Positions 1 through 64,000 of a stretch of DNA of 64,000 nucleotides are shown here, piece by piece. The notes under the pieces are model-generated. The model was not told the DNA's origin and searched no databases. It worked only from the letters and a program-made list of their open reading frames with translations. Source of the DNA: Actinomycetospora cinnamomea (GTDB lineage Bacteria > Actinomycetota > Actinomycetes > Mycobacteriales > Pseudonocardiaceae); assembly GCF_003096675.1 (NCBI RefSeq), contig NZ_QEKW01000005.1:124001-188000 (forward strand), written 5' to 3'. The stretch's first letter is position 1; every line of letters starts with the position of its first letter. The position numbers were made by a program, and so were the translations under genes.

Positions 1-135
1 GTCGCGGGGTGGGCGCGGCGGCGGGAACGACGGCGCCCGCACCACCCGGTCCGTGGGGATCGCGGGGGCGGGGCGGTCGGCCTCGTCGGGGGCGGGAGTG
101 GGTGGGCCGGGAGGGCGGCCGAGGGCAGGGGTCAC
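1..135 (-). CDS. possible partial proline-rich protein, runs off the left edge
   Basis: Reading leftward from a GTG at 135 the frame stays open to the window edge. It gives a Pro/Ala/Arg/Asp-rich stretch with no recognisable domain. It would follow the MreB-like gene in the same direction after about 40 nt. GC-rich DNA often stays open by chance in such frames, so this is only a candidate. I recognise nothing else in bases 1-174. Confidence 0.2.
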   Translation of the reverse strand, partial: MTPALGRPPGPPTPAPDEADRPAPAIPTDRVVRAPSFPPPRPPRD

Positions 136-174
136 CGTGGCGTCCGGGGCGGGTCGTGTCGGGTCGGGGGTGGG

Positions 175-1155
175 TCAGGCGGGACGGGCGCGCAGCTCGG
201 GGCGCCCGCCGGCGAGGGCCAGGCCCTCGGCGACGCAGGTCCGCGGCCGGTCGGGCACCTTGACCGGGACGCCGAGCGCGGCCTCGAGCTCGTCGCGCAG
301 GTGGGGCGCCGGCGCGCTGCCGCCCGCGAGCACGACGCCGCCGGCGAGCAGGTCCGGGATGCCGGCGACGGGGACGTCGTCGAGGAAGTCGGCGAGGGCG
401 CCCACCGCGCGGCGCACGACGGGCGCCAGGGCCGCCTCGATCTCGGCGACCTCGACGGTGACCACCCGGGGCCGTCCGGTCGCGACGTCCCGCCCCTCGG
501 CCGCGAGGGGCTCGCGGGCCGCGGAGGCCCGGACCTTGAGCGCGTCGGCGGCCGCCTCGGAGAGGTGCAGCCCGTGGTGCTCGCGCAGGTGCGTCCGGAC
601 GGCGGCCGTCATCTCGTCGCCGGCGTGGCGGCAGGAGCGGCGGGTCAGCACGGTGCCGCGGCAGAACACCGCGATCTCCGCGGTACCCGCGCCGACGTCG
701 GCCACGGCCTGGACGCGGGCGTCGGCGAGGTCGAGGCCGCACCCGAGGGCGCCGGCCAGGGGCGCCGGGAGCAGGTCGGCGTGGCCGAGCCCGGCCTCCT
801 CCGCCGCCTCGAGCAGCGCCCGGCGCTCCAGGGGTGTCGCGTCGACGGGGCAGCTCAGCACGGCGTGCGGGCGCCGGACGCGCCACCGGTTGCGGGACGT
901 GCGCCGCAGGAGCTCGTGCAGGTAGGTCCGGACGAGCGAGAGGTCGGTGACCGCGCCCCCGCGGACGGGACGGCCGGTCCGCGCGCCGGGGGGTGTCCGG
1001 CCGTCGAGGGCCGCGGCGTCGTTGCCGAGGATCAGCTCCCGGCCGCGACGTGCCGGCCACTCCACGAGCAGTGACGGCTCGTCGTACACCACCCCGTCCC
1101 GCGGGTGGCACACCACCGTCGTCCCCGTCCCCAGATCGATGCCGATGTCCGCCAC
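175..1155 (-). CDS. MreB-like / Hsp70-fold actin-like ATPase
   Basis: This 326-residue protein has the actin/Hsp70 nucleotide-binding signature. Phosphate-1 loop GIDLGTGTT lies at residues 5-13, phosphate-2 DVGAGTAEI at 153-161 and an adenosine-type loop GGVVLAGGSA at 272-281. Length and motif order fit MreB/Mbl rather than a full DnaK, because no peptide-binding domain follows. MreB forms membrane-associated filaments that guide wall synthesis; in actinomycetes relatives mostly act in spore wall formation. The gene stands alone, without mreC, mreD or rodA nearby. The GTG start follows a purine-rich GAGGGGGG stretch. It is divergent from the L,D-transpeptidase gene across 223 nt. Family assignment is firm; the cellular role is inferred. 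Confidence 0.75.
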   Translation of the reverse strand: MADIGIDLGTGTTVVCHPRDGVVYDEPSLLVEWPARRGRELILGNDAAALDGRTPPGARTGRPVRGGAVTDLSLVRTYLHELLRRTSRNRWRVRRPHAVLSCPVDATPLERRALLEAAEEAGLGHADLLPAPLAGALGCGLDLADARVQAVADVGAGTAEIAVFCRGTVLTRRSCRHAGDEMTAAVRTHLREHHGLHLSEAAADALKVRASAAREPLAAEGRDVATGRPRVVTVEVAEIEAALAPVVRRAVGALADFLDDVPVAGIPDLLAGGVVLAGGSAPAPHLRDELEAALGVPVKVPDRPRTCVAEGLALAGGRPELRARPA

Positions 1156-1378
1156 CCCGACCCCCCTCGCCCCACGCTGGCTGCTGCCCGGCGACGCTCG
1201 ACGCTAGGAGCCCGGACCGGGGGTCGGGCAGGGCCCATGCTCCTCATGGCGGAGTCCGAAGGTCCCGATTCGTCCGCGCCGGCGGGGTGCCGGCCCCTGG
1301 GCCGACGCGGGTGCGCGCCCGGCGCGTGTCGGGGGTGGGTGCCACGATGGGGCGACGGGCACGAGGTTGAGGGGACGT

Positions 1379-2524
1379 ATGGGTCGGGCGCTGGTCGCCG
1401 TGCTGGGTGGACTGCTGCTGGTCCTGGTGACGGCCTGCGGATCGGGTTCCACGCCGGCGGTCCCGTCCGCGCCGCTGCCCGTGCCCGTCGCGGTGGAGCC
1501 GGCGGCCAGCGCGACGGACGTGGCCCCGCGGGCCCCGGTCGCGGCCACCACGCAGGGCACCTTCACCGACGTCACGCTCACGGCGTCACCGGGTGGGCCC
1601 GTCGCCGGCACGCTCTCGTCCGACCGCACGCGGTGGACGCCGAACGGGCCACTGGCCTACGGCACCACCTACACCTGGGGCGGCACGGCGACGGGGCCCG
1701 AGGGGGCGTCCTCACCGGTCAGCGGCTCGTTCACCACGGTGGCGCCGGCGGAGACGGTGCGCGCCACGCTGAACATCGGTGACGACCGGGAGGTCGGGGT
1801 CGCCGCGCCGATCACCATCCAGTTCTCGGCGCCGGTGCAGGACAAGGCGGCGGTCGAGCGGGCGCTGCGGGTGCGCACGTCGGTGCCCACCGAGGGGTCG
1901 TGGGCCTGGCTGCCGGACCAGGACGGCGGCTCGCGGGTGCACTGGCGGCCCAGGGAGTACTGGCGCCCGGGCACCCAGGTCGACGTCGCGGCGGACCTGC
2001 TCGGCGTCCCCTTCGGCGGTGGCGAGTGGGGCCGGGAGGACCTCACCACGTCGTTCCGCATCGGTCGCTCCCAGATCGTGCGCGCCGACGTCAACAGCTT
2101 CCGCATGGTGGTCGAGCGCGACGGCCGGCAGGTGATGGACGTGCCCGCGAGCTACGGGCTGGACTCCGACCCGAACCGCACCACGCGCTCGGGCATCCAT
2201 GTCATCACCGAAAAGTTCACGAACAAGCGGATGACCAGCGCGCAGTACGGCTACGACCTCATCGAGCGCTGGGCCGTGCGCATCAGCAACAACGGCGAGT
2301 TCATCCACGCCAACCCGGCGTCCACGGGCGCCCAGGGCTCCAGCAACGTCACCCACGGCTGCATCAATCTCTCCGAGGCCGACGCCCGCGCCTACTACGA
2401 CACCGCGCTCTACGGCGATCCCGTCGAGGTCACCGGCTCCGGGGTCGACTACTCCGCCCGGGACGGCGACATCTACGACTGGGCCGTCCCCTGGGACCAG
2501 TGGCAGGCGATGTCAGCCCTGTGA
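1379..2524 (+). CDS. L,D-transpeptidase lipoprotein (YkuD domain, Ig-like N-terminal part)
   Basis: This enzyme should form 3-3 cross-links in peptidoglycan outside the membrane. The 381-residue protein starts with a lipoprotein signal (hydrophobic residues 4-17, lipobox VTAC, lipidated Cys20). Two Ig-like regions lead into a YkuD domain whose catalytic motif HGCINLS is at 326-332, with nucleophile Cys328. The order matches mycobacterial LdtMt2-type enzymes. I prefer ATG 1379, preceded by AGGGGA, over an in-frame TTG 12 nt upstream. Its last 12 bases overlap the end of the convergent SDR gene. The upstream region is shared with the divergent MreB-like gene, so a joint wall role is possible but unproven. 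Confidence 0.9.
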   Translation: MGRALVAVLGGLLLVLVTACGSGSTPAVPSAPLPVPVAVEPAASATDVAPRAPVAATTQGTFTDVTLTASPGGPVAGTLSSDRTRWTPNGPLAYGTTYTWGGTATGPEGASSPVSGSFTTVAPAETVRATLNIGDDREVGVAAPITIQFSAPVQDKAAVERALRVRTSVPTEGSWAWLPDQDGGSRVHWRPREYWRPGTQVDVAADLLGVPFGGGEWGREDLTTSFRIGRSQIVRADVNSFRMVVERDGRQVMDVPASYGLDSDPNRTTRSGIHVITEKFTNKRMTSAQYGYDLIERWAVRISNNGEFIHANPASTGAQGSSNVTHGCINLSEADARAYYDTALYGDPVEVTGSGVDYSARDGDIYDWAVPWDQWQAMSAL

Positions 2525-3298
2525 TCCCTCGCGGTGGAAGCGCATCCCCGTGGCCTGGGCGCGGGGCTTGAGCACGATGGTGTCGAGGTTGACGTGCGAC
2601 GGCCGGTTCATGGCGAAAGCGACGACCTCGGCGACGTCCTCGGCCACCAGCGGCTCCAGGCCCTCGTAGACCTTGGCCGCGCGGGTCTCGTCGCCCCCGA
2701 AGCGCACCAGCGAGAACTCGGTCTCCACCGCGCCGGGCGCGATCTCGGTGAGGCGCACCGGCTGCCCGAGCAGCTCGCCGCGCAGCGTGCGGTGCAGCGC
2801 GCCCTCGGCGTGCTTGGCCGACGTGTAGCCCGAGCCGCCGTCGTACACCTCGAGGGCCGCGATCGACGTGATCGTCACGATGTGGCCGTCGCCGGAGTCG
2901 AGCAGGAGGGGCAGGAGGGCCTTGGTGACCCGCATGGTGCCGAGGACGTTGGACTCCCACATCCAGCGCCACTTCTCCTCGTCGGCCTCGGCCACCGTCT
3001 CGGTGCCCTGCGCGCCGCCGGCGTTGTTCACCAGGCCGCGCAGGGGGCGGGTCGGCCCGACGAGCTCGCGGACGGCCGCGGCGAACGCGGCGACCGAGTC
3101 GGCGCGGGTGACGTCGAGCTCGAGCGCGGTGGCGCCGATCTCGTCGGCGAGCTGCTCGAGGCGTTCGAGGCGGCGCGCACCGAGCACCGGGTGCCAGCCG
3201 TCGGCGGCGAGGGCCCGCGCGGACGCGGCGCCGATGCCCGAGCTGGCGCCGGTGACGACGACGAGGGGACGGTCGTTTCCGGGGTCAGGCGTGCTCAC
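2513..3298 (-). CDS. short-chain dehydrogenase/reductase (SDR)
   Basis: This is a classical SDR of 261 residues. It has the cofactor loop TGASSGIG at 16-23, NNAGG at 91-95, catalytic Ser145, and Tyr158/Lys162 in YTSAK. These predict a soluble NAD(P)(H)-dependent oxidoreductase; the substrate cannot be read from sequence. GTG 3298 was chosen because a TAGGGT hexamer lies exactly 7 nt before it on the minus strand, a leaderless arrangement. A far longer upstream extension of the frame runs antisense through mshA and is a shadow. It is divergent from mshA, so co-regulation is possible though not shown. Confidence 0.88.
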   Translation of the reverse strand: MSTPDPGNDRPLVVVTGASSGIGAASARALAADGWHPVLGARRLERLEQLADEIGATALELDVTRADSVAAFAAAVRELVGPTRPLRGLVNNAGGAQGTETVAEADEEKWRWMWESNVLGTMRVTKALLPLLLDSGDGHIVTITSIAALEVYDGGSGYTSAKHAEGALHRTLRGELLGQPVRLTEIAPGAVETEFSLVRFGGDETRAAKVYEGLEPLVAEDVAEVVAFAMNRPSHVNLDTIVLKPRAQATGMRFHREGSQG

Positions 3299-3305
3299 AC
3301 CCCGA

Positions 3306-3311
3306 ACCCTA
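3306..3311 (-). promoter_or_regulatory. -10 hexamer of a leaderless promoter for the SDR gene
   Basis: TAGGGT on the minus strand ends 7 nt before the GTG start at 3298. No Shine-Dalgarno sequence is present, so transcription probably starts at or next to the start codon. Confidence 0.6.
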
Positions 3312-3361
3312 GGTCCGTCGCCCACACGCGGTCGCGGAGGCTGCGCCGTGGCCGTGGACCT

Positions 3362-3367
3362 TAAGGT
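3362..3367 (+). promoter_or_regulatory. -10 hexamer of a leaderless promoter for mshA
   Basis: TAAGGT lies 6 nt before the mshA GTG at 3374. Its divergent twin for the SDR gene is about 50 nt to the left, so both start in a 75-nt gap. Confidence 0.6.
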
Positions 3368-3373
3368 GGCGGG

Positions 3374-4741
3374 GTGACCCGGGCGGCGACGACGGCATCG
3401 GCGGCTCGACTGGCAACCCCGGCGACCCGTTCCCGGCCCCCCGATTCGGTCATCCGTCACCATCCCGGGCGTCCCCGCCGCGTCGCGGTCATCTCGCTGC
3501 ACACCTCGCCGCTGGCCCAGCCCGGCACCGGGGACGCGGGCGGCATGAACGTCTACGTCGTCGAGACCGCTCGCCGGATGGCCCAGCGCGGGGTGCAGGT
3601 CGAGATCTTCACGCGCGCGACGTCGTCGGACCTGCCGCCGGTCGCGGAGCTCGCACCCGGCGTCCTCGTCCGGCACGTCACGGCCGGGCCGTACGGCGGG
3701 CTGGGCAAGGAGGACCTGCCGAGCCAGCTCTGTGCGTTCACCGCCGGGGTGCTGCGCGACGAGGCCCGTCACGAGCCGGGCTGGTACGACGTGGTGCACA
3801 GCCACTACTGGCTCTCGGGCCAGGTCGGCTGGCTGGTGCGCGACCGCTGGGGCGTGCCGTTGGTGCACACCGCCCACACCCTGGCCAAGGTCAAGAACGC
3901 CTCGCTCGCGGCGGGTGACCGCCCGGAGCCCCTGTCGCGCGTGGTCGGCGAGGAGCAGGTGGTCGCCGAGGCGGACCGCCTGGTCACGTCCACCCAGGCC
4001 GAGACCGACGACCTGGTCACCGCCTACGGCGCCTGTCCCGACCGCATCCGCACGATCGCGCCGGGCGTCGACCTGCGGACCTTCACCCCCGACGCCGACC
4101 GGGACGCCGCCCGGGCGGCGCTGGGCATCGGGCCCGACGACGTGGCGCTCGCGTTCGTGGGCCGCATCCAGCCGCTCAAGGCCCCGGACGTGCTGCTGCG
4201 CGCGGCCGCCGCGCTGCTCGGGCGCCGGCCCGGTCTGCGGGGGCGTCTCGTCGTCCTCGTCGTCGGCGGACCGTCGGGCTCCGGGCTCGCCGAGCCGGAG
4301 TCCCTGGTGTCGCTGGCGCGCGAGCTGGGCATCGCCGACGTCGTGCGCTTCCTCCCGCCCCGCGCCGGCGACGAGCTCGCCCGGGTCTACCGTGCGGCCG
4401 ACGCCGTCGCCGTGCCCAGCCATTCGGAGTCCTTCGGGCTCGTCGCCCTCGAGGCGCAGGCCTGCGGCACGCCCGTGGTGGCCGCGGCGGTGGGCGGCCT
4501 GCCCACCGCGGTCGCCCATGACCGCTCCGGCCTGCTCGTGCACGACCACGACCCCGGCCACTGGGCCGACGCCCTGGCGCGCGTGGCCTGTGACCCCGCC
4601 GAGCGCCAGCGCCTCGCCGCCGGCGCCGTCGAGCACGCGACGATGTTCTCCTGGGAGCGAACGGCCGACGCGCTGCTCGCCACCTACGCCGAGGCCTCGC
4701 GTGCGCAGGCCCGCGACCGGACGCGGGGGGTGGCGGTGTGA
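3374..4741 (+). CDS. mshA: D-inositol-3-phosphate glycosyltransferase MshA (mycothiol synthesis)
   Basis: MshA transfers GlcNAc from UDP-GlcNAc to 1D-myo-inositol 3-phosphate, the first committed step to mycothiol, the main actinobacterial thiol. The 455-residue GT4 enzyme has the N-terminal acceptor loop [11 protein letters not shown] at 51-61, [12 protein letters not shown] near 261-272, and the donor-binding E-x7-E pair Glu352/Glu360. Order and length match the family, apart from a variable 30-residue N-terminus. The downstream YbjN gene overlaps it by GTGA, as for Rv0486/Rv0487. The start is set by the TAAGGT hexamer 6 nt upstream. Confidence 0.93.
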
Positions 4742-5235
4742 GTGATCTCGAAGAGCTCGAGAAGACGCTGGTCGACGCGCTCGACGAGCGCGAGCTGCAC
4801 TACCTGCGGCGCGGGCCGGGCCGGCTGTTCGTCACGCTGCCCGGCACGAAGAAGCTGGCCACGCACTGCTGGCTCGTGCTGACGCCGCACGCGCTGCTGG
4901 TCGAGGCGTTCGTCTGCCGCCACCCGGATGAGAACCTCGAGGAGGTCTACCGCTTCCTCCTGCAGCGCAACGCCCGGCTCTACGGCGTGCACTACACGAT
5001 CGACCGGGCGGGCGACATCCACCTCGTCGGGCGGGTGGCGCTGCACGCGGTGACCGACGAGGAGATCGACCGGATCCTCGGCCAGGTGCTCGAGGCCGCC
5101 GACGGCGACTTCAACACCCTGCTGGAGCTGGGCTTCGTCACCTCGATCCGCCGCGAGTGGGCGTGGCGCGAGTCGCGGGGGGAGTCGCTGGCCAACCTCT
5201 CGGCGTTCGCGCACCTCGTCGACGACGAGCGGTGA
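4738..5235 (+). CDS. YbjN-domain protein
   Basis: This 165-residue soluble protein has a YbjN-type fold (bacterial sensory transduction regulator family), a relative of type III secretion chaperones that is widespread in actinobacteria with no settled function. Its start GTG sits inside the mshA stop (GTGA overlap of 4 nt), so the two are translationally coupled. The same pair occurs in M. tuberculosis (Rv0486-Rv0487). A strong hairpin immediately downstream closes the two-gene unit. A link to mycothiol homeostasis is suggested only by this conserved position. Confidence 0.8.
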
Positions 5236-5241
5236 GGGCCA

Positions 5242-5282
5242 CGCCGCCGGCGTGGGACGGGGGGCATCCGACGCCGGCGGCG
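5242..5282 (+). terminator. GC-rich hairpin terminator after the mshA-ybjN unit
   Basis: A perfect 12-bp inverted repeat (CGCCGCCGGCGT / ACGCCGGCGGCG) with a 17-nt loop begins 6 nt after the YbjN stop. No U-tract follows, as is common in actinobacterial terminators. The rest of the 290-nt gap to the acyl-CoA ligase holds no gene I can support. Confidence 0.65.
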
Positions 5283-5525
5283 GGCGTTCGAGGGGCGCTC
5301 GGGACCGAGCGCGGGCCGACGACGCGTTGCGGACGCGTCCCCCCTCAGACCGCTCACTGTCCCACCACGGAGGAGGGATAACAAGGCTTCCTTCTGCTCC
5401 GGACGGGTGACCCCAGCATCCCTGGACGTCGCTGCCCATCACGCAGGGGCCGCACGTTCTGGTACCGGCAGGTAGGTTCCGGGTCACAATCGCCCGATCC
5501 GTCCGGCTCGACGAGGAGTTCACGC

Positions 5526-7112
5526 ATGATCGTCCGCAGTCCCTACGACGACATCGACATCCCCGACGTGGGGCTGCCCGACTTCCTCTTCGGCGACCTG
5601 GGCGACGCCGCCGACCGCGTGGCGATCATCGACGGCCCCTCGGGCCGCCAGGTGACCTTCCGGGAGCTGGCGGGCGCGGTCGACCGCTTCGCCGCCGCGC
5701 TCGGCGAGCGCGGACTCGGGCGCGGCGACGTCCTCGCCCTGTTCGCGCCCAACAACCCGTACTACCCGGTGGTCTTCCACGGGGCCCTCGCCGCCGGCCT
5801 GGCGGTCACCACCGTCAACTCGCTCTACACCCCCGACGAGCTGGCCTACCAGCTGCGCGACTCGGGCGCGAAGATCCTCGTCACGGTCTCGCCCTTCCTC
5901 GACCGGGCCCGGGCGGCCCTGCGCGAGGAGGGGGTGGCGGTCCGGGAGACGATCCTGCTCGACGACGCCCGTGACGACGCCACCACGCCGATGCCGGAGA
6001 GCACCCTGGCCGACGCGCTCTCCACCACCGCCGAGCGCCCCCAGGTGACCGTGACCGGCGACGACGTGGCGGCGCTGCCCTACTCGTCGGGCACCACCGG
6101 CCGGGCCAAGGGCGTCGTGCTCACCCACCGCAACCTCGTCGCGAACCTCGTGCAGATCGACGAGGTCTTCTCGGTCTCGCCCGACACGCGGATCATGGCC
6201 GTCCTGCCGTTCTTCCACATCTACGGCATGACCGTGATGATGAACCAGGGCATCCACGCGCGGGCGGCAGTGGTGACGCTGCCGAAGTTCGACCTCGCCG
6301 AGTTCCTGCGGGTGATCCAGGAGCACCGGATCGACCGGGTCTACATCGCGCCGCCGGTCGCCGTCGCGCTGGCGAAGCACCCGATGGTCGAGCAGTACGA
6401 CATCGACTGCATCGACGTCATCTTCTCGGGCGCCGCAGCGCTCGACGCCGAGCTCGGGCACGCGGTGGGCCGCCGCCTGAACTGCAAGGTGCTGCAGGGT
6501 TACGGCATGACCGAGCTCAGCCCGGTCAGCCACGCGATGCCCGACGACCGCCCCGACCTCGACCTGAGCTCGATCGGCTACGCGCTGCCCAACGTGGAGT
6601 GCAAGCTCGTCGACCCGGAGACGGGCGAGGAGGGCGTCGAGCGCGGCGAGCTGTGGGTGCGTGGACCCAACGTCATGCGCGAGTACCTCAACAACCCCGA
6701 GGCCACGGCGGCGACCCTCGACGCCGACGGCTTCCTGCACACCGGCGACGTCGCCACCGTCACCGACGACGGCGTCTTCTCCATCGTCGACCGGGTCAAG
6801 GAGCTGATCAAGTACAAGGGCTACCAGGTCCCGCCGGCCGAGCTCGAGGCGCTGCTGCTGACCAACGACCGCATTGCGGACGCGGCGGTCATCGGGATCA
6901 AGGACGCCGAGGGCGAGGAGGTGCCCAAGGCGTTCGTCGTGCTCCAGCAGGGCGCGGACCTCTCGGCCGACGACGTCATGTCCTTCGTCGCCGACCGCAT
7001 CGCCCCGCACAAGAAGGTGCGCGCCGTCGAGTTCGTCGAGCAGATCCCGAAGTCGGCGTCGGGGAAGATCCTGCGCAAGGATCTCCGCGCCCGCGAGACG
7101 GCGAACGCCTGA
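5526..7112 (+). CDS. AMP-dependent acyl-CoA synthetase, 4-coumarate-CoA ligase-like
   Basis: This 528-residue ANL-superfamily enzyme activates a carboxylic acid with ATP and joins it to CoA. Visible motifs are the phosphate loop YSSGTTGRAKG at 186-196, YGMTE at 326-330, the hinge region HTGDV...DRVKELIKYKG, and the C-terminal catalytic lysine in SASGK (Lys514). The sequence resembles the 4-coumarate-CoA ligase/FadD branch, but the substrate (aromatic or fatty acid) cannot be told. A GAGGAG Shine-Dalgarno 7 nt before ATG 5526 fixes the start. It stands as a single-gene unit between two hairpins and is not part of the conserved mshA-gpm1 order. Confidence 0.88.
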   Translation: MIVRSPYDDIDIPDVGLPDFLFGDLGDAADRVAIIDGPSGRQVTFRELAGAVDRFAAALGERGLGRGDVLALFAPNNPYYPVVFHGALAAGLAVTTVNSLYTPDELAYQLRDSGAKILVTVSPFLDRARAALREEGVAVRETILLDDARDDATTPMPESTLADALSTTAERPQVTVTGDDVAALPYSSGTTGRAKGVVLTHRNLVANLVQIDEVFSVSPDTRIMAVLPFFHIYGMTVMMNQGIHARAAVVTLPKFDLAEFLRVIQEHRIDRVYIAPPVAVALAKHPMVEQYDIDCIDVIFSGAAALDAELGHAVGRRLNCKVLQGYGMTELSPVSHAMPDDRPDLDLSSIGYALPNVECKLVDPETGEEGVERGELWVRGPNVMREYLNNPEATAATLDADGFLHTGDVATVTDDGVFSIVDRVKELIKYKGYQVPPAELEALLLTNDRIADAAVIGIKDAEGEEVPKAFVVLQQGADLSADDVMSFVADRIAPHKKVRAVEFVEQIPKSASGKILRKDLRARETANA

Positions 7113-7283
7113 CGGCTGCGCCAGGCCTCGGCGCCGCGTGCTGCTGATGGGGGACGCGCCAGGCCCGTCCTCAGCAACCGCTCGGCGACGGACGGTGGCT
7201 CGGCGCAGCGGGCCCTGGTGTGCGCCGCGTCGCTGTGGGGACAATCGCTTCGCTCGGGGATCGCTTCGACCTCCGGGTCAGCT

Positions 7284-7325
7284 GGCCCCGGTGCGCTCCC
7301 CTCCCCCCAGGAGCGCGCCGGGGCC
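7284..7325 (+). terminator. long hairpin, probable terminator after the acyl-CoA ligase
   Basis: GGCCCCGG pairs with CCGGGGCC and, after one unpaired base on each side, GCGCTCC pairs with GGAGCGC around a 10-nt loop. It lies about 170 nt after the ligase stop. It is the clearest structure in the 311-nt gap 7113-7423, which otherwise holds a short direct repeat of GCGCCAGGCC and no supportable gene. Confidence 0.55.
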
Positions 7326-7411
7326 TCGCCCGTCCCGGGGCGACGCACACGACGTCCGGCGCGGTGCTCCGGCGGCGGAGCTCCCGGACCCACCTCCGGC
7401 TCGGTAGGCCC

Positions 7412-7417
7412 TACGGT
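7412..7417 (+). promoter_or_regulatory. -10 hexamer of a leaderless promoter for the HhH protein
   Basis: TACGGT ends 6 nt before ATG 7424, and no ribosome binding site is visible. Confidence 0.55.
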
Positions 7418-7423
7418 GCCGGC

Positions 7424-7636
7424 ATGGACGAGGACGCCGAGACCGACTTCCCCCGCGGCATCGGACGACGCATCGGACGACCGGCCACCGCAGCCCTCGT
7501 CCACGCCGGCTACACACGGATGAGCCAGCTGGACGGGGTGCCGGCGCGGGACGTCCTTTCGCTCCACGGTGTCGGACCGAAGGCGGTCCGGGTGCTCCAG
7601 GAGGCCCTCGAGGCGCAGGGCATGCGCATGGTCTGA
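7424..7636 (+). CDS. small helix-hairpin-helix protein
   Basis: This 70-residue protein carries a helix-hairpin-helix: LDGVPARDVLSLHGVGPKAV at about 36-55 holds the G-V-G-P turn typical of non-specific DNA backbone binding. It resembles small actinobacterial HhH/SAM-like DNA-binding proteins related to the RNA polymerase alpha C-terminal or RuvA modules. The ATG is chosen because TACGGT lies 6 nt upstream; longer readings of the frame would run through the terminator hairpin. Function is unknown; DNA binding is inferred from the motif. Confidence 0.7.
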   Translation: MDEDAETDFPRGIGRRIGRPATAALVHAGYTRMSQLDGVPARDVLSLHGVGPKAVRVLQEALEAQGMRMV

Positions 7637-7642
7637 CCCTCG

Positions 7643-7648
7643 TACCGT
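7643..7648 (+). promoter_or_regulatory. -10 hexamer of a leaderless promoter for the membrane protein gene
   Basis: TACCGT ends 7 nt before GTG 7656. Confidence 0.5.
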
Positions 7649-7655
7649 GGTGGGC

Positions 7656-8042
7656 GTGCCCGATCCCGAGCGGACCGCCGCCCGCACGGTCGCCGCGGTC
7701 GCCGCCGCGACGGGCGTGGTCGTGACGATGCTCCTCGCCGGCAGCGGCGTCGTGACCGTGGTCGTCACCGCGGTGCTCGCCGTCGGGCAGGCGCTCCTGC
7801 TGCGCGGGGGTGGGGCGCGGCGCGCGCGGCGGTTCCTGCTCGCGGCGTCGGCGCAGGCCGGGCTGACCTTCGCGGTGGCCGGTGACCCGACCGTCGCCTC
7901 GGCGCTGGTCTACCTGGGGGTCGGCGTGGTGTTCGGGCTGGTCGTGGTGGTGGCGCTGGGCCTCCTCGACCGCCACGGGGACGACCTCGCCGACGACGAG
8001 CCGCGCGTCGACACCCGGCCGCTGCCGGTGGCCGACGAGTGA
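7656..8042 (+). CDS. small integral membrane protein
   Basis: The 128-residue product is mostly hydrophobic, with about four membrane segments (near residues 10-30, 32-45, 56-72 and 80-102) and a short acidic tail. I do not recognise the family. Other in-frame GTGs lie at 7647 and 7650; 7656 is preferred because TACCGT is exactly 7 nt upstream. It is convergent with the DUF899 gene, with only 7 nt between the stops. Confidence 0.65.
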   Translation: MPDPERTAARTVAAVAAATGVVVTMLLAGSGVVTVVVTAVLAVGQALLLRGGGARRARRFLLAASAQAGLTFAVAGDPTVASALVYLGVGVVFGLVVVVALGLLDRHGDDLADDEPRVDTRPLPVADE

Positions 8043-8049
8043 GTGGCGC

Positions 8050-8721
8050 TCAGGGGCGGGCGCCTGCGGGCTCGTACTCGTCGTGGCGGCGCCACCAGAC
8101 GTACGGGTCGGACTGCGGCGTGCCCTCGGGGGAGTCCTCCCACGTCTCTTGACGCCCGAACGGCGTGAGGTCGAGGAACGACCAGACGCTGCCGAGCTTC
8201 TCGACGCCGCGCCCGTCGACGGTGTAGGTGCGGTAGACGTCCTCGCCGTCGCGGAGGAAGACGTCGAGCGCGAACCCTCCGTCGTGTCCGAGGTCGGCGT
8301 ACAGGTCGCTGCCGGCCGTGGAGTACCAGGGCACGGTCCAGCCCATCCGCTCGCGGTAGGGCAGCGTCTCGGCCAGCGGACCCGAGCTGATGACCACGCG
8401 CGTGACGTCGCGGGCGTGGAGGTGCGCCGGGTGCCCGAACTGGTCGACGAACATCGAGCAGCCCTCGCAGGGGCGTTCGGGGTCGTGCCACATGAACGTG
8501 TAGGCGACGAGCTGGCGGCGGCCCTCGAACACGTCGACCAGGCGGACCGGGCCGTCGACGCCCTGAAGCACGTGGTCGGACATCCGCTGCACCGGCATCC
8601 GTCGCCGCGCCGCGGCGAGGGCGTCGGCGGCGCGCGTCAGCTCCTTCTCGCGCACGAGCAGCTCCTGGCGGGCCTGCTCCCACTCGGTGGCGGGGACGAC
8701 GCGGCGCGGGCTGGGTTCCAT
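8050..8721 (-). CDS. DUF899 family thioredoxin-like protein
   Basis: The 223-residue protein matches the DUF899 (AhpC/TSA-like, thioredoxin-fold) family. It has a basic helical N-terminus, then the characteristic FMWHDPERPCEGCS segment with a CxxC pair around residues 84-87, and the WSFLDLTPFGRQE ending. Members are common in actinobacteria near uncharacterised stress genes, and their reaction is not established. A TAGGAT hexamer 6 nt upstream of ATG 8721 indicates a leaderless transcript. It is divergent from the trypco2-domain gene. Confidence 0.85.
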   Translation of the reverse strand: MEPSPRRVVPATEWEQARQELLVREKELTRAADALAAARRRMPVQRMSDHVLQGVDGPVRLVDVFEGRRQLVAYTFMWHDPERPCEGCSMFVDQFGHPAHLHARDVTRVVISSGPLAETLPYRERMGWTVPWYSTAGSDLYADLGHDGGFALDVFLRDGEDVYRTYTVDGRGVEKLGSVWSFLDLTPFGRQETWEDSPEGTPQSDPYVWWRRHDEYEPAGARP

Positions 8722-8727
8722 GCATCG

Positions 8728-8733
8728 ATCCTA
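8728..8733 (-). promoter_or_regulatory. -10 hexamer of a leaderless promoter for the DUF899 gene
   Basis: TAGGAT on the minus strand ends 6 nt before the ATG at 8721. Confidence 0.55.
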
Positions 8734-8791
8734 GAGAGATACGAGGAAGTCCTGTCAAGAGAACGATGACCTCGCTGTCGGGGGTGCTCGC

Positions 8792-8797
8792 TACCGT
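8792..8797 (+). promoter_or_regulatory. -10 hexamer of a leaderless promoter for the trypco2 protein
   Basis: TACCGT ends exactly 7 nt before GTG 8805. It lies downstream of the alternative ATG 8766, which argues that the shorter start is used. Confidence 0.5.
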
Positions 8798-8804
8798 CGA
8801 CGCC

Positions 8805-9233
8805 GTGACCGACCAGGGGGACGTGCCGGTGGACGGGCCGGTGGGTGAGGACGAGGGGCTGGGGCTGGACGAGGTGCTGCTCGCGCTGCGGCGGGACCTC
8901 GTCGCCGCTCGCGGCCGCCGCGGCGAGGGCTACGGGCTCGGAGTGCGCGAGGTGGAGATCGAGCTCGCCGTCGAGGTCCGTCGGCGCCGCGAGGCGCAGG
9001 GCTCGGTGGGCGCGAAGTGGTTCGTGCTCTCGGGGGACGTGTCGGGCGGCGGCGAGCGCGAGCGCACCGACACCCACCGCATCCGCCTCACGCTCGGCCC
9101 GGTGCTGCCCTCCGCCGCGGACGGCGCCGACGCCGACCCGCCGCCCGGGAACGACGACCCGGCGGGCGGGGAGACCGCAGCGGGCGTGGTCGGGCCGGCG
9201 ATCGCGGGGGCGCTGCCCGACGACGCGCGCTGA
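8805..9233 (+). CDS. trypco2-type (trypsin-co-occurring domain 2) protein
   Basis: The first half of this 142-residue protein reads like the trypsin-co-occurring domain trypco2: an LxEVLLALRRDLVAA helix, the V-REVEIELAVEV strand, a KWFVLSG strand and a final THRIRLTLGPV strand. The tail is a low-complexity Ala/Asp/Pro/Gly stretch. Such domains are known mainly as partners of trypsin-like peptidases and ATPases in predicted bacterial conflict (immunity) systems. No trypsin-like gene is adjacent; the convergent neighbour is instead a candidate papain-like peptidase. An in-frame ATG lies at 8766; the -10-like hexamer favours GTG 8805. The domain call is from memory of the family pattern. Confidence 0.7.
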   Translation: MTDQGDVPVDGPVGEDEGLGLDEVLLALRRDLVAARGRRGEGYGLGVREVEIELAVEVRRRREAQGSVGAKWFVLSGDVSGGGERERTDTHRIRLTLGPVLPSAADGADADPPPGNDDPAGGETAAGVVGPAIAGALPDDAR

Positions 9234-9238
9234 GCGGC

Positions 9239-10744
9239 TCAACGGCGGCCCGGCCGCCCCGTGCGGTAGTGGCCGGGGTCGGCGAGGTGCAGGTCGCGCC
9301 GTGTGCCGTGGTCGGGCCCGATGCGGTGGGCCAGGCGCCCGCCGTGCAGGGCGACGAGGCCCTCCTGCAGTGGCTCGTGGTGGGTGGACGCCGTGGCGTC
9401 GACCAGCGCCTCGCCCACCACGTCCGGCCGGTCGGCCCGGCGCTCCACGCGGTCCACGGCCTCGACGACCCACACGTGCTCGGGCAGCGCGGCGAGGCGG
9501 TAGAGGTCGGCCAGCGCCGGGTCCACACCCCGGGCGGAGAGGCCCTCGAGGTACGCGTCGCTGCGCACCGCGTAGGTGCGGAACGCCAGCTCGCCGGCCG
9601 CGGCGGCGCGGGCCACCGGCTCGTCGTCGTCGGCGCGACGCAGGTAGCCGGCGAACCACAGCCGCCCGGCGGCCTCGGCACGCTCGGCCGTCACGTAGAT
9701 CGCGGGCAGCAGCGGCAGGATCGCGGTCTGCCAGGGGCGGTGGACGTCCTCGGGCTCGGCGAACGGGTCGGCGACCTCGAGGTAGGGCCCGCGGGCGTCG
9801 TCGTGGCGCCACAGCGTCAGCCGGCGGTCGTGCGCCGGGTCGCGGCGGTAGGCGACCACGACCCAGGCGTGGTTCGAGGAGATCACCAGCGGCGGGAGCT
9901 GGCTGTTGACGTAGCGGCACAGCACCGCCCGCAGCGAGAGCAGGCCGCCCCGCGGGTCGGCGCGCCCCGCCGCGTCGACCGGCTCCGTGGCGGGACCGGC
10001 GGCGTCGGCGGCGGCGTCCTCCTCGGGCGTGGCGGGCAGGTGCATCAGCCCGGGGGAGAGGCCGAGCCGCGTCGCACCGGAGAGCATCTGCTGCACCGAG
10101 AGCCCCTCGCTGGGCACCTGACGCCCGACGATGACCCCGCCCAACGCGGCGTCGTGCACCTCCGCGGTGAGCCGGCGGGGGAGGCCGTGGGCGAGGTGGG
10201 CGTGGCGCAGCACCATCCACAGCACGGCGTGGGCGCACCGCAGGTACTCGGCGTCCTGGCTGAGGAACGGCATCGCCGTGATCCACAGCGGGTGGCCGAA
10301 CAGCGACACGCGCTCGGTGGCCTCGCAGCGCACCGCGCCGTCGAGGCCGGGCGGCGGGGCGATCATCGTGCGCCCGACCGGCGTCGAGGCCAGCGGGCGC
10401 AGGACGACGTAGCCGCGGTAGGCCTCGGGGCGCAGCCGCGAGAGGTCGGCGCGGACGTCGTCGGTGAAGAGATGCCAGCGGTGGCACACCGAGGGCCGGC
10501 GGCGGAACAGCCGGCCGTGGAACGCGCCGTGCTCGCTGCGCCAGTCGGGGTCGAGATGGCGCTGCTCGACGACGACACTGCGCACCCCGTGCTCGCGGGC
10601 GATGGCGACGATGCGCTCGAGCGGTCGGCTGCGGTCACCGCCGGCGTAGAAGTCGAGCAGCTCCTCCCACGCGCCGGGCACCGTGACGTCGTAGACCGCA
10701 CCCGCGGAGTCGTCGGGCGACCAGGCCAGGAACGACCAGGTCAT
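9239..10744 (-). CDS. uncharacterised protein with a candidate C39/papain-like cysteine peptidase core
   Basis: I do not recognise a characterised homologue for this 501-residue protein. The middle has the pattern of a papain-fold peptidase: Cys170 opens a long hydrophobic helix (CAHAVLWMVL), His292 sits in SNHAWVVVAY, and Asp326 in LEVADPF. This is the Cys-His-Asp order and context of C39-like domains. The N-terminal 130 residues contain a conserved-looking VCHRWHLF and RGYVVLRP segment, and the C-terminal third is Ala-rich. No signal peptide or membrane span is seen, so it is probably cytosolic. A 65-codon gene lies 21 nt upstream on the same strand. Peptidase activity is inferred from the triad. 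Confidence 0.6.
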   Translation of the reverse strand: MTWSFLAWSPDDSAGAVYDVTVPGAWEELLDFYAGGDRSRPLERIVAIAREHGVRSVVVEQRHLDPDWRSEHGAFHGRLFRRRPSVCHRWHLFTDDVRADLSRLRPEAYRGYVVLRPLASTPVGRTMIAPPPGLDGAVRCEATERVSLFGHPLWITAMPFLSQDAEYLRCAHAVLWMVLRHAHLAHGLPRRLTAEVHDAALGGVIVGRQVPSEGLSVQQMLSGATRLGLSPGLMHLPATPEEDAAADAAGPATEPVDAAGRADPRGGLLSLRAVLCRYVNSQLPPLVISSNHAWVVVAYRRDPAHDRRLTLWRHDDARGPYLEVADPFAEPEDVHRPWQTAILPLLPAIYVTAERAEAAGRLWFAGYLRRADDDEPVARAAAAGELAFRTYAVRSDAYLEGLSARGVDPALADLYRLAALPEHVWVVEAVDRVERRADRPDVVGEALVDATASTHHEPLQEGLVALHGGRLAHRIGPDHGTRRDLHLADPGHYRTGRPGRR

Positions 10745-10765
10745 CCGCGCCCCGGAGCGGACCGT

Positions 10766-10963
10766 TCAGTGCAGGCGGACGCCCTCGGTGTCGACCTCCG
10801 CGCGCAGCTCGGCGTCGCGGACGCGGTCGAGGTCGGCGCGGTAGCGGCGCTGGAGCGCCGGGTCGTCGAGGTGGAGCCGCTCGGCGAGATCGTCCGCCGG
10901 CTCGCCTGGCTCGACGATGCGTCGGCGCCCCGTGCGGGCAGCTCGGGCTGGTCCGTCGGCCAT
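10766..10963 (-). CDS. small hydrophilic protein upstream of the candidate peptidase
   Basis: This is a 65-residue, strongly charged protein without hydrophobic segments; its C-terminal half looks like a single amphipathic helix rich in Arg, Asp and Glu. A good Shine-Dalgarno (GGGAGG) sits 4-6 nt before ATG 10963, which supports a real gene. It ends 21 nt before the peptidase start and is probably co-transcribed with it. I do not recognise the family. Being a substrate, inhibitor or regulator of the neighbouring peptidase is possible but only from position. Confidence 0.55.
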   Translation of the reverse strand: MADGPARAARTGRRRIVEPGEPADDLAERLHLDDPALQRRYRADLDRVRDAELRAEVDTEGVRLH

Positions 10964-11092
10964 GACGCCTCCCGGGTCGTGCCGTCGGCACCCAGGCTAC
11001 CGGCGCGCGACCCGGACGGCCCTCTCGCGAGGCAGCACGGCATAGGGGGGCGTGGCACGGCGTCACCGTAACCACGCCCCCCGACACCGGGC

Positions 11093-11530
11093 TCAGCTCG
11101 CGAGCGCTGCGTCGAGGCTGATCGTCGTGCCGGCAAGGGCCTTGGACACCGGGCAGGTCTCCTCGGCGGTCCGGGCCAGCTCCTGGAAGCGCCCCTCCTC
11201 GAGGCCGTCGACCTCGGCGCGCAGCGTGATCGCGATGCCGCTGATCTCGAAGCCGCCACCCCGGGCGGGCGACAGCGTCACCTCGGCGCTCACGTCGATC
11301 GAGCGCGCGGTGTGCCCCTCGCCGCCGAGCACGCCCGAGAGGTTCATCGCGAGGCAGGAGGAGTGCGCCGCAGCGATCAGCTCCTCGGGGCTGGTCTGCC
11401 CGTGGGGGTCCTCGGCGCGCGTCGGGAACGAGACGTTGAACTGCCCCGCGTTGGACGAGTCCAGGGTGACCTGGCCCTTCCCGTCCTGCAGGCCGCCCTC
11501 CCAGTGGGTGGTCGCGTCGCGGCTCGGCAT
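11093..11530 (-). CDS. OsmC/Ohr family peroxiredoxin
   Basis: OsmC/Ohr enzymes reduce organic hydroperoxides in the cytosol with a pair of reactive cysteines. Both are present in this 145-residue protein: Cys59 in HSSCLAMNL and Cys126 in EETCPVSKA. Other family marks are SPEELIAAAHSSC and the C-terminal VSKAL helix. Length and cysteine spacing fit the OsmC branch. AGGAGG 6 nt before ATG 11530 sets the start. It lies 52 nt downstream of the OhrR-like regulator on the same strand, the usual pairing in actinomycetes, so induction by organic peroxides is likely. Confidence 0.9.
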   Translation of the reverse strand: MPSRDATTHWEGGLQDGKGQVTLDSSNAGQFNVSFPTRAEDPHGQTSPEELIAAAHSSCLAMNLSGVLGGEGHTARSIDVSAEVTLSPARGGGFEISGIAITLRAEVDGLEEGRFQELARTAEETCPVSKALAGTTISLDAALAS

Positions 11531-11582
11531 CGTGGCCTCCTGCTCCTCCGGCCCGTGACGGCCGGTCGGTCGTGGTCGACGG

Positions 11583-12062
11583 TCAGCTCGCGGACGTCGC
11601 GCCGTCGACGCCGCGGAACGCGACGGTCGAGGCCGTGAGGGTCCGCAGGAGCACGATGAGCTCGCGACGGGCCCGGTCGTCGAGACCGAGCGCGCAGCCG
11701 ACGGTGCGGGGCACGTGGGCGACGCGGGAGCGCAGCGCGCGCCCCTCGTCGGTCAGGTGCACCGTCACCGTCCGCTCGTCGCGGGGATTCCGGCGCCGTG
11801 CGATCCACCCGGCGGATTCCAGCCGCTTGAGCAGCGGCGAGACCGTGCCGTAGTCGAGCGCGAGCGCGGCACCGACGTCGCGGACCGTCCGCGGCTCGGA
11901 CTCCCAGAGCACCAGGAGCACGAGGTACTGCGGATAGGTCAGCCCCAGCTCGGCGAGCAGGGGACGGTAGACGTCGGTGACCGCGCGGGACGCCGAGTAG
12001 AGCGCGAAGCAGGCCTGCTCCGACAGCAGCAGGTCGTCCTCCGTCCCCTCGTCCGTGCTCAC
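11583..12062 (-). CDS. OhrR-like MarR family peroxide-sensing repressor
   Basis: The 159-residue winged-helix protein carries the OhrR hallmark: a reactive cysteine early on (Cys18 in EQACFALYSA) followed by the LTYPQYLVLLVLWE helix, and the MarR wing NPRDERTVTVHLT. OhrR represses its own gene and a neighbouring ohr/osmC gene until the cysteine is oxidised by organic hydroperoxide. The OsmC gene lies directly downstream. GTG 12062 is set by a TAGGTT hexamer 6 nt upstream (leaderless). A CAATTG palindrome near the -35 region is a plausible operator. Confidence 0.87.
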   Translation of the reverse strand: MSTDEGTEDDLLLSEQACFALYSASRAVTDVYRPLLAELGLTYPQYLVLLVLWESEPRTVRDVGAALALDYGTVSPLLKRLESAGWIARRRNPRDERTVTVHLTDEGRALRSRVAHVPRTVGCALGLDDRARRELIVLLRTLTASTVAFRGVDGATSAS

Positions 12063-12068
12063 GACGCG

Positions 12069-12100
12069 AACCTAGCGCGCGATCACATCGTGCACAATTG
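12069..12100 (-). promoter_or_regulatory. ohrR-osmC promoter with possible OhrR operator
   Basis: On the minus strand TTGTGC (-35-like, 12092-12097) is followed after 17 nt by TAGGTT (12069-12074) and, 6 nt later, by the ohrR GTG. CAATTG at 12095-12100 overlaps the -35. OhrR operators in actinomycetes centre on AT-rich CAATT/AATTG palindromes, so this is a candidate binding site. Confidence 0.5.
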
Positions 12101-12106
12101 AAAGGC

Positions 12107-12385
12107 TCAGCGTCGGACTCTGCTGCGTCGGCCCACGATCACCCGGTAGATCCCGAGCAGGATGAGCGACCCGATGATGCCGAAGATCCACGTCCAGACG
12201 TTCCAGAAGCCGGTGGCGTCCACCCCGAAGACGCTGCTGGCGAGAAAGCTCCCGAGGAACGCCCCGACGATGCCGAGGAGCGTCGTGACGATGATTCCGC
12301 CCGGGTCGTCGCCCGGCATGATCAGCTTTGCGAGGGCTCCGACGATGAGCCCGAGGACGATTGCCCCGATGATGCCCGTGCCCAT
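12107..12385 (-). CDS. GlsB/YeaQ/YmgE family small membrane protein
   Basis: The 92-residue protein shows the GlsB/YeaQ/YmgE (transglycosylase-associated) pattern: three hydrophobic segments, IVLGLIVGALAKLIMPGDDPGG at the first loop, then IIVTTLLGIVGAFLG, and a last span ending in Arg-rich residues. Function is unknown; relatives are often stress-induced. GGAGG lies 6-9 nt before ATG 12385. It precedes ohrR on the same strand by 44 nt, but that gene has its own promoter. Confidence 0.82.
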   Translation of the reverse strand: MGTGIIGAIVLGLIVGALAKLIMPGDDPGGIIVTTLLGIVGAFLGSFLASSVFGVDATGFWNVWTWIFGIIGSLILLGIYRVIVGRRSRVRR

Positions 12386-12493
12386 TTCCACGCCTCCAGT
12401 GCTCACTGCGCGGCTTTCGCGCATGCGCAACGTGCCCCACTCGGCGGCACATCATGCGTACGGGCAGTCACGATTGCGACCATCGCCGGGTGT

Positions 12494-13459
12494 CTATCCG
12501 GCGGTGCCCGCCACCGAGACGTCGAGACCGTGCACGCCGGACACGGAGGTCACCCCGACCAGGTCGTAGACGCGCATCGACGCCGCGCGCCCGGCGGAGC
12601 ACGTCAGCGGAGTCGGCGAGGCGACCCAGCGCTCGCGGACGACGACGGCGATCGTCCCGCGCTCCGGTCCGCCGTCGAGCGTCACCTCGGTGACGCCCTG
12701 CTCGCGGGCCTCGGCGCCGAGGACGCGCAGCGCGTCCACGCCCGGCTCGTCGTACGCCAGGCGCGCGTGGTGCTGCGCGGCCTGCGCGGGCGCGGAGAGG
12801 AACGAGCGGCCGCGCACCCAGGTGGTGTCGACCTCACCGGCGGCGTAGCGCTCGACCACCGCGACGGCCTCGGTGGCCGGCACCCGGCCGAGCACCAGCC
12901 CGTGAGGCAGGAGGACGAGGTTGGCCGCGAAGCGGTCACCGCCCGTGTGCGTGGTCTCCCACGTGCGGTCGGGGTGGGTCATGCTCAGCGCGGCGGCCAC
13001 GGGCCGCCCGCGCATGGCGCAGCACGCGTCGTGGCGGCCGTGGGCGCACACGAGGTAGACGGGCTCCGACGACGGGGTCGTCACGGCCTCGACATCGGCC
13101 AGCGCCGCGGGCAGCTCGTCGGCCGAGGCGACCCGGCCCCAACGGACGGACTCGGCCCCCGGGGTGGTGTCCACCAGCGCGAAGCGGCCGCGGTCGGCCG
13201 CGGGCTCCCCGCGGGCGCGGGAGCGGCGGATGAGCTGGAAGCGGGCGCCGCGGCGGCGGCAGAACGCGTCGATCGCCTCGACGACCTCGGGCGCGTAGCC
13301 CGCGTCGCCGAGCGCCTGGTGACCCCACGGCCCCGGGTGCTCGACGAGCAGCCAGCACCGTGCCGGCGGCGCGGTCGCGACGAACGGGTCGTCGCGCTCG
13401 CGGGCGGCCTCCGAGCAGCGGAACGTCACTGCGGGGACTGCCGGGTCCGACGTGGTCAT
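12494..13459 (-). CDS. sucrase/ferredoxin-like (Suc_Fer) thioredoxin-fold 2Fe-2S protein
   Basis: The 321-residue protein matches the Suc_Fer family of thioredoxin-like [2Fe-2S] ferredoxins. It has VCAHGRHDACCAMRGRP (Cys138, Cys146, Cys147), then HTGGDRFAAN at 171-180 and LPHGLVLGRV. Physiological partners are not known for most members. The ATG at 13459 follows GGGGAG. A 23-bp palindrome 52 nt upstream matches 15 of 19 positions of the DmdR/IdeR iron box, suggesting iron-dependent repression. It lies downstream of the JmjC-type oxygenase on the same strand with a 69-nt gap, so it could also be read through from that gene. Confidence 0.85.
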   Translation of the reverse strand: MTTSDPAVPAVTFRCSEAARERDDPFVATAPPARCWLLVEHPGPWGHQALGDAGYAPEVVEAIDAFCRRRGARFQLIRRSRARGEPAADRGRFALVDTTPGAESVRWGRVASADELPAALADVEAVTTPSSEPVYLVCAHGRHDACCAMRGRPVAAALSMTHPDRTWETTHTGGDRFAANLVLLPHGLVLGRVPATEAVAVVERYAAGEVDTTWVRGRSFLSAPAQAAQHHARLAYDEPGVDALRVLGAEAREQGVTEVTLDGGPERGTIAVVVRERWVASPTPLTCSAGRAASMRVYDLVGVTSVSGVHGLDVSVAGTAG

Positions 13460-13510
13460 CTCCCCGTCATACCCCGCGCGGGCGCGGACGGACACCACCC
13501 CGTGCGGGCA

Positions 13511-13533
13511 AGTGAGGTGAGGCTGACCTCACT
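13511..13533. promoter_or_regulatory. candidate DmdR/IdeR iron box (or BldD-type palindrome)
   Basis: AGTGAGGT and ACCTCACT form a perfect 8-bp inverted repeat around 7 nt. The inner 19 bases (13513-13531) match the iron-box consensus TTAGGTTAGGCTAACCTAA at 15 positions. The outer AGTGA...TCACT also fits a BldD-like site. It overlaps the end of the oxygenase gene and precedes the Suc_Fer gene by 52 nt. Confidence 0.5.
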
Positions 13534-14842
13534 CCGCGACCAGCACGCCCTCCTTGAGCAGCCGGCGGACGACGACCGCGCCGTCGTCGGGCGGCAGGCC
13601 GGGCAGGCCCCCGGCGGCCACGGGGCCGCCGTCGAGCAGGCGCTCGCAGGCCGCCCGCGTGCCCGCGGGCAGGGTGATGGTGCGGTCGGGGAGCTCGAGG
13701 ACCACGGCCGTGTCGCCGGCGCCGGGCCGGAGTCGGTGGTGCAGGCCCCGGCGCACGCGCACGACCGTGTCGGCGTCGGCCGCCGTGGCCGCCGCGGCCT
13801 GGGCCAGCGGGGCGACGGCCTCCGGGCGGTTGCCGTGCCACACGCGCCGGCGCAGGCTGCGCGCGACGCGCTCGGTGCGCTGCGCGTCGGGCGCGGCGAG
13901 GGTCTCGGCCAGGCGCGCGGCGACGGCCTCGACGTGAGGCGCGAGCGCTGCAGGATCGGCCGCGTCGATCCCCAGCGGCAGCGAACCGCGCAGCTCGGGG
14001 TCGGTCGTCAGGGCGTTCAGCAGCGCGTCGACGACCGCCCAGCGGGTGAGGACGTGGACGCCGATCGTCAGGTGCGCGCTGACCTCGCCCTGCGCCGTGG
14101 CCGAGTGCAGGTAGCCGCGCGGGAGGTAGAGCGCGTCGCCCGGCTCGAGGACCTCGTCGATCAGTGGCTCCTCCGCGGCCCGGGCGGCCACGGCGTCGGC
14201 GTGGTCGTTCCAGGGCTGGGAGCGCAGGGGATCGGGGTGCACCGGCGCGTGGACGTGCCAGCGCTTGGCGCCCGCGACCTGCAGCACGAAGACGTCGTGC
14301 ACGTCGTAGTGCGCCGAGAAGCCCTGGGACGACGCCGGCGTGATGTAGGCGTTGGTCTGGACCGGGTGGCCGAGCTCCGCGGCCAGGTCGGTGACGAGGT
14401 CGGCCACCGGCGCCCAGGTGCGGTGCACGCCCTGGAGCACGACGGTGTGGCCGTCGGCGAACAGCGCGGCGACGCGGTCGTCGCGCACCTGGTCGGACAC
14501 CTCGGCGCCGACACCGCCCTCGCCGGTGAAGTGGCGAGAGTCGACCACTGTGCCCTGCTTCGCGATGCGCAGGAACGGCGTGCGCAATCCGCGCCGTGAG
14601 AGCAGCTCGTCGACGGCGGCGAGGTCGAACAGGTCGCCGAACGCCGCCGGCTGGTCGGCCTCGGCGTGCTTGGCGAGGTCCGCGGCCCGGGAGAGCCGCG
14701 CCTCCCGGCCCCACGCCGCCGAGGCGAAATCGTCGAGGTCGCCGGCGACGACGCGCCGCAGCGCCGGACGGTCGGACCGCCCGGCGCCGCGGTCCCGCCC
14801 GCGATCCGGGGACCGGTCGGCCCCGGGGCTCACGGTGGTCAT
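13529..14842 (-). CDS. JmjC/cupin-4 type Fe(II)/2-oxoglutarate-dependent oxygenase (ribosomal-oxygenase-like)
   Basis: This 437-residue protein belongs to the JmjC cupin group that includes bacterial YcfD and human MINA53/NO66, which hydroxylate Arg or His in proteins. The iron triad is intact: His178 and Asp180 (HYD) and His246 (LPRGYLHSA). Lys193 in KRWHVH is a likely 2-oxoglutarate contact. The C-terminal part looks like a winged-helix extension, ending in a VRRLLKEGVLV helix. The ATG lies 7 nt after the stop of an unusual Gly-Ala-Asp repeat gene, with no clear Shine-Dalgarno, so translation is probably coupled. The likely role, inferred from this pairing, is hydroxylation of the repeat protein. 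Confidence 0.82.
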   Translation of the reverse strand: MTTVSPGADRSPDRGRDRGAGRSDRPALRRVVAGDLDDFASAAWGREARLSRAADLAKHAEADQPAAFGDLFDLAAVDELLSRRGLRTPFLRIAKQGTVVDSRHFTGEGGVGAEVSDQVRDDRVAALFADGHTVVLQGVHRTWAPVADLVTDLAAELGHPVQTNAYITPASSQGFSAHYDVHDVFVLQVAGAKRWHVHAPVHPDPLRSQPWNDHADAVAARAAEEPLIDEVLEPGDALYLPRGYLHSATAQGEVSAHLTIGVHVLTRWAVVDALLNALTTDPELRGSLPLGIDAADPAALAPHVEAVAARLAETLAAPDAQRTERVARSLRRRVWHGNRPEAVAPLAQAAAATAADADTVVRVRRGLHHRLRPGAGDTAVVLELPDRTITLPAGTRAACERLLDGGPVAAGGLPGLPPDDGAVVVRRLLKEGVLVAE

Positions 14843-14849
14843 CGGGTGC

Positions 14850-15299
14850 TCAGGCCCCGCCGTCCGCGCCGCCGTCGGAGCCGCCGCCGCGGGCGCCGCC
14901 GTCGGCGGGGCCGTGGCCGGCCGACCCGTCCGCGCCGCCGTCGGCCGAGTTGCCGAACGCGCCACCGTCCGCCGGGCCGTGGGCCCCACCGTCGGCACCA
15001 CCGTCCGCACCGCCGTCGGCACCACCGTCCGCACCGCCGTCGGCACCGCCGCCGGCCGCGCCACCGTCGGCCGGACCGTGACCGGCACTGCCGTCGGCGC
15101 CACCGTCGGCCCCGCCGTCGGCACCGCCGTCGGCCCCGCCGTCGGCACCGCCGTCGGCACCGCCGCCGGCCGCGCCACCGTCCGCCGGGCCGTGACCCGC
15201 CGCGCCGTCGGCGCCGCCGTCGGCACCCTGGCCGCTGGCCCCGCCGTCGGCCGGACCGTGCCCGCCGCTGCCGCTCGTGGTGATGTCGTCGTCGTTCAC
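14850..15299 (-). CDS. Gly-Ala-Asp repeat protein, putative substrate of the adjacent oxygenase
   Basis: The 149-residue product has extreme composition: almost only Gly, Ala and Asp, plus five His and five Pro, with no Lys, Leu, Glu, Cys, Trp or Tyr. After a 12-residue acidic start (MNDDDITTSGSG) it is built from GAD-type triplets broken by five copies of HGPADGGA (His14, 36, 74, 107, 129). GGAGG 9 nt before GTG 15299 and the tight 7-nt spacing to the oxygenase gene support a real gene. I recognise no family. The short leader, repeat core and neighbouring oxygenase resemble the layout of peptide natural-product precursors; a structural or calcium-binding repeat protein is the alternative. 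Confidence 0.6.
   Translation of the reverse strand: MNDDDITTSGSGGHGPADGGASGQGADGGADGAAGHGPADGGAAGGGADGGADGGADGGADGGADGGADGSAGHGPADGGAAGGGADGGADGGADGGADGGADGGAHGPADGGAFGNSADGGADGSAGHGPADGGARGGGSDGGADGGA
14853..15263. repeat. coding repeat array of HGPADGGA units and GAD triplets
   Basis: The DNA is a long run of near-identical 9-bp GAD-GG units on the minus strand, broken by five HGPADGGA units whose histidines are spaced 22, 38, 33 and 22 residues apart. Such an array should expand and contract by slippage, so copy number probably varies between strains. Confidence 0.7.
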
Positions 15300-15498
15300 G
15301 TCGGATGCCTCCGTGTCGTCGCTGATCCGGGTCCGTCCCCGCGGGTCGCGCGTGGTGGTGCGGCGCCGCGGGAGCCCGAAGGGTGCTCGGCAGTGTCCTC
15401 CGCCGATGCCGCCAGCCGTACCCGGCACGAGGTGATCTCACGCCAAACGGTGGCCGGTGGCGTGGCCTCCGCGCCGAGCCGCTGGCAGGGTCCCCGCC

Positions 15499-16269
15499 AT
15501 GAACCCGGAGGGAACGATCGGCACGCTCGTGCTCCTGCGCCACGGGCAGAGCGACTGGAACGAGAAGAACCTGTTCACGGGCTGGGTGGACGTGCCGCTG
15601 TCACCCCTCGGCGAGCAGGAGGCCCGCCGGGGCGGGGAGCTGCTCGCCGAGGCGGGGCTGCTGCCCGACGTGCTGCACACCTCGTTGCTGCGCCGGGCCA
15701 TCGCCACCGTGCAGATCGCCCTCGACGTCTGCGACCGGCACTGGATCCCGGTGCAGCGCAGCTGGCGGCTGAACGAGCGGCACTACGGGGCCCTCCAGGG
15801 CAAGGACAAGAAGCAGACGATGGAGGAGTACGGCGAGGAGCAGTTCCAGATCTGGCGCCGGTCCTACGACACCCCGCCGCCGCCCATCGACCCCGACGAC
15901 GAGTACGCCCAGACCGGCGACCCGCGTTACGCCGACCTCGGCGACGCCCTGCCGCGCACGGAGTGCCTCGCCGACGTGCTCGAGCGGATGCTGCCGTACT
16001 GGCAGACGTCGATCGTCCCGGACCTGCGGGCGGGTCGCACCGTGCTCGTCGGCGCCCACGGGAACTCGCTGCGCGCGCTGGTCAAGCACCTCGACGGCAT
16101 CGACGAGCAGACGATTCCCGGGCTCAACATCCCCACCGGGATCCCGCTGCGCTACGACCTCGAGACGGCCGACGACGGCGACCTGCGCCCGACCAACCCC
16201 GGCGGCACCTACCTCGACCCCGACGCCGCGCAGGACGCCATCGCCGCCGTCGCCAACCAGGGACGCTGA
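15499..16269 (+). CDS. gpmA: 2,3-bisphosphoglycerate-dependent phosphoglycerate mutase
   Basis: This enzyme interconverts 3- and 2-phosphoglycerate in glycolysis. The 256-residue protein has the phospho-histidine motif [10 protein letters not shown] (His15), catalytic Glu93 in [13 protein letters not shown], and the second His187 in [10 protein letters not shown]. Length and motifs match cofactor-dependent PGAM, and it sits at the place of M. tuberculosis gpm1 (Rv0489) just before senX3. ATG 15499 gives the standard N-terminus; upstream in-frame codons have no support. The 199-nt region to the divergent repeat-protein gene must hold both promoters. Confidence 0.94.
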
Positions 16270-16285
16270 CGCGGGAACCGCATCA

Positions 16286-16313
16286 CGTGGGCCGTCGGGA
16301 GGCGGCGCCCACG
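16286..16313 (+). terminator. hairpin terminator after gpmA
   Basis: CGTGGGC and GCCCACG form a 7-bp stem with a 14-nt loop, starting 17 nt after the gpmA stop. No T-tract follows. Confidence 0.5.
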
Positions 16314-16320
16314 GGCTGTG

Positions 16321-16338
16321 GGTGAACGGGGACCGAAC
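16321..16338 (+). promoter_or_regulatory. candidate RegX3/PhoP-type direct-repeat box upstream of senX3
   Basis: GGTGAAC and ACCGAAC stand 11 nt apart. Read on the minus strand this is GTTCGGT followed 11 nt later by GTTCACC, the unit of PHO boxes. It lies about 85 nt before senX3, where RegX3 autoregulation would be expected. Confidence 0.4.
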
Positions 16339-16410
16339 AGCGGGCCAAGACTGTCCCCCGGAGGCGTCGGACAGGTCACGGAGAGCGCCACGGCAGGTGG
16401 TCGGTCGCCC

Positions 16411-16416
16411 TACCAT
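16411..16416 (+). promoter_or_regulatory. -10 hexamer of a near-leaderless promoter for senX3
   Basis: TACCAT ends 8 nt before GTG 16425; no Shine-Dalgarno is visible. Confidence 0.5.
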
Positions 16417-16424
16417 CGGTAGAC

Positions 16425-17684
16425 GTGACCGCTTCGGTGCTGGTGACCGTCGTCGTGGCCCTGGTGGCCGCGACGCTCGGCGCCGTCGTCGGGGCCGCCG
16501 CCGTCCGCCGCCGGGCGGGTGCCGGGCCGGAGCGCTCGCGCGGCCCCACGGTGGCCGAGCTGCTCGCACGGCTGGTCCGCCGCTCGCAGTCGGGCATCGC
16601 CGTCATCAACCGTTTCGGCGACGTCGTGCTGTCCAACGAGCGCGCCGAGGCCCTGGGGGCCGTCGTGGACGCCCGCCCCGCCCCGCGGCTCGCCGCCGCC
16701 GCCGAGAAGGTCGCCGCGGGTGGCGAGGCGTGCGAGGTCGACCTGTCGCCGGCGTCGCACCCGCCCGGCTCGACGCCGCAGACGATCGTCGCGCACGTCC
16801 GGTCGCTGGGGGACGGGTTCGTCGTCGTCGACGCGACCGACACCTCGGCGGCGGTGCGGTTGGAGGCGGTCCGCCGCGACTTCGTCGCCAACGTGGGCCA
16901 CGAGCTCAAGACGCCGGTGGGCGCGCTGGCCGTGCTCGCCGAGGCCGTGCTCGACGCGGACGACCCCGACGAGGTCGCGCACTTCGCCACCCGCATCCTC
17001 AACGAGTCCCACCGCCTCGGGGCGCTCGTCACCGAGCTGATCTCGCTGTCGCGGCTCCAGGGCGCCGACCGGTTGCCCGAGCTGGTGCGTGTCGACGTCG
17101 ACGAGGTGCTCGCCGAGGCGATCCACCGCGTCCGGGTGCCGGCCGAGGCCGCCGCCAGCGCGGGCGGCGACGACGCGGGGTCCGACCCCCGGGGACGCTT
17201 CCTGCTCGACGAGCCCAGCGGGCTCGAGGTGGCCGGCGACCGCACCCTGCTGGTCACGGCACTGGCGAACCTGTTGGAGAACGCGGTGGCCTACTCGCCG
17301 GAGGGCACGCCGGTGTCGGTGCGTCGGCGCCGGCAGGGCGACCGCGTCGAGATCTCGGTGACCGACCGGGGCATCGGCATCGCCCCGGAACACCAGCAGC
17401 GGGTCTTCGAGCGCTTCTTCCGCGTCGACCCCGCCCGCTCCCGCGCCACCGGTGGCACGGGGCTCGGGCTCGCCATCGTCAAGCACGTCGCGGCCAACCA
17501 CGGCGGCGAGGTCCGGTTGTGGAGCGAGCCCGGGGTGGGTTCGACGTTCACCCTCCGGGTCCCGGCCGCCCCCGCCGAGGACGAGCCCGAGACCCCGTTG
17601 CACGGCCTGGAGGCCGGACTCGCCCTCACCACGGCGGGGCCGGGCACGCACCCGACCCCGTCGGTCACCGGAGGTACGACATGA
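16425..17684 (+). CDS. senX3: sensor histidine kinase SenX3 (phosphate-responsive)
   Basis: SenX3 pairs with RegX3 to control the phosphate starvation response. The 419-residue protein has one clear membrane span at 4-26, a PAS-like sensor region (about 45-140), the dimerisation/H box FVANVGHELKTPVG with phospho-acceptor His159, and an HATPase_c domain with N box (LLENAVAYSPEG), G1 (DRGIGI) and G2 (GGTGLGLAIVKH). The tail beyond about 385 is variable. The regX3 start overlaps its stop by ATGA. Order gpmA-senX3-regX3 equals Rv0489-Rv0491. A possible RegX3 box upstream suggests autoregulation. Confidence 0.92.
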   Translation: MTASVLVTVVVALVAATLGAVVGAAAVRRRAGAGPERSRGPTVAELLARLVRRSQSGIAVINRFGDVVLSNERAEALGAVVDARPAPRLAAAAEKVAAGGEACEVDLSPASHPPGSTPQTIVAHVRSLGDGFVVVDATDTSAAVRLEAVRRDFVANVGHELKTPVGALAVLAEAVLDADDPDEVAHFATRILNESHRLGALVTELISLSRLQGADRLPELVRVDVDEVLAEAIHRVRVPAEAAASAGGDDAGSDPRGRFLLDEPSGLEVAGDRTLLVTALANLLENAVAYSPEGTPVSVRRRRQGDRVEISVTDRGIGIAPEHQQRVFERFFRVDPARSRATGGTGLGLAIVKHVAANHGGEVRLWSEPGVGSTFTLRVPAAPAEDEPETPLHGLEAGLALTTAGPGTHPTPSVTGGTT

Positions 17685-18394
17685 CCCGCGTGCTCATCGT
17701 CGAGGACGAGGAGTCCTTCGCCGACCCGCTGGCCTACCTGCTGCGCAAGGAGGGGTTCGAGACCTCGGTGGCGGGCACCGGTGCCGCCGCCCTCGACGAC
17801 TTCGAGCGCCACGGCGCGGACATCGTCCTGCTCGACCTCATGCTGCCCGGGATGAGCGGCACGGACGTGTGCAAGGCGCTGCGCCAGCGATCCTCGGTCC
17901 CGGTGATCATGGTGACCGCGCGCGACGCGGAGATCGACAAGGTGGTCGGCCTCGAGCTCGGCGCCGACGACTACGTCACCAAGCCCTACTCGGCCCGCGA
18001 GCTGATCGCGCGCGTCCGCGCCGTGCTGCGCCGCGGCCAGGACAGCGAGGCCGACGGCGCCGCGCCGGCGGGCGGCGAGCGCCAGGTCCTCGAGGCCGGC
18101 CCGATCCGCATGGACGTCGACCGGCACGTCGTCTCCGTCGTCTCCGACGGCGGCAGCACCGAGGTGCCGCTGCCGCTCAAGGAGTTCGACCTCCTCGAGT
18201 ACCTCATGCGCAACGTCGGACGGGTGCTCACCCGCGCCCAGCTCATCGACCGCGTGTGGGGCGCGGACTACGTCGGCGACACCAAGACCCTCGACGTCCA
18301 CGTCAAGCGCCTGCGGGCCAAGCTCGAGCCCGAGCCCTCGGCGCCTCGTCACCTCGTGACCGTCCGGGGCCTGGGCTACAAGCTCGACGCGTAG
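17681..18394 (+). CDS. regX3: response regulator RegX3 (OmpR/PhoB family)
   Basis: This 237-residue OmpR-family regulator has a receiver domain with acidic pocket Glu8-Asp9-Glu10, phospho-acceptor Asp52 (LLDLMLPGMSG) and Lys101 (VTKPYS), and a C-terminal winged helix whose recognition part reads DTKTLDVHVKRLRAKLE. RegX3 activates high-affinity phosphate uptake genes and others under phosphate limitation. Its ATG is embedded in the senX3 stop (ATGA) after GGAGG, giving coupled translation. The exopolyphosphatase gene follows after 20 nt but has its own promoter. Confidence 0.94.
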   Translation: MTRVLIVEDEESFADPLAYLLRKEGFETSVAGTGAAALDDFERHGADIVLLDLMLPGMSGTDVCKALRQRSSVPVIMVTARDAEIDKVVGLELGADDYVTKPYSARELIARVRAVLRRGQDSEADGAAPAGGERQVLEAGPIRMDVDRHVVSVVSDGGSTEVPLPLKEFDLLEYLMRNVGRVLTRAQLIDRVWGADYVGDTKTLDVHVKRLRAKLEPEPSAPRHLVTVRGLGYKLDA

Positions 18395-18401
18395 GGCCCG
18401 T

Positions 18402-18407
18402 TAGACT
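18402..18407 (+). promoter_or_regulatory. -10 hexamer of a leaderless promoter for ppx
   Basis: TAGACT ends exactly 7 nt before GTG 18415, in the 20-nt gap after regX3. The same hexamer and spacing recurs before the DUF3592 gene. Confidence 0.65.
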
Positions 18408-18414
18408 CCCGACC

Positions 18415-19407
18415 GTGCGACTCGGGGTCCTCGACGTCGGCTCGAACACCGTGCACCTGCTGGTGGTCGACGCCCAACGCGGTGGGCACCCCACGCCCAC
18501 GCACTCCACCAAGACGGCGCTGCGCCTCGCGGAGCACGTGCGCGACGGCCGGCTCGGGGACGAGGGCGCCGACGCGCTGGTGGAGGCCGTAGCCTCGGCC
18601 CGTCGCCAGGCGCTCGACCTCGGGTGCGAGGACCTGCTGGCGTTCGCCACGTCCGCGGTGCGCGACGCGTCCAACTCACCGGCCGTGCTGGAGCGCGTCC
18701 GCGACGAGGCCCAGGTCGACCTGCAGGTGCTCTCCGGCCCGGACGAGGCGGCGCTGACGTTCCTCGCGGTGCGCCGCTGGCTCGGGTGGTCGGCGGGCCA
18801 CCTCATGGTGCTCGACATCGGTGGCGGCTCGCTGGAGATGGCGGTGGGCCGCGACGAGGCGCCGGTGCACGCCATCTCGGTGCCGCTCGGGGCCGGGCGC
18901 CTGACCCGCGACTGGTTCACCGCCGACCCCCCGCAGCGCCGCGAGCTCAAGGCCCTGGGTGAGTACGCGCACGAGGTGCTCGCGTCACCCGCGCAGACGC
19001 TGCTCGGCGAGGGCCCGCCCGACCGCGCGGTGGTCACGTCCAAGACGTTCCGCTCGCTCGCGCGCCTCACCGGCGCGGCGCCGCGCAGCGCCGGCCCGCG
19101 GGTGCGTCGCACGCTCACCGCCACGGGGCTGCGCCAGGTCGTGGCGTTCATCTCCCGCATGAGCTCCGCCGACCTCGCCGAGCTCGAGGGGGTCAGCGCC
19201 AGCCGCAGCCACCAGCTCGTCGCCGGGGCGGTCGTCGCCCACGAGGCGATGACCGCGCTGGGCCTCGAGCAGGTCGAGGTGTGCCCGTGGGCCCTGCGCG
19301 AGGGGATCATCCTGGGTCGTCTCGACCAGCTGCAGCCGGGCGGTGGGATGCTGTCGGTCGGCGGCCCCCTCGCGACTGGACGGCCGACACTGCACGAGGC
19401 ACGGTAG
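18415..19407 (+). CDS. ppx: Ppx/GppA family exopolyphosphatase
   Basis: The 330-residue protein belongs to the ASKHA-fold Ppx/GppA family, which removes terminal phosphate from polyphosphate or converts pppGpp to ppGpp. Visible are the phosphate-1 loop LDVGSNTVHLL at 5-15, FATSAVRDASNS near 83-94, and the phosphate-2 loop LDIGGGSLEM around 137-146. It is short, without the C-terminal HD-like extension, as in the mycobacterial Ppx1 type (Rv0496) found in the same order. Position beside the phosphate regulator senX3-regX3 fits polyphosphate metabolism. Start set by TAGACT 7 nt upstream. Confidence 0.88.
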   Translation: MRLGVLDVGSNTVHLLVVDAQRGGHPTPTHSTKTALRLAEHVRDGRLGDEGADALVEAVASARRQALDLGCEDLLAFATSAVRDASNSPAVLERVRDEAQVDLQVLSGPDEAALTFLAVRRWLGWSAGHLMVLDIGGGSLEMAVGRDEAPVHAISVPLGAGRLTRDWFTADPPQRRELKALGEYAHEVLASPAQTLLGEGPPDRAVVTSKTFRSLARLTGAAPRSAGPRVRRTLTATGLRQVVAFISRMSSADLAELEGVSASRSHQLVAGAVVAHEAMTALGLEQVEVCPWALREGIILGRLDQLQPGGGMLSVGGPLATGRPTLHEAR

Positions 19408-19412
19408 GCGGC

Positions 19413-20675
19413 GTGAACAGGGACGACGGGCCTCGCCAGGGCACCCAGCGCAGCGTGGCCGAGCTCCTGGCCGCGTACAGCGCCGAGTCCCAGCAGACCC
19501 GGCGTCGCCGCAGCGCCGAGCCCGACGAGCCGCCCGCGCCGGCCGCGCCGCCCCTGGCGGACGACCGGTACGACGACGGCCCCGACGAGCGCTACGACGC
19601 CGGGTACGACGCCGGGTACGACGCCGGCTACGACCCCGGCTCGGGCTACGACACCGGAGGGTACGAGCGCGGTCACGACACCGGGGGCTACGAGACCGGT
19701 GGGTACGACCGCGGGTACGACCCCGGCAGCTACGACACCAGGAGTCACGACCGCCGGTACGACGCCGGGGACCGCGACACCGGCCAGAACCGCGGCCTCT
19801 ACGGCCCCGCCCACGGGCGCGGCCCTCACGACGGACCGGGGCACCACGGCTACGGCGTCGCGGGCGGTGGCTGGGGGCCGACGGAGCCGCCCCGGCGGGA
19901 TCCCTGGGCCGCCCAGCCGCCCGGACCGCCGCCCGGACCGCCGCCCGGACGCCCGCCCGGCCCGCCTCCCACGGGGACGCAGGCGTTCGGCGCCCCGCCC
20001 GCACGGCCCGCCGGTCCGCCCGGCCCGCCGCCTCCCGGTCCCCGCGCGGTGCCCACCGCGGGTCCGACCGTCATCCCCACCGTCCGCGTCGGCGACGCCG
20101 GGCCCACCACCGCCGCCTCGCCGGCCGCGCGTCCGGCGGGCGCGCCTCCGCCCCGGGGCGGCGACGACGACCGCGGCGGACCGTCGACCGCCGCCTCGCC
20201 GCTGGCCCGCCCGGACCTGGACGACGACGAGTCCGACGACCTCGACGACCTCGACGACCTCGACGACGGGGTGGACGACGACCGGGACGCGCCCGCCGGC
20301 CTCGGGCGCGCTCCGCGGCGCACGCACGTCGACGACCGGGACCTCGAGGACGACCTCGACGTCGAGGACGACGAGGAGTACGACGAGGACCTCGACGACG
20401 AGCCCCGCCCCACGTCCGCCCGGGACTGGCTGGTCATGATCGTCCAGCTCGTCGTCGGCGCCCTGCTGGGCGCCGTGCTGTGGACCGTCTTCTCCTACCT
20501 CTGGCAGGAGCAGCCGGTGGTCGCGCTCGTGCTCGCGGCCGCCGCGACCACCGGGCTGGTGTTCGGTGTGCGGGCCCTGCGGCGCTCCGACGACCTGCAG
20601 ACCACGGTGCTCGCCGTGGTCGTCGGCCTCGTCGTCACCGTCTCACCGGCCGCGATCGTGCTGTTGAGCCGCTGA
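19413..20675 (+). CDS. membrane protein with disordered Tyr/Asp/Gly-repeat cytoplasmic region
   Basis: This 420-residue protein starts with a short conserved-looking motif QRSVAELLAAYSAE (residues 11-24) typical of actinobacterial membrane-anchored regulatory proteins. A repeat zone (about 50-115) of YDAG, YDTGG, YDRG-like units follows, then a Pro-rich zone, a zone of Asp/Glu runs, and at the C-terminus (about 340-420) three closely spaced membrane segments. It matches the position of Rv0497 between ppx and the TIM-barrel gene. No enzymatic domain is seen. The repeats are low-complexity and probably phase-separating or scaffold-like; that is inference. GTG 19413 follows AGGCGG at short spacing. 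Confidence 0.75.
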   Translation: MNRDDGPRQGTQRSVAELLAAYSAESQQTRRRRSAEPDEPPAPAAPPLADDRYDDGPDERYDAGYDAGYDAGYDPGSGYDTGGYERGHDTGGYETGGYDRGYDPGSYDTRSHDRRYDAGDRDTGQNRGLYGPAHGRGPHDGPGHHGYGVAGGGWGPTEPPRRDPWAAQPPGPPPGPPPGRPPGPPPTGTQAFGAPPARPAGPPGPPPPGPRAVPTAGPTVIPTVRVGDAGPTTAASPAARPAGAPPPRGGDDDRGGPSTAASPLARPDLDDDESDDLDDLDDLDDGVDDDRDAPAGLGRAPRRTHVDDRDLEDDLDVEDDEEYDEDLDDEPRPTSARDWLVMIVQLVVGALLGAVLWTVFSYLWQEQPVVALVLAAAATTGLVFGVRALRRSDDLQTTVLAVVVGLVVTVSPAAIVLLSR

Positions 20676-20679
20676 CCCG

Positions 20680-21504
20680 GTGACCTCCCGCCCCGTCCCC
20701 TCCGGGGGTCCTCCGGTCGCCATGTCCACCGCCTCGGTGTTCCCCGAGCCGATGGACTCGGCCTTCGAGGTCGCCGCCGAGCTGGGCTACGACGGCGTCG
20801 AGCTCATGGTGTGGACCGACCCGGACAGCCAGCACCTCGCCTCGGTCGCCCGCGCCTCCGAGCGCACCGGGATGCCGGTCCTCGCCGTGCACGCCCCCTG
20901 CCTGGCGATCACCCAGCGGGTGTGGAGCCCGGACCCCGTCGAGCGCCTGCGCCGCAGCGCCGTCCTCGCGGCGAGCCTCGGCGCTCCCACCGTGGTGCTG
21001 CACCCGCCGTTCCGCTGGCAGCGCCGCTACGCCCACGGGGTCGGCCGTCAGGCCGAGGAGCTCGAGCGTGCCCACGGCGTGCGGATCGCCATGGAGAACA
21101 TGTTCCCGCTGCGCCGGGGGCGCCTGCGCTGGTCGAGCTACACGCCCGGCCACGACCCCACGACCCCTGGCGCCCGCTGGTACACCCTCGACCTCTCGCA
21201 CACCGCCACCGCGGGCGACGACGCGCTCGCCCTGCTCGACCGCATGGGCGAGCGGCTCGTCCACCTCCACCTCGCCGACGGAACAGGCCTGTCCCGCGAC
21301 GAGCACCTCGTGCCCGGGCGCGGTACGCAGCCCTGTGCCGAGGTCTGCCGACGCCTCGGCGCGTCCGGCTTCGACGGCGCCGTCGTCGTCGAGATCAGCA
21401 CCCGCCGCGCCCGCTCCCGCAACGAACGCCTCGACATGCTCGCCGAGTCGCTGCTGTTCGCCCGCCTGCACCTGGGCACCGACCTGCCGCGATCGCCCGT
21501 CTGA
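20680..21504 (+). CDS. sugar phosphate isomerase/epimerase-like TIM barrel protein
   Basis: The 274-residue protein has the AP-endonuclease-2/xylose-isomerase-like TIM barrel pattern: AAELGYDGVELMVW, VLAVHAPCL, VVLHPPFRW, IAMENMF, TLDLSHTA, VHLHLADG and VVVEIST strands with metal-binding His, Glu and Asp residues at strand ends. It corresponds to Rv0498 in position. Substrate and reaction are unknown; isomerase or hydrolase activity on a sugar phosphate is the family guess. The GTG start lies 4 nt after the previous stop, so translation is likely coupled. Confidence 0.82.
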   Translation: MTSRPVPSGGPPVAMSTASVFPEPMDSAFEVAAELGYDGVELMVWTDPDSQHLASVARASERTGMPVLAVHAPCLAITQRVWSPDPVERLRRSAVLAASLGAPTVVLHPPFRWQRRYAHGVGRQAEELERAHGVRIAMENMFPLRRGRLRWSSYTPGHDPTTPGARWYTLDLSHTATAGDDALALLDRMGERLVHLHLADGTGLSRDEHLVPGRGTQPCAEVCRRLGASGFDGAVVVEISTRRARSRNERLDMLAESLLFARLHLGTDLPRSPV

Positions 21505-21822
21505 ACCGCGGAGACATCGGCCTCCTCCCTAGAACGGTGGGGGTCGTCGGTGGTGTCGTCGGTGGCGGGGGTGGGGGTCGGCGTCTGGTGGTGTTGCTCG
21601 GGCGTGGTCCTCCAGACCCTCCACCCAGGTCACAGAGGAGTAACGATCGCCCGGCCGCCGTTGGGCTCGTTCCGTGGTCGTGGCGAGCTACGGCGTGGTG
21701 AGCCGGTCGGGGACGGTCCGCGGGCGGGGCGGGTGACGCCCGCACACCGCCTGGAGCGGCCGGCCCCCGACCGGCCGCCTGCCGCCGGAGCGATGATCGA
21801 GTACGTCGAGGAGGATCGCCCC
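21505..21822. other. 318-nt G-rich intergenic region upstream of proC
   Basis: No gene is supportable here. The + strand holds three five-G runs (21539-21543, 21567-21571, 21573-21577) and a direct repeat of GTCGTCGGTG with a 12-nt period (21543-21552, 21555-21564). A TAGAAC hexamer at about 21529 could be a -10. The proC frame stays open through the region, but its composition is unlike ProC and no start there has a ribosome binding site. Confidence 0.5.
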
Positions 21823-22716
21823 ATGGCGAGCGACGCGGAGCGCGGCGGAGCCGGCGCCGGACGGACGGTGGCGGTCCTGGGCGGCGGGAAGATCGGTGAG
21901 GCGCTCCTGGGCGGGCTGGTCGCCGCCGGACGCGAGCCGGCGAGGCTGCTCGTCGTCGAACCCGTCGCGACGCGGGCCCGGGAGCTGACCTCGCGCCTGG
22001 GGGTGCGGGCCGTCGACGCGGCCGGGGCGGCCCGCGAGGCGGATGTGCTGGTGATCGCGGTGAAGCCCGCCGACGTGCCGGGCGCCCTCGACGCGGTGCA
22101 CGACGTCCTCGCCGGCCGCGCGCCCGGGGAGGACCGGCCCACCGTCGTCTCGCTCGCCGCCGGCATCCCGACCACGGCGCTCGAGACCCGCCTGCCCGTC
22201 GACACGGCCGTCGTCCGGGTCATGCCCAACACCCCGATGCTCGTCGGGCGGGCGATGTGCGTGCTGTCGGCCGGCGCGGCGGCGGGGGAGCCGGAGCTCG
22301 CGGCGGCCGAGGAGCTCCTCGCGGCCGTCGGGCGCACGGTGCGCGTGCCGGAGGCCCAGCAGGACCTCGCGACGGCCCTCTCGGGGTCGGGACCCGCCTA
22401 CGTCTTCCTGCTCGCCGAGGCGATGGTCGACGCCGGCGTCGCCCTCGGCCTGCCGCGGCCCGTGGCCACGGAGCTGGTGAGCGCCACCGTCGACGGGGCG
22501 GGCGGCCTGCTCACCACGCCCGGCAGCGACGGCCGCGGCGACAGCGACGGTGGGGCGCCGCACCCGGGCCTGCTGCGCGAGGCCGTCACCTCGCCCGGCG
22601 GCACCACCGCGGCCGCGCTGTCCGCCCTCGAGGCCGACGGCCTGCGCGCGGCGCTCGCCCGCGCCGTGGGCGCCGCCCGGGACCGCTCGGCCGCGCTCGG
22701 ACGCCAGTACGGCTGA
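21823..22716 (+). CDS. proC: pyrroline-5-carboxylate reductase
   Basis: ProC reduces 1-pyrroline-5-carboxylate to L-proline with NAD(P)H, the last step of proline synthesis. The 297-residue protein has the Rossmann motif VLGGGKIGEALLGGL (near 15-29), VKPADVP, the conserved VRVMPNTP segment, and the C-terminal signature around LSGSGPAYVFLLAEAMVDAGV and REAVTSPGGTTAAAL. GAGGAGGA 7 nt before ATG 21823 favours this start over an in-frame ATG at 21793. Order matches Rv0500, followed by the small HTH and bS22 genes. Confidence 0.94.
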   Translation: MASDAERGGAGAGRTVAVLGGGKIGEALLGGLVAAGREPARLLVVEPVATRARELTSRLGVRAVDAAGAAREADVLVIAVKPADVPGALDAVHDVLAGRAPGEDRPTVVSLAAGIPTTALETRLPVDTAVVRVMPNTPMLVGRAMCVLSAGAAAGEPELAAAEELLAAVGRTVRVPEAQQDLATALSGSGPAYVFLLAEAMVDAGVALGLPRPVATELVSATVDGAGGLLTTPGSDGRGDSDGGAPHPGLLREAVTSPGGTTAAALSALEADGLRAALARAVGAARDRSAALGRQYG

Positions 22717-22937
22717 CGAGCGCCGGGCGGACGGAGAGCCCCGTTCGTCGTGACGGGATCGTTCCCCGGCGCCGCGGCGTGGACGCTTGACGCGCCTCGA
22801 CGCGCGGCCACCGCACGAGAGGGTGGAGTCGAACCAGACGTCACACCCGTCCCGCTACCCTCACCCGCACAGCACGGCGTGTCGAACCGTCGGGAGGGGA
22901 AGCCCGGCGGCACGGCCTGTGCACGGGAGTGAGACCC

Positions 22938-23174
22938 ATGCCCCAGAACAACACGACGGGCGCCGGCCCTCGGCGGGCCGAGGGCGACAACCTGGCGAGG
23001 GTGCAGTTCCTGACCGTCGCCGAGGTGGCCGCCGCCATGCGCGTGTCGAAGATGACCGTCTACCGGCTGGTGCACAACGGGGAGCTGCCCGCGGTGCGCG
23101 TCGGCCGCAGCTTCCGGGTGCCCGAGGACGCCGTCCACGAGTACCTCCGGGGCTCGTACTTCGACGCCGGCTGA
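22938..23174 (+). CDS. BldC-like helix-turn-helix protein (Rv0500A type)
   Basis: This 78-residue DNA-binding protein has an excisionase/MerR-like winged [50 protein letters not shown]. It is the relative of M. tuberculosis Rv0500A in the same place between proC and the bS22 gene and is distantly related to the true BldC encoded at 48634-48837. Such proteins bind direct repeats cooperatively. Its targets are unknown. GGGAG upstream and ATG 22938 give the family-length protein; an in-frame GTG at 22929 is less likely. Confidence 0.88.
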
Positions 23175-23289
23175 CCCGCGCGGCTCCCCGGAGCCGTACC
23201 CCTCCACACCGGCCGTCCACGCGGCGGCCGGTACGGTGGTGTGTCCGCGACCGTCCGGTCGCCCTCCTGCCTCCACGAAAGGTTCGCCC

Positions 23290-23391
23290 GTGGGTTCGGT
23301 CATCAAGAAGCGTCGCAAGCGGATGTCGAAGAAGAAGCACCGTAAGCTGCTGCGCAAGACCCGGGTGCAGCGCCGCAAGCTCGGCAAGTAG
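23290..23391 (+). CDS. 33-residue bS22 / AURKAIP1-COX24 domain ribosomal protein
   Basis: The product is 33 residues, almost all Lys, Arg and short hydrophobics: [19 protein letters not shown] followed by [14 protein letters not shown]. This is the AURKAIP1/COX24-like peptide identified as small-subunit protein bS22 in mycobacteria (Rv0500B), where it sits near the decoding centre of the ribosome. GAAAGG lies 8 nt before GTG 23290. Position after the HTH gene and before galE is the same as in M. tuberculosis. It is easily missed because of its size. Confidence 0.93.
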
Positions 23392-23393
23392 CC

Positions 23394-23412
23394 CCCGGCC
23401 GGCGCGGCCGGG
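23394..23412 (+). terminator. short hairpin directly after bS22
   Basis: CCCGGCC and GGCCGGG form a perfect 7-bp stem with a 5-nt loop, 2 nt after the bS22 stop. It could terminate or attenuate, letting the ribosomal protein be made in excess over the downstream galE-like gene. Confidence 0.55.
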
Positions 23413-23449
23413 ACCGCACGTCCGCTCGACCGCAGGAGATGTCCAGGCC

Positions 23450-24502
23450 ATGTCCGAGGCGCCGTCCGTCGTCCTCGTCACCGGGGTGAGCCGCTTCCTC
23501 GGCGGCCACCTCGCGGCCCGACTGGCGTCCGACCCGTCGGTCGAACGGGTCCTCGGGGTCGACACCACGCCCCCGTCGCGGGAGATGCGCCGGCGGATGG
23601 GCCGCGCCGAGTTCGTGCGCGTGGACATCCGCAACCCGCTCATCGGCAAGGTCATCTCCACCGCGAAGGTCGACACCGTCGTCCACGCGTCGCTCTCGGG
23701 CAACCCCGGCCAGTCCGGGGGGCGCTCGATGATGATGGAGATGAACGTCATCGGGACGATGCAGCTGCTCGCGGCGTGCCAGCGGTCGGACACGGTGCGT
23801 CGGCTGGTGGTCAAGTCGACGTCCGCGGTCTACGGCGCGAGCTCGCGCGACCCGGCGGTGTTCACCGAACAGACCGAGCCGAAGGCCATCCCGCCCGGCG
23901 GGTACGCCAAGGACGCGGTCGAGATCGAGGGCTACGTCCGCAGCTTCTCGCGCCGTCGCCCGGACATCCCGGTGACCACGCTGCGGTTCGTCAACCTCAT
24001 CGGCCCGCGGATCGACACCTCGTTCGTGCGGTACTTCTCCCTGCCCGTCGTGCCGGTGGTGCTGGGCTACGACGCACGCGTGCAGCTGCTGCACGAGGAG
24101 GACGCGGTGGCGGTGCTCGAGCGCGCCGCGGCGCACGACCTGCCCGGGGTGTTCAACGTCGGCGGCGACGGGGTGCTCATGCTCTCCCAGGCGATCCGGC
24201 GCGCCGGGCGCGTACCGCTGCCGATCCCGCAGCCCGCAGTGCCCCTGGTCGGCCGCTTCACCCGCCGGGCCCGCCTCGTCGACTTCTCGCCGGAGCAGAT
24301 GCGGCTGCTCAACTTCGGTCGCGTGGTGGACACCACGAAGCTGCGCACCGAGTTCGGCTTCGCGCCACGCTGGACGACGGTGCAGGCGTTCGACGACTTC
24401 GTGGCCGGGCGCGGACTGCGCCCGATCATCGACCCCGCGCGGCTGGGCCGGGTGCAGGACGCGGCGCTCGCCGTCGCCCGCGCCCTGCCCTCCGGCACCT
24501 GA
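23450..24502 (+). CDS. NAD-dependent epimerase/dehydratase family protein (GalE2/Rv0501-like)
   Basis: The 350-residue protein has an extended-SDR Rossmann start (VLVTGVSRFLGGHLA), a VDIRNP segment, VVHASL, NVIGTMQLL, a VKSTSAVYG strand and YAKDAVEIEGYV where classical epimerases have YxxxK. The usual Tyr-xxx-Lys pair is not clean (Tyr-Ala-Lys), so the catalytic role may differ from UDP-glucose epimerase. It matches Rv0501 in order, followed by the acyltransferase. The real substrate is unknown. A GGAG Shine-Dalgarno lies 10-13 nt before ATG 23450. Confidence 0.85.
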   Translation: MSEAPSVVLVTGVSRFLGGHLAARLASDPSVERVLGVDTTPPSREMRRRMGRAEFVRVDIRNPLIGKVISTAKVDTVVHASLSGNPGQSGGRSMMMEMNVIGTMQLLAACQRSDTVRRLVVKSTSAVYGASSRDPAVFTEQTEPKAIPPGGYAKDAVEIEGYVRSFSRRRPDIPVTTLRFVNLIGPRIDTSFVRYFSLPVVPVVLGYDARVQLLHEEDAVAVLERAAAHDLPGVFNVGGDGVLMLSQAIRRAGRVPLPIPQPAVPLVGRFTRRARLVDFSPEQMRLLNFGRVVDTTKLRTEFGFAPRWTTVQAFDDFVAGRGLRPIIDPARLGRVQDAALAVARALPSGT

Positions 24503-24566
24503 TCGACCGACACCCGGACGAGAGCAGCCCCGTCCGGGCGACCGCCACCTGCGGAGAGGAGACGTC

Positions 24567-25622
24567 ATGCCCGAGGCCCGGGTCATCCCGTTGCGGTCCG
24601 ACGGCGGGCGTCCCCGCTCCCGTCAGCGGCCGGCGCCCCGCCGGGCGAGCCGCCCCGGCGTCGGACCGCTGACCGAGCGCACCGCGGCGGCCCGCGGGCT
24701 CACCGAGGACGGGGAGGCCACCGAGGCCGTGCCGAGCACCGGTGGCGAGCTCGCCACCCTCCCGCGGCCCGAGAGCTCGACCGAGCTGGAGGAGCGGGTC
24801 GCCGAGGTCGGCGAGTTCCTGCAGCGCCGCCTCACCGGCCGGTACACGGTCGACGACTTCGGCTTCGACCGGGACCTCACCGAGCACGTCGTCATGCCGC
24901 TGCTGCGCCCTCTCTACGAGCGCTGGTTCCGCGTCGAGACGATCGGCACCGAGAACGTCCCGCTCTCCGGCGGCGCGCTGCTCGTGGCCAACCACTCCGG
25001 CACGCTGCCCCTCGACGCGCTGATGACCACGGTCGCGGTGCACGACGACCTGGCCGTGCCGCGCTACCTGCGCATGCTGGCCGCCGACCTCGTGTTCGGG
25101 CTGCCCGGGGTCGGTGCCGCGGCGCGCAAGGCCGGGCACACACTGGCCTGCAACGCCGACGCCGAGGCGCTGCTGGGCGCCGGCGAGCTGGTGGGCGTGT
25201 GGCCCGAGGGCTTCAAGGGCATCGGCAAGGACTTCGCCGACCGCTACAAGCTGCAGCGCTTCGGCCGTGGCGGCTTCGTCTCCGCCGCCCTGCGCTCCGG
25301 GGTGCCGATCATCCCGTGCTCGATCGTCGGCGCCGAGGAGACCTACCCCAAGATCGCCGACATCGGCCCGCTCGCCCGCCTGCTCGGCGTCCCGTACTTC
25401 CCGGTGACGCCCACCTGGCCGCTGCTCGGCCCGCTGGGCCTCGTGCCGCTGCCCTCGAAGTGGTACATCGAGTTCGGCGAGCCCATCCCGACCGATGCGT
25501 ACGAGCCGGGGTCGGCCGACGACCCGATGCTGGTCTTCAACCTGACCGACCAGGTGCGCGAGACGATCCAGCAGACGCTCTACCGCCTGCTCGCGGGCCG
25601 GCGGAACGCGTTCCTGGGCTGA
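24567..25622 (+). CDS. lysophospholipid acyltransferase family protein (Rv0502-like)
   Basis: This 351-residue protein has an LPLAT domain from about residue 105, after a disordered basic N-terminus. The catalytic motif NHSGTLPLD (His143...Asp150) is the HxxGxxP-type variant of the MGAT-like branch rather than the usual HX4D of PlsC. WPEGFKGIGK (substrate phosphate binding) and VPIIPCSIVG follow. It should acylate a lipid hydroxyl at the membrane, perhaps for phospholipid or acylglycerol synthesis; acceptor unknown. GGAGAGGAGA precedes ATG 24567. Its stop is only 7 nt from the end of the convergent HAD gene. Confidence 0.85.
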   Translation: MPEARVIPLRSDGGRPRSRQRPAPRRASRPGVGPLTERTAAARGLTEDGEATEAVPSTGGELATLPRPESSTELEERVAEVGEFLQRRLTGRYTVDDFGFDRDLTEHVVMPLLRPLYERWFRVETIGTENVPLSGGALLVANHSGTLPLDALMTTVAVHDDLAVPRYLRMLAADLVFGLPGVGAAARKAGHTLACNADAEALLGAGELVGVWPEGFKGIGKDFADRYKLQRFGRGGFVSAALRSGVPIIPCSIVGAEETYPKIADIGPLARLLGVPYFPVTPTWPLLGPLGLVPLPSKWYIEFGEPIPTDAYEPGSADDPMLVFNLTDQVRETIQQTLYRLLAGRRNAFLG

Positions 25623-25629
25623 GCGACGG

Positions 25630-26817
25630 TCAACCGACGAGCCGGCGGCGGTACGCCAGGCCACCGACGACGGCGCCGGCGACCGCGCCGGCGCCGAGCA
25701 CCGAGGGCACGCCGATGCGTGCGGCCTTGCGCCCGGAGCGGAAGTCGCGGATCTCCCAGCCCCGCTGGCGGGCCATCTGCCGAAGGTCCGAATCGGGGTT
25801 GACGGCCACGGCCGTGCCGACCACGGACAGCATCGGGGCGTCGTTGACCGAGTCCGAGTACGCCGCGCAGCGACGCAGGTCGAGGCCCTCGCGGGCGGCC
25901 AGCGCCCGCACCGCGTGGGCCTTGGCCGGGCCGTGCAGCAGCTCGCCGACGAGCCGCCCGGTGTAGACGCCGTCCTCGCTCTCGGCCACCGTGCCCAGCG
26001 CGCCGGTGAGCCCCAGCCGTCGGGCGATGATGCGGGCGAGCTCGAGCGGCGTGGCGGTCACCAGCCACACCCGCTGCCCGGCGTCGAGGTGCATCTGCGC
26101 CAGCGCGCGCGTGCCCTCCCAGATGCGGTCGGCCATGAGCTCGTCGTAGATCTCCTCGCCGAGCCGGACGAGCTCGGCCACCGACTGCCCGGCGACGAAC
26201 GAGAGCGCCTGCTCGCGGTGAGCCCGCACGTCGTCGGGGGTGCCCTCGCCACCGAGGCGGAACTTGAGCTGCTGCCAGACGAAGCCGCGCAGGTCGGAGC
26301 CGGAGAAGAAGTTGCGCGCGGCCAGGCCGCGGGCGAAGTGGAAGATCGACGCGCCCATCATCATCGTGTTGTCCACGTCGAAGAACGCGGCGGCGGTGAG
26401 GTCGGGCGGGACCCGCGGCGACGGCGGCGCGCGGTGGATGTCCGGGGCGTCCGCCGCCGCGGCGGCGGCCGCCGGGCCCCCGCCCGCCAGTTCGCCGTCC
26501 GGCGCGCCCTCGGGTGCGCCCGCGGGGGCGGTGACGATGCCGGCCGAGGTCTCCCCGCTGCTCGGGTCGGTGGTCGGCCCCGCGCTCTCGGGCACGGTCT
26601 CGAGGAGTTCGGAGGCGGTGGGCGCCACGGCCGGGTCGCGGAGCGCCGCCTCGGCCGACGCCTCACCCGCGCGGAGCGCGGCCTCGCGCTCCGCCTGCAT
26701 CCGGCGCTCGCGCCGTCGTCCCACCGCCGCGCCCTCCCGTCGTGTCCGTCCCGGAGCCGTGCCGCCGGGCGCGGGACCGGTGGACCCGCCGACGGTGCGG
26801 CTCACCCTAGTCGGCAC
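25630..26817 (-). CDS. HAD-IB family phosphatase (SerB1-like)
   Basis: The C-terminal 255 residues form a HAD-IB hydrolase: motif I FFDVDNT (Asp147, Asp149), motif II LVTATP, and motif [13 protein letters not shown]. The cap region with [10 protein letters not shown] and [14 protein letters not shown] is typical of SerB1/SERB-like and lipid-phosphate phosphatases in actinobacteria. The C-terminus ends with a Gly/Ala-rich hydrophobic span, which may anchor it. It stands where serB1 (Rv0505c) is in mycobacteria, also on the minus strand. The first 135 residues are low-complexity and the start (GTG 26817) is uncertain; ATG 26700 is a later option. Confidence 0.83.
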
Positions 26818-26865
26818 CCCCGACCGCCGGGGTCCGCGCAGCGGCCTCGCCGGCCGCCCCCGCGA

Positions 26866-28164
26866 TCACCCGAGGCTGAGACCGGGCAGGCCGGGCAGCA
26901 GCGGCGGGACGTCGACCTGCGGCAGCAGCGGCACCGGCAGCGGCACCTGCACCGGGTCGGGCTGCGACGTGCGCTCCTCGCGCGTCTCCGAGGTGGACCG
27001 GGCGGAGTTCTCGTCGCCGGTGCCGGTCGAGCTCTCCTCCGACCGGGTGGTGGTCGTGGTGGTCGTGGTCGTCGTCGTGCTGGAGGTCGTCGACGTCGAC
27101 GTCTCGGTGGGCGTCACCGGGGCGGCGGTCGTCGCGTCCGTGCCCTCCTCGCAGTCGCCGGTGGGCAGCGGGCCGAGGTCGTCGGACGCCGTGCCGGCCT
27201 CACAGCGCTCCGGTCCGCCGAGGACGGTGGCGCGCTGGCTGAGGCGCTGGAGCATCTGCTGGGAGCCGGCGGCGGCGGTGCGCCCGTCCTCGTCCAGCGA
27301 GGGGCGGAGCGTGTCGAGGCGGGCCGACTGCGTCCGTGCCCACTCCGCGAGCTCGGCGGGCGACGGGCCCGTGGGCTGGGCCGCGAGCGGCAGGATCAGC
27401 CGCGACCCGGTGCGCGCCTGCTCGTCGAAGCTGCGCAGGTTCTCCAGCACGAGGCCGGCCTGGTCGGTGTCGAGGCCCGCGGCCACCGGCCCGGCCCCCG
27501 CCGCCGTGGTGCCGCTGCGGCCGACGAGGTCGGAGACCTCCTCGAGGCGGATGGCGGCGAACTCGAGGTGCTTGAGGCCCTTGGCCTCCTGCCCGCTGGT
27601 GAGGCCGAGCTCGGCGGACTCGGACGCGCGCTTGATGCCGTAGAGCATCTCGCCGGGCAGCGCGCCCCGGCTGAGCAGCACGGTCAGCGCGCCGAGCAGG
27701 AGCACCGCGCACGCGCCGGTGACCAGCGAGGACAGCAGCCTCGTGGCGGGCCGCCGCGAGGACGCGCGGGCGGCGGGACGGGCGTCGGCGGGACGGTTGC
27801 TCCCGCGCCGGGCGGGGCGGCGCGCGCCCTCACCGGTCCGGCCGGCCCCCCGACCGCCGGCCGGACCGGAGTCCGTGGCGGAACGCAGCACCCGGGTGCG
27901 CTCGCGCGGGGCGTCCGCGTCGGCGGCACCGCCCGTGATCTCCGCCATCACCGCGGCGCGCATGCGGGCGCTCGCGGCGGCGTCGGGCCCCGGGGTGTCG
28001 CGGCCGGCGGAGCGCAGGGCCGCGGCGACGTCGAGGACGCGGGCGAGCTCGGGGTCACCGGCCCGGGGATCGGGGTGCGCCGGACGCACTGGGTGACCAG
28101 TGGCGTCCCGCTGCTCCCAGACGCGAGCGAACAGCTCGTCGTCCCCGTCGTGCCCGCTCGACAT
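26866..28164 (-). CDS. DUF5667-domain membrane protein downstream of the ECF sigma factor
   Basis: The 432-residue protein has an N-terminal cytoplasmic region with MSSGHDGDDELFARVWEQRD, one membrane span near 145-165 (LVTGACAVLLLGALTVLL), and outside it a DUF5667 domain (GEMLYGIKRASESAELGLT...LEFAAIRLEEV). A run of threonines and a Pro/Leu-rich end follow. A one-span protein encoded right behind an ECF sigma gene is the usual place of an anti-sigma factor, and DUF5667 proteins are often found there; no zinc-binding HxxxCxxC motif is seen, so anti-sigma function is only inferred. The poly-Thr stretch is encoded by near-identical codons and could vary in length. Confidence 0.75.
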   Translation of the reverse strand: MSSGHDGDDELFARVWEQRDATGHPVRPAHPDPRAGDPELARVLDVAAALRSAGRDTPGPDAAASARMRAAVMAEITGGAADADAPRERTRVLRSATDSGPAGGRGAGRTGEGARRPARRGSNRPADARPAARASSRRPATRLLSSLVTGACAVLLLGALTVLLSRGALPGEMLYGIKRASESAELGLTSGQEAKGLKHLEFAAIRLEEVSDLVGRSGTTAAGAGPVAAGLDTDQAGLVLENLRSFDEQARTGSRLILPLAAQPTGPSPAELAEWARTQSARLDTLRPSLDEDGRTAAAGSQQMLQRLSQRATVLGGPERCEAGTASDDLGPLPTGDCEEGTDATTAAPVTPTETSTSTTSSTTTTTTTTTTTRSEESSTGTGDENSARSTSETREERTSQPDPVQVPLPVPLLPQVDVPPLLPGLPGLSLG

Positions 28165-28288
28165 GCCGCCCGTCCTCACCGTCCGCGCGTCACCTTGCGT
28201 GCGCGCCGTGCTCGTCGCAGAGGGAAACGACCGGACGGGCGACCGGTTACGTCTCTGCGGTGTGCGGTTCGAACCACAACGATGTGAC

Positions 28289-29344
28289 TCACCGCAGGCC
28301 CTCGGGCAACAGTTGAGCGAGGCGGCGCACCGCGCGGTGCTGCAGCGCCTTCACCGCGCCCTCGTTGCGGCCCATGATCTCGGCGGTCTCGGCCACCGAG
28401 AGCCCCTGCAGGAAGCGCAGCGCGATGCACTCCTGCTGGTCCTCGCCCAGCTTCGCGACGCATCGCAGCAGCTCCGCGTGGGTGGCGCCGGCGATGACCT
28501 CGTTCTCCGGACCCGGACGCAGGGTCGCCGGCGCGACGTCGGCCACCTCGGCGTGCGAGCTCTCGAGCCGGTAGCGGCTGGACTTGACGTGGTCGAGCAC
28601 GAGGTTGCGCGCGATGGTGACGAACCACGCACCGATGTCGCGGCCCTGGTAGCTCACCGAGGCGATCCGGCGGTAGGCGCGGACGAACGTCTCCTGCGTG
28701 AGGTCCTCGGCCGCGGGGCGGTCCCCGAGACGGAAGAGCACGAACCGGAAGACCGTGTCGTGGTAGCGGTCGAACAGCTGCCCGAACGCCTGGGTGTCCC
28801 CGTCCTGGGCGGCGCGGACCAGCGCCCAGCCCTCGGCGGTGTCGTCGTCGGGGATCGCGTCGGCGATGTCGTCGGGCAGCCCGTCCTCGGGCTCGTCCGC
28901 CGCGCCGGGAGCGGCGGGACGGGCGGGCTCGACGGCGGGCACGAGCGGCACGGCCGCGGTGGGCGCGGCGGCGAGGGCGTCGCCGGCGGCGTGCCCGTCC
29001 ACGGGAGCGCCGGGAGCCGGGGGCGCGGTCGGCGGCAGCGGGCCCGACCCGGCACGGGGCGCCGGCGCGCCGACGCCGGGGTCGACCTCGTCGAGCGGCG
29101 GTCCGCGGCGGGCCGCCCGCGCGTCGACGGCGGGCGTCGCGTCCGCGGGCGTCGGGGGCCAGGTGTCCTCGCGGCGGCGCTGGGCGGGGTAGAGCGGCGC
29201 GGTGGGCGGCGCCGCCGGCCCGTGCCCGTCGAGCACCCGCCCCGGCGGGGTGTCGGTGCCGGTGGCGCCGTGGCGGGCGCCGCCCCGGGCCGCGGTGCGG
29301 CCGGGACCGGGCTCGTCGCCGGGGTCGGGTGCCGCGCGCCTCAC
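28289..29344 (-). CDS. BldN-like ECF sigma factor with long N-terminal extension
   Basis: The last 180 residues form an ECF sigma factor: region 2 GQLFDRYHDTVFRFVLFRLGD and region 2.4-like YQGRDIGAWFVTIARNLV, then region 4 LRFLQGLSVAETAEIMGRNEGAVKAL. The QGRD-GAW-VTIARNLV-DH-KSSR-RLE pattern is that of Streptomyces BldN, which is made as a pro-sigma with an N-terminal extension. Here the extension is about 170 residues, Pro/Ala-rich and probably disordered. GTG 29344 overlaps the stop of a tiny upstream frame by GTGA; the frame could also open at 29437. BldN controls aerial development in Streptomyces; the role here is unknown. Confidence 0.82.
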   Translation of the reverse strand: MRRAAPDPGDEPGPGRTAARGGARHGATGTDTPPGRVLDGHGPAAPPTAPLYPAQRRREDTWPPTPADATPAVDARAARRGPPLDEVDPGVGAPAPRAGSGPLPPTAPPAPGAPVDGHAAGDALAAAPTAAVPLVPAVEPARPAAPGAADEPEDGLPDDIADAIPDDDTAEGWALVRAAQDGDTQAFGQLFDRYHDTVFRFVLFRLGDRPAAEDLTQETFVRAYRRIASVSYQGRDIGAWFVTIARNLVLDHVKSSRYRLESSHAEVADVAPATLRPGPENEVIAGATHAELLRCVAKLGEDQQECIALRFLQGLSVAETAEIMGRNEGAVKALQHRAVRRLAQLLPEGLR

Positions 29345-29469
29345 GGCGCTCCGGGCGGTCGCGGGTCGCCGGGCACGGGCCGACGGCCGGGGGCGGGGGA
29401 GACGGCGACGAGGGTGCCGACGACGGCCCGCGCGCACACGCGGTCGCGACGTCCGGCAACGTCGGACAT
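29341..29469 (-). CDS. possible 42-residue peptide coupled to the sigma factor start
   Basis: An ATG at 29469 preceded by GGGAGAGGG opens a 42-codon frame (MSDVAGRRDRVCARAVVG...) whose stop overlaps the proposed sigma GTG in the sequence GTGA. The good ribosome binding site and the overlap suggest a coupled leader or small gene. The peptide is basic and Pro-rich at its end, with no known family. It may instead mark an upstream regulatory reading frame. Confidence 0.4.
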   Translation of the reverse strand: MSDVAGRRDRVCARAVVGTLVAVSPAPGRRPVPGDPRPPGAP

Positions 29470-29718
29470 GCCCTCTCCCTCGATCGACTCCGAGAAGGAT
29501 CCCCCGGCGAGGGGGCGTCGTCGGGGGAGCATACGTGCGGCGTGAGGACCCCTGTCACCGGCGCGGGCAGCGGGGGGCGCACCCTCTCCGACCTGCACCG
29601 ACGGTGCGACGAGCGGCTGTTCAGGGGCCGCCGACCACGCCGTCGGCGGGTCCGCGCCGCGTGGGAGACTGCCGCCGGACGGGGCGCGGAGCGACGTCGG
29701 GAAGGGGGCGACGAGCCG

Positions 29719-30087
29719 GTGGCGGACGAGCGGTCCGACGAGCGGGCGACGGCGTCGGTGGGCGGTGCGACGGGCGGTCGTCCCGGCGCCCGTCCGGGTG
29801 GCGTGTCACCCGGGGAGCCGGAGCAGGACCCCGCTGCGCGCGTCCTCGTCCTCGTGCGGGCCCACTGCCGGACCTGCGACCGGATGGAGGGCGTGGTGCG
29901 CGAGATCTGCGGGCGGCTCGGCGAGGAGCACGTCGTCGTGGACGTCGACGGCCCGGAGGTCGACCCCGAGTGGCGCGCCGAGTACGGCGACCGGATCCCG
30001 GTCACGCTGGTCGACGGCGTGGAGGTCGGGTCGTGGCGCCTCGAGCCCGCCGACCTGGTGCGCGCCCTGGACGGGCCGACCCCGTGA
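29719..30087 (+). CDS. glutaredoxin-like protein
   Basis: The 122-residue protein has a thioredoxin-fold domain with redox pair Cys50-Arg-Thr-Cys53 after LVLVRAHC, and the cis-Pro segment DRIPVTLVDGVEVG. It resembles the glutaredoxin-like protein Rv0508 next to hemA in mycobacteria. It probably reduces disulfides or binds a thiol cofactor in the cytosol; the partner is unknown. GTG 29719 with AGGGGG upstream gives a family-like length; a start at GTG 29542 would add a low-complexity extension. It overlaps the next gene by GTGA. Confidence 0.82.
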   Translation: MADERSDERATASVGGATGGRPGARPGGVSPGEPEQDPAARVLVLVRAHCRTCDRMEGVVREICGRLGEEHVVVDVDGPEVDPEWRAEYGDRIPVTLVDGVEVGSWRLEPADLVRALDGPTP

Positions 30088-30671
30088 CCGCACCCGCGCC
30101 GGCCGACGTGCCGATCCTGCAGACCGCGTCGTCGCTGGTCGTGCTCACCGCCGACACCTACACGTCGCTCCGCGCGCTGCCCTACGGCGGCGGTGCCACG
30201 GCGCTCGCCCCCGTCCGTGACCTGCTCGTCGCCGCGGTCGACGCCCTCGACCGCGCCCGCGCCGACCTGGCCGACGCGACGCGGGCCGCCGGCGGGCGGG
30301 TGCAGACCGAGCCGGACCCCCGGTACGCCCCGGTGGTCGAGCAGGCGCTGCCCACCGTGCGCGGGCCCGGGGACGTCGTCGGCCTCGCGCTCACCCTCGA
30401 GGACGTCCTCGCCCAGACGCTCGTGGCCGACGTCGTCGACCTCTCCGCGCCCGGCGTGCGGCGCACCGTCGCGGGTCACGCGGCCGCGTCCGCGCAGCGC
30501 AAGGCTCTGCTGCTGACCCTCCAGACGCTGCTGTCCACCGGGCGAGCCGAGCTGGCGGCGGTGCCCCCGGACCTGCTCGCGCTGCCCCCGGCGGCGGGCA
30601 CGGTCGGCTTCCCCGACGTCCTCTTCCCCACCGAGAAGGCGTCCCCGGCCACCGAGGGGGCCGTGCGATGA
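30084..30671 (+). CDS. ferritin-like (DUF4439-type) helical protein
   Basis: This 195-residue, mostly helical protein is compatible with the ferritin-like domain family seen in tandem pairs in actinobacteria. It has long amphipathic helices at about 10-30, 45-75, 95-135 and 140-160, with few metal-ligand Glu/His residues. I see no complete ExxH di-iron motif, so metal binding is doubtful. Start GTG is inside the glutaredoxin stop and its own stop overlaps the next ATG (ATGA), so the three genes form a coupled unit. The real function is unknown. Confidence 0.6.
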   Translation: MTAPAPADVPILQTASSLVVLTADTYTSLRALPYGGGATALAPVRDLLVAAVDALDRARADLADATRAAGGRVQTEPDPRYAPVVEQALPTVRGPGDVVGLALTLEDVLAQTLVADVVDLSAPGVRRTVAGHAAASAQRKALLLTLQTLLSTGRAELAAVPPDLLALPPAAGTVGFPDVLFPTEKASPATEGAVR

Positions 30672-30712
30672 GGGACCGGGCGATGGGGGACGGGGCGATG
30701 GGGGACGGGGCG
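30668..30712 (+). repeat. 15-bp tandem repeat carrying four successive in-frame ATG starts
   Basis: Three 15-bp units (ATG AGG GAC CGG GCG, then ATG GGG GAC GGG GCG twice) place in-frame ATGs at 30668, 30683, 30698 and 30713. Slippage would change the N-terminus in five-residue steps without shifting the frame. Confidence 0.75.
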
Positions 30713-31378
30713 ATGAGGCCGGGGCTGCCCCGCCGCCGCTTCCTCGCCGGGCTCGGCGCACTGGCCGGCACCGCGGCGCTCGCCGCGTGCGCCGACACCG
30801 CGCCCGGCGCGCCGGCACCCTCGGGGACCCCGGCCGGGCCGCCGCCCCCCACGACCACCACGGCCGCCGCGCCGGCCTACACCGGCGAGGCGGCGCTGCT
30901 GGCCCTCGGTGCGGCGGTGTCCGGACTGGCCGGCGACGTCCTCGGCCAGGCCGCGGCCGGCGCGGGCCAGGGCCGGTACGGGGCGGTGCCGGCGGTGGTG
31001 TCGTCCTTCCTGTCCGGCGCGGCGGCCCAGCACGTCGCCCACGCCGAGGCGTGGAACCGGCTGCTCGCCGCCGGCGGGCGCCCCGAGGTCAGCGGCTCCC
31101 CCCTCACCGCCGCGCCGGCGGTGCGGGAGCGCCTCGACGCCGCGCTCGCCCCGGTGGACCTGCTGGGCCTGGCCGCCGACCTCACCGGGACGGTCGCGGC
31201 CACCGTCACCGCGCTCACCGGCGAGCTCACCGAGGCCGGCGCGATCGCCCTCGCGGCGGGGGTGGCCCCGGTCGCGGCGATGCACGGCGCCACCGCCGGG
31301 TTCCTGCTCGGCCGGCCGCCCACCGCGCCGGCGGACCCCACCGCCGGAGCGCTGGGCACCGACGCCCTCACCGTCTGA
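30668..31378 (+). CDS. Tat-exported ferritin-like lipoprotein
   Basis: The 236-residue protein carries a twin-arginine lipoprotein signal: PRRRFLAGLG with arginines at 22-24, a hydrophobic segment and lipobox LAAC with Cys41. After a Pro/Thr linker comes a four-helix ferritin-like region (about 70-215) with AHAEAWNRLLA and GELTEAGAIALAAG segments. It is probably a lipid-anchored extracytoplasmic protein and pairs with the cytosolic ferritin-like protein encoded just upstream (ATGA overlap). The first 20 residues come from a 15-bp tandem repeat with alternative ATGs. Function unknown; iron handling is a family-based guess. Confidence 0.72.
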   Translation: MRDRAMGDGAMGDGAMRPGLPRRRFLAGLGALAGTAALAACADTAPGAPAPSGTPAGPPPPTTTTAAAPAYTGEAALLALGAAVSGLAGDVLGQAAAGAGQGRYGAVPAVVSSFLSGAAAQHVAHAEAWNRLLAAGGRPEVSGSPLTAAPAVRERLDAALAPVDLLGLAADLTGTVAATVTALTGELTEAGAIALAAGVAPVAAMHGATAGFLLGRPPTAPADPTAGALGTDALTV

Positions 31379-31571
31379 GCCCGCGGGTCGGCCGGACGGC
31401 GCACGGGAACGGCCGGGCACCGCGTGGTGCTGTTCCACACGTGGCGGCGCAGCGCGGGCCGGCGCGCCGACTGGCAGACTGGGAGCCACCGCCGGTCGGT
31501 GCACGACGCGGCGCGGTCCGCGTCGGCGCGGCGGGTGGTCGAGCCCACGGCCGAGGCGGTCCGCGGCGATT

Positions 31572-31599
31572 TTGTGCGTGCGTTCACGAGCGCTAGCGT
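31572..31599 (+). promoter_or_regulatory. Rex operator overlapping the -35 of the rex-hemACD promoter
   Basis: Bases 31572-31589 match the Rex operator (TTGTG, six bases, TTCAC, then GA for the usual AA/NA). TTGTGC (31572-31577) also serves as -35, with TAGCGT (31594-31599) as -10 after 16 nt. Rex bound here would block RNA polymerase. The predicted leader to the rex GTG is about 118 nt, within the 345-nt gap 31379-31723, where I find no other gene. Confidence 0.75.
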
Positions 31600-31723
31600 T
31601 GGTGACGATCCAGGGCGTCCCCATGGTGGGACGCCCCTCGTGCCCCGGGCACCCGCGGTGGGCGGGGCCCGACCACACAGGGCCGTGCGGGCAGTGAGCA
31701 GGCACGACAGGAGGCGCCGGGAA

Positions 31724-32517
31724 GTGACGGTCGATCGCGGCACCCGCCCCACCCGGCGTGCGGTGCCCTCGACCCGGCCGCCCGGGGAGGGCCTGGCGAC
31801 CGCCGACGCCGGCGGCGCCGCGCGTCCCGTCCCCGCCGCCACCGTCGCCCGCCTGGCGGTCTACCTGCGCGTGCTGACCACCCTTCTCGACGAGGGGCGC
31901 ACCGTGGTGTCCAGCGAGGAACTGGCCGCGGCCGCGGGCGTGAACTCCGCGAAGCTGCGCAAGGACCTCTCGCACATCGGCTCGTCCGGGGTGCGCGGGG
32001 TGGGCTACGAGGTCTCCCGCCTCACCGCCGAGGTCGAGGCCACGCTGGGCCTCACGCAGCCCCACGCGGTGGCGCTGGTCGGGGTGGGCAACCTCGGGCA
32101 CGCGCTCGCGGGCTACGGCGGGTTCGCCCAGCGGGGCTTCCCCGTCGCCGCGCTCTTCGACGTCGACCCCGCGCTGGTCGGCACCGAGATCGGCGGGGTC
32201 GAGGTCGTCCACGCGTCCGAGATCCCGCGGGTGTGCGCTGAGCGCGGGGTGACCATCGGGGTGGTGGCGACGCCCGCCCGGGCCGCCCAGGAGGTGTGCG
32301 ACCACCTCGTGGCCGCCGGCGTACGCAGCATCCTCAACTTCGCGCCGACCGTGCTGGCGGTGCCCGCCGGCGTGGAGGTGCGCAAGGTCGACCTCGCCGT
32401 GGAGATGCAGGTGCTCTCGTTCCACGTCGCCCGCCGGCACGGCAGCGTGCCGGCCGCCGGGCCCGTGACCGGCACGACCGCCCCGACCGCACCGACCCCG
32501 CGAGAGGCGGTCACCCG

Positions 32518-32521
<4 letters not shown>
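31724..32521 (+). CDS. rex: redox-sensing transcriptional repressor Rex
   Basis: Rex binds operators when NAD+ dominates and leaves DNA when NADH rises. The 265-residue protein has an N-terminal winged helix ([24 protein letters not shown] at 63-86), a Rossmann domain with [12 protein letters not shown] at 117-128, DVDP for the adenosine ribose, and the C-terminal swapped helix ([17 protein letters not shown]). AGGAGG lies 9 nt before GTG 31724. hemA overlaps its stop by ATGA. A Rex site in its own promoter indicates autoregulation, as in Streptomyces, where rex also heads the hem genes. Confidence 0.95.
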
Positions 32522-33911
<1,390 letters not shown>

Positions 33912-33915
<4 letters not shown>

Positions 33916-34988
33916 CCGCCGCCCCGGGCACGACCGACGCGCTGACCGGCGCCGGTGCGCGCACCATCCGGATCGGCACCCGGGCGAGCCTGCTCGCCCG
34001 GACGCAGACCGACATCGTGGCCTCGGCGCTGACCGCCGCCGGGGCGACGGTCGAGATCGTCACGATCTCCACGTCGGGCGACCGCAGCCAGGCGGCGGGC
34101 ACCCCGATCGCGCAGACCGGCGTCGGCGTGTTCGTCACCGCCCTGCGCGAGGCCCTGCTCGCCGACGAGATCGACGTCGCCGTGCACTCCTACAAGGACC
34201 TGCCGACCGCCGGTGTGCCCGGGCTGGTGCTCGCGGCCGTGCCGGCCCGGGAGGACCCGCGGGACGCGCTGGTGGCCCGCGACGGCATGGTGCTGGGGGA
34301 GCTGCCGCCCGGCGCGGTGGTCGGCACCGGGTCGCCGCGGCGCATCACGCAGATCGGCGCGCTGGGCCTGGGCCTGGAGCTCGTGCCGATCCGCGGCAAC
34401 GTCGACACCCGGATCGGGAAGGTCACCCGCGGCGAGCTGGACGCCGTGGTGCTGGCCCGGGCCGGGCTGGCCCGCCTCGGGCGCGCGGGCGAGGTCACCG
34501 AGGTGCTCGACCCCCTGCAGGTGCTGCCCGCCCCAGCCCAGGGCGCGCTGGCCTGCGAATGCCGCGCCGCCGACCCTGCGGCACGGAGCGAAGCGGAGCT
34601 GTCGCGCCAGAGGCAAGATGCAGCGCTCGCCGCGCTGCTGCGCGACACGCTGCACGACGCCTCCGTCGCGACCGCCGTGACCGCCGAGCGCGCGGTGCTC
34701 GCCGGTCTCGGCTCGCCGTGCAACGCCCCCGTCGGGGCGCTCGCGGAGGTCGTCGAGGACCTGGACGACGACGGGCGCGTCGTCGAACGGCTGTCGCTGC
34801 GCGCGGTGGCCGCCACCGCGGACGGCGCGCTGGTACGCGCGTCCGCCACCGGGGAGACCGAGGACGCCGAGCGGATCGGCCGGGAGCTGGCCGACGAGCT
34901 GCTCGCCGACGGGGCGGAACCGAAGGGGGTCGCGGGAGACGCAGCGCAGCCCGTGCGCGACGCACCGCACCCCCCGCCCGCCTCCTGA
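33912..34988 (+). CDS. hemC: porphobilinogen deaminase (hydroxymethylbilane synthase)
   Basis: HemC joins four porphobilinogens to hydroxymethylbilane on a dipyrromethane cofactor. The 358-residue protein has [16 protein letters not shown], the VHSYKDLP loop, [19 protein letters not shown] and the cofactor cysteine Cys270 in [10 protein letters not shown]. Between domain 2 and the cofactor loop, after ECRAADP, there are about 15 residues ([15 protein letters not shown]) more than usual, encoded by locally less GC-rich DNA (about 34578-34622). The start overlaps the hemA stop by ATGA. The C-terminal 25 residues are a variable tail. Confidence 0.94.
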
Positions 34989-35011
34989 ACACCACGATGG
35001 GAACGGAAGAC

Positions 35012-36658
35012 ATGACAGCACCCTCGACGACCGCCGGCCGGGTCGCCTTCGTCGGCAGCGGACCCGGGGACCCCGGCCTGCTGACCGTGCGCGCCCGCGA
35101 CGCCCTCGCCGCCGCGACGCTGGTCGTGGCCGACCGCGGCGTCCCCGCGGACGTCCTCGGCCTGCTGCCGTCGTCGGTGACGGTGCGCCCGGTCGGCCAG
35201 GCGGGCGACGACCCCACGGCCGGTGGCCCCGCCACCGACGCCGTGGTGGCGCCCGGCTTCGCCGCGGACGACCCCGCCGCCACCGGCGCGGGCCCCGCGC
35301 CGGCCGACCCCGACACGCTGGCGAGCACGGTCGTCCAGGAGGCCCGTGGCGGCGCCTCGGTGGTGCGCCTGGTCCTGGGCGACCCGCTGACGCGCCCCGA
35401 CGTGGTCACCGAGGTCCGAGCCGTCGCCGCGGCCGGCGTACCGTTCGACGTCGTGCCCGGCATGCCCGCCGACACCGCGGTGCCGACCTACGCCGGGGTG
35501 GCGCTCGGCCCGGCCCACACCACGGTCGACCTCACCGCCGGCGACGCCGTCGACTGGGCCGCCCTGTCGGTCGCGCCCGGCCCGCTCGTGCTGGCTGCCA
35601 CCGCCGACGACCTGGCCACCGCGTCGGCCCAGCTCGTCGAGAACGGCTGGAAGCCCGGCACCCCGGCGCTCGTCACCACCGCGGGCACCGGCTCGCGCCA
35701 GCGCACCGTCGAGACCAGCCTCGACAAGCTCGCCGCCGACGGCGCCGAGCTCGAGGGCCCGCTCGTGGTGACCCTCGGCGACGCCGTCACCGACCGCGCC
35801 ACGCTCTCCTGGTGGGAGTCCCGCGCGCTGTACGGCTGGCGGGTGCTCGTGCCGCGGACCAAGGACCAGGCCGGCGCGATGAGCGACCGCCTGCGCGTCC
35901 ACGGTGCGGTGCCCGAGGAGGTGCCGACGATCGCCGTCGAGCCGCCGCGCAGCCCGGCGCAGATGGAGCGCGCGGTCAAGGGCCTGGTCGACGGGCGCTA
36001 CCAGTGGGTGGTGTTCACCTCGGCCAACGCCGTGCGCGCGATATGGGAGAAGTTCGCCGAGTTCGGGCTCGACGCCCGCGCGTTCTCCGGCGTCAAGATC
36101 GCCTGCGTCGGTGAGGCCACCGCGGACGTGGTGCGCTCCTTCGGTGTGCACCCCGAGCTCGTCCCGGGCGAGGAGACCGAGCAGTCCTCCGAGGGCCTGC
36201 TCGAGGTCTTCCCGCCGCACGACGACGTCCTCGACCCCGTCGACCGCGTGCTCCTGCCCCGTGCGGACATCGCCACCGAGACCCTCGCCGAAGGCCTGCA
36301 GCAGCGCGGCTGGGAGATCGACGACATCACCGCGTACCGCACCGTGCGCGCGGCCCCGCCGCCCGCGCCGGTCCGCGAGGCCATCAAGACCGGCGGGTTC
36401 GACGCGGTCTGCTTCACCTCGTCGTCCACGGTGCGCAACCTCGTCGGGATCGCGGGCAAGCCGCACGCCCGCACGATCGTGGCCTGCATCGGCCCGAAGA
36501 CCGCCGAGACCGCGACGGAGTTCGGGCTGCGCGTCGACGTCAAGCCCGACGTCGCCGAGGTGCCCGCGCTGGTCGAGGCCCTCGCCGCCCACGCGAACAA
36601 GCTTCGTGCCGAAGGCGCCCTGCCCCCGCCGCGCAAGACGAAGGCCCGCAAGCGCTAG
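35012..36658 (+). CDS. hemD: fused uroporphyrinogen methyltransferase-like / uroporphyrinogen-III synthase
   Basis: The 548-residue protein joins an N-terminal tetrapyrrole-methylase-like domain (1-265) to uroporphyrinogen-III synthase (about 273-540), the usual actinobacterial arrangement (Rv0511). In the N-domain the SAM loop [14 protein letters not shown] and VLGDPL are kept, but the [16 protein letters not shown] segment departs from active SUMT enzymes and a 35-residue Ala/Asp/Pro insert sits near 62-105. It may not methylate. The HemD part has [34 protein letters not shown] and FTSSSTV. ATG 35012 follows GGAAG; an in-frame ATG is at 34997. Confidence 0.9.
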
Positions 36659-36706
36659 CTTGGCGCTCCGCGCTCGTGCGTGCCCTACCGGCGTGCTGTA
36701 TCGGAT

Positions 36707-36724
36707 CCGTGCCAAAGGGCACGG
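36707..36724 (+). other. hairpin in the AT-richer hemD-hemB gap
   Basis: CCGTGCC and GGCACGG form a 7-bp stem with an AAAG loop, 32 nt before the hemB ATG. The surrounding 98-nt gap is visibly less GC-rich than the window. It could be a terminator for hemD or part of a hemB leader. Confidence 0.5.
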
Positions 36725-36756
36725 GAAAGCTCGCACAAGACCGAAGGTCAAAGGTC

Positions 36757-37746
36757 ATGTTCACCCCCCGATCCTTCCCGGTTGACCGGCCCCGCCGGCT
36801 GCGGGCGACACACGGGCTGCGCCGGCTCGTCGCCGAGACCGACGTGCGCCCGCGGCACCTCGTGCTGCCCGTGTTCGTCGCCGAGGGTCTCGACGCCCCC
36901 CGTCCGATCACGTCGATGCCCGGGGTCGTCCAGCACACCCGCGACTCCCTGCGCAAGGCGGCCGCGGAGGCCGCGGCCGCCGGGGTCGGCGGGATCATGC
37001 TGTTCGGCGTGCCCGCGCGGCGGGACGCCGTGGGCTCCGGGGCCACCGATCCGGAGGGCATCCTCAACGTCGCGCTGCGCGACGTGCGGGCGGAGGTCGG
37101 CGACGCGCTGCCGGTCATGGCCGACACCTGTCTCGACGAGTTCACCGACCACGGCCACTGCGGCGTGCTCGACGAGCGCGGCGGCGTCGACAACGACGCG
37201 ACGCTGCCGATCTACGGCACCATGGCGGTCGCGCAGGCCGAGGCGGGCGCCCACGTCGTCTCTCCCAGCGGGATGATGGACGGGCAGGTCGGGGTCATCC
37301 GCGCCGCGCTGGACGAGGCCGGGTTCCGCGACACCGCGATCCTCGCCTACTCGGCGAAGTACGCGAGCGCGTTCTACGGCCCGTTCCGCGAGGCCGTCGA
37401 CTCGCAGCTGCAGGGCGACCGGCGCGCCTACCAGCAGGACCCGGGCAACGCGCGAGAGGCCGCCCGCGAGGTGGCGCTCGACCTCGACGAGGGCGCCGAC
37501 ATGGTGATGGTCAAGCCGGCCATGGCCTACCTGGACGTGCTGCGGCGGGTGGCCGACTCCGCCGACGTGCCGGTCGCGGCCTACCAGGTGTCGGGGGAGT
37601 ACGCGATGATCTCCGCCGCCGTCGAGCGGGGCTGGCTCGACCGCGAGCGCACGATCCTCGAGTCGCTCACCGGCATCCGCCGGGCCGGCGCCGACCTCGT
37701 CCTCACCTACTGGGCCACCGAGGCCGCCGTCTGGCTGGACCGCTGA
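36757..37746 (+). CDS. hemB: porphobilinogen synthase (delta-aminolevulinic acid dehydratase)
   Basis: HemB condenses two 5-aminolevulinates to porphobilinogen. The 329-residue protein has the two active-site lysines, Lys201 ([14 protein letters not shown]) and the Schiff-base Lys253 ([10 protein letters not shown]), and the metal-site region [16 protein letters not shown] with Cys125 and Cys135. Length matches the family. ATG 36757 is preferred: GAAGG lies 9 nt upstream. An AGGTCA-like direct repeat also precedes it and probably has no special meaning. Three small membrane protein genes follow in a coupled chain. Confidence 0.95.
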
Positions 37747-37748
37747 GC

Positions 37749-38180
37749 GTGACCGACCGAGCCGGTGACCGGACCGCGGTCACCCCGCCCCAGGGGGAAC
37801 CGGGGCGCCCGGGCGTCGTCACGGCGGCCGTCGTGCTGTGGAGCGTGCTCGGTGTCCTGATGATCGGGACCGCGCTGCTGTTCGGCCTCGGGCTCGTGCT
37901 CGGGAGCACCGAGGCGGACACCGGGCCGGTGGCGGTGGTCGCCGCGATGGTGGTGCTCGCCGCGGCGGGGATCGGCACGCTGGTCGCCGCCCGCCGGCTC
38001 GTCGGCGGCTCCCGCGCGGCGCGGGCGGGCCTGACGGTGCTCGGCGCCGTGCTCGCGATCGCCGGGTTGGTGCAGGTCACGTTCCTCGGGGTCGGCGGCG
38101 TGTGGTTCGTCGCGTTCGTGGTGGGCGCGGTGCTGCTGCACCTGCCGGCCGCGCGGGCCCACTTCCGGCGGCGGCCGTGA
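37749..38180 (+). CDS. small membrane protein with four hydrophobic segments
   Basis: The 143-residue protein starts 2 nt after the hemB stop with GTG and has a hydrophilic N-terminus (1-22) followed by four membrane segments near 25-48, 60-80, 90-110 and 112-132. No family recognised; similar unknown membrane proteins follow hemB in related actinobacteria (Rv0513 region). Its stop overlaps the next GTG (GTGA). Confidence 0.72.
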   Translation: MTDRAGDRTAVTPPQGEPGRPGVVTAAVVLWSVLGVLMIGTALLFGLGLVLGSTEADTGPVAVVAAMVVLAAAGIGTLVAARRLVGGSRAARAGLTVLGAVLAIAGLVQVTFLGVGGVWFVAFVVGAVLLHLPAARAHFRRRP

Positions 38181-38644
38181 GCACGCCGGAGGGGGCCGCC
38201 GAGCCCGTCCTGTTCGCCGAGGACGGCTCGCGTCCCTGGGTGCTGCTGTTCGGGCCCGTGCTCGCCGGCGTCGGGATCGCCCTGGAGAGCCTCGCGCCGG
38301 GCGGGGCGTCGGTGCCGCTGTGGCTCGGCGTGGGCCTGCTGGTCTTCCTCTACACCCTCGTGCTCGTCCGCAGCCGGCGGCGCTTCCTGCGGGTGGAGCT
38401 CACCCCGTCGACGCTCGTGCAGGGCAGCACGCGCCTGCCGATGTCGCACGTCAGCTCGCTGCGCCCGGTCGACGAGGAGCACCACGGCATCCGCGTGCTC
38501 GGCGACGGCCCGGTGGTGCCGCGCCGGTTCGGTGCGGTCGTGCTGCGGCTGACCGACGGGACGCGGGCCGTGGCGTGGGCCCGCGACGCAGCGGGGCTGC
38601 GCCGCGCGCTCGACGACCTCCTGCGCGCACGGGCCACCTCGTGA
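38177..38644 (+). CDS. two-span membrane protein with a PH-like C-terminal domain
   Basis: The 155-residue protein has two membrane segments (about 20-38 and 47-65) and then a beta-rich region ([33 protein letters not shown]...[19 protein letters not shown]) resembling the DUF3093/PH-like group of actinobacterial membrane proteins. Function unknown. It is coupled by GTGA overlaps to the genes on both sides, so the three small proteins probably form one membrane unit. Confidence 0.65.
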
Positions 38645-39102
38645 GCGGTCCCCGTCGCCGCGCCGTCGTGCTGGCCGCGGTGACCGTCGTGCTCGCCGTC
38701 GCGGCGACCGTGCTGCTCGTCGCGGGCGTCGAGGTGCGCGAGACCACGGGCGGCCTGCTCGTCACCCCGATCCGCCAGCTGCGGCTCGTCGGGGGTCTCC
38801 TGCTCGCCGGGACCGCGGCGGGCGTCGCCGCCGTGCTGACCGCCCTGGCCGCCGTGTCCGCGGCCCGGCGGGCGCGCCCGGCGCGCGGGGATGCGCCGCC
38901 GGACTCCTCGCCGGACTCCTCGCCGTCACCGGCGGTCGCCGGGGCGGCGCCCGCCCCGGACCACGAGTCCCCCGACGACCACGGGGACCACGGGGACCAC
39001 GGCAGGGAGGACACCGTCGCGGACGACCCCGCGCCGGACGGCGGCCACTCCGCGGACACGACACCCGCCGCGAGCTCGCCGGGTCCCGATCGCCGAGGGT
39101 GA
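38641..39102 (+). CDS. two-span membrane protein with acidic tail
   Basis: This 153-residue product has membrane segments at about 7-29 and 46-73 and a disordered C-terminal tail rich in Asp, Pro, Ser and His (repeat DHGDHGDHG). I do not recognise the family. GTG 38641 lies within the preceding stop. The following 296 nt (39103-39398) hold no supportable gene; the hemL frame stays open there but the codons are low-complexity. Confidence 0.6.
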
Positions 39103-39385
39103 TCGCTTCGGCGGGCCCTGCCGCCGTCCTGGCCGAGGCCGCCCGGGCGGCGCTGGACGGGCGCACGGCCCGCGCCGTGCCCGCGCCACCCCCGGCCCCC
39201 GCAGCACCGGCCGCAGGGCGGCCCCCGAGCGTCACCGGGAGACGTGGGCGCCCGGCGTCCCGCCGCCGGCCGGGTACGGCGGCGGGTATGGCTCGACCCC
39301 CGTGCGTTGGCGGACCGGTGCCGGTCCGACCACGGCCGACCCACCGGCCCCGCGCCCGGCCACGGCGCCGTCACCGCGCGGCTGG

Positions 39386-39391
39386 GACACT
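39386..39391 (+). promoter_or_regulatory. possible -10 of a leaderless promoter for hemL
   Basis: GACACT (one base from TANNNT) ends 7 nt before GTG 39399, and no Shine-Dalgarno is visible. Confidence 0.35.
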
Positions 39392-39398
39392 GGGTTCC

Positions 39399-40751
39399 GT
39401 GACCAGCACAGCGACGACGAGCGCGGGCACGGCGGGCGCCGGCCACACCCCCGAACGCAGCGCCGAGCTCTTCGCCCGCGCCGAGCAGGTGGTCCCGGGT
39501 GGGGTCAACTCCCCGGTGCGCGCGTTCCGGTCGGTCGGCGGCACGCCGCGGTTCATGGTGTCCGGGCAGGGCGCCTGGCTCACCGACGCCGACGGCAACC
39601 GCTACGTCGACCTGGTCAGTTCCTGGGGTCCGATGATCCTCGGGCACGCCCACCCCGCGGTGGTCGAGGCCGTGCGCGAGGCGGCGTCGGCGGGCCTGAG
39701 CTTCGGTACGCCGACGGCCGGGGAGGTCGACCTCGCCGAGGAGCTCGTGCGCCGGGTCGAGCCGGTCGAGCAGGTGCGCCTGGTCAACTCGGGCACCGAG
39801 GCGACGATGAGCGCGATCCGGCTGGCCCGCGGGTTCACCGGGCGCAGCGTGGTGGTCAAGTTCGCCGGCTGCTACCACGGCCACGTCGACGCACTGCTCG
39901 CCGAGGCGGGCTCGGGCCTTGCGACCTTCGGGCTGCCGTCCACGCCGGGCGTCACCGGCGCCCAGGCCACCGACACGATCGTGCTGCCCTACAACGACCT
40001 CGACGCCGTCGCCGCCGCCTTCTCCGAGCGCGGGCAGGAGATCGCGTGCGTCATCACGGAGGCCGCCGCCGGCAACATGGGCGCGGTCGCGCCCGACGAC
40101 GGCTTCAACGCCGGGCTCAAGCGGCTGTGCCAGGCCCACGGCGCCCTGCTGGTGATCGACGAGGTGATGACGGGCTTCCGCGTCTCGTCGGCCGGCTGGT
40201 ACGGCCTCGAGGGTGTCGCCGGCGACCTGTACTGCTTCGGCAAGGTGATGTCCGGCGGGCTGCCCGCCGCGGCCTTCGGCGGCCGGGCCGACGTCATGGC
40301 CCACCTCGCGCCGGCCGGCCCCGTCTACCAGGCGGGGACGCTGGCCGGGAACCCCGTCGCGGTCGCCGCCGGGCTGACCACCCTGCGCCACGCGACGCCC
40401 GAGGTGTACACCGCGCTCGACGCGAACGCCGACCGGCTGCACGGGCTGGTCGGTGACGCCCTCACGCAGGCCGGGGTCGTCCATACGATCCAGCGGGCGG
40501 GCTCGCTCATCTCGGTCCGCTTCGCGGCCGAGCCCGGGCGGGACTACGCCGACATGAAGTCCGCCGAGACCTGGCGCTTCCCGCCCTTCTTCCACACCCT
40601 GCTCGAGCGCGGGGTGTACTGGCCGCCGAGCGTGTTCGAGGCGTGCTTCATCTCCGCCGCGCTCGACGACGACGCGTTCGCGGTGATCGCCGACGCGCTG
40701 CCCGCCGCGGCGGAGGCGGCCGCCGCCGCGACGCCGCCGGAGGGCTCGTGA
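39399..40751 (+). CDS. hemL: glutamate-1-semialdehyde 2,1-aminomutase
   Basis: HemL converts glutamate-1-semialdehyde to 5-aminolevulinate using PLP. The 450-residue protein carries [12 protein letters not shown] near 32-43, [14 protein letters not shown] at 131-144, the PLP-carboxylate region [10 protein letters not shown] and the Schiff-base Lys282 in [17 protein letters not shown]. It completes the C5 route with hemA and hemB. GTG 39399 is chosen by family length and the -10-like hexamer. The next gene overlaps its stop by GTGA. Position matches Rv0524. Confidence 0.95.
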
Positions 40752-41383
40752 CACCGGTCCGCACCACCGTCCACCTCGTCCGCCACGGCGAGGTGCACAA
40801 CCCCGAGAAGGTCCTCTACGGCCGCCTGCCCGGGTTCGGGCTGTCCGACGAGGGGCGGGTACAGGCCAAGCGGGCGGCGGAGCACCTCGCGCGGGCCGAC
40901 GTCACCGCCCTGCTCGTCTCGCCGATGCAGCGCGCCCAGGAGACCGCGGAGCCGATCGCCGCGGCGCTGGGCGTCGACCCGGTGACCGAGGAGCGGCTCA
41001 TCGAGGCCGGCAACGCGTTCGAGGGCCTGCACGTGTCGGTCGGCGACGGGGCGCTGCGCCGTCCCGAGTACTGGCCGCTGCTGCGCAACCCGTTCCGCCC
41101 CTCCTGGGGCGAGCCGTACCTGGAGATCGCGCACCGGATGCTCGGTGCGACGCACCGGGCCCGAGAGCTCGCGGCGGGCCACGAGGCCGTGTGCGTGTCG
41201 CACCAACTGCCGATCTGGACGCTGCGCCGCTTCCTCGCGGGCCAGCGGCTGTGGCACGACCCCCGCAAGCGGGAGTGCTCGCTGGGCTCGGTGACCAGCT
41301 TCGTCTTCGACGACGAGACGCTCGTCGACATCGCCTACGCCGAGCCGGGCGGCGCGAGCGACCCCGCGGCGACGGGGGCGTGA
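40748..41383 (+). CDS. histidine phosphatase family protein (Rv0525-like)
   Basis: The 211-residue protein belongs to the phosphoglycerate-mutase-like histidine phosphatases: [20 protein letters not shown] carries the phospho-His at 13, with [15 protein letters not shown] and the second His in [13 protein letters not shown]. It is not a glycolytic mutase; a dephosphorylating role is expected but the substrate is unknown. It is coupled to hemL and to the thioredoxin-like gene by GTGA overlaps, the same order as Rv0524-Rv0526. Confidence 0.88.
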
Positions 41384-41967
41384 CCGTGCGGGCCGTGCTG
41401 GTGCTGCTCGCCGGGCTCCTGCTCGTCGCCGGGTGCTCCCTGTCGTCGGGGCCGGCGGACGGGGCGTTCGTGTTCGGCGGCACCGGCGGGCGCACGACGG
41501 TCACCTACGACCCGCCCGCGAGCCGCGGCGTGCTGCCCCCCGTCAGCGGGGAGAGCCTGCTCGAGCCCGGCCGGCAGCTCTCGACCGCGGATTACCGGGG
41601 GCAGGTCGTGGTGCTCAACGTGTGGGGCTCGTGGTGCGGGCCGTGCCGAGCGGAGGCCGACGCGCTGGACCAGGTGGCGCTGGCCTCGGCGCCGCAGGGT
41701 GTGCAGTTCCTCGGCATCGACGTGCGTGACCAGCGCCAGGCCGCGGCGGATTTCGTGCGGGACCGGGGCGTCGTCTACCCGTCCATCTACGACCCGCCGG
41801 GGCGCTCGCTGCTCGCGCTGCGCGGCTACCCGCGCAACGCCGTGCCGTCGACGATCGTGCTCGACCGCTCGCACCGCGTGGCGGCGGTCTTCCTCACCGC
41901 GGTGCTGGCCTCGGACCTGCAGCCGGTGGTCGACCGGGTCGCCGCCGAGCCCGTGCCGGCGAGCTGA
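41380..41967 (+). CDS. TlpA/ResA-like thiol-disulfide lipoprotein for cytochrome c maturation
   Basis: The 195-residue protein has a lipoprotein signal with lipobox VAGC (Cys19) and a TlpA/ResA-type thioredoxin domain with the redox motif WCGPC (Cys86, Cys89) after VVVLNVWGS. Anchored outside the membrane, it should keep apocytochrome c cysteines reduced using electrons from CcdA. It precedes ccdA, resB and ccsB, separated by a zinc-ribbon gene and a small minus-strand gene. Order equals Rv0526-Rv0529. GTG 41380 overlaps the upstream stop; a second GTG lies at 41386. Confidence 0.9.
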   Translation: MTVRAVLVLLAGLLLVAGCSLSSGPADGAFVFGGTGGRTTVTYDPPASRGVLPPVSGESLLEPGRQLSTADYRGQVVVLNVWGSWCGPCRAEADALDQVALASAPQGVQFLGIDVRDQRQAAADFVRDRGVVYPSIYDPPGRSLLALRGYPRNAVPSTIVLDRSHRVAAVFLTAVLASDLQPVVDRVAAEPVPAS

Positions 41968-41993
41968 GCGGGCCGAGGGGGTGAGCGGGGCAC

Positions 41994-42359
41994 ATGCTGT
42001 TCGTCTTCGGGACACGCCGGACGGTCACGCAGCTGGCGATGGTCGTCCTGACCTGCGCGAACTGCCACCGCTCGGCGGCGAACGCGGTGCTGAAGCTGGT
42101 CACGAGGTTCACGCTGTTCTTCATCCCGCTCTTCCCGATCCGCACCCGGTACGCCACCCGGTGCACGGCCTGCGGGTTCAGCGCCACCGTCGGGAAGGGC
42201 CGGGTCGAGCGGCTGCGCCAGATGCCTCCCGCCGGGTCGGCGCCCCCGCGGCCGGCCTATGGGCAGCCCTGGTCGGCGCCCTGGCCGGGTGCCGCGGGCG
42301 GTGGCACCAACGGACACACCGCCCCCGGGCCGCACCAGCCCGGCGCCCGCGGCGGGTGA
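41994..42359 (+). CDS. zinc-ribbon membrane-associated protein
   Basis: The 121-residue protein has two CxxC knuckles, Cys21-Ala-Asn-Cys24 and Cys57-Thr-Ala-Cys60, flanking a hydrophobic segment (TLFFIPLFPI, 40-49). This matches the zinc-ribbon_15-type small proteins common in actinobacteria. The C-terminal 45 residues are Pro/Gly-rich. Function unknown. ATG 41994 follows GAGCGGGG. A strong hairpin ends the transcript. Confidence 0.78.
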   Translation: MLFVFGTRRTVTQLAMVVLTCANCHRSAANAVLKLVTRFTLFFIPLFPIRTRYATRCTACGFSATVGKGRVERLRQMPPAGSAPPRPAYGQPWSAPWPGAAGGGTNGHTAPGPHQPGARGG

Positions 42360-42362
42360 CGC

Positions 42363-42395
42363 TCCCGCCCGGCCCGACGTGCGGACCGGGCGGGA
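42363..42395. terminator. bidirectional hairpin between convergent genes
   Basis: TCCCGCCCGG and CCGGGCGGGA form a perfect 10-bp stem with a 13-nt loop. It begins 3 nt after the zinc-ribbon stop and ends 7 nt before the stop of the minus-strand small gene, so it can serve both. Confidence 0.7.
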
Positions 42396-42402
42396 CGACG
42401 GA

Positions 42403-42588
42403 TCACCCGCCGCGGCGGGCGACGAAGTCGGTACGGGCGTGCACGGGCTTCGTGTGCTCGGGAGGGCCGGTGCGGCGCGGGGCCCGGGCGGCGGGGACGC
42501 CGCCGATGGTGGCGGACTTGCCGCGGGCCGCGGCCCGGCGCTCGGCGCGGTTCGTCGGACGGGCGGGCGTGTCGAGGGTGGTTCGCAT
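42403..42588 (-). CDS. 61-residue basic protein
   Basis: This small, highly basic protein has no hydrophobic segment. It contains TNRAERRAAARGKSATIGG (12-30), a motif I know only from unannotated small actinobacterial proteins. An ideal ribosome binding site, AGGAGGT, stands 5 nt before ATG 42588, which strongly supports expression. It lies alone on the minus strand between tlpA-type genes and ccdA. Nucleic-acid or ribosome binding is possible from its charge only. Confidence 0.65.
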   Translation of the reverse strand: MRTTLDTPARPTNRAERRAAARGKSATIGGVPAARAPRRTGPPEHTKPVHARTDFVARRGG

Positions 42589-42963
42589 GCGTGACCTCCT
42601 GGGGGGGTGCGGGCGGACGCCGCCGACATCGGGAGATCCGGGAGTGCGGACGGCCGGGATGGAGATCGACATGGAGATCGACACCGGCCGCACGCAGTCC
42701 CCGACCGTTGCCCGGGGTGCACGAGCACCGCGCCGGGCGGCGGGAGGGGCGGCGGAGGGGCGCCGGGACCGGAACGGGTCCCGGGCCGTCAGGAGTCGAT
42801 GTCCACGGCGAGGACGCTAGGAGCACCCCTCGTCGGCACGCCACCGATTTTCGGGGCGTCCGTGCCGCGTCCCCAGCTCAGCGGCACGATCTACGACACA
42901 TCGTCGGAGATGGAGGCCCGCGCTCACGCGCGCGCGACCGGCGCGTCCTACCCTGGTCGGCGT
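42589..42963. other. 375-nt divergent intergenic region before ccdA
   Basis: The region separates the small minus-strand gene from ccdA. It holds a perfect 12-bp direct duplication of ATGGAGATCGAC (42659-42670 and 42671-42682) and, near its right end, the ccdA -10 hexamer. The ccdA frame is open through part of it, but without a supported start. I see no RNA gene. Confidence 0.5.
42949..42954 (+). promoter_or_regulatory. -10 hexamer close to the ccdA start
   Basis: TACCCT ends 9 nt before ATG 42964, giving a leader of at most a few nucleotides. The same TACCCTGG context precedes the DUF4229 gene. Confidence 0.5.
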
Positions 42964-43803
42964 ATGAACCTGACCGAGGTGGCCACGTCCGGCCCCGTGC
43001 TGCTCGCCGTGCTGCTGTCCGTGGCGGCCGGGGCGGTCAGCTTCGCGTCCCCGTGCGTGGTGCCGCTGGTGCCGGGCTACCTCGCGTACCTGGCCGGGCT
43101 GGTCGGCGCCGACGCCCCGGCCGTCACCGAGGACGAGGTCCGGGTCCAGGACGCGGAGCGGCGGGCGGCGGTCACCGGCGAGCTGCCCGTGGCCACGGCG
43201 ACGCGGCGTCCGCTGCGGCGCTGGCGCATCGCGGGTGCCGCGGCCCTGTTCGTGCTCGGGTTCACCGTCGTGTTCGTCGTCGGGCTCGGCTCGATCGTCT
43301 GGCTGGCCGACGCCCTGCTCACCAACGAGGCGGTCCTCCAGCGGATCGGCGGCGTGGTCACGGTCGCGATGGGCCTGGTCTTCCTCGGCCTGGTACCCGC
43401 CCTGCAGCGCGACACCCGCCCGCACCGCGTGCCCCAGGTCGGCCTCGCCGGCGCCCCGCTGCTCGGGGCGACGTTCGGGCTCGGCTGGACGCCGTGCCTC
43501 GGCCCGACCCTCGCCGGGGTCGTCGCCCTGGCCAGTGGCACCGATGCCGGCAGCGCCGGTGTCCGCGGGGTCGTGCTGCTGCTCGCCTACTGCGTCGGGC
43601 TGGGCGTGCCGTTCGTGCTCATCGCCCTCGGGGCCGGCCGGGCGGTGCGCGCCACGGCCTGGCTGCGCACCCACAGCCGGCGCATCCAGATCGTCGGCGG
43701 CGTCGCGCTGATCGTGGTCGGCCTGTTGCTCGCCACCGGGCTGTGGGCCGAGATCGTCGCCCTGCTGCGTGGTCCCGTCGCCGGCTTCACCACCCCGCTC
43801 TAG
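42964..43803 (+). CDS. ccdA: cytochrome c biogenesis protein CcdA
   Basis: CcdA carries reducing power across the membrane to the TlpA-like thioredoxin. The 279-residue protein has the two redox cysteines in their typical settings, Cys31 in SFASPCVVPLVPGYL and Cys178 in GWTPCLGPTLAG, and six membrane segments. A charged insert of about 45 residues (50-90) lies in the first loop. ATG 42964 gives the standard N-terminus. resB follows after 23 nt. Matches Rv0527. Confidence 0.94.
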   Translation: MNLTEVATSGPVLLAVLLSVAAGAVSFASPCVVPLVPGYLAYLAGLVGADAPAVTEDEVRVQDAERRAAVTGELPVATATRRPLRRWRIAGAAALFVLGFTVVFVVGLGSIVWLADALLTNEAVLQRIGGVVTVAMGLVFLGLVPALQRDTRPHRVPQVGLAGAPLLGATFGLGWTPCLGPTLAGVVALASGTDAGSAGVRGVVLLLAYCVGLGVPFVLIALGAGRAVRATAWLRTHSRRIQIVGGVALIVVGLLLATGLWAEIVALLRGPVAGFTTPL

Positions 43804-43826
43804 AGCTCAGACATGACCACCACGCG

Positions 43827-45617
43827 ATGACCTCCACGCTCCCGCAGGCGTCCGCCGGCGACGCCGGCCCGCCGCCACCGTCGCGGCCCGGCCGCCTCCG
43901 CCGCGCGCTCGCGCTGGCCCGCAACACCTGGCGCGGGCTGACCAGCATGCGCACGGCACTGATCCTGCTGTTCCTGCTGGCCGTGGCCGCGCTGCCCGGC
44001 GCGGTGCTGCCCCAGCGCACGCCGAGCCCCAACGCCGTCGACGACTACTTCGGGCAGCACCCGACGCTGGCGCCGGTCCTCGACGACCTCGGGATGTTCG
44101 ACGTCTTCGCCACCCCGTGGTTCGCGGCGATCTACCTGCTGCTGTTCGTCTCGCTCATCGGCTGCCTGGTGCCGCGCTCGATCGAGCACCTGCGCGGGAT
44201 CCGCACCGAGCCCGTGGCCGTGCCCCGCAACCTCGCCCGGCTGCCGCACCATGCGGAGAGCACGTCGGACGAGGACCCCGACGCCGTGGTCGCGCGGGCT
44301 CGCCGGCGGCTGCGCGGCTGGCGGGTGGCGGTGCGCTCGGAACCGGGCGGGGTGCGGACGCTGTCGGCGGAGAAGGGCGCGCTGCGCGAGGTCGGCAACC
44401 TCGTGTTCCACCTGAGCCTCGTGGCCCTGCTCGGCGGCATCGCCGCCGGCGAGCTGTTCGGCTACGAGGGTCAGGTCATCGTGATGGCCGACGGCAGCGA
44501 GTTCTGCAACTCCGGCATCTACGCCTACGACTCGTTCCGCCCGGGCCTGCAGGTCGACGGCACGGGCCTCGACCCCTTCTGCCTCACCGTCGACGGCTTC
44601 CGGGCGACGTTCCGCCCGGACGGCCAGCCGGACTCGTTCGAGGCCGACGTGCGCTACCAGGACACCGCGGCCGTCCAACGCGGCGACGGCGTCTGGCAGG
44701 AGCACGACCTGGCCGTCAACGATCCCCTGCGCATCGACGGCGAGCGGGTCTACCTGCTCGGGCACGGGTACGCGCCGCGGTTCACCGTGACGTTCCCCGA
44801 CGGGCAGCAGCGCGTCGGGCTGGTGCAGTGGCGCCCGGTCGACCAGGCCACGCTGCTGTCCGAGGGCGCCACCAAGATCGACCCGCCGGGCGTCACCGAC
44901 GAGGCGCAGCGCCGCCGCTCGCAGCTCGCCATCACCGGGCTCTTCGCCCCCACCTCCTCGGGCGGCGGGCTCGTGACGTCGGTCTTCCCCGCGCTGAACA
45001 ACCCCGAGGTGGCCGTCGACGTGCTGCGCGGCGACCTCGGGCTGGACTCGGGCCGCGCCCAGTCGATCTTCTCGGTGGACCAGGGCATGGTCGAGCAGGG
45101 CCGGCTCGTGCGCGTCGCGCGGGAGAACCTGCGGCCCGGCGAGGAGATCACGCTCGACGACGGCACCCGCGTGCGCTTCGACGACGTGCAGAACTGGGTG
45201 TCGCTGCAGGTGTCCCACGACCCGGCGCAGACCGCGGTGCTCCTCGCCGCGATCGCCCTGCTCGGCGGGCTGACCCTCTCGCTGACCGTCCGGCGGCGAC
45301 GCTTCTGGGTGCGCGCCGTCCCCGCGGGCCCCACCGTGCCGTCTACGACAGATGGTCGTACGGTGGTGATGCTCGGAGGTCTCGCCCGCACCGACCGTGC
45401 GGGCTACGGCGAGGAGTTCGGCCGGCTGGCCGCGGAGCTCGCGCCGCGTCGGACGGGGGACGCCGGGGAGCCCGACACCGAGGTGACGGGCCGGACGGTG
45501 CCCGATCCGGCGGTGCCCGAGGAGGTCGCCGGGGACGTCCCCGCGGTGGCCGACGATCGCACCGCACCCGCCCGCGAGGCGCGGGACGACGACGGAGAGG
45601 ACGACGATGGTCGTTGA
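43827..45617 (+). CDS. resB: cytochrome c biogenesis protein ResB (Ccs1)
   Basis: ResB and CcsB form the System II haem export and cytochrome c synthetase complex. The 596-residue ResB has a disordered N-terminus, then TWRGLTSMRTALILLFLLAVA (first span), AAIYLLLFVSLIGCLVPR (second), VGNLVFHLSLVALLGGIAAGELFGYEG (third), a large outer domain, and a last span near 475-500 followed by an acidic tail of about 90 residues. ATG 43827 is the first with family fit. ccsB begins 11 nt before its stop. Matches Rv0528. Confidence 0.93.
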   Translation: MTSTLPQASAGDAGPPPPSRPGRLRRALALARNTWRGLTSMRTALILLFLLAVAALPGAVLPQRTPSPNAVDDYFGQHPTLAPVLDDLGMFDVFATPWFAAIYLLLFVSLIGCLVPRSIEHLRGIRTEPVAVPRNLARLPHHAESTSDEDPDAVVARARRRLRGWRVAVRSEPGGVRTLSAEKGALREVGNLVFHLSLVALLGGIAAGELFGYEGQVIVMADGSEFCNSGIYAYDSFRPGLQVDGTGLDPFCLTVDGFRATFRPDGQPDSFEADVRYQDTAAVQRGDGVWQEHDLAVNDPLRIDGERVYLLGHGYAPRFTVTFPDGQQRVGLVQWRPVDQATLLSEGATKIDPPGVTDEAQRRRSQLAITGLFAPTSSGGGLVTSVFPALNNPEVAVDVLRGDLGLDSGRAQSIFSVDQGMVEQGRLVRVARENLRPGEEITLDDGTRVRFDDVQNWVSLQVSHDPAQTAVLLAAIALLGGLTLSLTVRRRRFWVRAVPAGPTVPSTTDGRTVVMLGGLARTDRAGYGEEFGRLAAELAPRRTGDAGEPDTEVTGRTVPDPAVPEEVAGDVPAVADDRTAPAREARDDDGEDDDGR

Positions 45618-46608
45618 CGCGCAGCTGGGCCAGTGGGGGGATTGGCTGTTCGGGTCGGCGCTGGCCGTCTACGTGCTGGCCATGGTCCTGCACGCGGTGG
45701 AGCACGGGTTGCTGCGCCGTCCCGAGGCCGCCACCGAGCAGGCCCGCGTCCCGGTCGCCGCCGCCGGGGCGGCGGGCACCGGCACCCCGGGCACCCCGGG
45801 CACCGACACTCCCGCGACGACCGACGACGGCGGCCCCGCCCGGCCGCCGCGGTCCCGCGCCGAGCGCTTCGGGCGCATGGGCGTCTCGCTCACCGTGCTC
45901 GGCTTCGGCCTGCACCTCGCGATGCTCGTGGTGCGCGGGTTCGCCGCGCAGCGGGTGCCGTGGGGCAACATGTACGAGTTCACCGCGGCGATCTGCCTGG
46001 TCGCGGTGGGCGCCTGGCTGGTCGTGCTGCGCCGCCGCCCCGAACTGCGCCGCCTGGGCGTGTTCGTGCTGCTCCCGGTGATCGTGCTGATGTTCCTCGC
46101 CGGCACGGTGCTCTACACCCGGACCGCCCCGGTCGTCCCCGCGCTGCGCTCGTACTGGTTGACCATCCACGTCTCGGCGGCGGTCATCGCCTCGGGCATC
46201 CTGCTGCTCGCCGGCGTCGCGAGCTGCCTCTACCTGCTCCGCGCGGCCCACGAGACGAACCCGGCCCGGCTGGCGTGGACGTCGCGGCTGCCCGGCGCCG
46301 ACGTGCTCGACCGCGTCGCCTACCGCGCCACGGCGCTCGCCTTCCCGATCTGGACGTTCGCGGTGATCACGGGCGCCATCTGGGCCGAGGCCGCGTGGGG
46401 CCGCTACTGGGGCTGGGACCCCAAGGAGACGACGGCCTTCGTCGCGTGGGTGGTCTACGCGGGCTACCTGCACGCGCGGTCGACCGCGGGCTGGCGCGGG
46501 CGGCGTGCCGCGGTGATCAACGTCGTCGGCTTCGCAGTGATGATCTTCAACCTGTTCTTCGTCAACCTCGTGGTGACGGGCCTGCACTCCTACGCCGGCG
46601 TCGGCTGA
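45607..46608 (+). CDS. ccsB: cytochrome c biogenesis protein CcsB (CcsA family)
   Basis: The 333-residue membrane protein has the haem-handling Trp-rich motif WGRYWGWDPKE at 264-274 and conserved histidines, including His188 in SYWLTIHVS and one in ARSTAGW-linked loops, with about eight membrane segments. The first two spans are separated by an Ala/Thr/Pro-rich cytoplasmic linker (35-88). It acts with ResB in attaching haem to apocytochrome c. The start overlaps resB by 11 nt. Matches Rv0529 (CcsA-type). Confidence 0.94.
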   Translation: MVVDAQLGQWGDWLFGSALAVYVLAMVLHAVEHGLLRRPEAATEQARVPVAAAGAAGTGTPGTPGTDTPATTDDGGPARPPRSRAERFGRMGVSLTVLGFGLHLAMLVVRGFAAQRVPWGNMYEFTAAICLVAVGAWLVVLRRRPELRRLGVFVLLPVIVLMFLAGTVLYTRTAPVVPALRSYWLTIHVSAAVIASGILLLAGVASCLYLLRAAHETNPARLAWTSRLPGADVLDRVAYRATALAFPIWTFAVITGAIWAEAAWGRYWGWDPKETTAFVAWVVYAGYLHARSTAGWRGRRAAVINVVGFAVMIFNLFFVNLVVTGLHSYAGVG

Positions 46609-46717
46609 GCCCGACGCCGCAGCGCCGCAGAGCGCGACCCGACGGACCGTTCCGGGTCGTCCGGATCTCCGCGAGGGGATACGGTCTCCGCGCCGTCGAC
46701 GAGGGAGGGGCCGTCAC

Positions 46718-48130
46718 ATGGAAGCCAGGGACGACGCCGGCGCGGAGCGCGAGGGCGGCCCGGTCCGCAGCGCCGACGCCCCGTCCGGCGCCTCCCCGTC
46801 GGAGGCGGAGCACACCGCTCCCGCCGCCGAGGCCGTGTCGAGCCCGCCGACCTCTCCGCCCGCGTCCGAGGGCGGCGGCCCGCCCTCGTCCCCGTCCTCG
46901 TCCGCCTCGTCCCCGTCGGGGAGCGACGGGTCGTCCGTCGCCGCCCCCGCGGACTCGCCGGACACCACCCGGCGGGTCGACACGGCCGAGGCCGCCCGCG
47001 GCGACGCCGCCCAGCCCCGCCACCCCGGCGTCGACCCCCGCCTCGGCGCCGCCGGCCCCACCGGGCGCGTCGCCGGGCCGCCCGGGAGCGCCGCGCCGGG
47101 CGACCGCGCGCCCGTGGCCGGCCGCTACACCACGCCCGGCCGCGGCGCCGGTACACCGGCGCCGGGGTCGCACGGGCCCGCCTCGTACGACCTGTCGTCG
47201 GCGCACCTGCTGCGCCCCAGCAAGCGCGCGCCGCAGACCGGCTGGCGGCGGGCTCTGTTCGTCGGGACGGGCGGGCTGGTCAACCCCGGCGAGAGCCCCG
47301 GGGACGCCGCGCGCCGGGAGCTGATCGCGCGGGTCAACCAGCCGCTGCACGGCTGCTACAAGATCGCCATGCTGAGCCTCAAGGGCGGGGTCGGCAAGAC
47401 GACGACCACCACCACGCTGGGCTCGACGTTCGCGTCGCTGCGCGGCGACCGTGTGATCGCCGTCGACGCGAACCCGGACCGGGGGACGCTCAGCCAGAAG
47501 ATCCCGCTCGAGACCACGGCCACGGTGCGGCACCTGCTGCGCGACGCCACCCGCGTGCGCCGCTACTCCGACGTGCGCGCCTACACCTCGCAGGGCCCCT
47601 CGCGGCTGGAGATCCTCGCCAGCGAGCAGGACCCGGCAGTGTCCGAGGCGTTCAGCGAGGTGGACTACCGGCGCACCGTCACCCTGCTCGAGCACTTCTA
47701 CAACGTCGTGCTCACCGACTGCGGCACCGGGCTGATGCATTCGGCGATGAAGGGCGTGCTCGACGTCGCGGACTCGCTGCTCATCGTCTCGTCGGCCTCG
47801 ATCGACGGGGCCCGCAGCGCCTCGGCGACCCTGGACTGGCTCGACGCCCACGGCTACCGCGACCTCGTGTCCCGGTCGGTGGCCGTCATCAACTACGTGC
47901 GCCGCTCCTCGGGCAACGTCGACCTCGACCGCGTGTCCGACCACTTCGCGGCGCGCTGCCGGGCCGTGGTGCGCATGCCGTTCGACGCGCACCTCGAGGA
48001 GGGCGCCGAGATCGAGCTGGACAAGCTCGCCGGGCGCACCCGCTCCGCGTTGCTCGAGCTCGCCGCGACGGTGGCCGACGACTTCGGCCGGGCGGGCTCC
48101 CGCGTGCGGCGTCCCGTCATCCCGCGCTGA
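46718..48130 (+). CDS. MinD/ParA-like ATPase with long disordered N-terminus
   Basis: The last 260 residues of this 470-residue protein form a SIMIBI ATPase: deviant Walker A KGGVGKTT at 222-229, VIAVDANPDRGTLS (switch region) and VVLTDCGTGLMHSAM. The first 170 residues are Pro/Ser/Ala-rich and disordered. This layout is the MinD-like protein type found with ESX systems (EspI-like) and at Rv0530 after ccsA. No ESX genes are near. A role in membrane-associated positioning is plausible but not shown. GAGGGAGGGG precedes ATG 46718. Confidence 0.82.
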   Translation: MEARDDAGAEREGGPVRSADAPSGASPSEAEHTAPAAEAVSSPPTSPPASEGGGPPSSPSSSASSPSGSDGSSVAAPADSPDTTRRVDTAEAARGDAAQPRHPGVDPRLGAAGPTGRVAGPPGSAAPGDRAPVAGRYTTPGRGAGTPAPGSHGPASYDLSSAHLLRPSKRAPQTGWRRALFVGTGGLVNPGESPGDAARRELIARVNQPLHGCYKIAMLSLKGGVGKTTTTTTLGSTFASLRGDRVIAVDANPDRGTLSQKIPLETTATVRHLLRDATRVRRYSDVRAYTSQGPSRLEILASEQDPAVSEAFSEVDYRRTVTLLEHFYNVVLTDCGTGLMHSAMKGVLDVADSLLIVSSASIDGARSASATLDWLDAHGYRDLVSRSVAVINYVRRSSGNVDLDRVSDHFAARCRAVVRMPFDAHLEEGAEIELDKLAGRTRSALLELAATVADDFGRAGSRVRRPVIPR

Positions 48131-48150
48131 GGTCCTCCGGAGACGACGGC

Positions 48151-48180
48151 GGGGCGCCCCCGGTGAACCGGGAACGCCCC
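48151..48180. terminator. nested bidirectional hairpin between convergent genes
   Basis: GGGGCG (48151-48156) pairs with CGCCCC (48175-48180), enclosing an inner CCCGG/CCGGG stem with a TGAA loop. It sits between the MinD-like stop and the end of the minus-strand small membrane gene. Confidence 0.68.
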
Positions 48181-48204
48181 TCCGTGCTGATCCGCGCGGA
48201 TGCT

Positions 48205-48468
48205 TCAGGTCGAGGGCGGGTCCTCGCGCTGGATCTTCTCGTCGAGCGACCGCAGGAACTCCGGGTCGTCGTCGGGGGCGACCGGGCGGCGGGGCCGCTG
48301 CGGGCGTCGCGGCGAGGCCGCCCGCGTGGGTCCGGTGGGGGCGTCCTCGGCCGTGCCGCCGGGACCGCCGTCGTGTCCGGCCTGGGCCGCCTGCGCGGCC
48401 ATCACCTTCCACAGCAACGTCCCCACGACGACCAGGACCAGCACGGCCACGAGGAACGGGATCACCAC
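48205..48468 (-). CDS. single-span small membrane protein
   Basis: The 87-residue protein starts with one membrane span (MVIPFLVAVLVLVVVGTLLW) and continues with a basic, Pro/Arg-rich cytoplasmic tail ending in an acidic DPEFLRSLDEKIQRED helix. I know similar unannotated proteins from this neighbourhood in related genera but no function. GGAGG lies 7 nt before GTG 48468. It lies downstream of bldC on the same strand, 165 nt away. Confidence 0.65.
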   Translation of the reverse strand: MVIPFLVAVLVLVVVGTLLWKVMAAQAAQAGHDGGPGGTAEDAPTGPTRAASPRRPQRPRRPVAPDDDPEFLRSLDEKIQREDPPST

Positions 48469-48633
48469 TGGGACGCCTCCAGCCTCTCGACGTCGCCGAC
48501 CGCGGGTGGTCCACGGACCGGTTGGGCACCACGCTACCGGTCGCGTGTGGAGTCCGCGTGGCGTGCGTCGGGCGGCCGTCGGGTGGCGGTCGGGTGGCCG
48601 GGGTGAGCGGAGGTGAGCGGAGGCGCCCGGCCC

Positions 48634-48837
48634 CTACCGGTGCGCCTCGCTGGTCAGGCCGTCGAGCAGGGTGCGCACCTCGGACTCGCGGAAACGCCGG
48701 TGGCCGCCGGGCGTGCGGATGGAGCCGATGCGTCCCGCCGACGCCCAGCGCGTGACGGTCTTGGGGTCGACGCGGAACATCGCGGCGACCTCGCCCGGGG
48801 TCATGAGCCGCTCGTTCGCCTCGTGAGCGACGGACAT
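48634..48837 (-). CDS. bldC: BldC developmental regulator
   Basis: The 67-residue protein matches Streptomyces BldC closely: LMTPGEVAAMFRVDPKTVTRWASAGRIGSIRTPGGHRRF is its MerR-like winged HTH. BldC binds direct repeats head-to-tail and delays development in Streptomyces; it is widespread also in non-sporulating actinobacteria. GAAGGTGG precedes ATG 48837. The upstream 243 nt are shared with the divergent DUF4229 gene and include an AT-richer stretch (about 48980-49030) likely to hold its promoter. A second, divergent BldC-like HTH is encoded at 22938-23174. Confidence 0.93.
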   Translation of the reverse strand: MSVAHEANERLMTPGEVAAMFRVDPKTVTRWASAGRIGSIRTPGGHRRFRESEVRTLLDGLTSEAHR

Positions 48838-49068
48838 GTCGGTCCACCTTCCCTCTCTCGCCCGTGGGCCCGCGCCGTCGGCCGTGCAGGGACCGGCTCC
48901 GAGTGGCACTCGGAGTACCGGGCACCCGCCGTCGGGCGGAGCGGACGTGACACGACGATCGTGACACCCGCCCCCTCACGTACTCGAACGCTTGTATCCA
49001 GGTAAAGGGACCACAAAGGACGAAACGGGACACGTCCGGCGCCGGGGGTGGGTCGCCGCGATGATGCC

Positions 49069-49074
49069 TACCCT
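49069..49074 (+). promoter_or_regulatory. -10 hexamer of a leaderless promoter for the DUF4229 gene
   Basis: TACCCT ends 6 nt before GTG 49081. Confidence 0.55.
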
Positions 49075-49080
49075 GGTGGC

Positions 49081-49443
49081 GTGACCTCCGAGGAACCGCG
49101 CCCCGGCGAGGGCGTCCGGACCGATCCGGGCGCGCCGTCCACCACGGGCGCCACCGGATCGCCGGGACGCGTCGCGCTGGCGATCGTGCTGTACGTCGGG
49201 GTGCGCCTGCTGATCGTCGCCGTGCTCACCGGGGTGCTCGTCGCCGTGGGGCTGCCCCTGCTCGTGGCCATGCTCGTGGCGCTGGTCGTGGCCCTGCCGC
49301 TGTCCGTCGTGCTGTTCCGCGGTCTGCGGGCCCGCCTCAACGCCGAGATCGACGCGGCCACCTCCGCGCGTCGCGAGCGTCGCGAGCGGCTGCGGGCCGA
49401 ACTGCGCGGGGAGACCGGGCCGGACGCGGGGGAGGGTTCGTGA
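49081..49443 (+). CDS. DUF4229 two-span membrane protein
   Basis: The 120-residue protein has a disordered N-terminus, two adjacent membrane segments (about 30-50 and 54-76) and a basic helical tail (RRERRERLRAELRGE). This is the DUF4229 pattern, found next to menA in actinobacteria. Function unknown. It is convergent with menA across 38 nt. Confidence 0.78.
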   Translation: MTSEEPRPGEGVRTDPGAPSTTGATGSPGRVALAIVLYVGVRLLIVAVLTGVLVAVGLPLLVAMLVALVVALPLSVVLFRGLRARLNAEIDAATSARRERRERLRAELRGETGPDAGEGS

Positions 49444-49481
49444 CCGGGCCGGCGACGGACGCGCCCCGGGTGCGGTGACCC

Positions 49482-50354
49482 TCACGTCAGCGCCAGCCCC
49501 AGCGCCGTCGCCGCCCCCCACACGAGCAGCCCGAGCGCGGTGTCGCGCAGCACCGGGATCAGCTGCGGACCCGTCGCCCCCGAGAGGACCCGGCGCAGCC
49601 CGGGCACGAGCAGGATCAGGGCCAGCAGTCCCAGCAACGCGCCCCACGCGCGCAGGCTGAGCACCAGCGTCATGCCCAGCGGCACGACGACGAGCGCGGC
49701 GTAGAGCACGCGGGTGTCCCGGTCGCCGAGCACCACCGCCAGCGTGCGCTTGCCCGTCTCGGCGTCGGAGCCGACGTCGCGCAGGTTGTTCGCCACGAGC
49801 ACCGCGCACGCCAGCAGGCCCACGCCCACCGACGCCCCGATCCCGAGCCCGCTGGCCCGGCCCGTCTGCACGTACTCGGTGCCCAGCACGGCGACGGGCC
49901 CGAAGAACACGAACACCGCGACCTCGCCCAGCCCGCGGTAGCCGTAGGGCCGCGAGCCGCCGGTGTAGAACCACGCGCCGAGCAGGCAGACCGCGCCGAC
50001 GACGATCAGCCACCAGTAGCCGCTGTAGAGCGAGAGCGCGACGCCGGCCGCCGCGGCGAGCCCGAGGCAGAGCATCGCCGCCCGCTTGACCTTGTAGGGC
50101 TGGGCCGCGCCCGACCCGACGAGGCGCAGCGGCCCCACGCGGTCGTCGTCGGTGCCGCGCACGCCGTCGGAGTAGTCGTTCGCGTAGTTGACCCCCACGA
50201 CGAGCGACACGGACACGACGAGGGCCAGCACCGCGGCCAGGGGGTCGAAGCCGCCGACCCCGGCGGCCGCCCCGGTGCCCGCGAGGACCGGCGCGACCGC
50301 GGTGGGCAGCGTGCGCGGCCGAGCCCCCTCCACCCACTCCGTCACCGTCGCCAC
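49482..50354 (-). CDS. menA: 1,4-dihydroxy-2-naphthoate polyprenyltransferase
   Basis: MenA attaches the polyprenyl tail to 1,4-dihydroxy-2-naphthoate in menaquinone synthesis. The 290-residue UbiA-superfamily membrane protein has the first Mg-diphosphate motif in NYANDYSDGVRGTD (Asn56, Asp60, Asp63) and the second in NNLRDVGSDAETGKRTLAV, with eight to nine spans. GTG 50354 is supported by TAGGCT 8 nt upstream. It is transcribed away from menD, which is about 1.7 kb to the right, as Rv0534c and Rv0555 are in mycobacteria. Confidence 0.94.
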   Translation of the reverse strand: MATVTEWVEGARPRTLPTAVAPVLAGTGAAAGVGGFDPLAAVLALVVSVSLVVGVNYANDYSDGVRGTDDDRVGPLRLVGSGAAQPYKVKRAAMLCLGLAAAAGVALSLYSGYWWLIVVGAVCLLGAWFYTGGSRPYGYRGLGEVAVFVFFGPVAVLGTEYVQTGRASGLGIGASVGVGLLACAVLVANNLRDVGSDAETGKRTLAVVLGDRDTRVLYAALVVVPLGMTLVLSLRAWGALLGLLALILLVPGLRRVLSGATGPQLIPVLRDTALGLLVWGAATALGLALT

Positions 50355-50362
50355 GCCCCGCG

Positions 50363-50368
50363 AGCCTA
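50363..50368 (-). promoter_or_regulatory. -10 hexamer of a near-leaderless promoter for menA
   Basis: TAGGCT on the minus strand ends 8 nt before GTG 50354. Confidence 0.5.
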
Positions 50369-50375
50369 GTGCCGG

Positions 50376-51713
50376 CTAGGCGCAGGGCGGCAGCGGCGGC
50401 GCGCCCTGGATGGAGGCCGCGGGCACGTAGCGGTCGGGTCGTGTGCGCAGCCAGAGGTTGCTCGTGCCCTGGCTCCCGGTGACGGGCGTGCCGACGACCT
50501 GGCACTGCAGCTCCACCTGCGCGCCGTCGCCCACCAGCCCGGAGTCGACGCCCGCCGCGTCGGGCGTCGCCCGTTCGATCACGGGCCCGGCACCGCCGGT
50601 GACCGCGCGGCCGAGGGCCCCGCCGCGAGCGGTCCAGAGGTAGTCGACGGTGACGAACGCGTTGTCGCGCAGGCCCAGGCCCCAGAAGGTGCCGTCGGCG
50701 AGATCGATGCCCGCGCCGTTCTTCACCTGCCGGCCGAAGCCGTCCCGGCCGCCGTTGTACTCGTCCTCGAACGCGGCCTGGGCCTGCGGGCGGCCCTGGG
50801 GCAGGTCCTTCCACGACTGCCGCTGCGCGGGCGGGTTCCAGTAGTCGTCGGTGGTGTTCCACGGCCCGACGTCCCAGACGGGCACGGTGGCGCAGCGCCC
50901 GGCGTCGGTGCAGACGCGCACGCTGTAGTCCCCGCGGCCCCGGGGCGAGAGGGCGCGGCGCGAGGGGAGGGCGACGAACTGGTCGTGGGGCACGATCCGG
51001 TGCCCGTTGGCGGTGGTGCCGCCGACGAGGCCCTCGCGCGTGGCGAACACCCGGTAGCTCGCGCGCGGCTCGACGGTGCGCGGCCCGGTCGGGACCGCGT
51101 CGGCGAGCACCTCGAGCCCGCGCACCGTGGGCCCGGCCGACCCCGTGGGTGCGACGAGGGCGAGGCGCACCGCCACGGTGCGCGTCGGCTCGGGCAGCAT
51201 CGCCGGCGCGCCGGGCTCGGCGGGGACCCACTCGCTCCACTGCCCGTCCGCGCCCTGCCCGCGCACGTCGACGGCCACCGCGGAGCCGGGCGGCACGTCG
51301 CCGGTCACCGGGGCGTCGATGCGGTTCACGGGGGTCGCGAACCGGTGGGCGCCGAGGTCGAGCAGGCCCTGGCGCTGGGCGCCGCGCAGGGCGGCCGGCC
51401 CGGTCTCGGTGCCGTCCCGGGTCGTGCTCAGGCGCGCCGTGCCCTCGACGACCTTGACGCCGGTGGTCGTCCCGGCCAGCGGCGGCACCCAGCGTTGGGG
51501 TCCCTCGGCGGCGGCGGCGGCCGCGGGCGTCGGGGCCGTCGGCGGCGGGCCGGGCTCGGCCCGTGCCGGGATGGTGGCGGCGGTGGTCGTGGCGGTCAGG
51601 GCGACGGCGAGCGCGGCCGTGGCCACGACGAGACCCACCCGTCGCGTCCGCCGGCCCGCGACGCCGTCCGCCGGGCGCGGGGACGGGTGAGGTCCAGCCG
51701 TGTCGGTGTGCAC
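50376..51713 (-). CDS. secreted protein of unknown function
   Basis: The 445-residue protein has an N-terminal signal peptide (RRTRRVGLVVATAALAVAL at 21-39, cleavage likely near ARAEP at 51-53), an Ala/Pro linker, a beta-rich domain (about 75-210) and a conserved-looking C-terminal domain with VPVWDVGPWNTTDDYW and QAAFEDEYNGGRDGFGR. The latter resembles a family of secreted actinomycete proteins perhaps related to double-psi barrels. Two cysteines in RVCTDAGRC may form a disulfide. No catalytic motif is certain. The GTG start lacks a good ribosome binding site. Confidence 0.7.
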   Translation of the reverse strand: MHTDTAGPHPSPRPADGVAGRRTRRVGLVVATAALAVALTATTTAATIPARAEPGPPPTAPTPAAAAAAEGPQRWVPPLAGTTTGVKVVEGTARLSTTRDGTETGPAALRGAQRQGLLDLGAHRFATPVNRIDAPVTGDVPPGSAVAVDVRGQGADGQWSEWVPAEPGAPAMLPEPTRTVAVRLALVAPTGSAGPTVRGLEVLADAVPTGPRTVEPRASYRVFATREGLVGGTTANGHRIVPHDQFVALPSRRALSPRGRGDYSVRVCTDAGRCATVPVWDVGPWNTTDDYWNPPAQRQSWKDLPQGRPQAQAAFEDEYNGGRDGFGRQVKNGAGIDLADGTFWGLGLRDNAFVTVDYLWTARGGALGRAVTGGAGPVIERATPDAAGVDSGLVGDGAQVELQCQVVGTPVTGSQGTSNLWLRTRPDRYVPAASIQGAPPLPPCA

Positions 51714-52051
51714 GTCGCCGCCAACGGTGCGGTCCCCGGGCGCGGTGCCGGTCCGGTGCGGGATCCGCTCGATGGCGTGTCATCCGGTCGAGCGTTTCGC
51801 CCCCCGTCCGGCGCGTCGGCTCGACCTCCCGCCGTGCGTGGTGCAGACGCACGGGACCCCCGGTGCTCCTGTGGGGGAGCAGCGGGGGTCGGAGGCGACC
51901 TCGGCGTGAGCGTCGCAGACCGGGCGGCGACCACCGCCGGTCCCCGGCAGCCACGCGGGGTGAGGCTGCGCCGCCCGCGCGACCGGGCAGGACGAGGTGA
52001 CCCGCGTCCTCCCAGCGGGCTGAGCGGCCGCGACGTCTCCATACTCGGGTC
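51714..52051. other. 338-nt divergent intergenic region with two strong hairpins
   Basis: No gene is supportable. CGCTCGA (51766-51772) pairs with TCGAGCG (51788-51794). A second, longer hairpin spans 51855-51890: GACCCCC with GGGGGTC and, inside, TGCTCC with GGAGCA around a 6-nt loop. Either could be a 5'-leader element for the secreted protein gene or a terminator. CATACT at 52040-52045 is a possible -10 for menD, 6 nt before its GTG. Confidence 0.5.
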
Positions 52052-53851
52052 GTGACCCCCTCGACGGCGCAGGCCCACGTCGTCGTCGACGAGTGGGTGC
52101 GCGCGGGGGTCACCGACGCCGTCGCCTGCCCGGGTTCGCGCAACGCGCCGCTGCTGGTGGCCCTCCACGCCGCCGACCGGGAGGGCCGGCTGCGGCTGCA
52201 CGTGCGCATCGACGAGCGTGGCGCGGGGTTCCTCGCCGTCGGGCTGGGCGCGGTGTCCGGACGGATCGTGCCGGTGGTCGTGACCTCGGGTACCGCCGTC
52301 GCGAACCTGCACCCCGCGGTCCTCGAGGCCTCCCGCGCCGGCGTGGGCCTGCTGGTCGTCAGCGCCGACCGTCCCGTCGAGCTCGTGGGCAGCGGGGCCA
52401 ACCAGACGATCGACCAGGTGGGAATCTTCGGCGCCGCGGTCCGGGCGACGGTGGTGATGCCGCTGGCCGAGGACCGTCCGGGCGCCGCCCGCACCTGGCG
52501 GGCGGTGGTGGCGCGCGCCCTCGACCGCGCGGCGGGCACCAGCGGCGGCGACCCCGGGCCGGTGCAGCTGAACGTGCCGTTGCGCGAGCCGCTGCTCGAC
52601 CCGACCGACCACGCGCCGCCCGAGCCGGACCCGGCGCTGTCGGGCCGCGCCGACGGCGCCCCGTGGACCCGTACGACGGCCGCGCCCCCGGCCTCGGCGC
52701 TCGCCCCGCTGTCCCCGCGTCCCGGGGCGCGCACGCTCGTCGTCGCCGGGTACGGCGGCACCCCCGTCCCGGACGCGACGCGGCTGCCCGACGGCGTGCC
52801 CGTGCTCGCCGAGCCGACGTCGCCGCTGTGGTCGGACCCGGCCGGCGGGCGGGCGCTGCGCGCGGGGACCTGGGTGCTGCCCGCCGCGCTCGACGGTCTG
52901 CGCGACGACCTGCGCCCCGAGCAGGTCGTGGTCCTCGGGCGCCCGACCCTGCACCGCGCGGTGTCGCGCCTGCTCGCCGACCCGTGCGTCACCGTGCTCG
53001 CCGTGCCCTCGGTGGCCCCGACCGGTGGCCGCCCGCGCCCGGGGTGGACCGACGTCGCGGGCGCGGTCACCGCGGTCGGCGCGCTCCCCCCGCCCGACGA
53101 CTGGAAGCCCGACCCCGACTTCGCGCGGGCCTGGGCCGAGGCCGACGACCGGGTGTCCGCGGTCGTCGCCGGCGCCGTCACGGCGGCGGGCGCCGCCGCG
53201 GGGGAGCGCACCCGGGGCTCGACCGATCGTCGGGGCACCGGCCCCGCCCTGGCCGCCGCGACCGTCGCCGCCCTGCCGTCGGGCGCGCACGTCGTGGTCG
53301 GCGCGTCGGCCCCGATCCGTGACGTCGCGCTGGCCGCGACCCCGCGCGCCGACGTCACCGTGCTCTCCGCGCGCGGCGTCTCGGGCATCGACGGCGCGGT
53401 GTCGCTGGCCGTCGGCGTCTCGCTCGCCCACCCCGGGCCGACGTACGCGCTGCTCGGCGACCTGACATTCCTGCACGACACGAACGGTCTGCTGCTCGGG
53501 CCGGAGGAACCCCGCGGCGAGCTGACGATCGTGGTCGCCAACGACGACGGCGGCGGCATCTTCACCACCCTCGAGCAGGGCGCGCCCCGGTACGCGGCCG
53601 CCTTCGAGCGGGTCTTCGGCACCCCGCACGGCACCGACCTCGCCGCCCTGTGCTCGGCCCACCGCGTGCCGCACCGCCGTGCCGCGCTCGACGAGCTGCC
53701 CACCGCGCTCGCCCCGGTGGGACGGCCCGGGATCCGCGTCGTCGAGGTCGCCGTCGACCGCGCCGAGCGCCGGTCGGCGGGCGAGCGGACCAGCGCCGCG
53801 GTCCGCGCGGCGCTCGCCGAGGGGACGGACGGACCCGAGACCCGGCAGTGA
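52052..53851 (+). CDS. menD: SEPHCHC synthase MenD
   Basis: MenD is the ThDP-dependent enzyme that joins 2-oxoglutarate to isochorismate in menaquinone synthesis. The 599-residue protein shows VACPGSRNAPLLVAL near 25-39, catalytic Glu55 in RIDERGAGF, VVTSGTAVANLHPAVLEA, and the ThDP-Mg motif LLGDLTFLHDTNGL with VVANDDGGGIF. GTG 52052 is supported by family length and a CATACT hexamer 6 nt upstream. In mycobacteria the DUF3592 gene follows directly; here the Mrp operon lies in between. Confidence 0.94.
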   Translation: MTPSTAQAHVVVDEWVRAGVTDAVACPGSRNAPLLVALHAADREGRLRLHVRIDERGAGFLAVGLGAVSGRIVPVVVTSGTAVANLHPAVLEASRAGVGLLVVSADRPVELVGSGANQTIDQVGIFGAAVRATVVMPLAEDRPGAARTWRAVVARALDRAAGTSGGDPGPVQLNVPLREPLLDPTDHAPPEPDPALSGRADGAPWTRTTAAPPASALAPLSPRPGARTLVVAGYGGTPVPDATRLPDGVPVLAEPTSPLWSDPAGGRALRAGTWVLPAALDGLRDDLRPEQVVVLGRPTLHRAVSRLLADPCVTVLAVPSVAPTGGRPRPGWTDVAGAVTAVGALPPPDDWKPDPDFARAWAEADDRVSAVVAGAVTAAGAAAGERTRGSTDRRGTGPALAAATVAALPSGAHVVVGASAPIRDVALAATPRADVTVLSARGVSGIDGAVSLAVGVSLAHPGPTYALLGDLTFLHDTNGLLLGPEEPRGELTIVVANDDGGGIFTTLEQGAPRYAAAFERVFGTPHGTDLAALCSAHRVPHRRAALDELPTALAPVGRPGIRVVEVAVDRAERRSAGERTSAAVRAALAEGTDGPETRQ

Positions 53852-53934
53852 CCTGACCGTCACCGCACGCGGCCACCACGGCTCGTCCGGGACACTGGTG
53901 CCGGACGCCGGGCGGGACGAGAGGAGCGCAGCGG

Positions 53935-56796
53935 GTGCTGGTGCTGGTGGCGGCGCACGCCCTCGCGGCGCTCGCCGCGCCCGCCCTCGTCCGGGCCCTC
54001 GACCGACGCGCCTTCGCGCTGCTGGCCGTCGTGCCCGCCGCGGCCGTCGTCTGGATCGTCCTGCAGCTCCCCGCCGTGCTCGCCGGCGCGGCGCCGACCG
54101 AGGTGCTGCCGTGGATCCCGGTGCTCGGCGTCGACCTCGCGCTGCGCCTCGACCCCCTCGCCGCCACCGTGTCCCTGCTGGTCACCGGGGTCGGTGCGCT
54201 CGTGCTGGTCTACTGCACGCGCTACTTCCCGCCCGGGGCGCGCGGGATGGGCCGGTTCGCGGCGGTCCTCACGGCCTTCGCCGGCGCCATGCTCGCGCTC
54301 GTCTGGTCCGACGACGTCTTCGTGCTGTACGTGTGCTGGGAGCTCACGACCGTCTTCTCGTTCCTGCTCGTGGGCCAGGACTCCCACAAGAGGGCGAGCC
54401 GCGCCGCCGCGGTGCAGGCGCTCGTGGTCACCGCCGCCGGCGGGCTGACCATGCTCGTCGGGCTGGTCGTGCTCGCCCAGGCGGCCGGGACGAGCCGGCT
54501 CTCCGGGCTGGTCGCGTACTTCACCGGCCCGGCGGCGACCTCGGCCGCGATCACGGCGGGCGTCGTCTGCGTGCTGGTGGGCGCGATCACCAAGTCGGCG
54601 CTCGTGCCGTTCCACTTCTGGCTGCCCTCGGCGATGGCCGCCCCGACCCCGGTCAGCGCCTACCTGCACGCCGCGGCGATGGTGAAGGCCGGCGTCTACC
54701 TCGTCCTGCGCCTCGCGCCCGGCCTCGCCGACGTCGAGCCCTGGCGCCCCCTCGTCGCCGCCGCCGCGGTGACGACGATGCTGCTCGGCGGGGTGCAGGC
54801 GCTGCGCCAGCACGACCTCAAGCTCGTCCTGGCCCACGGCACGGTCTCCCAGCTCGGCCTCATGATCCTGCTCGCCGGTGCCGGCACCCGGGACGCGGCG
54901 CTGGCCGCGGTCGGCCTCGTGGTCGCCCACGCGCTGTTCAAGGCGTGCCTGTTCCTCGTGGTCGGCGTCATCGACCGCCGCGCGGGCACCCGCGACCTGC
55001 GCGAGCTCTCGGGACTGGGCCGGCGCGCCCCGGTGCTCGCGACCGCGGGCGTGCTCGGGGCCTCGTCGATGGCCGGGCTGCCACCGCTGCTGGGTTTCGT
55101 GACCAAGGAGGGCGCGTTCGAGGCCTTCCTGCACGAGGCCTACGGCGCGGCGGCGGTCCCGCTGCTCGTCCTGGTCGTGCTCGGCTCGGTCCTCACGGTC
55201 GGCTACAGCGCCCGGTTCGTCTGGGGCGCGTTCTGGCGCAAGCCGGGCGTCGAGCCCGTCGAGTGGCGCCCGGCCGGCGTGCTCTTCCCGACCGCACCGG
55301 TCGTCCTCGCCGGGGCGGGCCTCGCCGCCGGCGTCGGCGTCGCGTTCCTCGCGCCGCTGCTGGTCGCCTACGCCGACACCCTGCCGGCGAGCTACCCCGT
55401 GCTGCTCGAGCTGAAGGTCGTGCCCTCGATCGGCACGGCCCTCGGGCTCTCGGTGCTCGCGGTGGCCCTCGGCCTCGTCGTGGGCCTGCCCCGCGTGAGC
55501 GACCTCCTCACCGCGCGCCACCCGCTGGCGCCGGTCCGGGCGGAGATCACGTGGCGCGGGGTGATCCACGCGCTGGAGAACGCCGCGCTGCGGGTCACGG
55601 TGTCCACCCAGCGCGGCTCGCTGTCGTGGATGCTCACCGTGATCTTCGTGGTCCTCGTGCTCGGTCCGGGCGCGGCGCTGCTCCTCGCCGCGGACCTCGG
55701 CGCGATCCGCGTGGACCGCCTCGCCGACTCCCCGTTCCAGGTGCTCGCGGCCGTCATCGGGGCGGCGTGCGCGATCGTCGCCACCCGGGTGCGTCGCCGG
55801 CTCGGCGCGGTGATCGTCGTCGGCGGGCTCGGCTACGCCACCGCCCTGATCTTCGCGCTCGCGGGGGCGCCGGACGTCGCCCTCACCCAGGCGCTCGTCG
55901 AGACGGCGACGCTCGTCGTCGTGGTGCTCGTGCTGCGCACCCTGCCGCGCGACATCTCCGACCGGCACACGCCCCGGGAGCGCGCCCGCCGCCTGCTGGT
56001 CGCGGTCCCGGTCGGGGTGCTGATGACCGGCCTCGGCGCGGTCGCGCTGGCCGCGCGCCAGGCGCCGCCGGTGTCCGCGGCGTTCCCCGCCCAGGCCTAC
56101 GGCTTCGGGGCCGGCCAGAACGTCGTCAACGTGACGCTGGTCGACATCCGGGCCTGGGACACGATGGGCGAGCTGTCCGTGATCGTCGCCGCGGCCACGG
56201 GGGTGGCGAGCCTGGTGTTCCTGCACCGCCGCTCGGGCGTCCCGCCCCGCAGCGAGGTGCAGCCGGTGGTGACGCCGTCGACGCGGGCCGGGGGCTGGCT
56301 GCGGTCCGCGCGCCGGAACGACGGCGACCGGGTGCTCCTCCTCGAGGTGGTCGCCCGCCTGGTCTTCCCGACGATGATGGTCGTCTCGCTCTACTTCCTG
56401 TTCGCCGGCCACAACGCGCCGGGCGGGGGGTTCGCCGGCGGCCTCGTCGCGGGGCTCGCGCTCGTGGTCCGCTACGTGGCGGGCGGCCGCCACGAGCTCG
56501 GCGAGGCCGTCCCCGTCGATGCGGGCCTCCTGCTCGGCCTGGGGCTGCTCTGCGCGGGCGGCACCGGGATCGGGGCGCTGCTGCTGGGCGGCGAGGTCCT
56601 GCAGTCCGCGGTGATCGAGGGCTACGTCCCGGTCCTGGGCAACGTCAAGTTCGTGACGTCGCTGATCTTCGACGTGGGCGTGTACCTCATCGTCGTCGGC
56701 CTCGTCCTCGACGTGCTGCGCAGCCTCGGCGCCGAGCTGGACCGGCGGCGGGCCCGGGTCACGGAGGTCGCGCGCAGGCAGGAGGTCCCGTCGTGA
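53935..56796 (+). CDS. mnhA: Na+/H+ antiporter subunit A with fused MnhB domain (MrpA/B)
   Basis: This 953-residue protein has about 20 or more membrane spans. The first part is the proton-conducting antiporter fold shared with complex I NuoL: VLYVCWELTTVFSFLLVG, ALVPFHFWLPSAMAAPTPVSAYLHAAAMVKAG, and HDLKLVLAHGTVSQLG carry the conserved Glu, Lys and His residues. From about residue 800 (VVARLVFPTMMVVSLYFLFAGHNAPGGGFAGG) it continues as MnhB. The fused MrpA-B form is usual in actinobacteria. It opens a seven-gene coupled chain. GAGAGGAG lies 10 nt before GTG 53935. Confidence 0.94.
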   Translation: MLVLVAAHALAALAAPALVRALDRRAFALLAVVPAAAVVWIVLQLPAVLAGAAPTEVLPWIPVLGVDLALRLDPLAATVSLLVTGVGALVLVYCTRYFPPGARGMGRFAAVLTAFAGAMLALVWSDDVFVLYVCWELTTVFSFLLVGQDSHKRASRAAAVQALVVTAAGGLTMLVGLVVLAQAAGTSRLSGLVAYFTGPAATSAAITAGVVCVLVGAITKSALVPFHFWLPSAMAAPTPVSAYLHAAAMVKAGVYLVLRLAPGLADVEPWRPLVAAAAVTTMLLGGVQALRQHDLKLVLAHGTVSQLGLMILLAGAGTRDAALAAVGLVVAHALFKACLFLVVGVIDRRAGTRDLRELSGLGRRAPVLATAGVLGASSMAGLPPLLGFVTKEGAFEAFLHEAYGAAAVPLLVLVVLGSVLTVGYSARFVWGAFWRKPGVEPVEWRPAGVLFPTAPVVLAGAGLAAGVGVAFLAPLLVAYADTLPASYPVLLELKVVPSIGTALGLSVLAVALGLVVGLPRVSDLLTARHPLAPVRAEITWRGVIHALENAALRVTVSTQRGSLSWMLTVIFVVLVLGPGAALLLAADLGAIRVDRLADSPFQVLAAVIGAACAIVATRVRRRLGAVIVVGGLGYATALIFALAGAPDVALTQALVETATLVVVVLVLRTLPRDISDRHTPRERARRLLVAVPVGVLMTGLGAVALAARQAPPVSAAFPAQAYGFGAGQNVVNVTLVDIRAWDTMGELSVIVAAATGVASLVFLHRRSGVPPRSEVQPVVTPSTRAGGWLRSARRNDGDRVLLLEVVARLVFPTMMVVSLYFLFAGHNAPGGGFAGGLVAGLALVVRYVAGGRHELGEAVPVDAGLLLGLGLLCAGGTGIGALLLGGEVLQSAVIEGYVPVLGNVKFVTSLIFDVGVYLIVVGLVLDVLRSLGAELDRRRARVTEVARRQEVPS

Positions 56797-57314
56797 CGTC
56801 ACCGATCGTGCTGCTCGCGCTCGTCGGCGTGCTCTACACCACCGGGGTCTACCTCATCCTCGAGCGCAGCCTGACCCGCATCCTGCTGGGCGTCCTGGTG
56901 CTCGGGAACGCCACCAACATCCTGGTGATCGTCTCCGGCGGGCCGACCGGGGCCGCGCCACTGGTGGGCCGGGCGCCGGACGCGGAGATGAGCGACGCGC
57001 TCGTCCAGGCCCTGGTGCTCACGGCCATCGTCATCACCCTGGGCGTCACGGCGTTCCTCCTCGCGCTGATCCACCGCACCTGGACCCTGGAGCGGGAGGA
57101 CGACCTGACCGAGGACGTCGAGGACCGTTCGGTGCGCCGGCGCCTGCTCCGCGGCGAGCAGGAGGACGAGGAGGAGCTGGACACCACCGGCTGCGAGAAC
57201 GTGGCCGACACCGACCCCGAGGACGACGTCGGTGGCGCGGCCGGGGGCACCGACACGGAGTCGGGCCCCGACCCCGCCCGTGCCGGTGCCACGAGCGGGG
57301 AGGGCGAGCGGTGA
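56793..57314 (+). CDS. mnhC: Na+/H+ antiporter subunit C
   Basis: The 173-residue protein is MrpC/MnhC, a NuoK-like subunit: three membrane spans (VLLALVGVLYTTGVYLILERSLTRILLGVLVLGNATNIL and DALVQALVLTAIVITLGVTAFLLAL) with the buried Glu24. A 70-residue acidic tail after residue 100 is longer than in the basic family. It overlaps mnhA and mnhD by GTGA, so the subunits are made in coupled amounts. Confidence 0.93.
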   Translation: MTSPIVLLALVGVLYTTGVYLILERSLTRILLGVLVLGNATNILVIVSGGPTGAAPLVGRAPDAEMSDALVQALVLTAIVITLGVTAFLLALIHRTWTLEREDDLTEDVEDRSVRRRLLRGEQEDEEELDTTGCENVADTDPEDDVGGAAGGTDTESGPDPARAGATSGEGER

Positions 57315-59143
57315 ACCCCGGCTCCACGTTGCTCGCGACGATCATCCCGCTGCCGGTGCTGCTGCCCCTTCTCGGCGCGGGGGCCACGCTCGTGCTCTCC
57401 CGGCGCCCGACGCTGCAGCGCATCACGAGCGTCACCGTGCTCGCGGCCGTGGTCGTCATCGCCGCGCTGCTGCTGGTGGCGGCGGCGCGGTCCGGGCCGA
57501 TCGTCATCACCCTCGGCTCGTGGCCGGTGCCGCTGGGCATCACGCTCGTCGTCGACCCGCTGTCGGCGCTGATGCTGCTCACGTCGATGTCGGTGACCCT
57601 GGCCGTGCTGGTCTACGCCATCGGGCAGGGCGTCTACGACCGCGACGAGGCCACCCCGATCACGATCTTCCACCCGACCTACCTCGTGCTCGCGGCGGGC
57701 GTCGCCAACGCGTTCCTCTCCGGCGACCTGTTCAACCTCTACGTCGGCTTCGAGGTCCTGCTCGTGGCCAGCTACGTGCTCCTGACCCTGGGCGGGAGCC
57801 GCTCCCGGGTGCGCGCGGGTGTGACCTACGTGATCGTCAACGTGGTGTCGTCGCTGATCTTCCTCGTCGGCATCGCGCTGGTCTACGCCGCGGTGGGCAC
57901 GCTCAACCTGGCGCAGATCTCGGTGCGGATGGCCGACGTGTCCCCGGGGACGGCGCTCGCCATCCACCTCGTGCTGCTCACCGCGTTCGGCATCAAGGCC
58001 GCGGTGTTCCCGCTCTCGGCCTGGCTGCCCGACAGCTACCCGACGGCCGCGGCGCCGGTCACGGCGGTGTTCGCGGGCCTGCTCACCAAGGTCGGCGTCT
58101 ACTCGATCATCCGCACCGAGCTGCTGCTCTTCCCCGGCTCCGAGGTGGCCCACACGATCCTGCTGGTGGCCGCCGCGCTGACCATGCTCGTGGGCGCGCT
58201 GGGCGCGATCGCCCAGTCCGACATCAAGCGCGTCCTGTCGTTCACATTGGTCAGCCACATCGGCTACATGATCTTCGGGATCGCGCTGGCGACCCCGCTC
58301 GGCGTGGGCGGTGCGGTGTTCTACGTCGTCCACCACATCACCGTGCAGGCGACGCTGTTCTGCGTCGTCGGACTGGTCGAGGGAGTCGGGGGCTCGACGT
58401 CGGTCACCCGCCTCGGCGGGCTGGCCCGCGCCTCGCCGCTGCTCGCGATCCTGTGGTTCGTGCCGGCGGTGAACCTCGGGGGCATCCCGCCGCTGTCGGG
58501 GTTCGTCGGCAAGCTCGGGCTGCTGCAGGCCGGCGTCGCCGACGGTGCGGTGCTGGCGTGGGTGCTCGTCGTGGTCTCGGTGCTCACCAGCCTGCTGACG
58601 CTCTACGCGGTCACCAAGGTGTGGGTGCTGGCCTTCTGGCGGCCCGCCGAGCAGGTCCCCGTGGCCGAGACGCCGGAGAGCGAGCAGGAGGACGAGTCGC
58701 CGGTCGACCCGGACGAGGAGGACGAGCGGGACGCGGCCCACCCCGAGGACGCCGGGGAGGCGCGCGCCGGGCTGCCGGGCGCGCCGTCGCCCCGGGGCGG
58801 GGCGATGACCGCCGTGCGCCCCGGCACGGCCCGGACGCTGGCCGGCCAGGACGCCAACACCGGCGCGGAGGTCGACTGGCCGGTCGCCCGCCTCGCGCCC
58901 GCCGACGGCGCGCCCGCCCTCAGCGGGCGGTTCCTCGGTGCCCCCGGTGGGCAGGTGTCGCCCCGGCTGCCCCGCGTGATGGCCGCGGCCACCGGCGCGC
59001 TCGTGGCCGTCGGCGTGGCGCTGACCGTCGTGGCCGGGCCGCTCTACGCCGTCGCCGACCAGGCCGCCGACGACCTCGTCGCCCGCACGCCCTACATCCA
59101 GGCCGTGTTCGCCCAGACCGTGGACAACCGGGTGTCGCGATGA
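57311..59143 (+). CDS. mnhD: Na+/H+ antiporter subunit D
   Basis: MnhD is the second NuoL/M/N-type proton channel of the Mrp complex. The 610-residue protein has about 14 spans with ALSAWLPDSYPTAAAPVTAVFAGLLTKVG and SDIKRVLSFTLVSHIGYMIFG, where the conserved Lys and His residues lie, and Glu in VGFEVLLVASYVLLTLGG. A hydrophilic stretch of about 100 residues (450-550) precedes a last span. GTGA and ATGA overlaps join it to mnhC and mnhE. Confidence 0.94.
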   Translation: MNPGSTLLATIIPLPVLLPLLGAGATLVLSRRPTLQRITSVTVLAAVVVIAALLLVAAARSGPIVITLGSWPVPLGITLVVDPLSALMLLTSMSVTLAVLVYAIGQGVYDRDEATPITIFHPTYLVLAAGVANAFLSGDLFNLYVGFEVLLVASYVLLTLGGSRSRVRAGVTYVIVNVVSSLIFLVGIALVYAAVGTLNLAQISVRMADVSPGTALAIHLVLLTAFGIKAAVFPLSAWLPDSYPTAAAPVTAVFAGLLTKVGVYSIIRTELLLFPGSEVAHTILLVAAALTMLVGALGAIAQSDIKRVLSFTLVSHIGYMIFGIALATPLGVGGAVFYVVHHITVQATLFCVVGLVEGVGGSTSVTRLGGLARASPLLAILWFVPAVNLGGIPPLSGFVGKLGLLQAGVADGAVLAWVLVVVSVLTSLLTLYAVTKVWVLAFWRPAEQVPVAETPESEQEDESPVDPDEEDERDAAHPEDAGEARAGLPGAPSPRGGAMTAVRPGTARTLAGQDANTGAEVDWPVARLAPADGAPALSGRFLGAPGGQVSPRLPRVMAAATGALVAVGVALTVVAGPLYAVADQAADDLVARTPYIQAVFAQTVDNRVSR

Positions 59144-59718
59144 ACGAGCCGGGGACCGACGCTCAGGGCCCTGCCCCGCCCGACACGGCCGGCCTGCTGC
59201 GCCGCGCGGTGCCGGTGGTGTGGCTCGTGCTGGTCTGGGTGCTGCTGTGGGGCACCTTCTCGTGGGCCAACGTGCTCGGCGGGCTGGTCGTCGCGCTCGT
59301 GGTGCTCACGCTGTTCCCGCTGCCGCCGGCGCCCGGGCGCGGGTGGGTGCGTCCGCTCGCGGCGCTGCGCCTGGTGGCCCGCTTCGCCGCCGACCTCGCC
59401 GTCTCGAGCGTGCAGGTCGCCGTGCAGTCGCTGCAGGCGGTGCGGCCCGGGCCGGAGATCCGCAGCTCAGTCATCGCCGTCCGGCTCGCGTCGTCGTCGG
59501 AGTTCGTGATGGCGATGATCGTCGAGATGCTCTCGCTCGTCCCCGGCAGCGTGGTCATCGAGGCCCGTCCCGAGCAGCGCACCATCTACGCGCACGTGCT
59601 CGACGCCGACGACGACGCCGCGGTGGCGGCGTTCCGCGCTCGGGTCGCCCGGCTCGAGGCCGACCTCGTCGCCGCCCTCGGGCGGCCCACGGCACCGCAC
59701 ACCGAGGAGACCGTGTGA
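59140..59718 (+). CDS. mnhE: Na+/H+ antiporter subunit E
   Basis: The 192-residue protein has MnhE features: two or three membrane spans near the N-terminus (VVWLVLVWVLLWGTFSWANVLGGLVVALVVLTLFPLP), then a cytoplasmic domain with SSSEFVMAMIVEMLSLVPGSVVIEA and TIYAHVLDADD. It is a structural subunit of the Mrp complex. It overlaps both neighbours (ATGA with mnhD, GTGA with mnhF). Confidence 0.93.
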   Translation: MNEPGTDAQGPAPPDTAGLLRRAVPVVWLVLVWVLLWGTFSWANVLGGLVVALVVLTLFPLPPAPGRGWVRPLAALRLVARFAADLAVSSVQVAVQSLQAVRPGPEIRSSVIAVRLASSSEFVMAMIVEMLSLVPGSVVIEARPEQRTIYAHVLDADDDAAVAAFRARVARLEADLVAALGRPTAPHTEETV

Positions 59719-59999
59719 GCTCGCTCCCCGCCCTGCTCGACACCGTCCTCGGCGTCGTGCTGGTCGTGCTCGGGCTCTCGGCGGCGCTCGTCGCCGTGCG
59801 GCTGCTGCGCGGTCCCTCGGGACTCGACCGGCTCGTCGCGCTCGACGTGCTCGTCGCCGAGTTCCTCGTCGGCCTCGTCGTCTACATCGCCCTGACCGGT
59901 GACTCGTCGCTGGTGCCGGTGGTGGTCGCGATCAGCCTCGTCGGCTTCCTGGGGTCGACGACCGTGGCGCGGTTCGTGCGGCGGGGAACGGGACGGTGA
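59715..59999 (+). CDS. mnhF: Na+/H+ antiporter subunit F
   Basis: The 94-residue protein has three membrane spans and the MnhF pattern RLLRGPSGLDRLVALDVL, including a conserved buried Asp. Length fits the family. The start GTG lies in the mnhE stop and its own stop overlaps the mnhG GTG. Confidence 0.93.
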   Translation: MSSLPALLDTVLGVVLVVLGLSAALVAVRLLRGPSGLDRLVALDVLVAEFLVGLVVYIALTGDSSLVPVVVAISLVGFLGSTTVARFVRRGTGR

Positions 60000-60550
60000 G
60001 CGCGCTGCGCGCGGCGCCCCCGCCCGACCCGGACGGCACGCTGGGTGTCGTCCTCGACGCCGTCGGCACGGTGAGCATCGTGCTCGGCGCCGTGCTGACG
60101 CTCGTCGCCTCGGTCGGCCTGCTCTCGCTGCCCGACGTCCTGAGCCGCATGCACGCGGCGACGAAGCCGCAGGTCCTGGGCCTGCTGCTCGTGGTGATCG
60201 GCGGTGCGCTGCACCTGCGCACCAGCGTCGACGTGTGGATGCTCGTGCTCGTCGGGGCGTTCCAGCTCGTCACCGCGCCGGTCACCGCCCACGTCGTCGG
60301 CCGGCTCGCCCACCGCGGTGACGGGGTGCGCAGCGACCTCCTGCACGTCGACGAGCTCGTCGACAGCGCCGACGAGACCGACCCGGGACCGGACAGCCCG
60401 GAGACCGACGAGGACGGGGACGACGGGGCGGAGGGCCGCGGCGACCGGGCCGGCGCGGGTTCGGCCCACCGCCCGCAGCGGGCCGCCGGGCGCAGCCGCG
60501 ACGGGCGGAACGGCTCGTCCCCGGGCGGGTCCCTAGACTCGGGCGAATGA
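59996..60550 (+). CDS. mnhG: Na+/H+ antiporter subunit G
   Basis: MnhG has three spans and the family signature [33 protein letters not shown], all present here in a 184-residue protein. About 65 residues beyond the last span are an acidic, Gly/Arg-rich tail that basic MnhG lacks. The stop overlaps the ATG of the DUF3592 gene, yet a promoter hexamer for that gene lies inside this tail. Confidence 0.93.
60534..60539 (+). promoter_or_regulatory. internal -10 hexamer of a leaderless promoter for DUF3592-menG
   Basis: TAGACT within the end of mnhG stands exactly 7 nt before ATG 60547, identical in hexamer and spacing to the ppx promoter. It could let DUF3592-menG be expressed apart from the Mrp operon. 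Confidence 0.6.
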
Positions 60551-61158
60551 CAGGCCTGCGCGAGGCGGCTCGTCGAGCCCGCGAGCGGATCCGGCCGGTC
60601 CTCGACGAGGCCGTGGCCATGCTGCGCCCCGCCGGGCGGCGTGCTCCCGAGATCGTCGTCGGCGTCGGGGTGGTGATCACCGTCCTGCTGGCCCTCGTCC
60701 TCGTCGGCGCCGCCCGCAACGACGCGCACATCGACGCGGCCACGGGCCGGGCGATCGGCGAGGTCCTCGAGGGCGGCTCACGCCCCCACGTGTTCGTCCG
60801 CTTCACCACCGACGAGGGCGCGGTGCTGACGCCGGAGAAGGGCGTGTTCTACCCGCTGGGTCTCGAACCCGGCCAGCTGGTGCGGGTCGAGTACGACCGC
60901 ACCGACCCCGAGCTCGTCCGCGTCGCCGGGCGCACGTGGACCCAGGGCCTCGTGCCGGTGGCCCTCGGTGCGCTCGGGCTGTGGACGGTGGTGGGGGCGA
61001 CGGCCTGGGCGCTGGCCCGGCGTCGTCACCGGCGCCGGCTGACGGCTGCGGCGGCGCGGTGGCAGACCGGATCCGGCACCGACGCCGGCACCGACACCGC
61101 GACGTCCGACGAGCGCGAGGGCGGCGAGCCGGAGATGGCGGGGGCCGCGCCGCGATGA
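60547..61158 (+). CDS. DUF3592 membrane protein
   Basis: The 203-residue protein has two membrane spans (about 36-57 and 136-157) with a beta-rich outer domain between them ([46 protein letters not shown]), the DUF3592 pattern. It corresponds to Rv0556, which lies between menD and menG in mycobacteria. Function unknown. It overlaps mnhG and menG by ATGA on both sides. Confidence 0.85.
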
Positions 61159-61874
61159 CGGGCACCCGCGCGCAGCTCGACCGCGATCCGCACGCCGTCG
61201 CGCGCATGTTCGACGGCGTCGCCGCCCGCTACGACGTCACCAACACCGTGCTGTCGTTCGCCCAGGACGTGCGCTGGCGCCGCGCCACCCGCGCCGCCCT
61301 CGCCGTCGGCCCGGGCGACACGGTGCTCGACGTCGCCGCCGGCACCGGCGTCTCCACCGTCGAGCTCGCCCGCAGCGGCGCCCGCTGCCTGGCGACGGAC
61401 TTCTCCCTCGGGATGCTGCGCACCGGGCGCTCGCGGCTCGTGGCCCGCACGGGGTCGAGCCCGGTGCCGTTCGTGGCCGCCGACGCGCTGCACCTGCCGC
61501 TGCGCGACGCGTCGGTGGACGCCGTGGTGATCTCGTTCGGCCTGCGGAACACCGTCGACCCCGACGCCGCGCTCGCCGAGTTCGCCCGCGTCACCCGCCC
61601 CGGCGGCACGCTCGCGGTCTGCGAGTTCTCCCGGCCGACCTGGGCGCCGTTCCGCCGCGCGTACACCGACTACCTGATGCGGGCCCTGCCCCGCGTCGCC
61701 CGCGCGGTCAGCTCGAACCCCGACGCCTACGTCTACCTCGCCGAGTCGATCCGGGCCTGGCCCGACCAGGCCGCTCTCGCGGACCGCATCGCCGCCGCCG
61801 GCTGGCGCTCGGTGGCGTGGCGCGACCTCACCGGCGGCATCGTCGCCCTCCACACCGCCACCCGCCCCACCTGA
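61155..61874 (+). CDS. menG: demethylmenaquinone methyltransferase
   Basis: MenG (UbiE family) methylates demethylmenaquinone to menaquinone with SAM. The 239-residue protein has [15 protein letters not shown] near 16-30, the SAM motif [41 protein letters not shown] and the [16 protein letters not shown] segment. Start ATG overlaps the DUF3592 stop. A cluster of hairpins after the stop probably ends the transcript. Matches Rv0558. Confidence 0.94.
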
Positions 61875-61895
61875 CCCGACGCCAGCCCGAGCCGA

Positions 61896-61972
61896 GTCGC
61901 ACACGGGGTGTGCGAGCAATGCGGCTTTGCTGGCGTTCAACGCCAGGATCGCCACACCCTCGCTCGTGCGAC
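61896..61972. repeat. palindromic, AT-richer intergenic element with three nested hairpins
   Basis: The 77-nt stretch contains three back-to-back hairpins: TCGCACAC/GTGTGCGA (61897-61915), AGCAA/TTGCT (61915-61931) and CTGGCGT/ACGCCAG (61930-61946). The ends also pair (GTCGCAC 61896-61902 with GTGCGAC 61966-61972, GGGTGTG with CACACCC). It follows menG and probably terminates it. Its organisation and less GC-rich core look like a dispersed extragenic palindromic repeat; only one copy is evident in this window. Confidence 0.5.
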
Positions 61973-62082
61973 ACGCCGAGAGGCGCCCGCGCCGACCCCG
62001 CTCGCGACGCGGAACCTCATCAGGTGGCCGCTGGCCGCGCCCTCCAAACCACCCTGAGCGGGCGATCACGCTCCACGGCTCC

Positions 62083-62088
62083 TAGACT
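62083..62088 (+). promoter_or_regulatory. -10 hexamer of the reductase-nuo region promoter
   Basis: TAGACT lies 46 nt before the reductase GTG. Transcription would begin near 62095, just upstream of the Rex site. Confidence 0.5.
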
Positions 62089-62102
62089 CCTCGGTGCCGA
62101 GC

Positions 62103-62120
62103 TAGTGAACGCTTTCACAA
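62103..62120. promoter_or_regulatory. Rex operator upstream of the reductase and nuo genes
   Basis: On the minus strand this reads TTGTGAAAGCGTTCACTA, matching the Rex consensus (TTGTGAA, four bases, TTCACAA) in all but one of its 14 defined bases. It lies just downstream of the likely transcription start and overlaps the ribosome binding site AAGGAG (62119-62124) by two bases. Confidence 0.8.
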
Positions 62121-62134
62121 GGAGCCGTCCGCCC

Positions 62135-63484
62135 GTGTCCGCCACCACCGGAGCGCGCCGCAGCCCCGACACCGACGCCGACGTCGTCGTCGTGGGCGCG
62201 GGTCCGTCGGGGTCGACGGTCGCGACGTACCTGGCGCGCGCCGGCCTCGACGTCGTCGTGCTGGAGAAGGCGACGTTCCCCCGCGAGAAGGTGTGCGGTG
62301 ACGGCGTCACCCCGCGGGGCGTGAAGCAGCTCGTCGACCTCGGCGTCGACACCCGCGAGGAGGCCGGCTGGCGCCACCAGCGCGGGCTGCGCGTCGTCGG
62401 CGGCGGGTCGGTCCTCGAGCTCGACTGGCCCGAGCTCACGAGCTTCCCCGGCTACGGCCTCGTGCGTCCCCGCCGCGACTTCGACCAGATGCTCGCCGAC
62501 CACGCCCGGGCCGCCGGCGCGCGCGTCGAGGAGGGCGTCTCGGTCTCCGGCGCCACGGTCGACGAGCGCACCGGCCGCGTCACCGGCGTCGCGGCGCGCC
62601 GCGGGCCGGAGCGCACGCCGGCGACGTACCGCGCCCCGCTCGTCGTCGCCTGCGACGGCGTCGGCGCCCGCACGGCGCTGTCCGTCGGCATCGGCAAGCG
62701 CGACGACCGCCCGCTCGGCGTCGCCGTGCGCCGCTACTACACCAGCCCGCGCCACGACGACGACTACCTCGAGACCCACCTCGGCCTCCACGACCGCCCG
62801 GGCGTCGGCCCCGACCTGCACGGCGGCTACGGCTGGGTCTTCGGCATGGGCGACGGAACGGCCAACGTCGGGCTCGGGGTCCTCGCCACGCGGCAGGGCG
62901 ACCGCCGCGACTACCGGGCGCTGCTGCGCTCGTGGACCCACGGCCTGCCGCCGGAGTGGGGGCTGATCGAGGAGAACGCCACCGGGCCGATCGGCGGCGC
63001 GGCCCTGCCCATGGGCCTGTCCCGCACCCCGATCTACCGCGACGGTCTGGTGCTCGTCGGTGACGCGGGCGGCATGGTCAACCCGTTCAGCGGCGAGGGC
63101 ATCGCGTACGCGATGCAGTCCGCGGCCCTGGCCGCCGAGTGCGTCGTGCAGGCCATGGCGCGCCCCGAGGGGCCGAGCCGCGAGCGCGCGCTCGCCGGTT
63201 ACCCCGCGGCGGTCCGGCACGAGCTGGGCCGGTGGTACCGGGTGGGCAACCGCGCGGCCGGCGCGCTCGGTCGGCCCCGGTTCATGCACCACGCGCTGCG
63301 TCTCGGGCTGCCCCGGCACCGGCTGATGGGCGCCGCGCTCAAGCTGTTCGCCGGCCTGTCCGACGGGCGGGACGGGAGCGCGGGCGACCGCGCCCTCGAC
63401 CTCGCGCTGCGGCTCGTGCCGCCGCTGCGGGACGACGCGCCCCGCGGGACGGCCACACGGAAGGAGGGCATCGTGGCGGCCTGA
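62135..63484 (+). CDS. geranylgeranyl reductase family FAD-dependent oxidoreductase
   Basis: The 449-residue flavoprotein has an N-terminal FAD loop VVVVGAGPSGSTVATYLARAG, EKVCGDGVTPRG (the family's substrate-side motif), VACDGVGARTAL and the second FAD motif VLVGDAGGMVNPFSGEGIAYAMQS. It matches Rv0561c (MenJ), which saturates a double bond in the menaquinone isoprenoid tail; a general isoprenoid reductase is the alternative. In mycobacteria it is on the opposite strand to menG; here it is in the same direction. AAGGAG precedes GTG 62135. A Rex operator covers its leader, so reduced NADH/NAD+ balance should raise its expression. Confidence 0.9.
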   Translation: MSATTGARRSPDTDADVVVVGAGPSGSTVATYLARAGLDVVVLEKATFPREKVCGDGVTPRGVKQLVDLGVDTREEAGWRHQRGLRVVGGGSVLELDWPELTSFPGYGLVRPRRDFDQMLADHARAAGARVEEGVSVSGATVDERTGRVTGVAARRGPERTPATYRAPLVVACDGVGARTALSVGIGKRDDRPLGVAVRRYYTSPRHDDDYLETHLGLHDRPGVGPDLHGGYGWVFGMGDGTANVGLGVLATRQGDRRDYRALLRSWTHGLPPEWGLIEENATGPIGGAALPMGLSRTPIYRDGLVLVGDAGGMVNPFSGEGIAYAMQSAALAAECVVQAMARPEGPSRERALAGYPAAVRHELGRWYRVGNRAAGALGRPRFMHHALRLGLPRHRLMGAALKLFAGLSDGRDGSAGDRALDLALRLVPPLRDDAPRGTATRKEGIVAA

Positions 63485-63647
63485 GCCGCCTCCGGCCAGC
63501 ACGGGTAAGGGCGCCCTGCCCACGGGCTGCTCCGTCCGGCCTCATTAGGGTCGTGCCCGCCCGTCTGGCGTGATCCACTGCACGGCCCCGCTCGCGGGTC
63601 GCTCCACCACGTGATCCCCGACGCTCCCGGGAGGAAAGGAGACGGCG

Positions 63648-64000
63648 ATGCTGGACCCCTACGTCCCGCTGGTCGTCATGTTCGCGCTCGCCGCCGCGTT
63701 CGGGCTGTTCTCCGTGGCGGTGGCCCCGCTGGTGGGTCCGCGTCGCTACAACCGCGCGAAGCTCGACTCCTACGAGTGCGGCATCGAGCCGTCGCCCCAG
63801 CCGATCGCCGGCGGCGGCCGCATCCCGGTGGCGTACTACCTCACCGCGATGATGTTCATCCTCTTCGACGTCGAGATCGTCTTCCTCTACCCCTACGCGG
63901 TGAACATCGACGCGCTCGGCCTCTACGGCCTCGTGGTGGTGCTGGTGTTCCTCGCGCCCATCGTGCTCGCCTACGCCTACGAGTGGCGCCGCGGCGGGCT
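63648..64000 (+). CDS. nuoA: NADH-quinone oxidoreductase subunit A (partial, cut by window end)
   Basis: The first 117 codons of NuoA are present: a span at about 7-28, the conserved cytosolic loop YNRAKLDSYECGIEPSPQP with the redox-sensitive Cys, YYLTAMMFILFDVEIVFLYPYAV, and the start of the last span. GGGAGGAAAGGAG ends 7 nt before ATG 63648. Only the last few residues are missing at the right edge. It opens the complex I operon, reached by transcription from the Rex-marked promoter or from a promoter in the 163-nt gap before it. Confidence 0.95.
   Translation, partial: MLDPYVPLVVMFALAAAFGLFSVAVAPLVGPRRYNRAKLDSYECGIEPSPQPIAGGGRIPVAYYLTAMMFILFDVEIVFLYPYAVNIDALGLYGLVVVLVFLAPIVLAYAYEWRRGG

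Follow-up and report, generated by a model that had tools for sequence, protein, structure and literature searches.

A JmjC oxygenase gene paired with an aspartate-rich repeat gene: a candidate RiPP-like module in the Actinomycetota

Introduction

Why should the gene for an Fe(II)/2-oxoglutarate (2OG) oxygenase lie directly behind a gene for a small, highly repetitive Gly/Ala/Asp protein, and is that protein its substrate? The question arises from a locus on the minus strand of a 64,000-nucleotide stretch of Actinomycetospora cinnamomea DNA (positions 124,001 to 188,000 of contig NZ_QEKW01000005.1; hereafter the window). A preliminary description of the locus had proposed a peptide-plus-oxygenase system in which the enzyme acts either on a His held at a fixed place in every repeat or on the many Asp residues.

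Characterised enzymes of related build do not lead directly to an answer. NO66 (RIOX1), MINA53 (RIOX2) and YcfD have, like the oxygenase considered here, a JmjC catalytic domain with an HxD...H triad, and excerpts of PMC6006756 give them an architecture that includes a C-terminal winged-helix domain. They act on ribosomal proteins, whereas here a precursor gene adjoins nearly all close relatives of the oxygenase. To our knowledge, none of the three has a repeat-peptide gene as its neighbour.

Results

The repeat gene and its reading frame

The repeat gene (14850..15299, minus strand) starts with GTG and encodes 149 residues, among them 64 Gly, 34 Ala, 25 Asp and 5 His; comparable ORFs lie upstream of related oxygenases. 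A leader, MNDDDITTSG, precedes a series of HGPADGGA and ADGG repeats in which GPADGGA occurs five times, each time with His before it; the core holds 22 of the Asp residues. The acidic leader segment (residues 1-10; 15270..15299, minus strand) contains NDDDITT, an instance of an acidic leader motif that recurs in related precursors, and a Shine-Dalgarno-like GGAGG (15308..15312, minus strand) stands 8 nt before the GTG. The ATG of the oxygenase follows 7 nt after the stop codon. The protein, its five units and their spacing from the oxygenase are as the preliminary description gave them, and so is the intact catalytic triad of the enzyme described below.

No Pfam or NCBIfam family matched the repeat protein at E ≤ 1. 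Of the 13 matches to the coding pattern for DGGADGGA across the 5.97 Mb source genome, nine are inside the repeat gene; a reversed-pattern control matches nowhere. The four remaining matches, in two places, were considered as possible second copies of the repeat and dismissed by eye as incidental frames.

Several frames are open here owing to the high GC content, and the repeats might accordingly be a GC-rich DNA or RNA element within an ORF that is never translated; we regard this as scarcely credible. Comparison of neighbouring 12-mers selected at the DNA level placed mismatches most commonly at codon position 3 in the window gene (271 of 528), and the same position took 21,228 of 36,237 mismatches in the Asp frame of 144 precursors and led in 97 of 139 loci, all counts that include overlapping windows and duplicate loci and so are not independent. 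A Shine-Dalgarno-like 4-mer preceded a start near the leader in 109 of the 117 precursors of types A and B (defined below) and was met at 358 of 2260 random positions, a comparison flattered by the fact that several starts were tried per precursor and random positions only singly. Together with the leader motif, and with protein motifs common to distant genomes, these signals speak against an untranslated element, and the repeat frame behaves as a protein frame. The further notion of a local oddity or GC artefact was ruled out by the conservation of the gene, the codon-position signal and the controls. Among the other frames that GC keeps open is a 565-residue ORF in which the JmjC frame is joined to an antiphase frame reading PTAVPTAG.

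The oxygenase

The oxygenase gene (13529..14842, minus strand) encodes 437 residues and matches JmjC_2 (PF08007) with an E value of 3.4e-28. Its JmjC_2 domain has the HxD...H iron triad, comprising H178, D180 and H246, which are invariant in an alignment of 11 sequences, and a lysine, Lys193, which we take to be the 2OG lysine. The catalytic His, Asp and His and the Lys at 193 are all present in each of the 124 precursor-linked oxygenases. NO66 and MINA53 are the best solved relatives, NO66 being the best PDB match (E about 1e-19). Seven named Actinomycetospora loci encode the oxygenase at 85-89% identity to the window copy.

Beyond the catalytic domain, the alignment delimits a C-terminal domain of approximately residues 355-437 (13529..13780, minus strand) that may be a winged helix and is a candidate leader binder. 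Four such C-terminal domains were scanned against Pfam: HTH_IclR exceeded its cut-off in one, that of a short-type (type C, below) relative, and none of the four gave a PqqD match. A search for profile matches to the C-terminal domain in the PDB returned nothing significant, and neither search revealed a RiPP recognition element (RRE, a bbb-aaa winged helix that many but not all RiPP enzymes have).

Conservation of the gene pair

Oxygenase matches were obtained in 77 of 200 genomes of the family at E ≤ 1e-20, and at E ≤ 1e-30 in 85 of 394 genomes of the class and 37 of 296 of the phylum. A gap divides the family matches: 40 have E values below 1e-134, and all others lie above 1e-52. Genomes were fetched for 61 of the 77 family, 49 of the 85 class and 30 of the 37 phylum matches, a sample in which weaker matches are under-represented, and the 172 loci thus assembled (ten named loci included) reduce to 138 distinct oxygenase loci.

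Where at least 400 nt of upstream sequence was present, a precursor ORF lay directly upstream of the oxygenase in 51 of 51 distinct loci at ≥55% identity, in 38 of 39 at 42-55%, in all 4 at 38.6-42% and in 30 of 40 at 30-38.6%. Four loci with less upstream sequence (L008, L042, L118 and L160) are excluded from these counts; L118 shows the DGGA type and is included in the 89 loci of that type described below. Orthologous oxygenases consistently lacking a repeat ORF had been named as the finding that would speak against the system. The opposite was found among the closest relatives, and the recurrence of the repeat ORF beside related oxygenases supports a peptide-plus-oxygenase system rather than a coincidence of two genes.

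By the final precursor rule, 11 of the 134 loci with upstream room have no precursor. Applied to other long genes of the same loci, this rule, which had been loosened once after missing true members (for example L010, L023 and L097) and whose short-type part was derived from the sequences themselves, gave 2 positives in 412, one of them by way of the short-type part. A plausible precursor is present at L163, yet this locus is counted as having none, and the upstream ORF of L062 is of the acidic type by the rule though its core (ADNDPSDPVL) differs.

The gene pairing is conserved across the sampled phylum, from the Pseudonocardiaceae to other classes of Actinomycetota; in the latter, 20 loci were fetched and the acidic type (DGDATDGTDGD) was found in 18 of the 19 with upstream room. 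In a plasmid collection 29 records matched the oxygenase, all below 60% identity.

Precursor types, leader and enzyme tree

Three types of precursor can be distinguished. Type A (DGGA type, 89 loci) has GPADGGA and HDGGADGGADSGA repeats, with Asp residues mostly 4 residues apart. Type B (acidic type, 28 loci) has DADTQDADGTDQ or TDGDATDGTDGD, with Asp at every 2-3 residues, and accompanies oxygenase relatives of 32-44% identity. Type C (short type, 7 loci) is an ORF of 41-51 residues with AVDRGKANGA and, in six of the seven, DNDGND at or near the end; its loci form a clade within the family, with oxygenase identities of 32-37%.

The leader was sought in the first 30 residues as the motif [LIVM]-x(1-2)-[DE]-[DES]-[DE](optional)-[IMVT]-x-[TSV] and was found in 63 of 89 type A and 21 of 28 type B precursors, as against shuffled means of 0.9 and 1.3; the short acidic leader first remarked in the window is therefore a recurring feature. 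It was found in none of the seven type C precursors within those 30 residues, and is absent from several type A precursors of one clade (e.g. L136, L137, L141 and L147).

Precursor type follows the enzyme tree. On a tree made by a quick method, in which some deep joins are unsure and the labels 'none' and 'edge' were included, the type label changes 11 times, against a mean of 46.0 after shuffling, and none of 200 shuffles was as low. Taken singly, type A accounts for 4 changes, type B for 6 and type C for 1.

This pattern bears on the view that the enzyme is an ordinary ribosomal oxygenase and the repeat protein not its substrate but a regulator, chaperone or decoy. Membership of the JmjC_2 family, nearest PDB matches that are ROX enzymes, and the ROX architecture as excerpts of PMC6006756 present it are all in keeping with such a view. 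However, precursor type shifts in step with the enzyme tree, the layout of leader and repeats resembles that of a substrate, and a partner ORF beside nearly all close relatives would be left unexplained. We consider a regulator, chaperone or decoy decidedly improbable, and infer with considerable confidence that the repeat precursor is the substrate of the adjacent oxygenase.

The Suc_Fer-like gene, an iron-box-like element and the neighbourhood

The gene downstream of the oxygenase (12494..13459, minus strand; ORF open from 13498, with ATG 13459 as the likely start) encodes a Suc_Fer-like protein of iron-sulfur type that matches PF06999 with an E value of 6.9e-17 and 62.6 bits, the curated cut-off being 34.9; members of this family bear an iron-sulfur cluster, and one is presumed here. 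Counting same-strand ORFs no more than 700 nt downstream of the oxygenase, a Suc_Fer-like gene accompanies 78 of 89 type A, 26 of 28 type B and all 7 type C loci, as well as 3 of the 14 at which no precursor was called; none was found downstream in 11 of the type A and 2 of the type B loci. Cys151, Cys159, Cys160 and His184 are present in all 114 of these proteins, and Cys28 in the 111 that align there. Both this third gene and the breadth of the system go beyond the preliminary description.

Upstream of the Suc_Fer gene, and overlapping the oxygenase stop codon, is the palindrome TGAGGTCAGCCTCACCTCA (13513..13531, minus strand), which is DtxR/IdeR iron-box-like. Allowing up to 5 mismatches, the iron-box consensus matched 8 places in the fetched sequence, which amounts to 1.28 Mb when duplicate loci are counted. 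All 8 lie just behind an oxygenase gene; one is the window copy (L011), one is at L001 and the others are at six of the seven type C loci. Each of the six type C boxes contains a TTAGGTATGCCTAA core, the start of which lies 13 nt beyond the first nucleotide of the oxygenase stop codon. In five of these six loci the Suc_Fer match starts further downstream than the box; at L070 the order is reversed, with the Suc_Fer match starting 38 nt ahead of the box, which may therefore lie in or just before coding sequence there. At L066 the box was matched in a shifted register. Four further Actinomycetospora loci have weaker boxes, with 6-8 mismatches. An iron box as a general feature of the system was rejected, close matches being limited to Actinomycetospora and the short-type clade, and a dyad search of 88 type A and 28 type B upstream regions yielded nothing convincing as a universal operator upstream of the precursor.

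Other neighbours were surveyed in 72 loci that offered 3.5 kb of flanking sequence both upstream and downstream, using a crude gene caller that detected the oxygenase in 63 and the Suc_Fer gene in 48 of the 72 and hence misses genes. Within this survey no other conserved neighbour family was convincing, and neither a protease nor an exporter, which RiPP clusters often but not always include, was found as a conserved feature of the module. The next cluster (15 loci) proved to be miscalled antisense minus-strand frames, 14 of the 15 over the oxygenase/Suc_Fer region, and each remaining family was found in at most 8 of the 72 loci. Visual inspection of the conserved neighbour clusters revealed no graspetide synthetase, nor was one seen among the three window neighbours that were scanned. 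Divergently upstream of the module in the window lie a gene of the histidine-phosphatase superfamily (His_Phos_1), judged by eye to encode a phosphoglycerate mutase, and one for a sensor histidine kinase.

The probable target residue and reaction

GPAD is preceded by His in 95 of 200 instances and by Glu in 102, and cores devoid of His make up 7 of 89 in type A, 25 of 28 in type B and 7 of 7 in type C, whereas Asp is common to the cores of all three types. Of the two targets first proposed, the fixed His has thus lost ground and Asp has gained it. Hydroxylation of His in the repeats, as MINA53 and NO66 carry it out, would suit an enzyme whose best solved relatives are these two His hydroxylases and whose candidate substrate in the window has His in all five repeats; since 82 of 89 type A cores contain some His, it is kept as a candidate in that type. 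The frequency of Glu before GPAD, and the His-free type B and type C cores that accompany the same enzyme family, nevertheless make His an unlikely target overall. Conservation of the catalytic His, Asp, His and Lys193 throughout the precursor-linked oxygenases makes one chemistry on a shared residue the simplest reading, and we moderately favour Asp as the main target. Against Asp, NO66 and MINA53, the nearest characterised enzymes, hydroxylate His and proved narrow in their selectivity (PMC9994133, in the part available), and His is present in so many type A cores.

Whichever residue is involved, the reaction is probably a hydroxylation. It might instead go beyond alcohols, to desaturation or to cross-links or macrocycles between repeat units, for which long regular arrays would supply adjacent partners. 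Cys, Lys and Tyr, the usual cross-link partners, are outside the 12 commonest residues of type A cores, so that each makes up <1%, but the argument is a weak one, given the Ser (5%), Thr (3%) and His (3%) that these cores do contain. A paper whose title concerns macrocyclisation by alpha-ketoglutarate-dependent dioxygenases in RiPPs is cited in PMC12710340. No present observation indicates cross-links, however, and we think products of this kind rather improbable.

Discussion

As read from its sequence, the locus has what would be expected of a RiPP system, namely an encoded precursor with leader and core beside a putative modifying enzyme. On balance we incline slightly towards a minimal RiPP-like module in which the JmjC oxygenase repeatedly hydroxylates the adjacent Asp-rich precursor, guided by the leader and most likely on Asp. 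The ribosomally made precursor, with its short acidic leader and tandem core, would be the dedicated substrate of the JmjC_2 oxygenase; the leader would dock on the enzyme, perhaps at the C-terminal domain, after which oxidation of core residues at the JmjC site would proceed repeat by repeat. The likeliest reaction would be Asp beta-hydroxylation in A-D-G, D-A-D or T-D-G contexts, and the product a poly-beta-hydroxyaspartyl peptide. The Suc_Fer-like protein probably keeps the enzyme iron ferrous, or else reduces iron handled by the product. Since neither an exporter nor a protease was found conserved with the module, the product is probably intracellular.

Hydroxyaspartate binds iron in siderophore chemistry; binding of iron by the peptide product is speculation. 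With that proviso, the module might make a phylum-wide, largely intracellular poly-beta-hydroxyaspartate peptide that buffers or senses iron and is coupled to both O2 and 2-oxoglutarate, a function that we put forward very tentatively and consider unlikely as it stands. The oxygenase would create hard, bidentate ligands for iron at tens of Asp residues, the Suc_Fer-like reductase would load or release the iron, and iron-box-like control would operate in some lineages. We know of no description of a peptide-based iron buffer or sensor of this kind.

Parts of such a module have precedents: JmjC hydroxylases in RiPPs, repeat precursors with a 2OG oxygenase, and beta-hydroxylation of Asp in a RiPP are all known. 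BipG and PbsQ, of the biphenomycin-type RiPPs, are JmjC/cupin hydroxylases of ornithine (excerpts of PMC12707348 and PMC12257519) and, as proposed here, are JmjC-type 2OG oxygenases acting on a ribosomal precursor. Theirs, however, is one step among those of an MNIO, an arginase, a B12-rSAM enzyme and a protease, and falls on ornithine of a short core, whereas here the oxygenase is the only conserved modifying enzyme found, its partner is Suc_Fer-like and the core is a long Asp repeat. The graspetide corallotide, with five repeated motifs, undergoes per-repeat modification that includes hydroxylation by a 2OG oxygenase (PMC13097080, in the available part) but first requires a graspetide synthetase and a Lys isopeptide; no such synthetase was seen here as a conserved neighbour. 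The same source, as available, describes Asp beta-hydroxylation in a RiPP precursor by SmaO, from a graspetide cluster. The TvgA poly-cyclopropylglycine system combines a repeat precursor with a small cluster that has an iron/2OG enzyme (PMC11002830, in part), and differs in that radical SAM chemistry is applied to the Val of TVGG repeats. The portion of PMC12710340 available reports JmjC (PF08007) proteins of fish and algae whose folds are RRE-like, and describes their homologues in bacteria as occurring in RiPP-like contexts.

In the literature searched, which leaves subscription papers mostly outside, we found no description of a module of JmjC oxygenase, Asp-repeat precursor and Suc_Fer-like protein, and the string DGGADGG did not occur. 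As far as we have found, the RiPP-like combination of a sole JmjC enzyme, a long Asp-repeat precursor and a Suc_Fer partner, occurring phylum-wide, is apparently undescribed. Modification of the precursor, if it occurs, would make this a peptide-modification operon of great simplicity, with one precursor, one oxygenase and usually one iron-sulfur-type partner. The proposal, if true, would also give a function to many actinobacterial JmjC/cupin genes now named by fold alone, would provide in the DGGA, DADT and TDGD types a natural series of substrates for the study of multi-site handling and leader recognition by JmjC enzymes, and would point to a likely native non-ribosomal substrate for bacterial relatives of the ribosomal oxygenases.

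One relative departs from the simple arrangement. On a Streptomyces clavuligerus plasmid, an oxygenase of 37.5% identity is accompanied by a 48-residue ORF whose leader, LEPDEIEV, matches the leader motif and whose core is ADNDPSDP-like; an S9 peptidase gene and an ABC transporter gene lie nearby, and this locus looks like a conventional RiPP cluster.

An iron-box-like palindrome downstream of the oxygenase gene

Directly 3' of the oxygenase stop codon and ahead of the Suc_Fer gene lies an iron-box-like palindrome (window 13513-13531, minus strand). When matched with ≤5 mismatches to a DtxR/IdeR-type consensus, the iron box was found 8 times in 1.28 Mb, each time just after an oxygenase stop. 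A similar palindrome separates oxygenase stop and Suc_Fer gene at the JmjC oxygenase loci L001, L003, L004, L005 and L007, the last four matching the iron box only with 6-8 mismatches. It occupies the same site in L063, L065, L066 and L068-L070, possibly overlapping the Suc_Fer gene rather than preceding it in L070.

Variation among precursors

Five members of one clade (L136, L137, L139, L141 and L147) have DGGA-type precursors that lack the acidic DDDI-type leader motif and retain both the GPADGGA/DGGADGG repeats and the enzyme. The related JmjC and Suc_Fer loci L063-L066 and L068-L070 carry a distinct conserved precursor of 41-51 residues containing AVDRGKANGA, which in six of the seven also ends, or nearly ends, in DNDGND; this precursor possibly gives rise to a separate peptide product.

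In the window, the oxygenase frame extends uninterrupted into the upstream repeats, which it crosses in antiphase, giving a 565-residue ORF (13529-15226, minus strand); gene callers could choose this ORF, masking the repeat gene.

Other ORFs accompany further JmjC relatives. Those at L061, L062 and L173 have a 48-residue leader/core ORF with ADNDPSDP-like units; the L173 cluster, on a Streptomyces clavuligerus plasmid where an S9 peptidase and an ABC transporter are annotated close by, is RiPP-like. On a Streptomyces plasmid (L174), a 52-residue ORF ending in GRSDGND (3760-3918) lies immediately 5' of the JmjC relative, and aldo/keto reductase and phosphotransferase genes come next. L053, whose JmjC relative has 34% identity, may be a further peptide cluster: by eye, the ORF directly before resembles part of a thiopeptide/lanthipeptide dehydratase, and a luciferase-like ORF follows.
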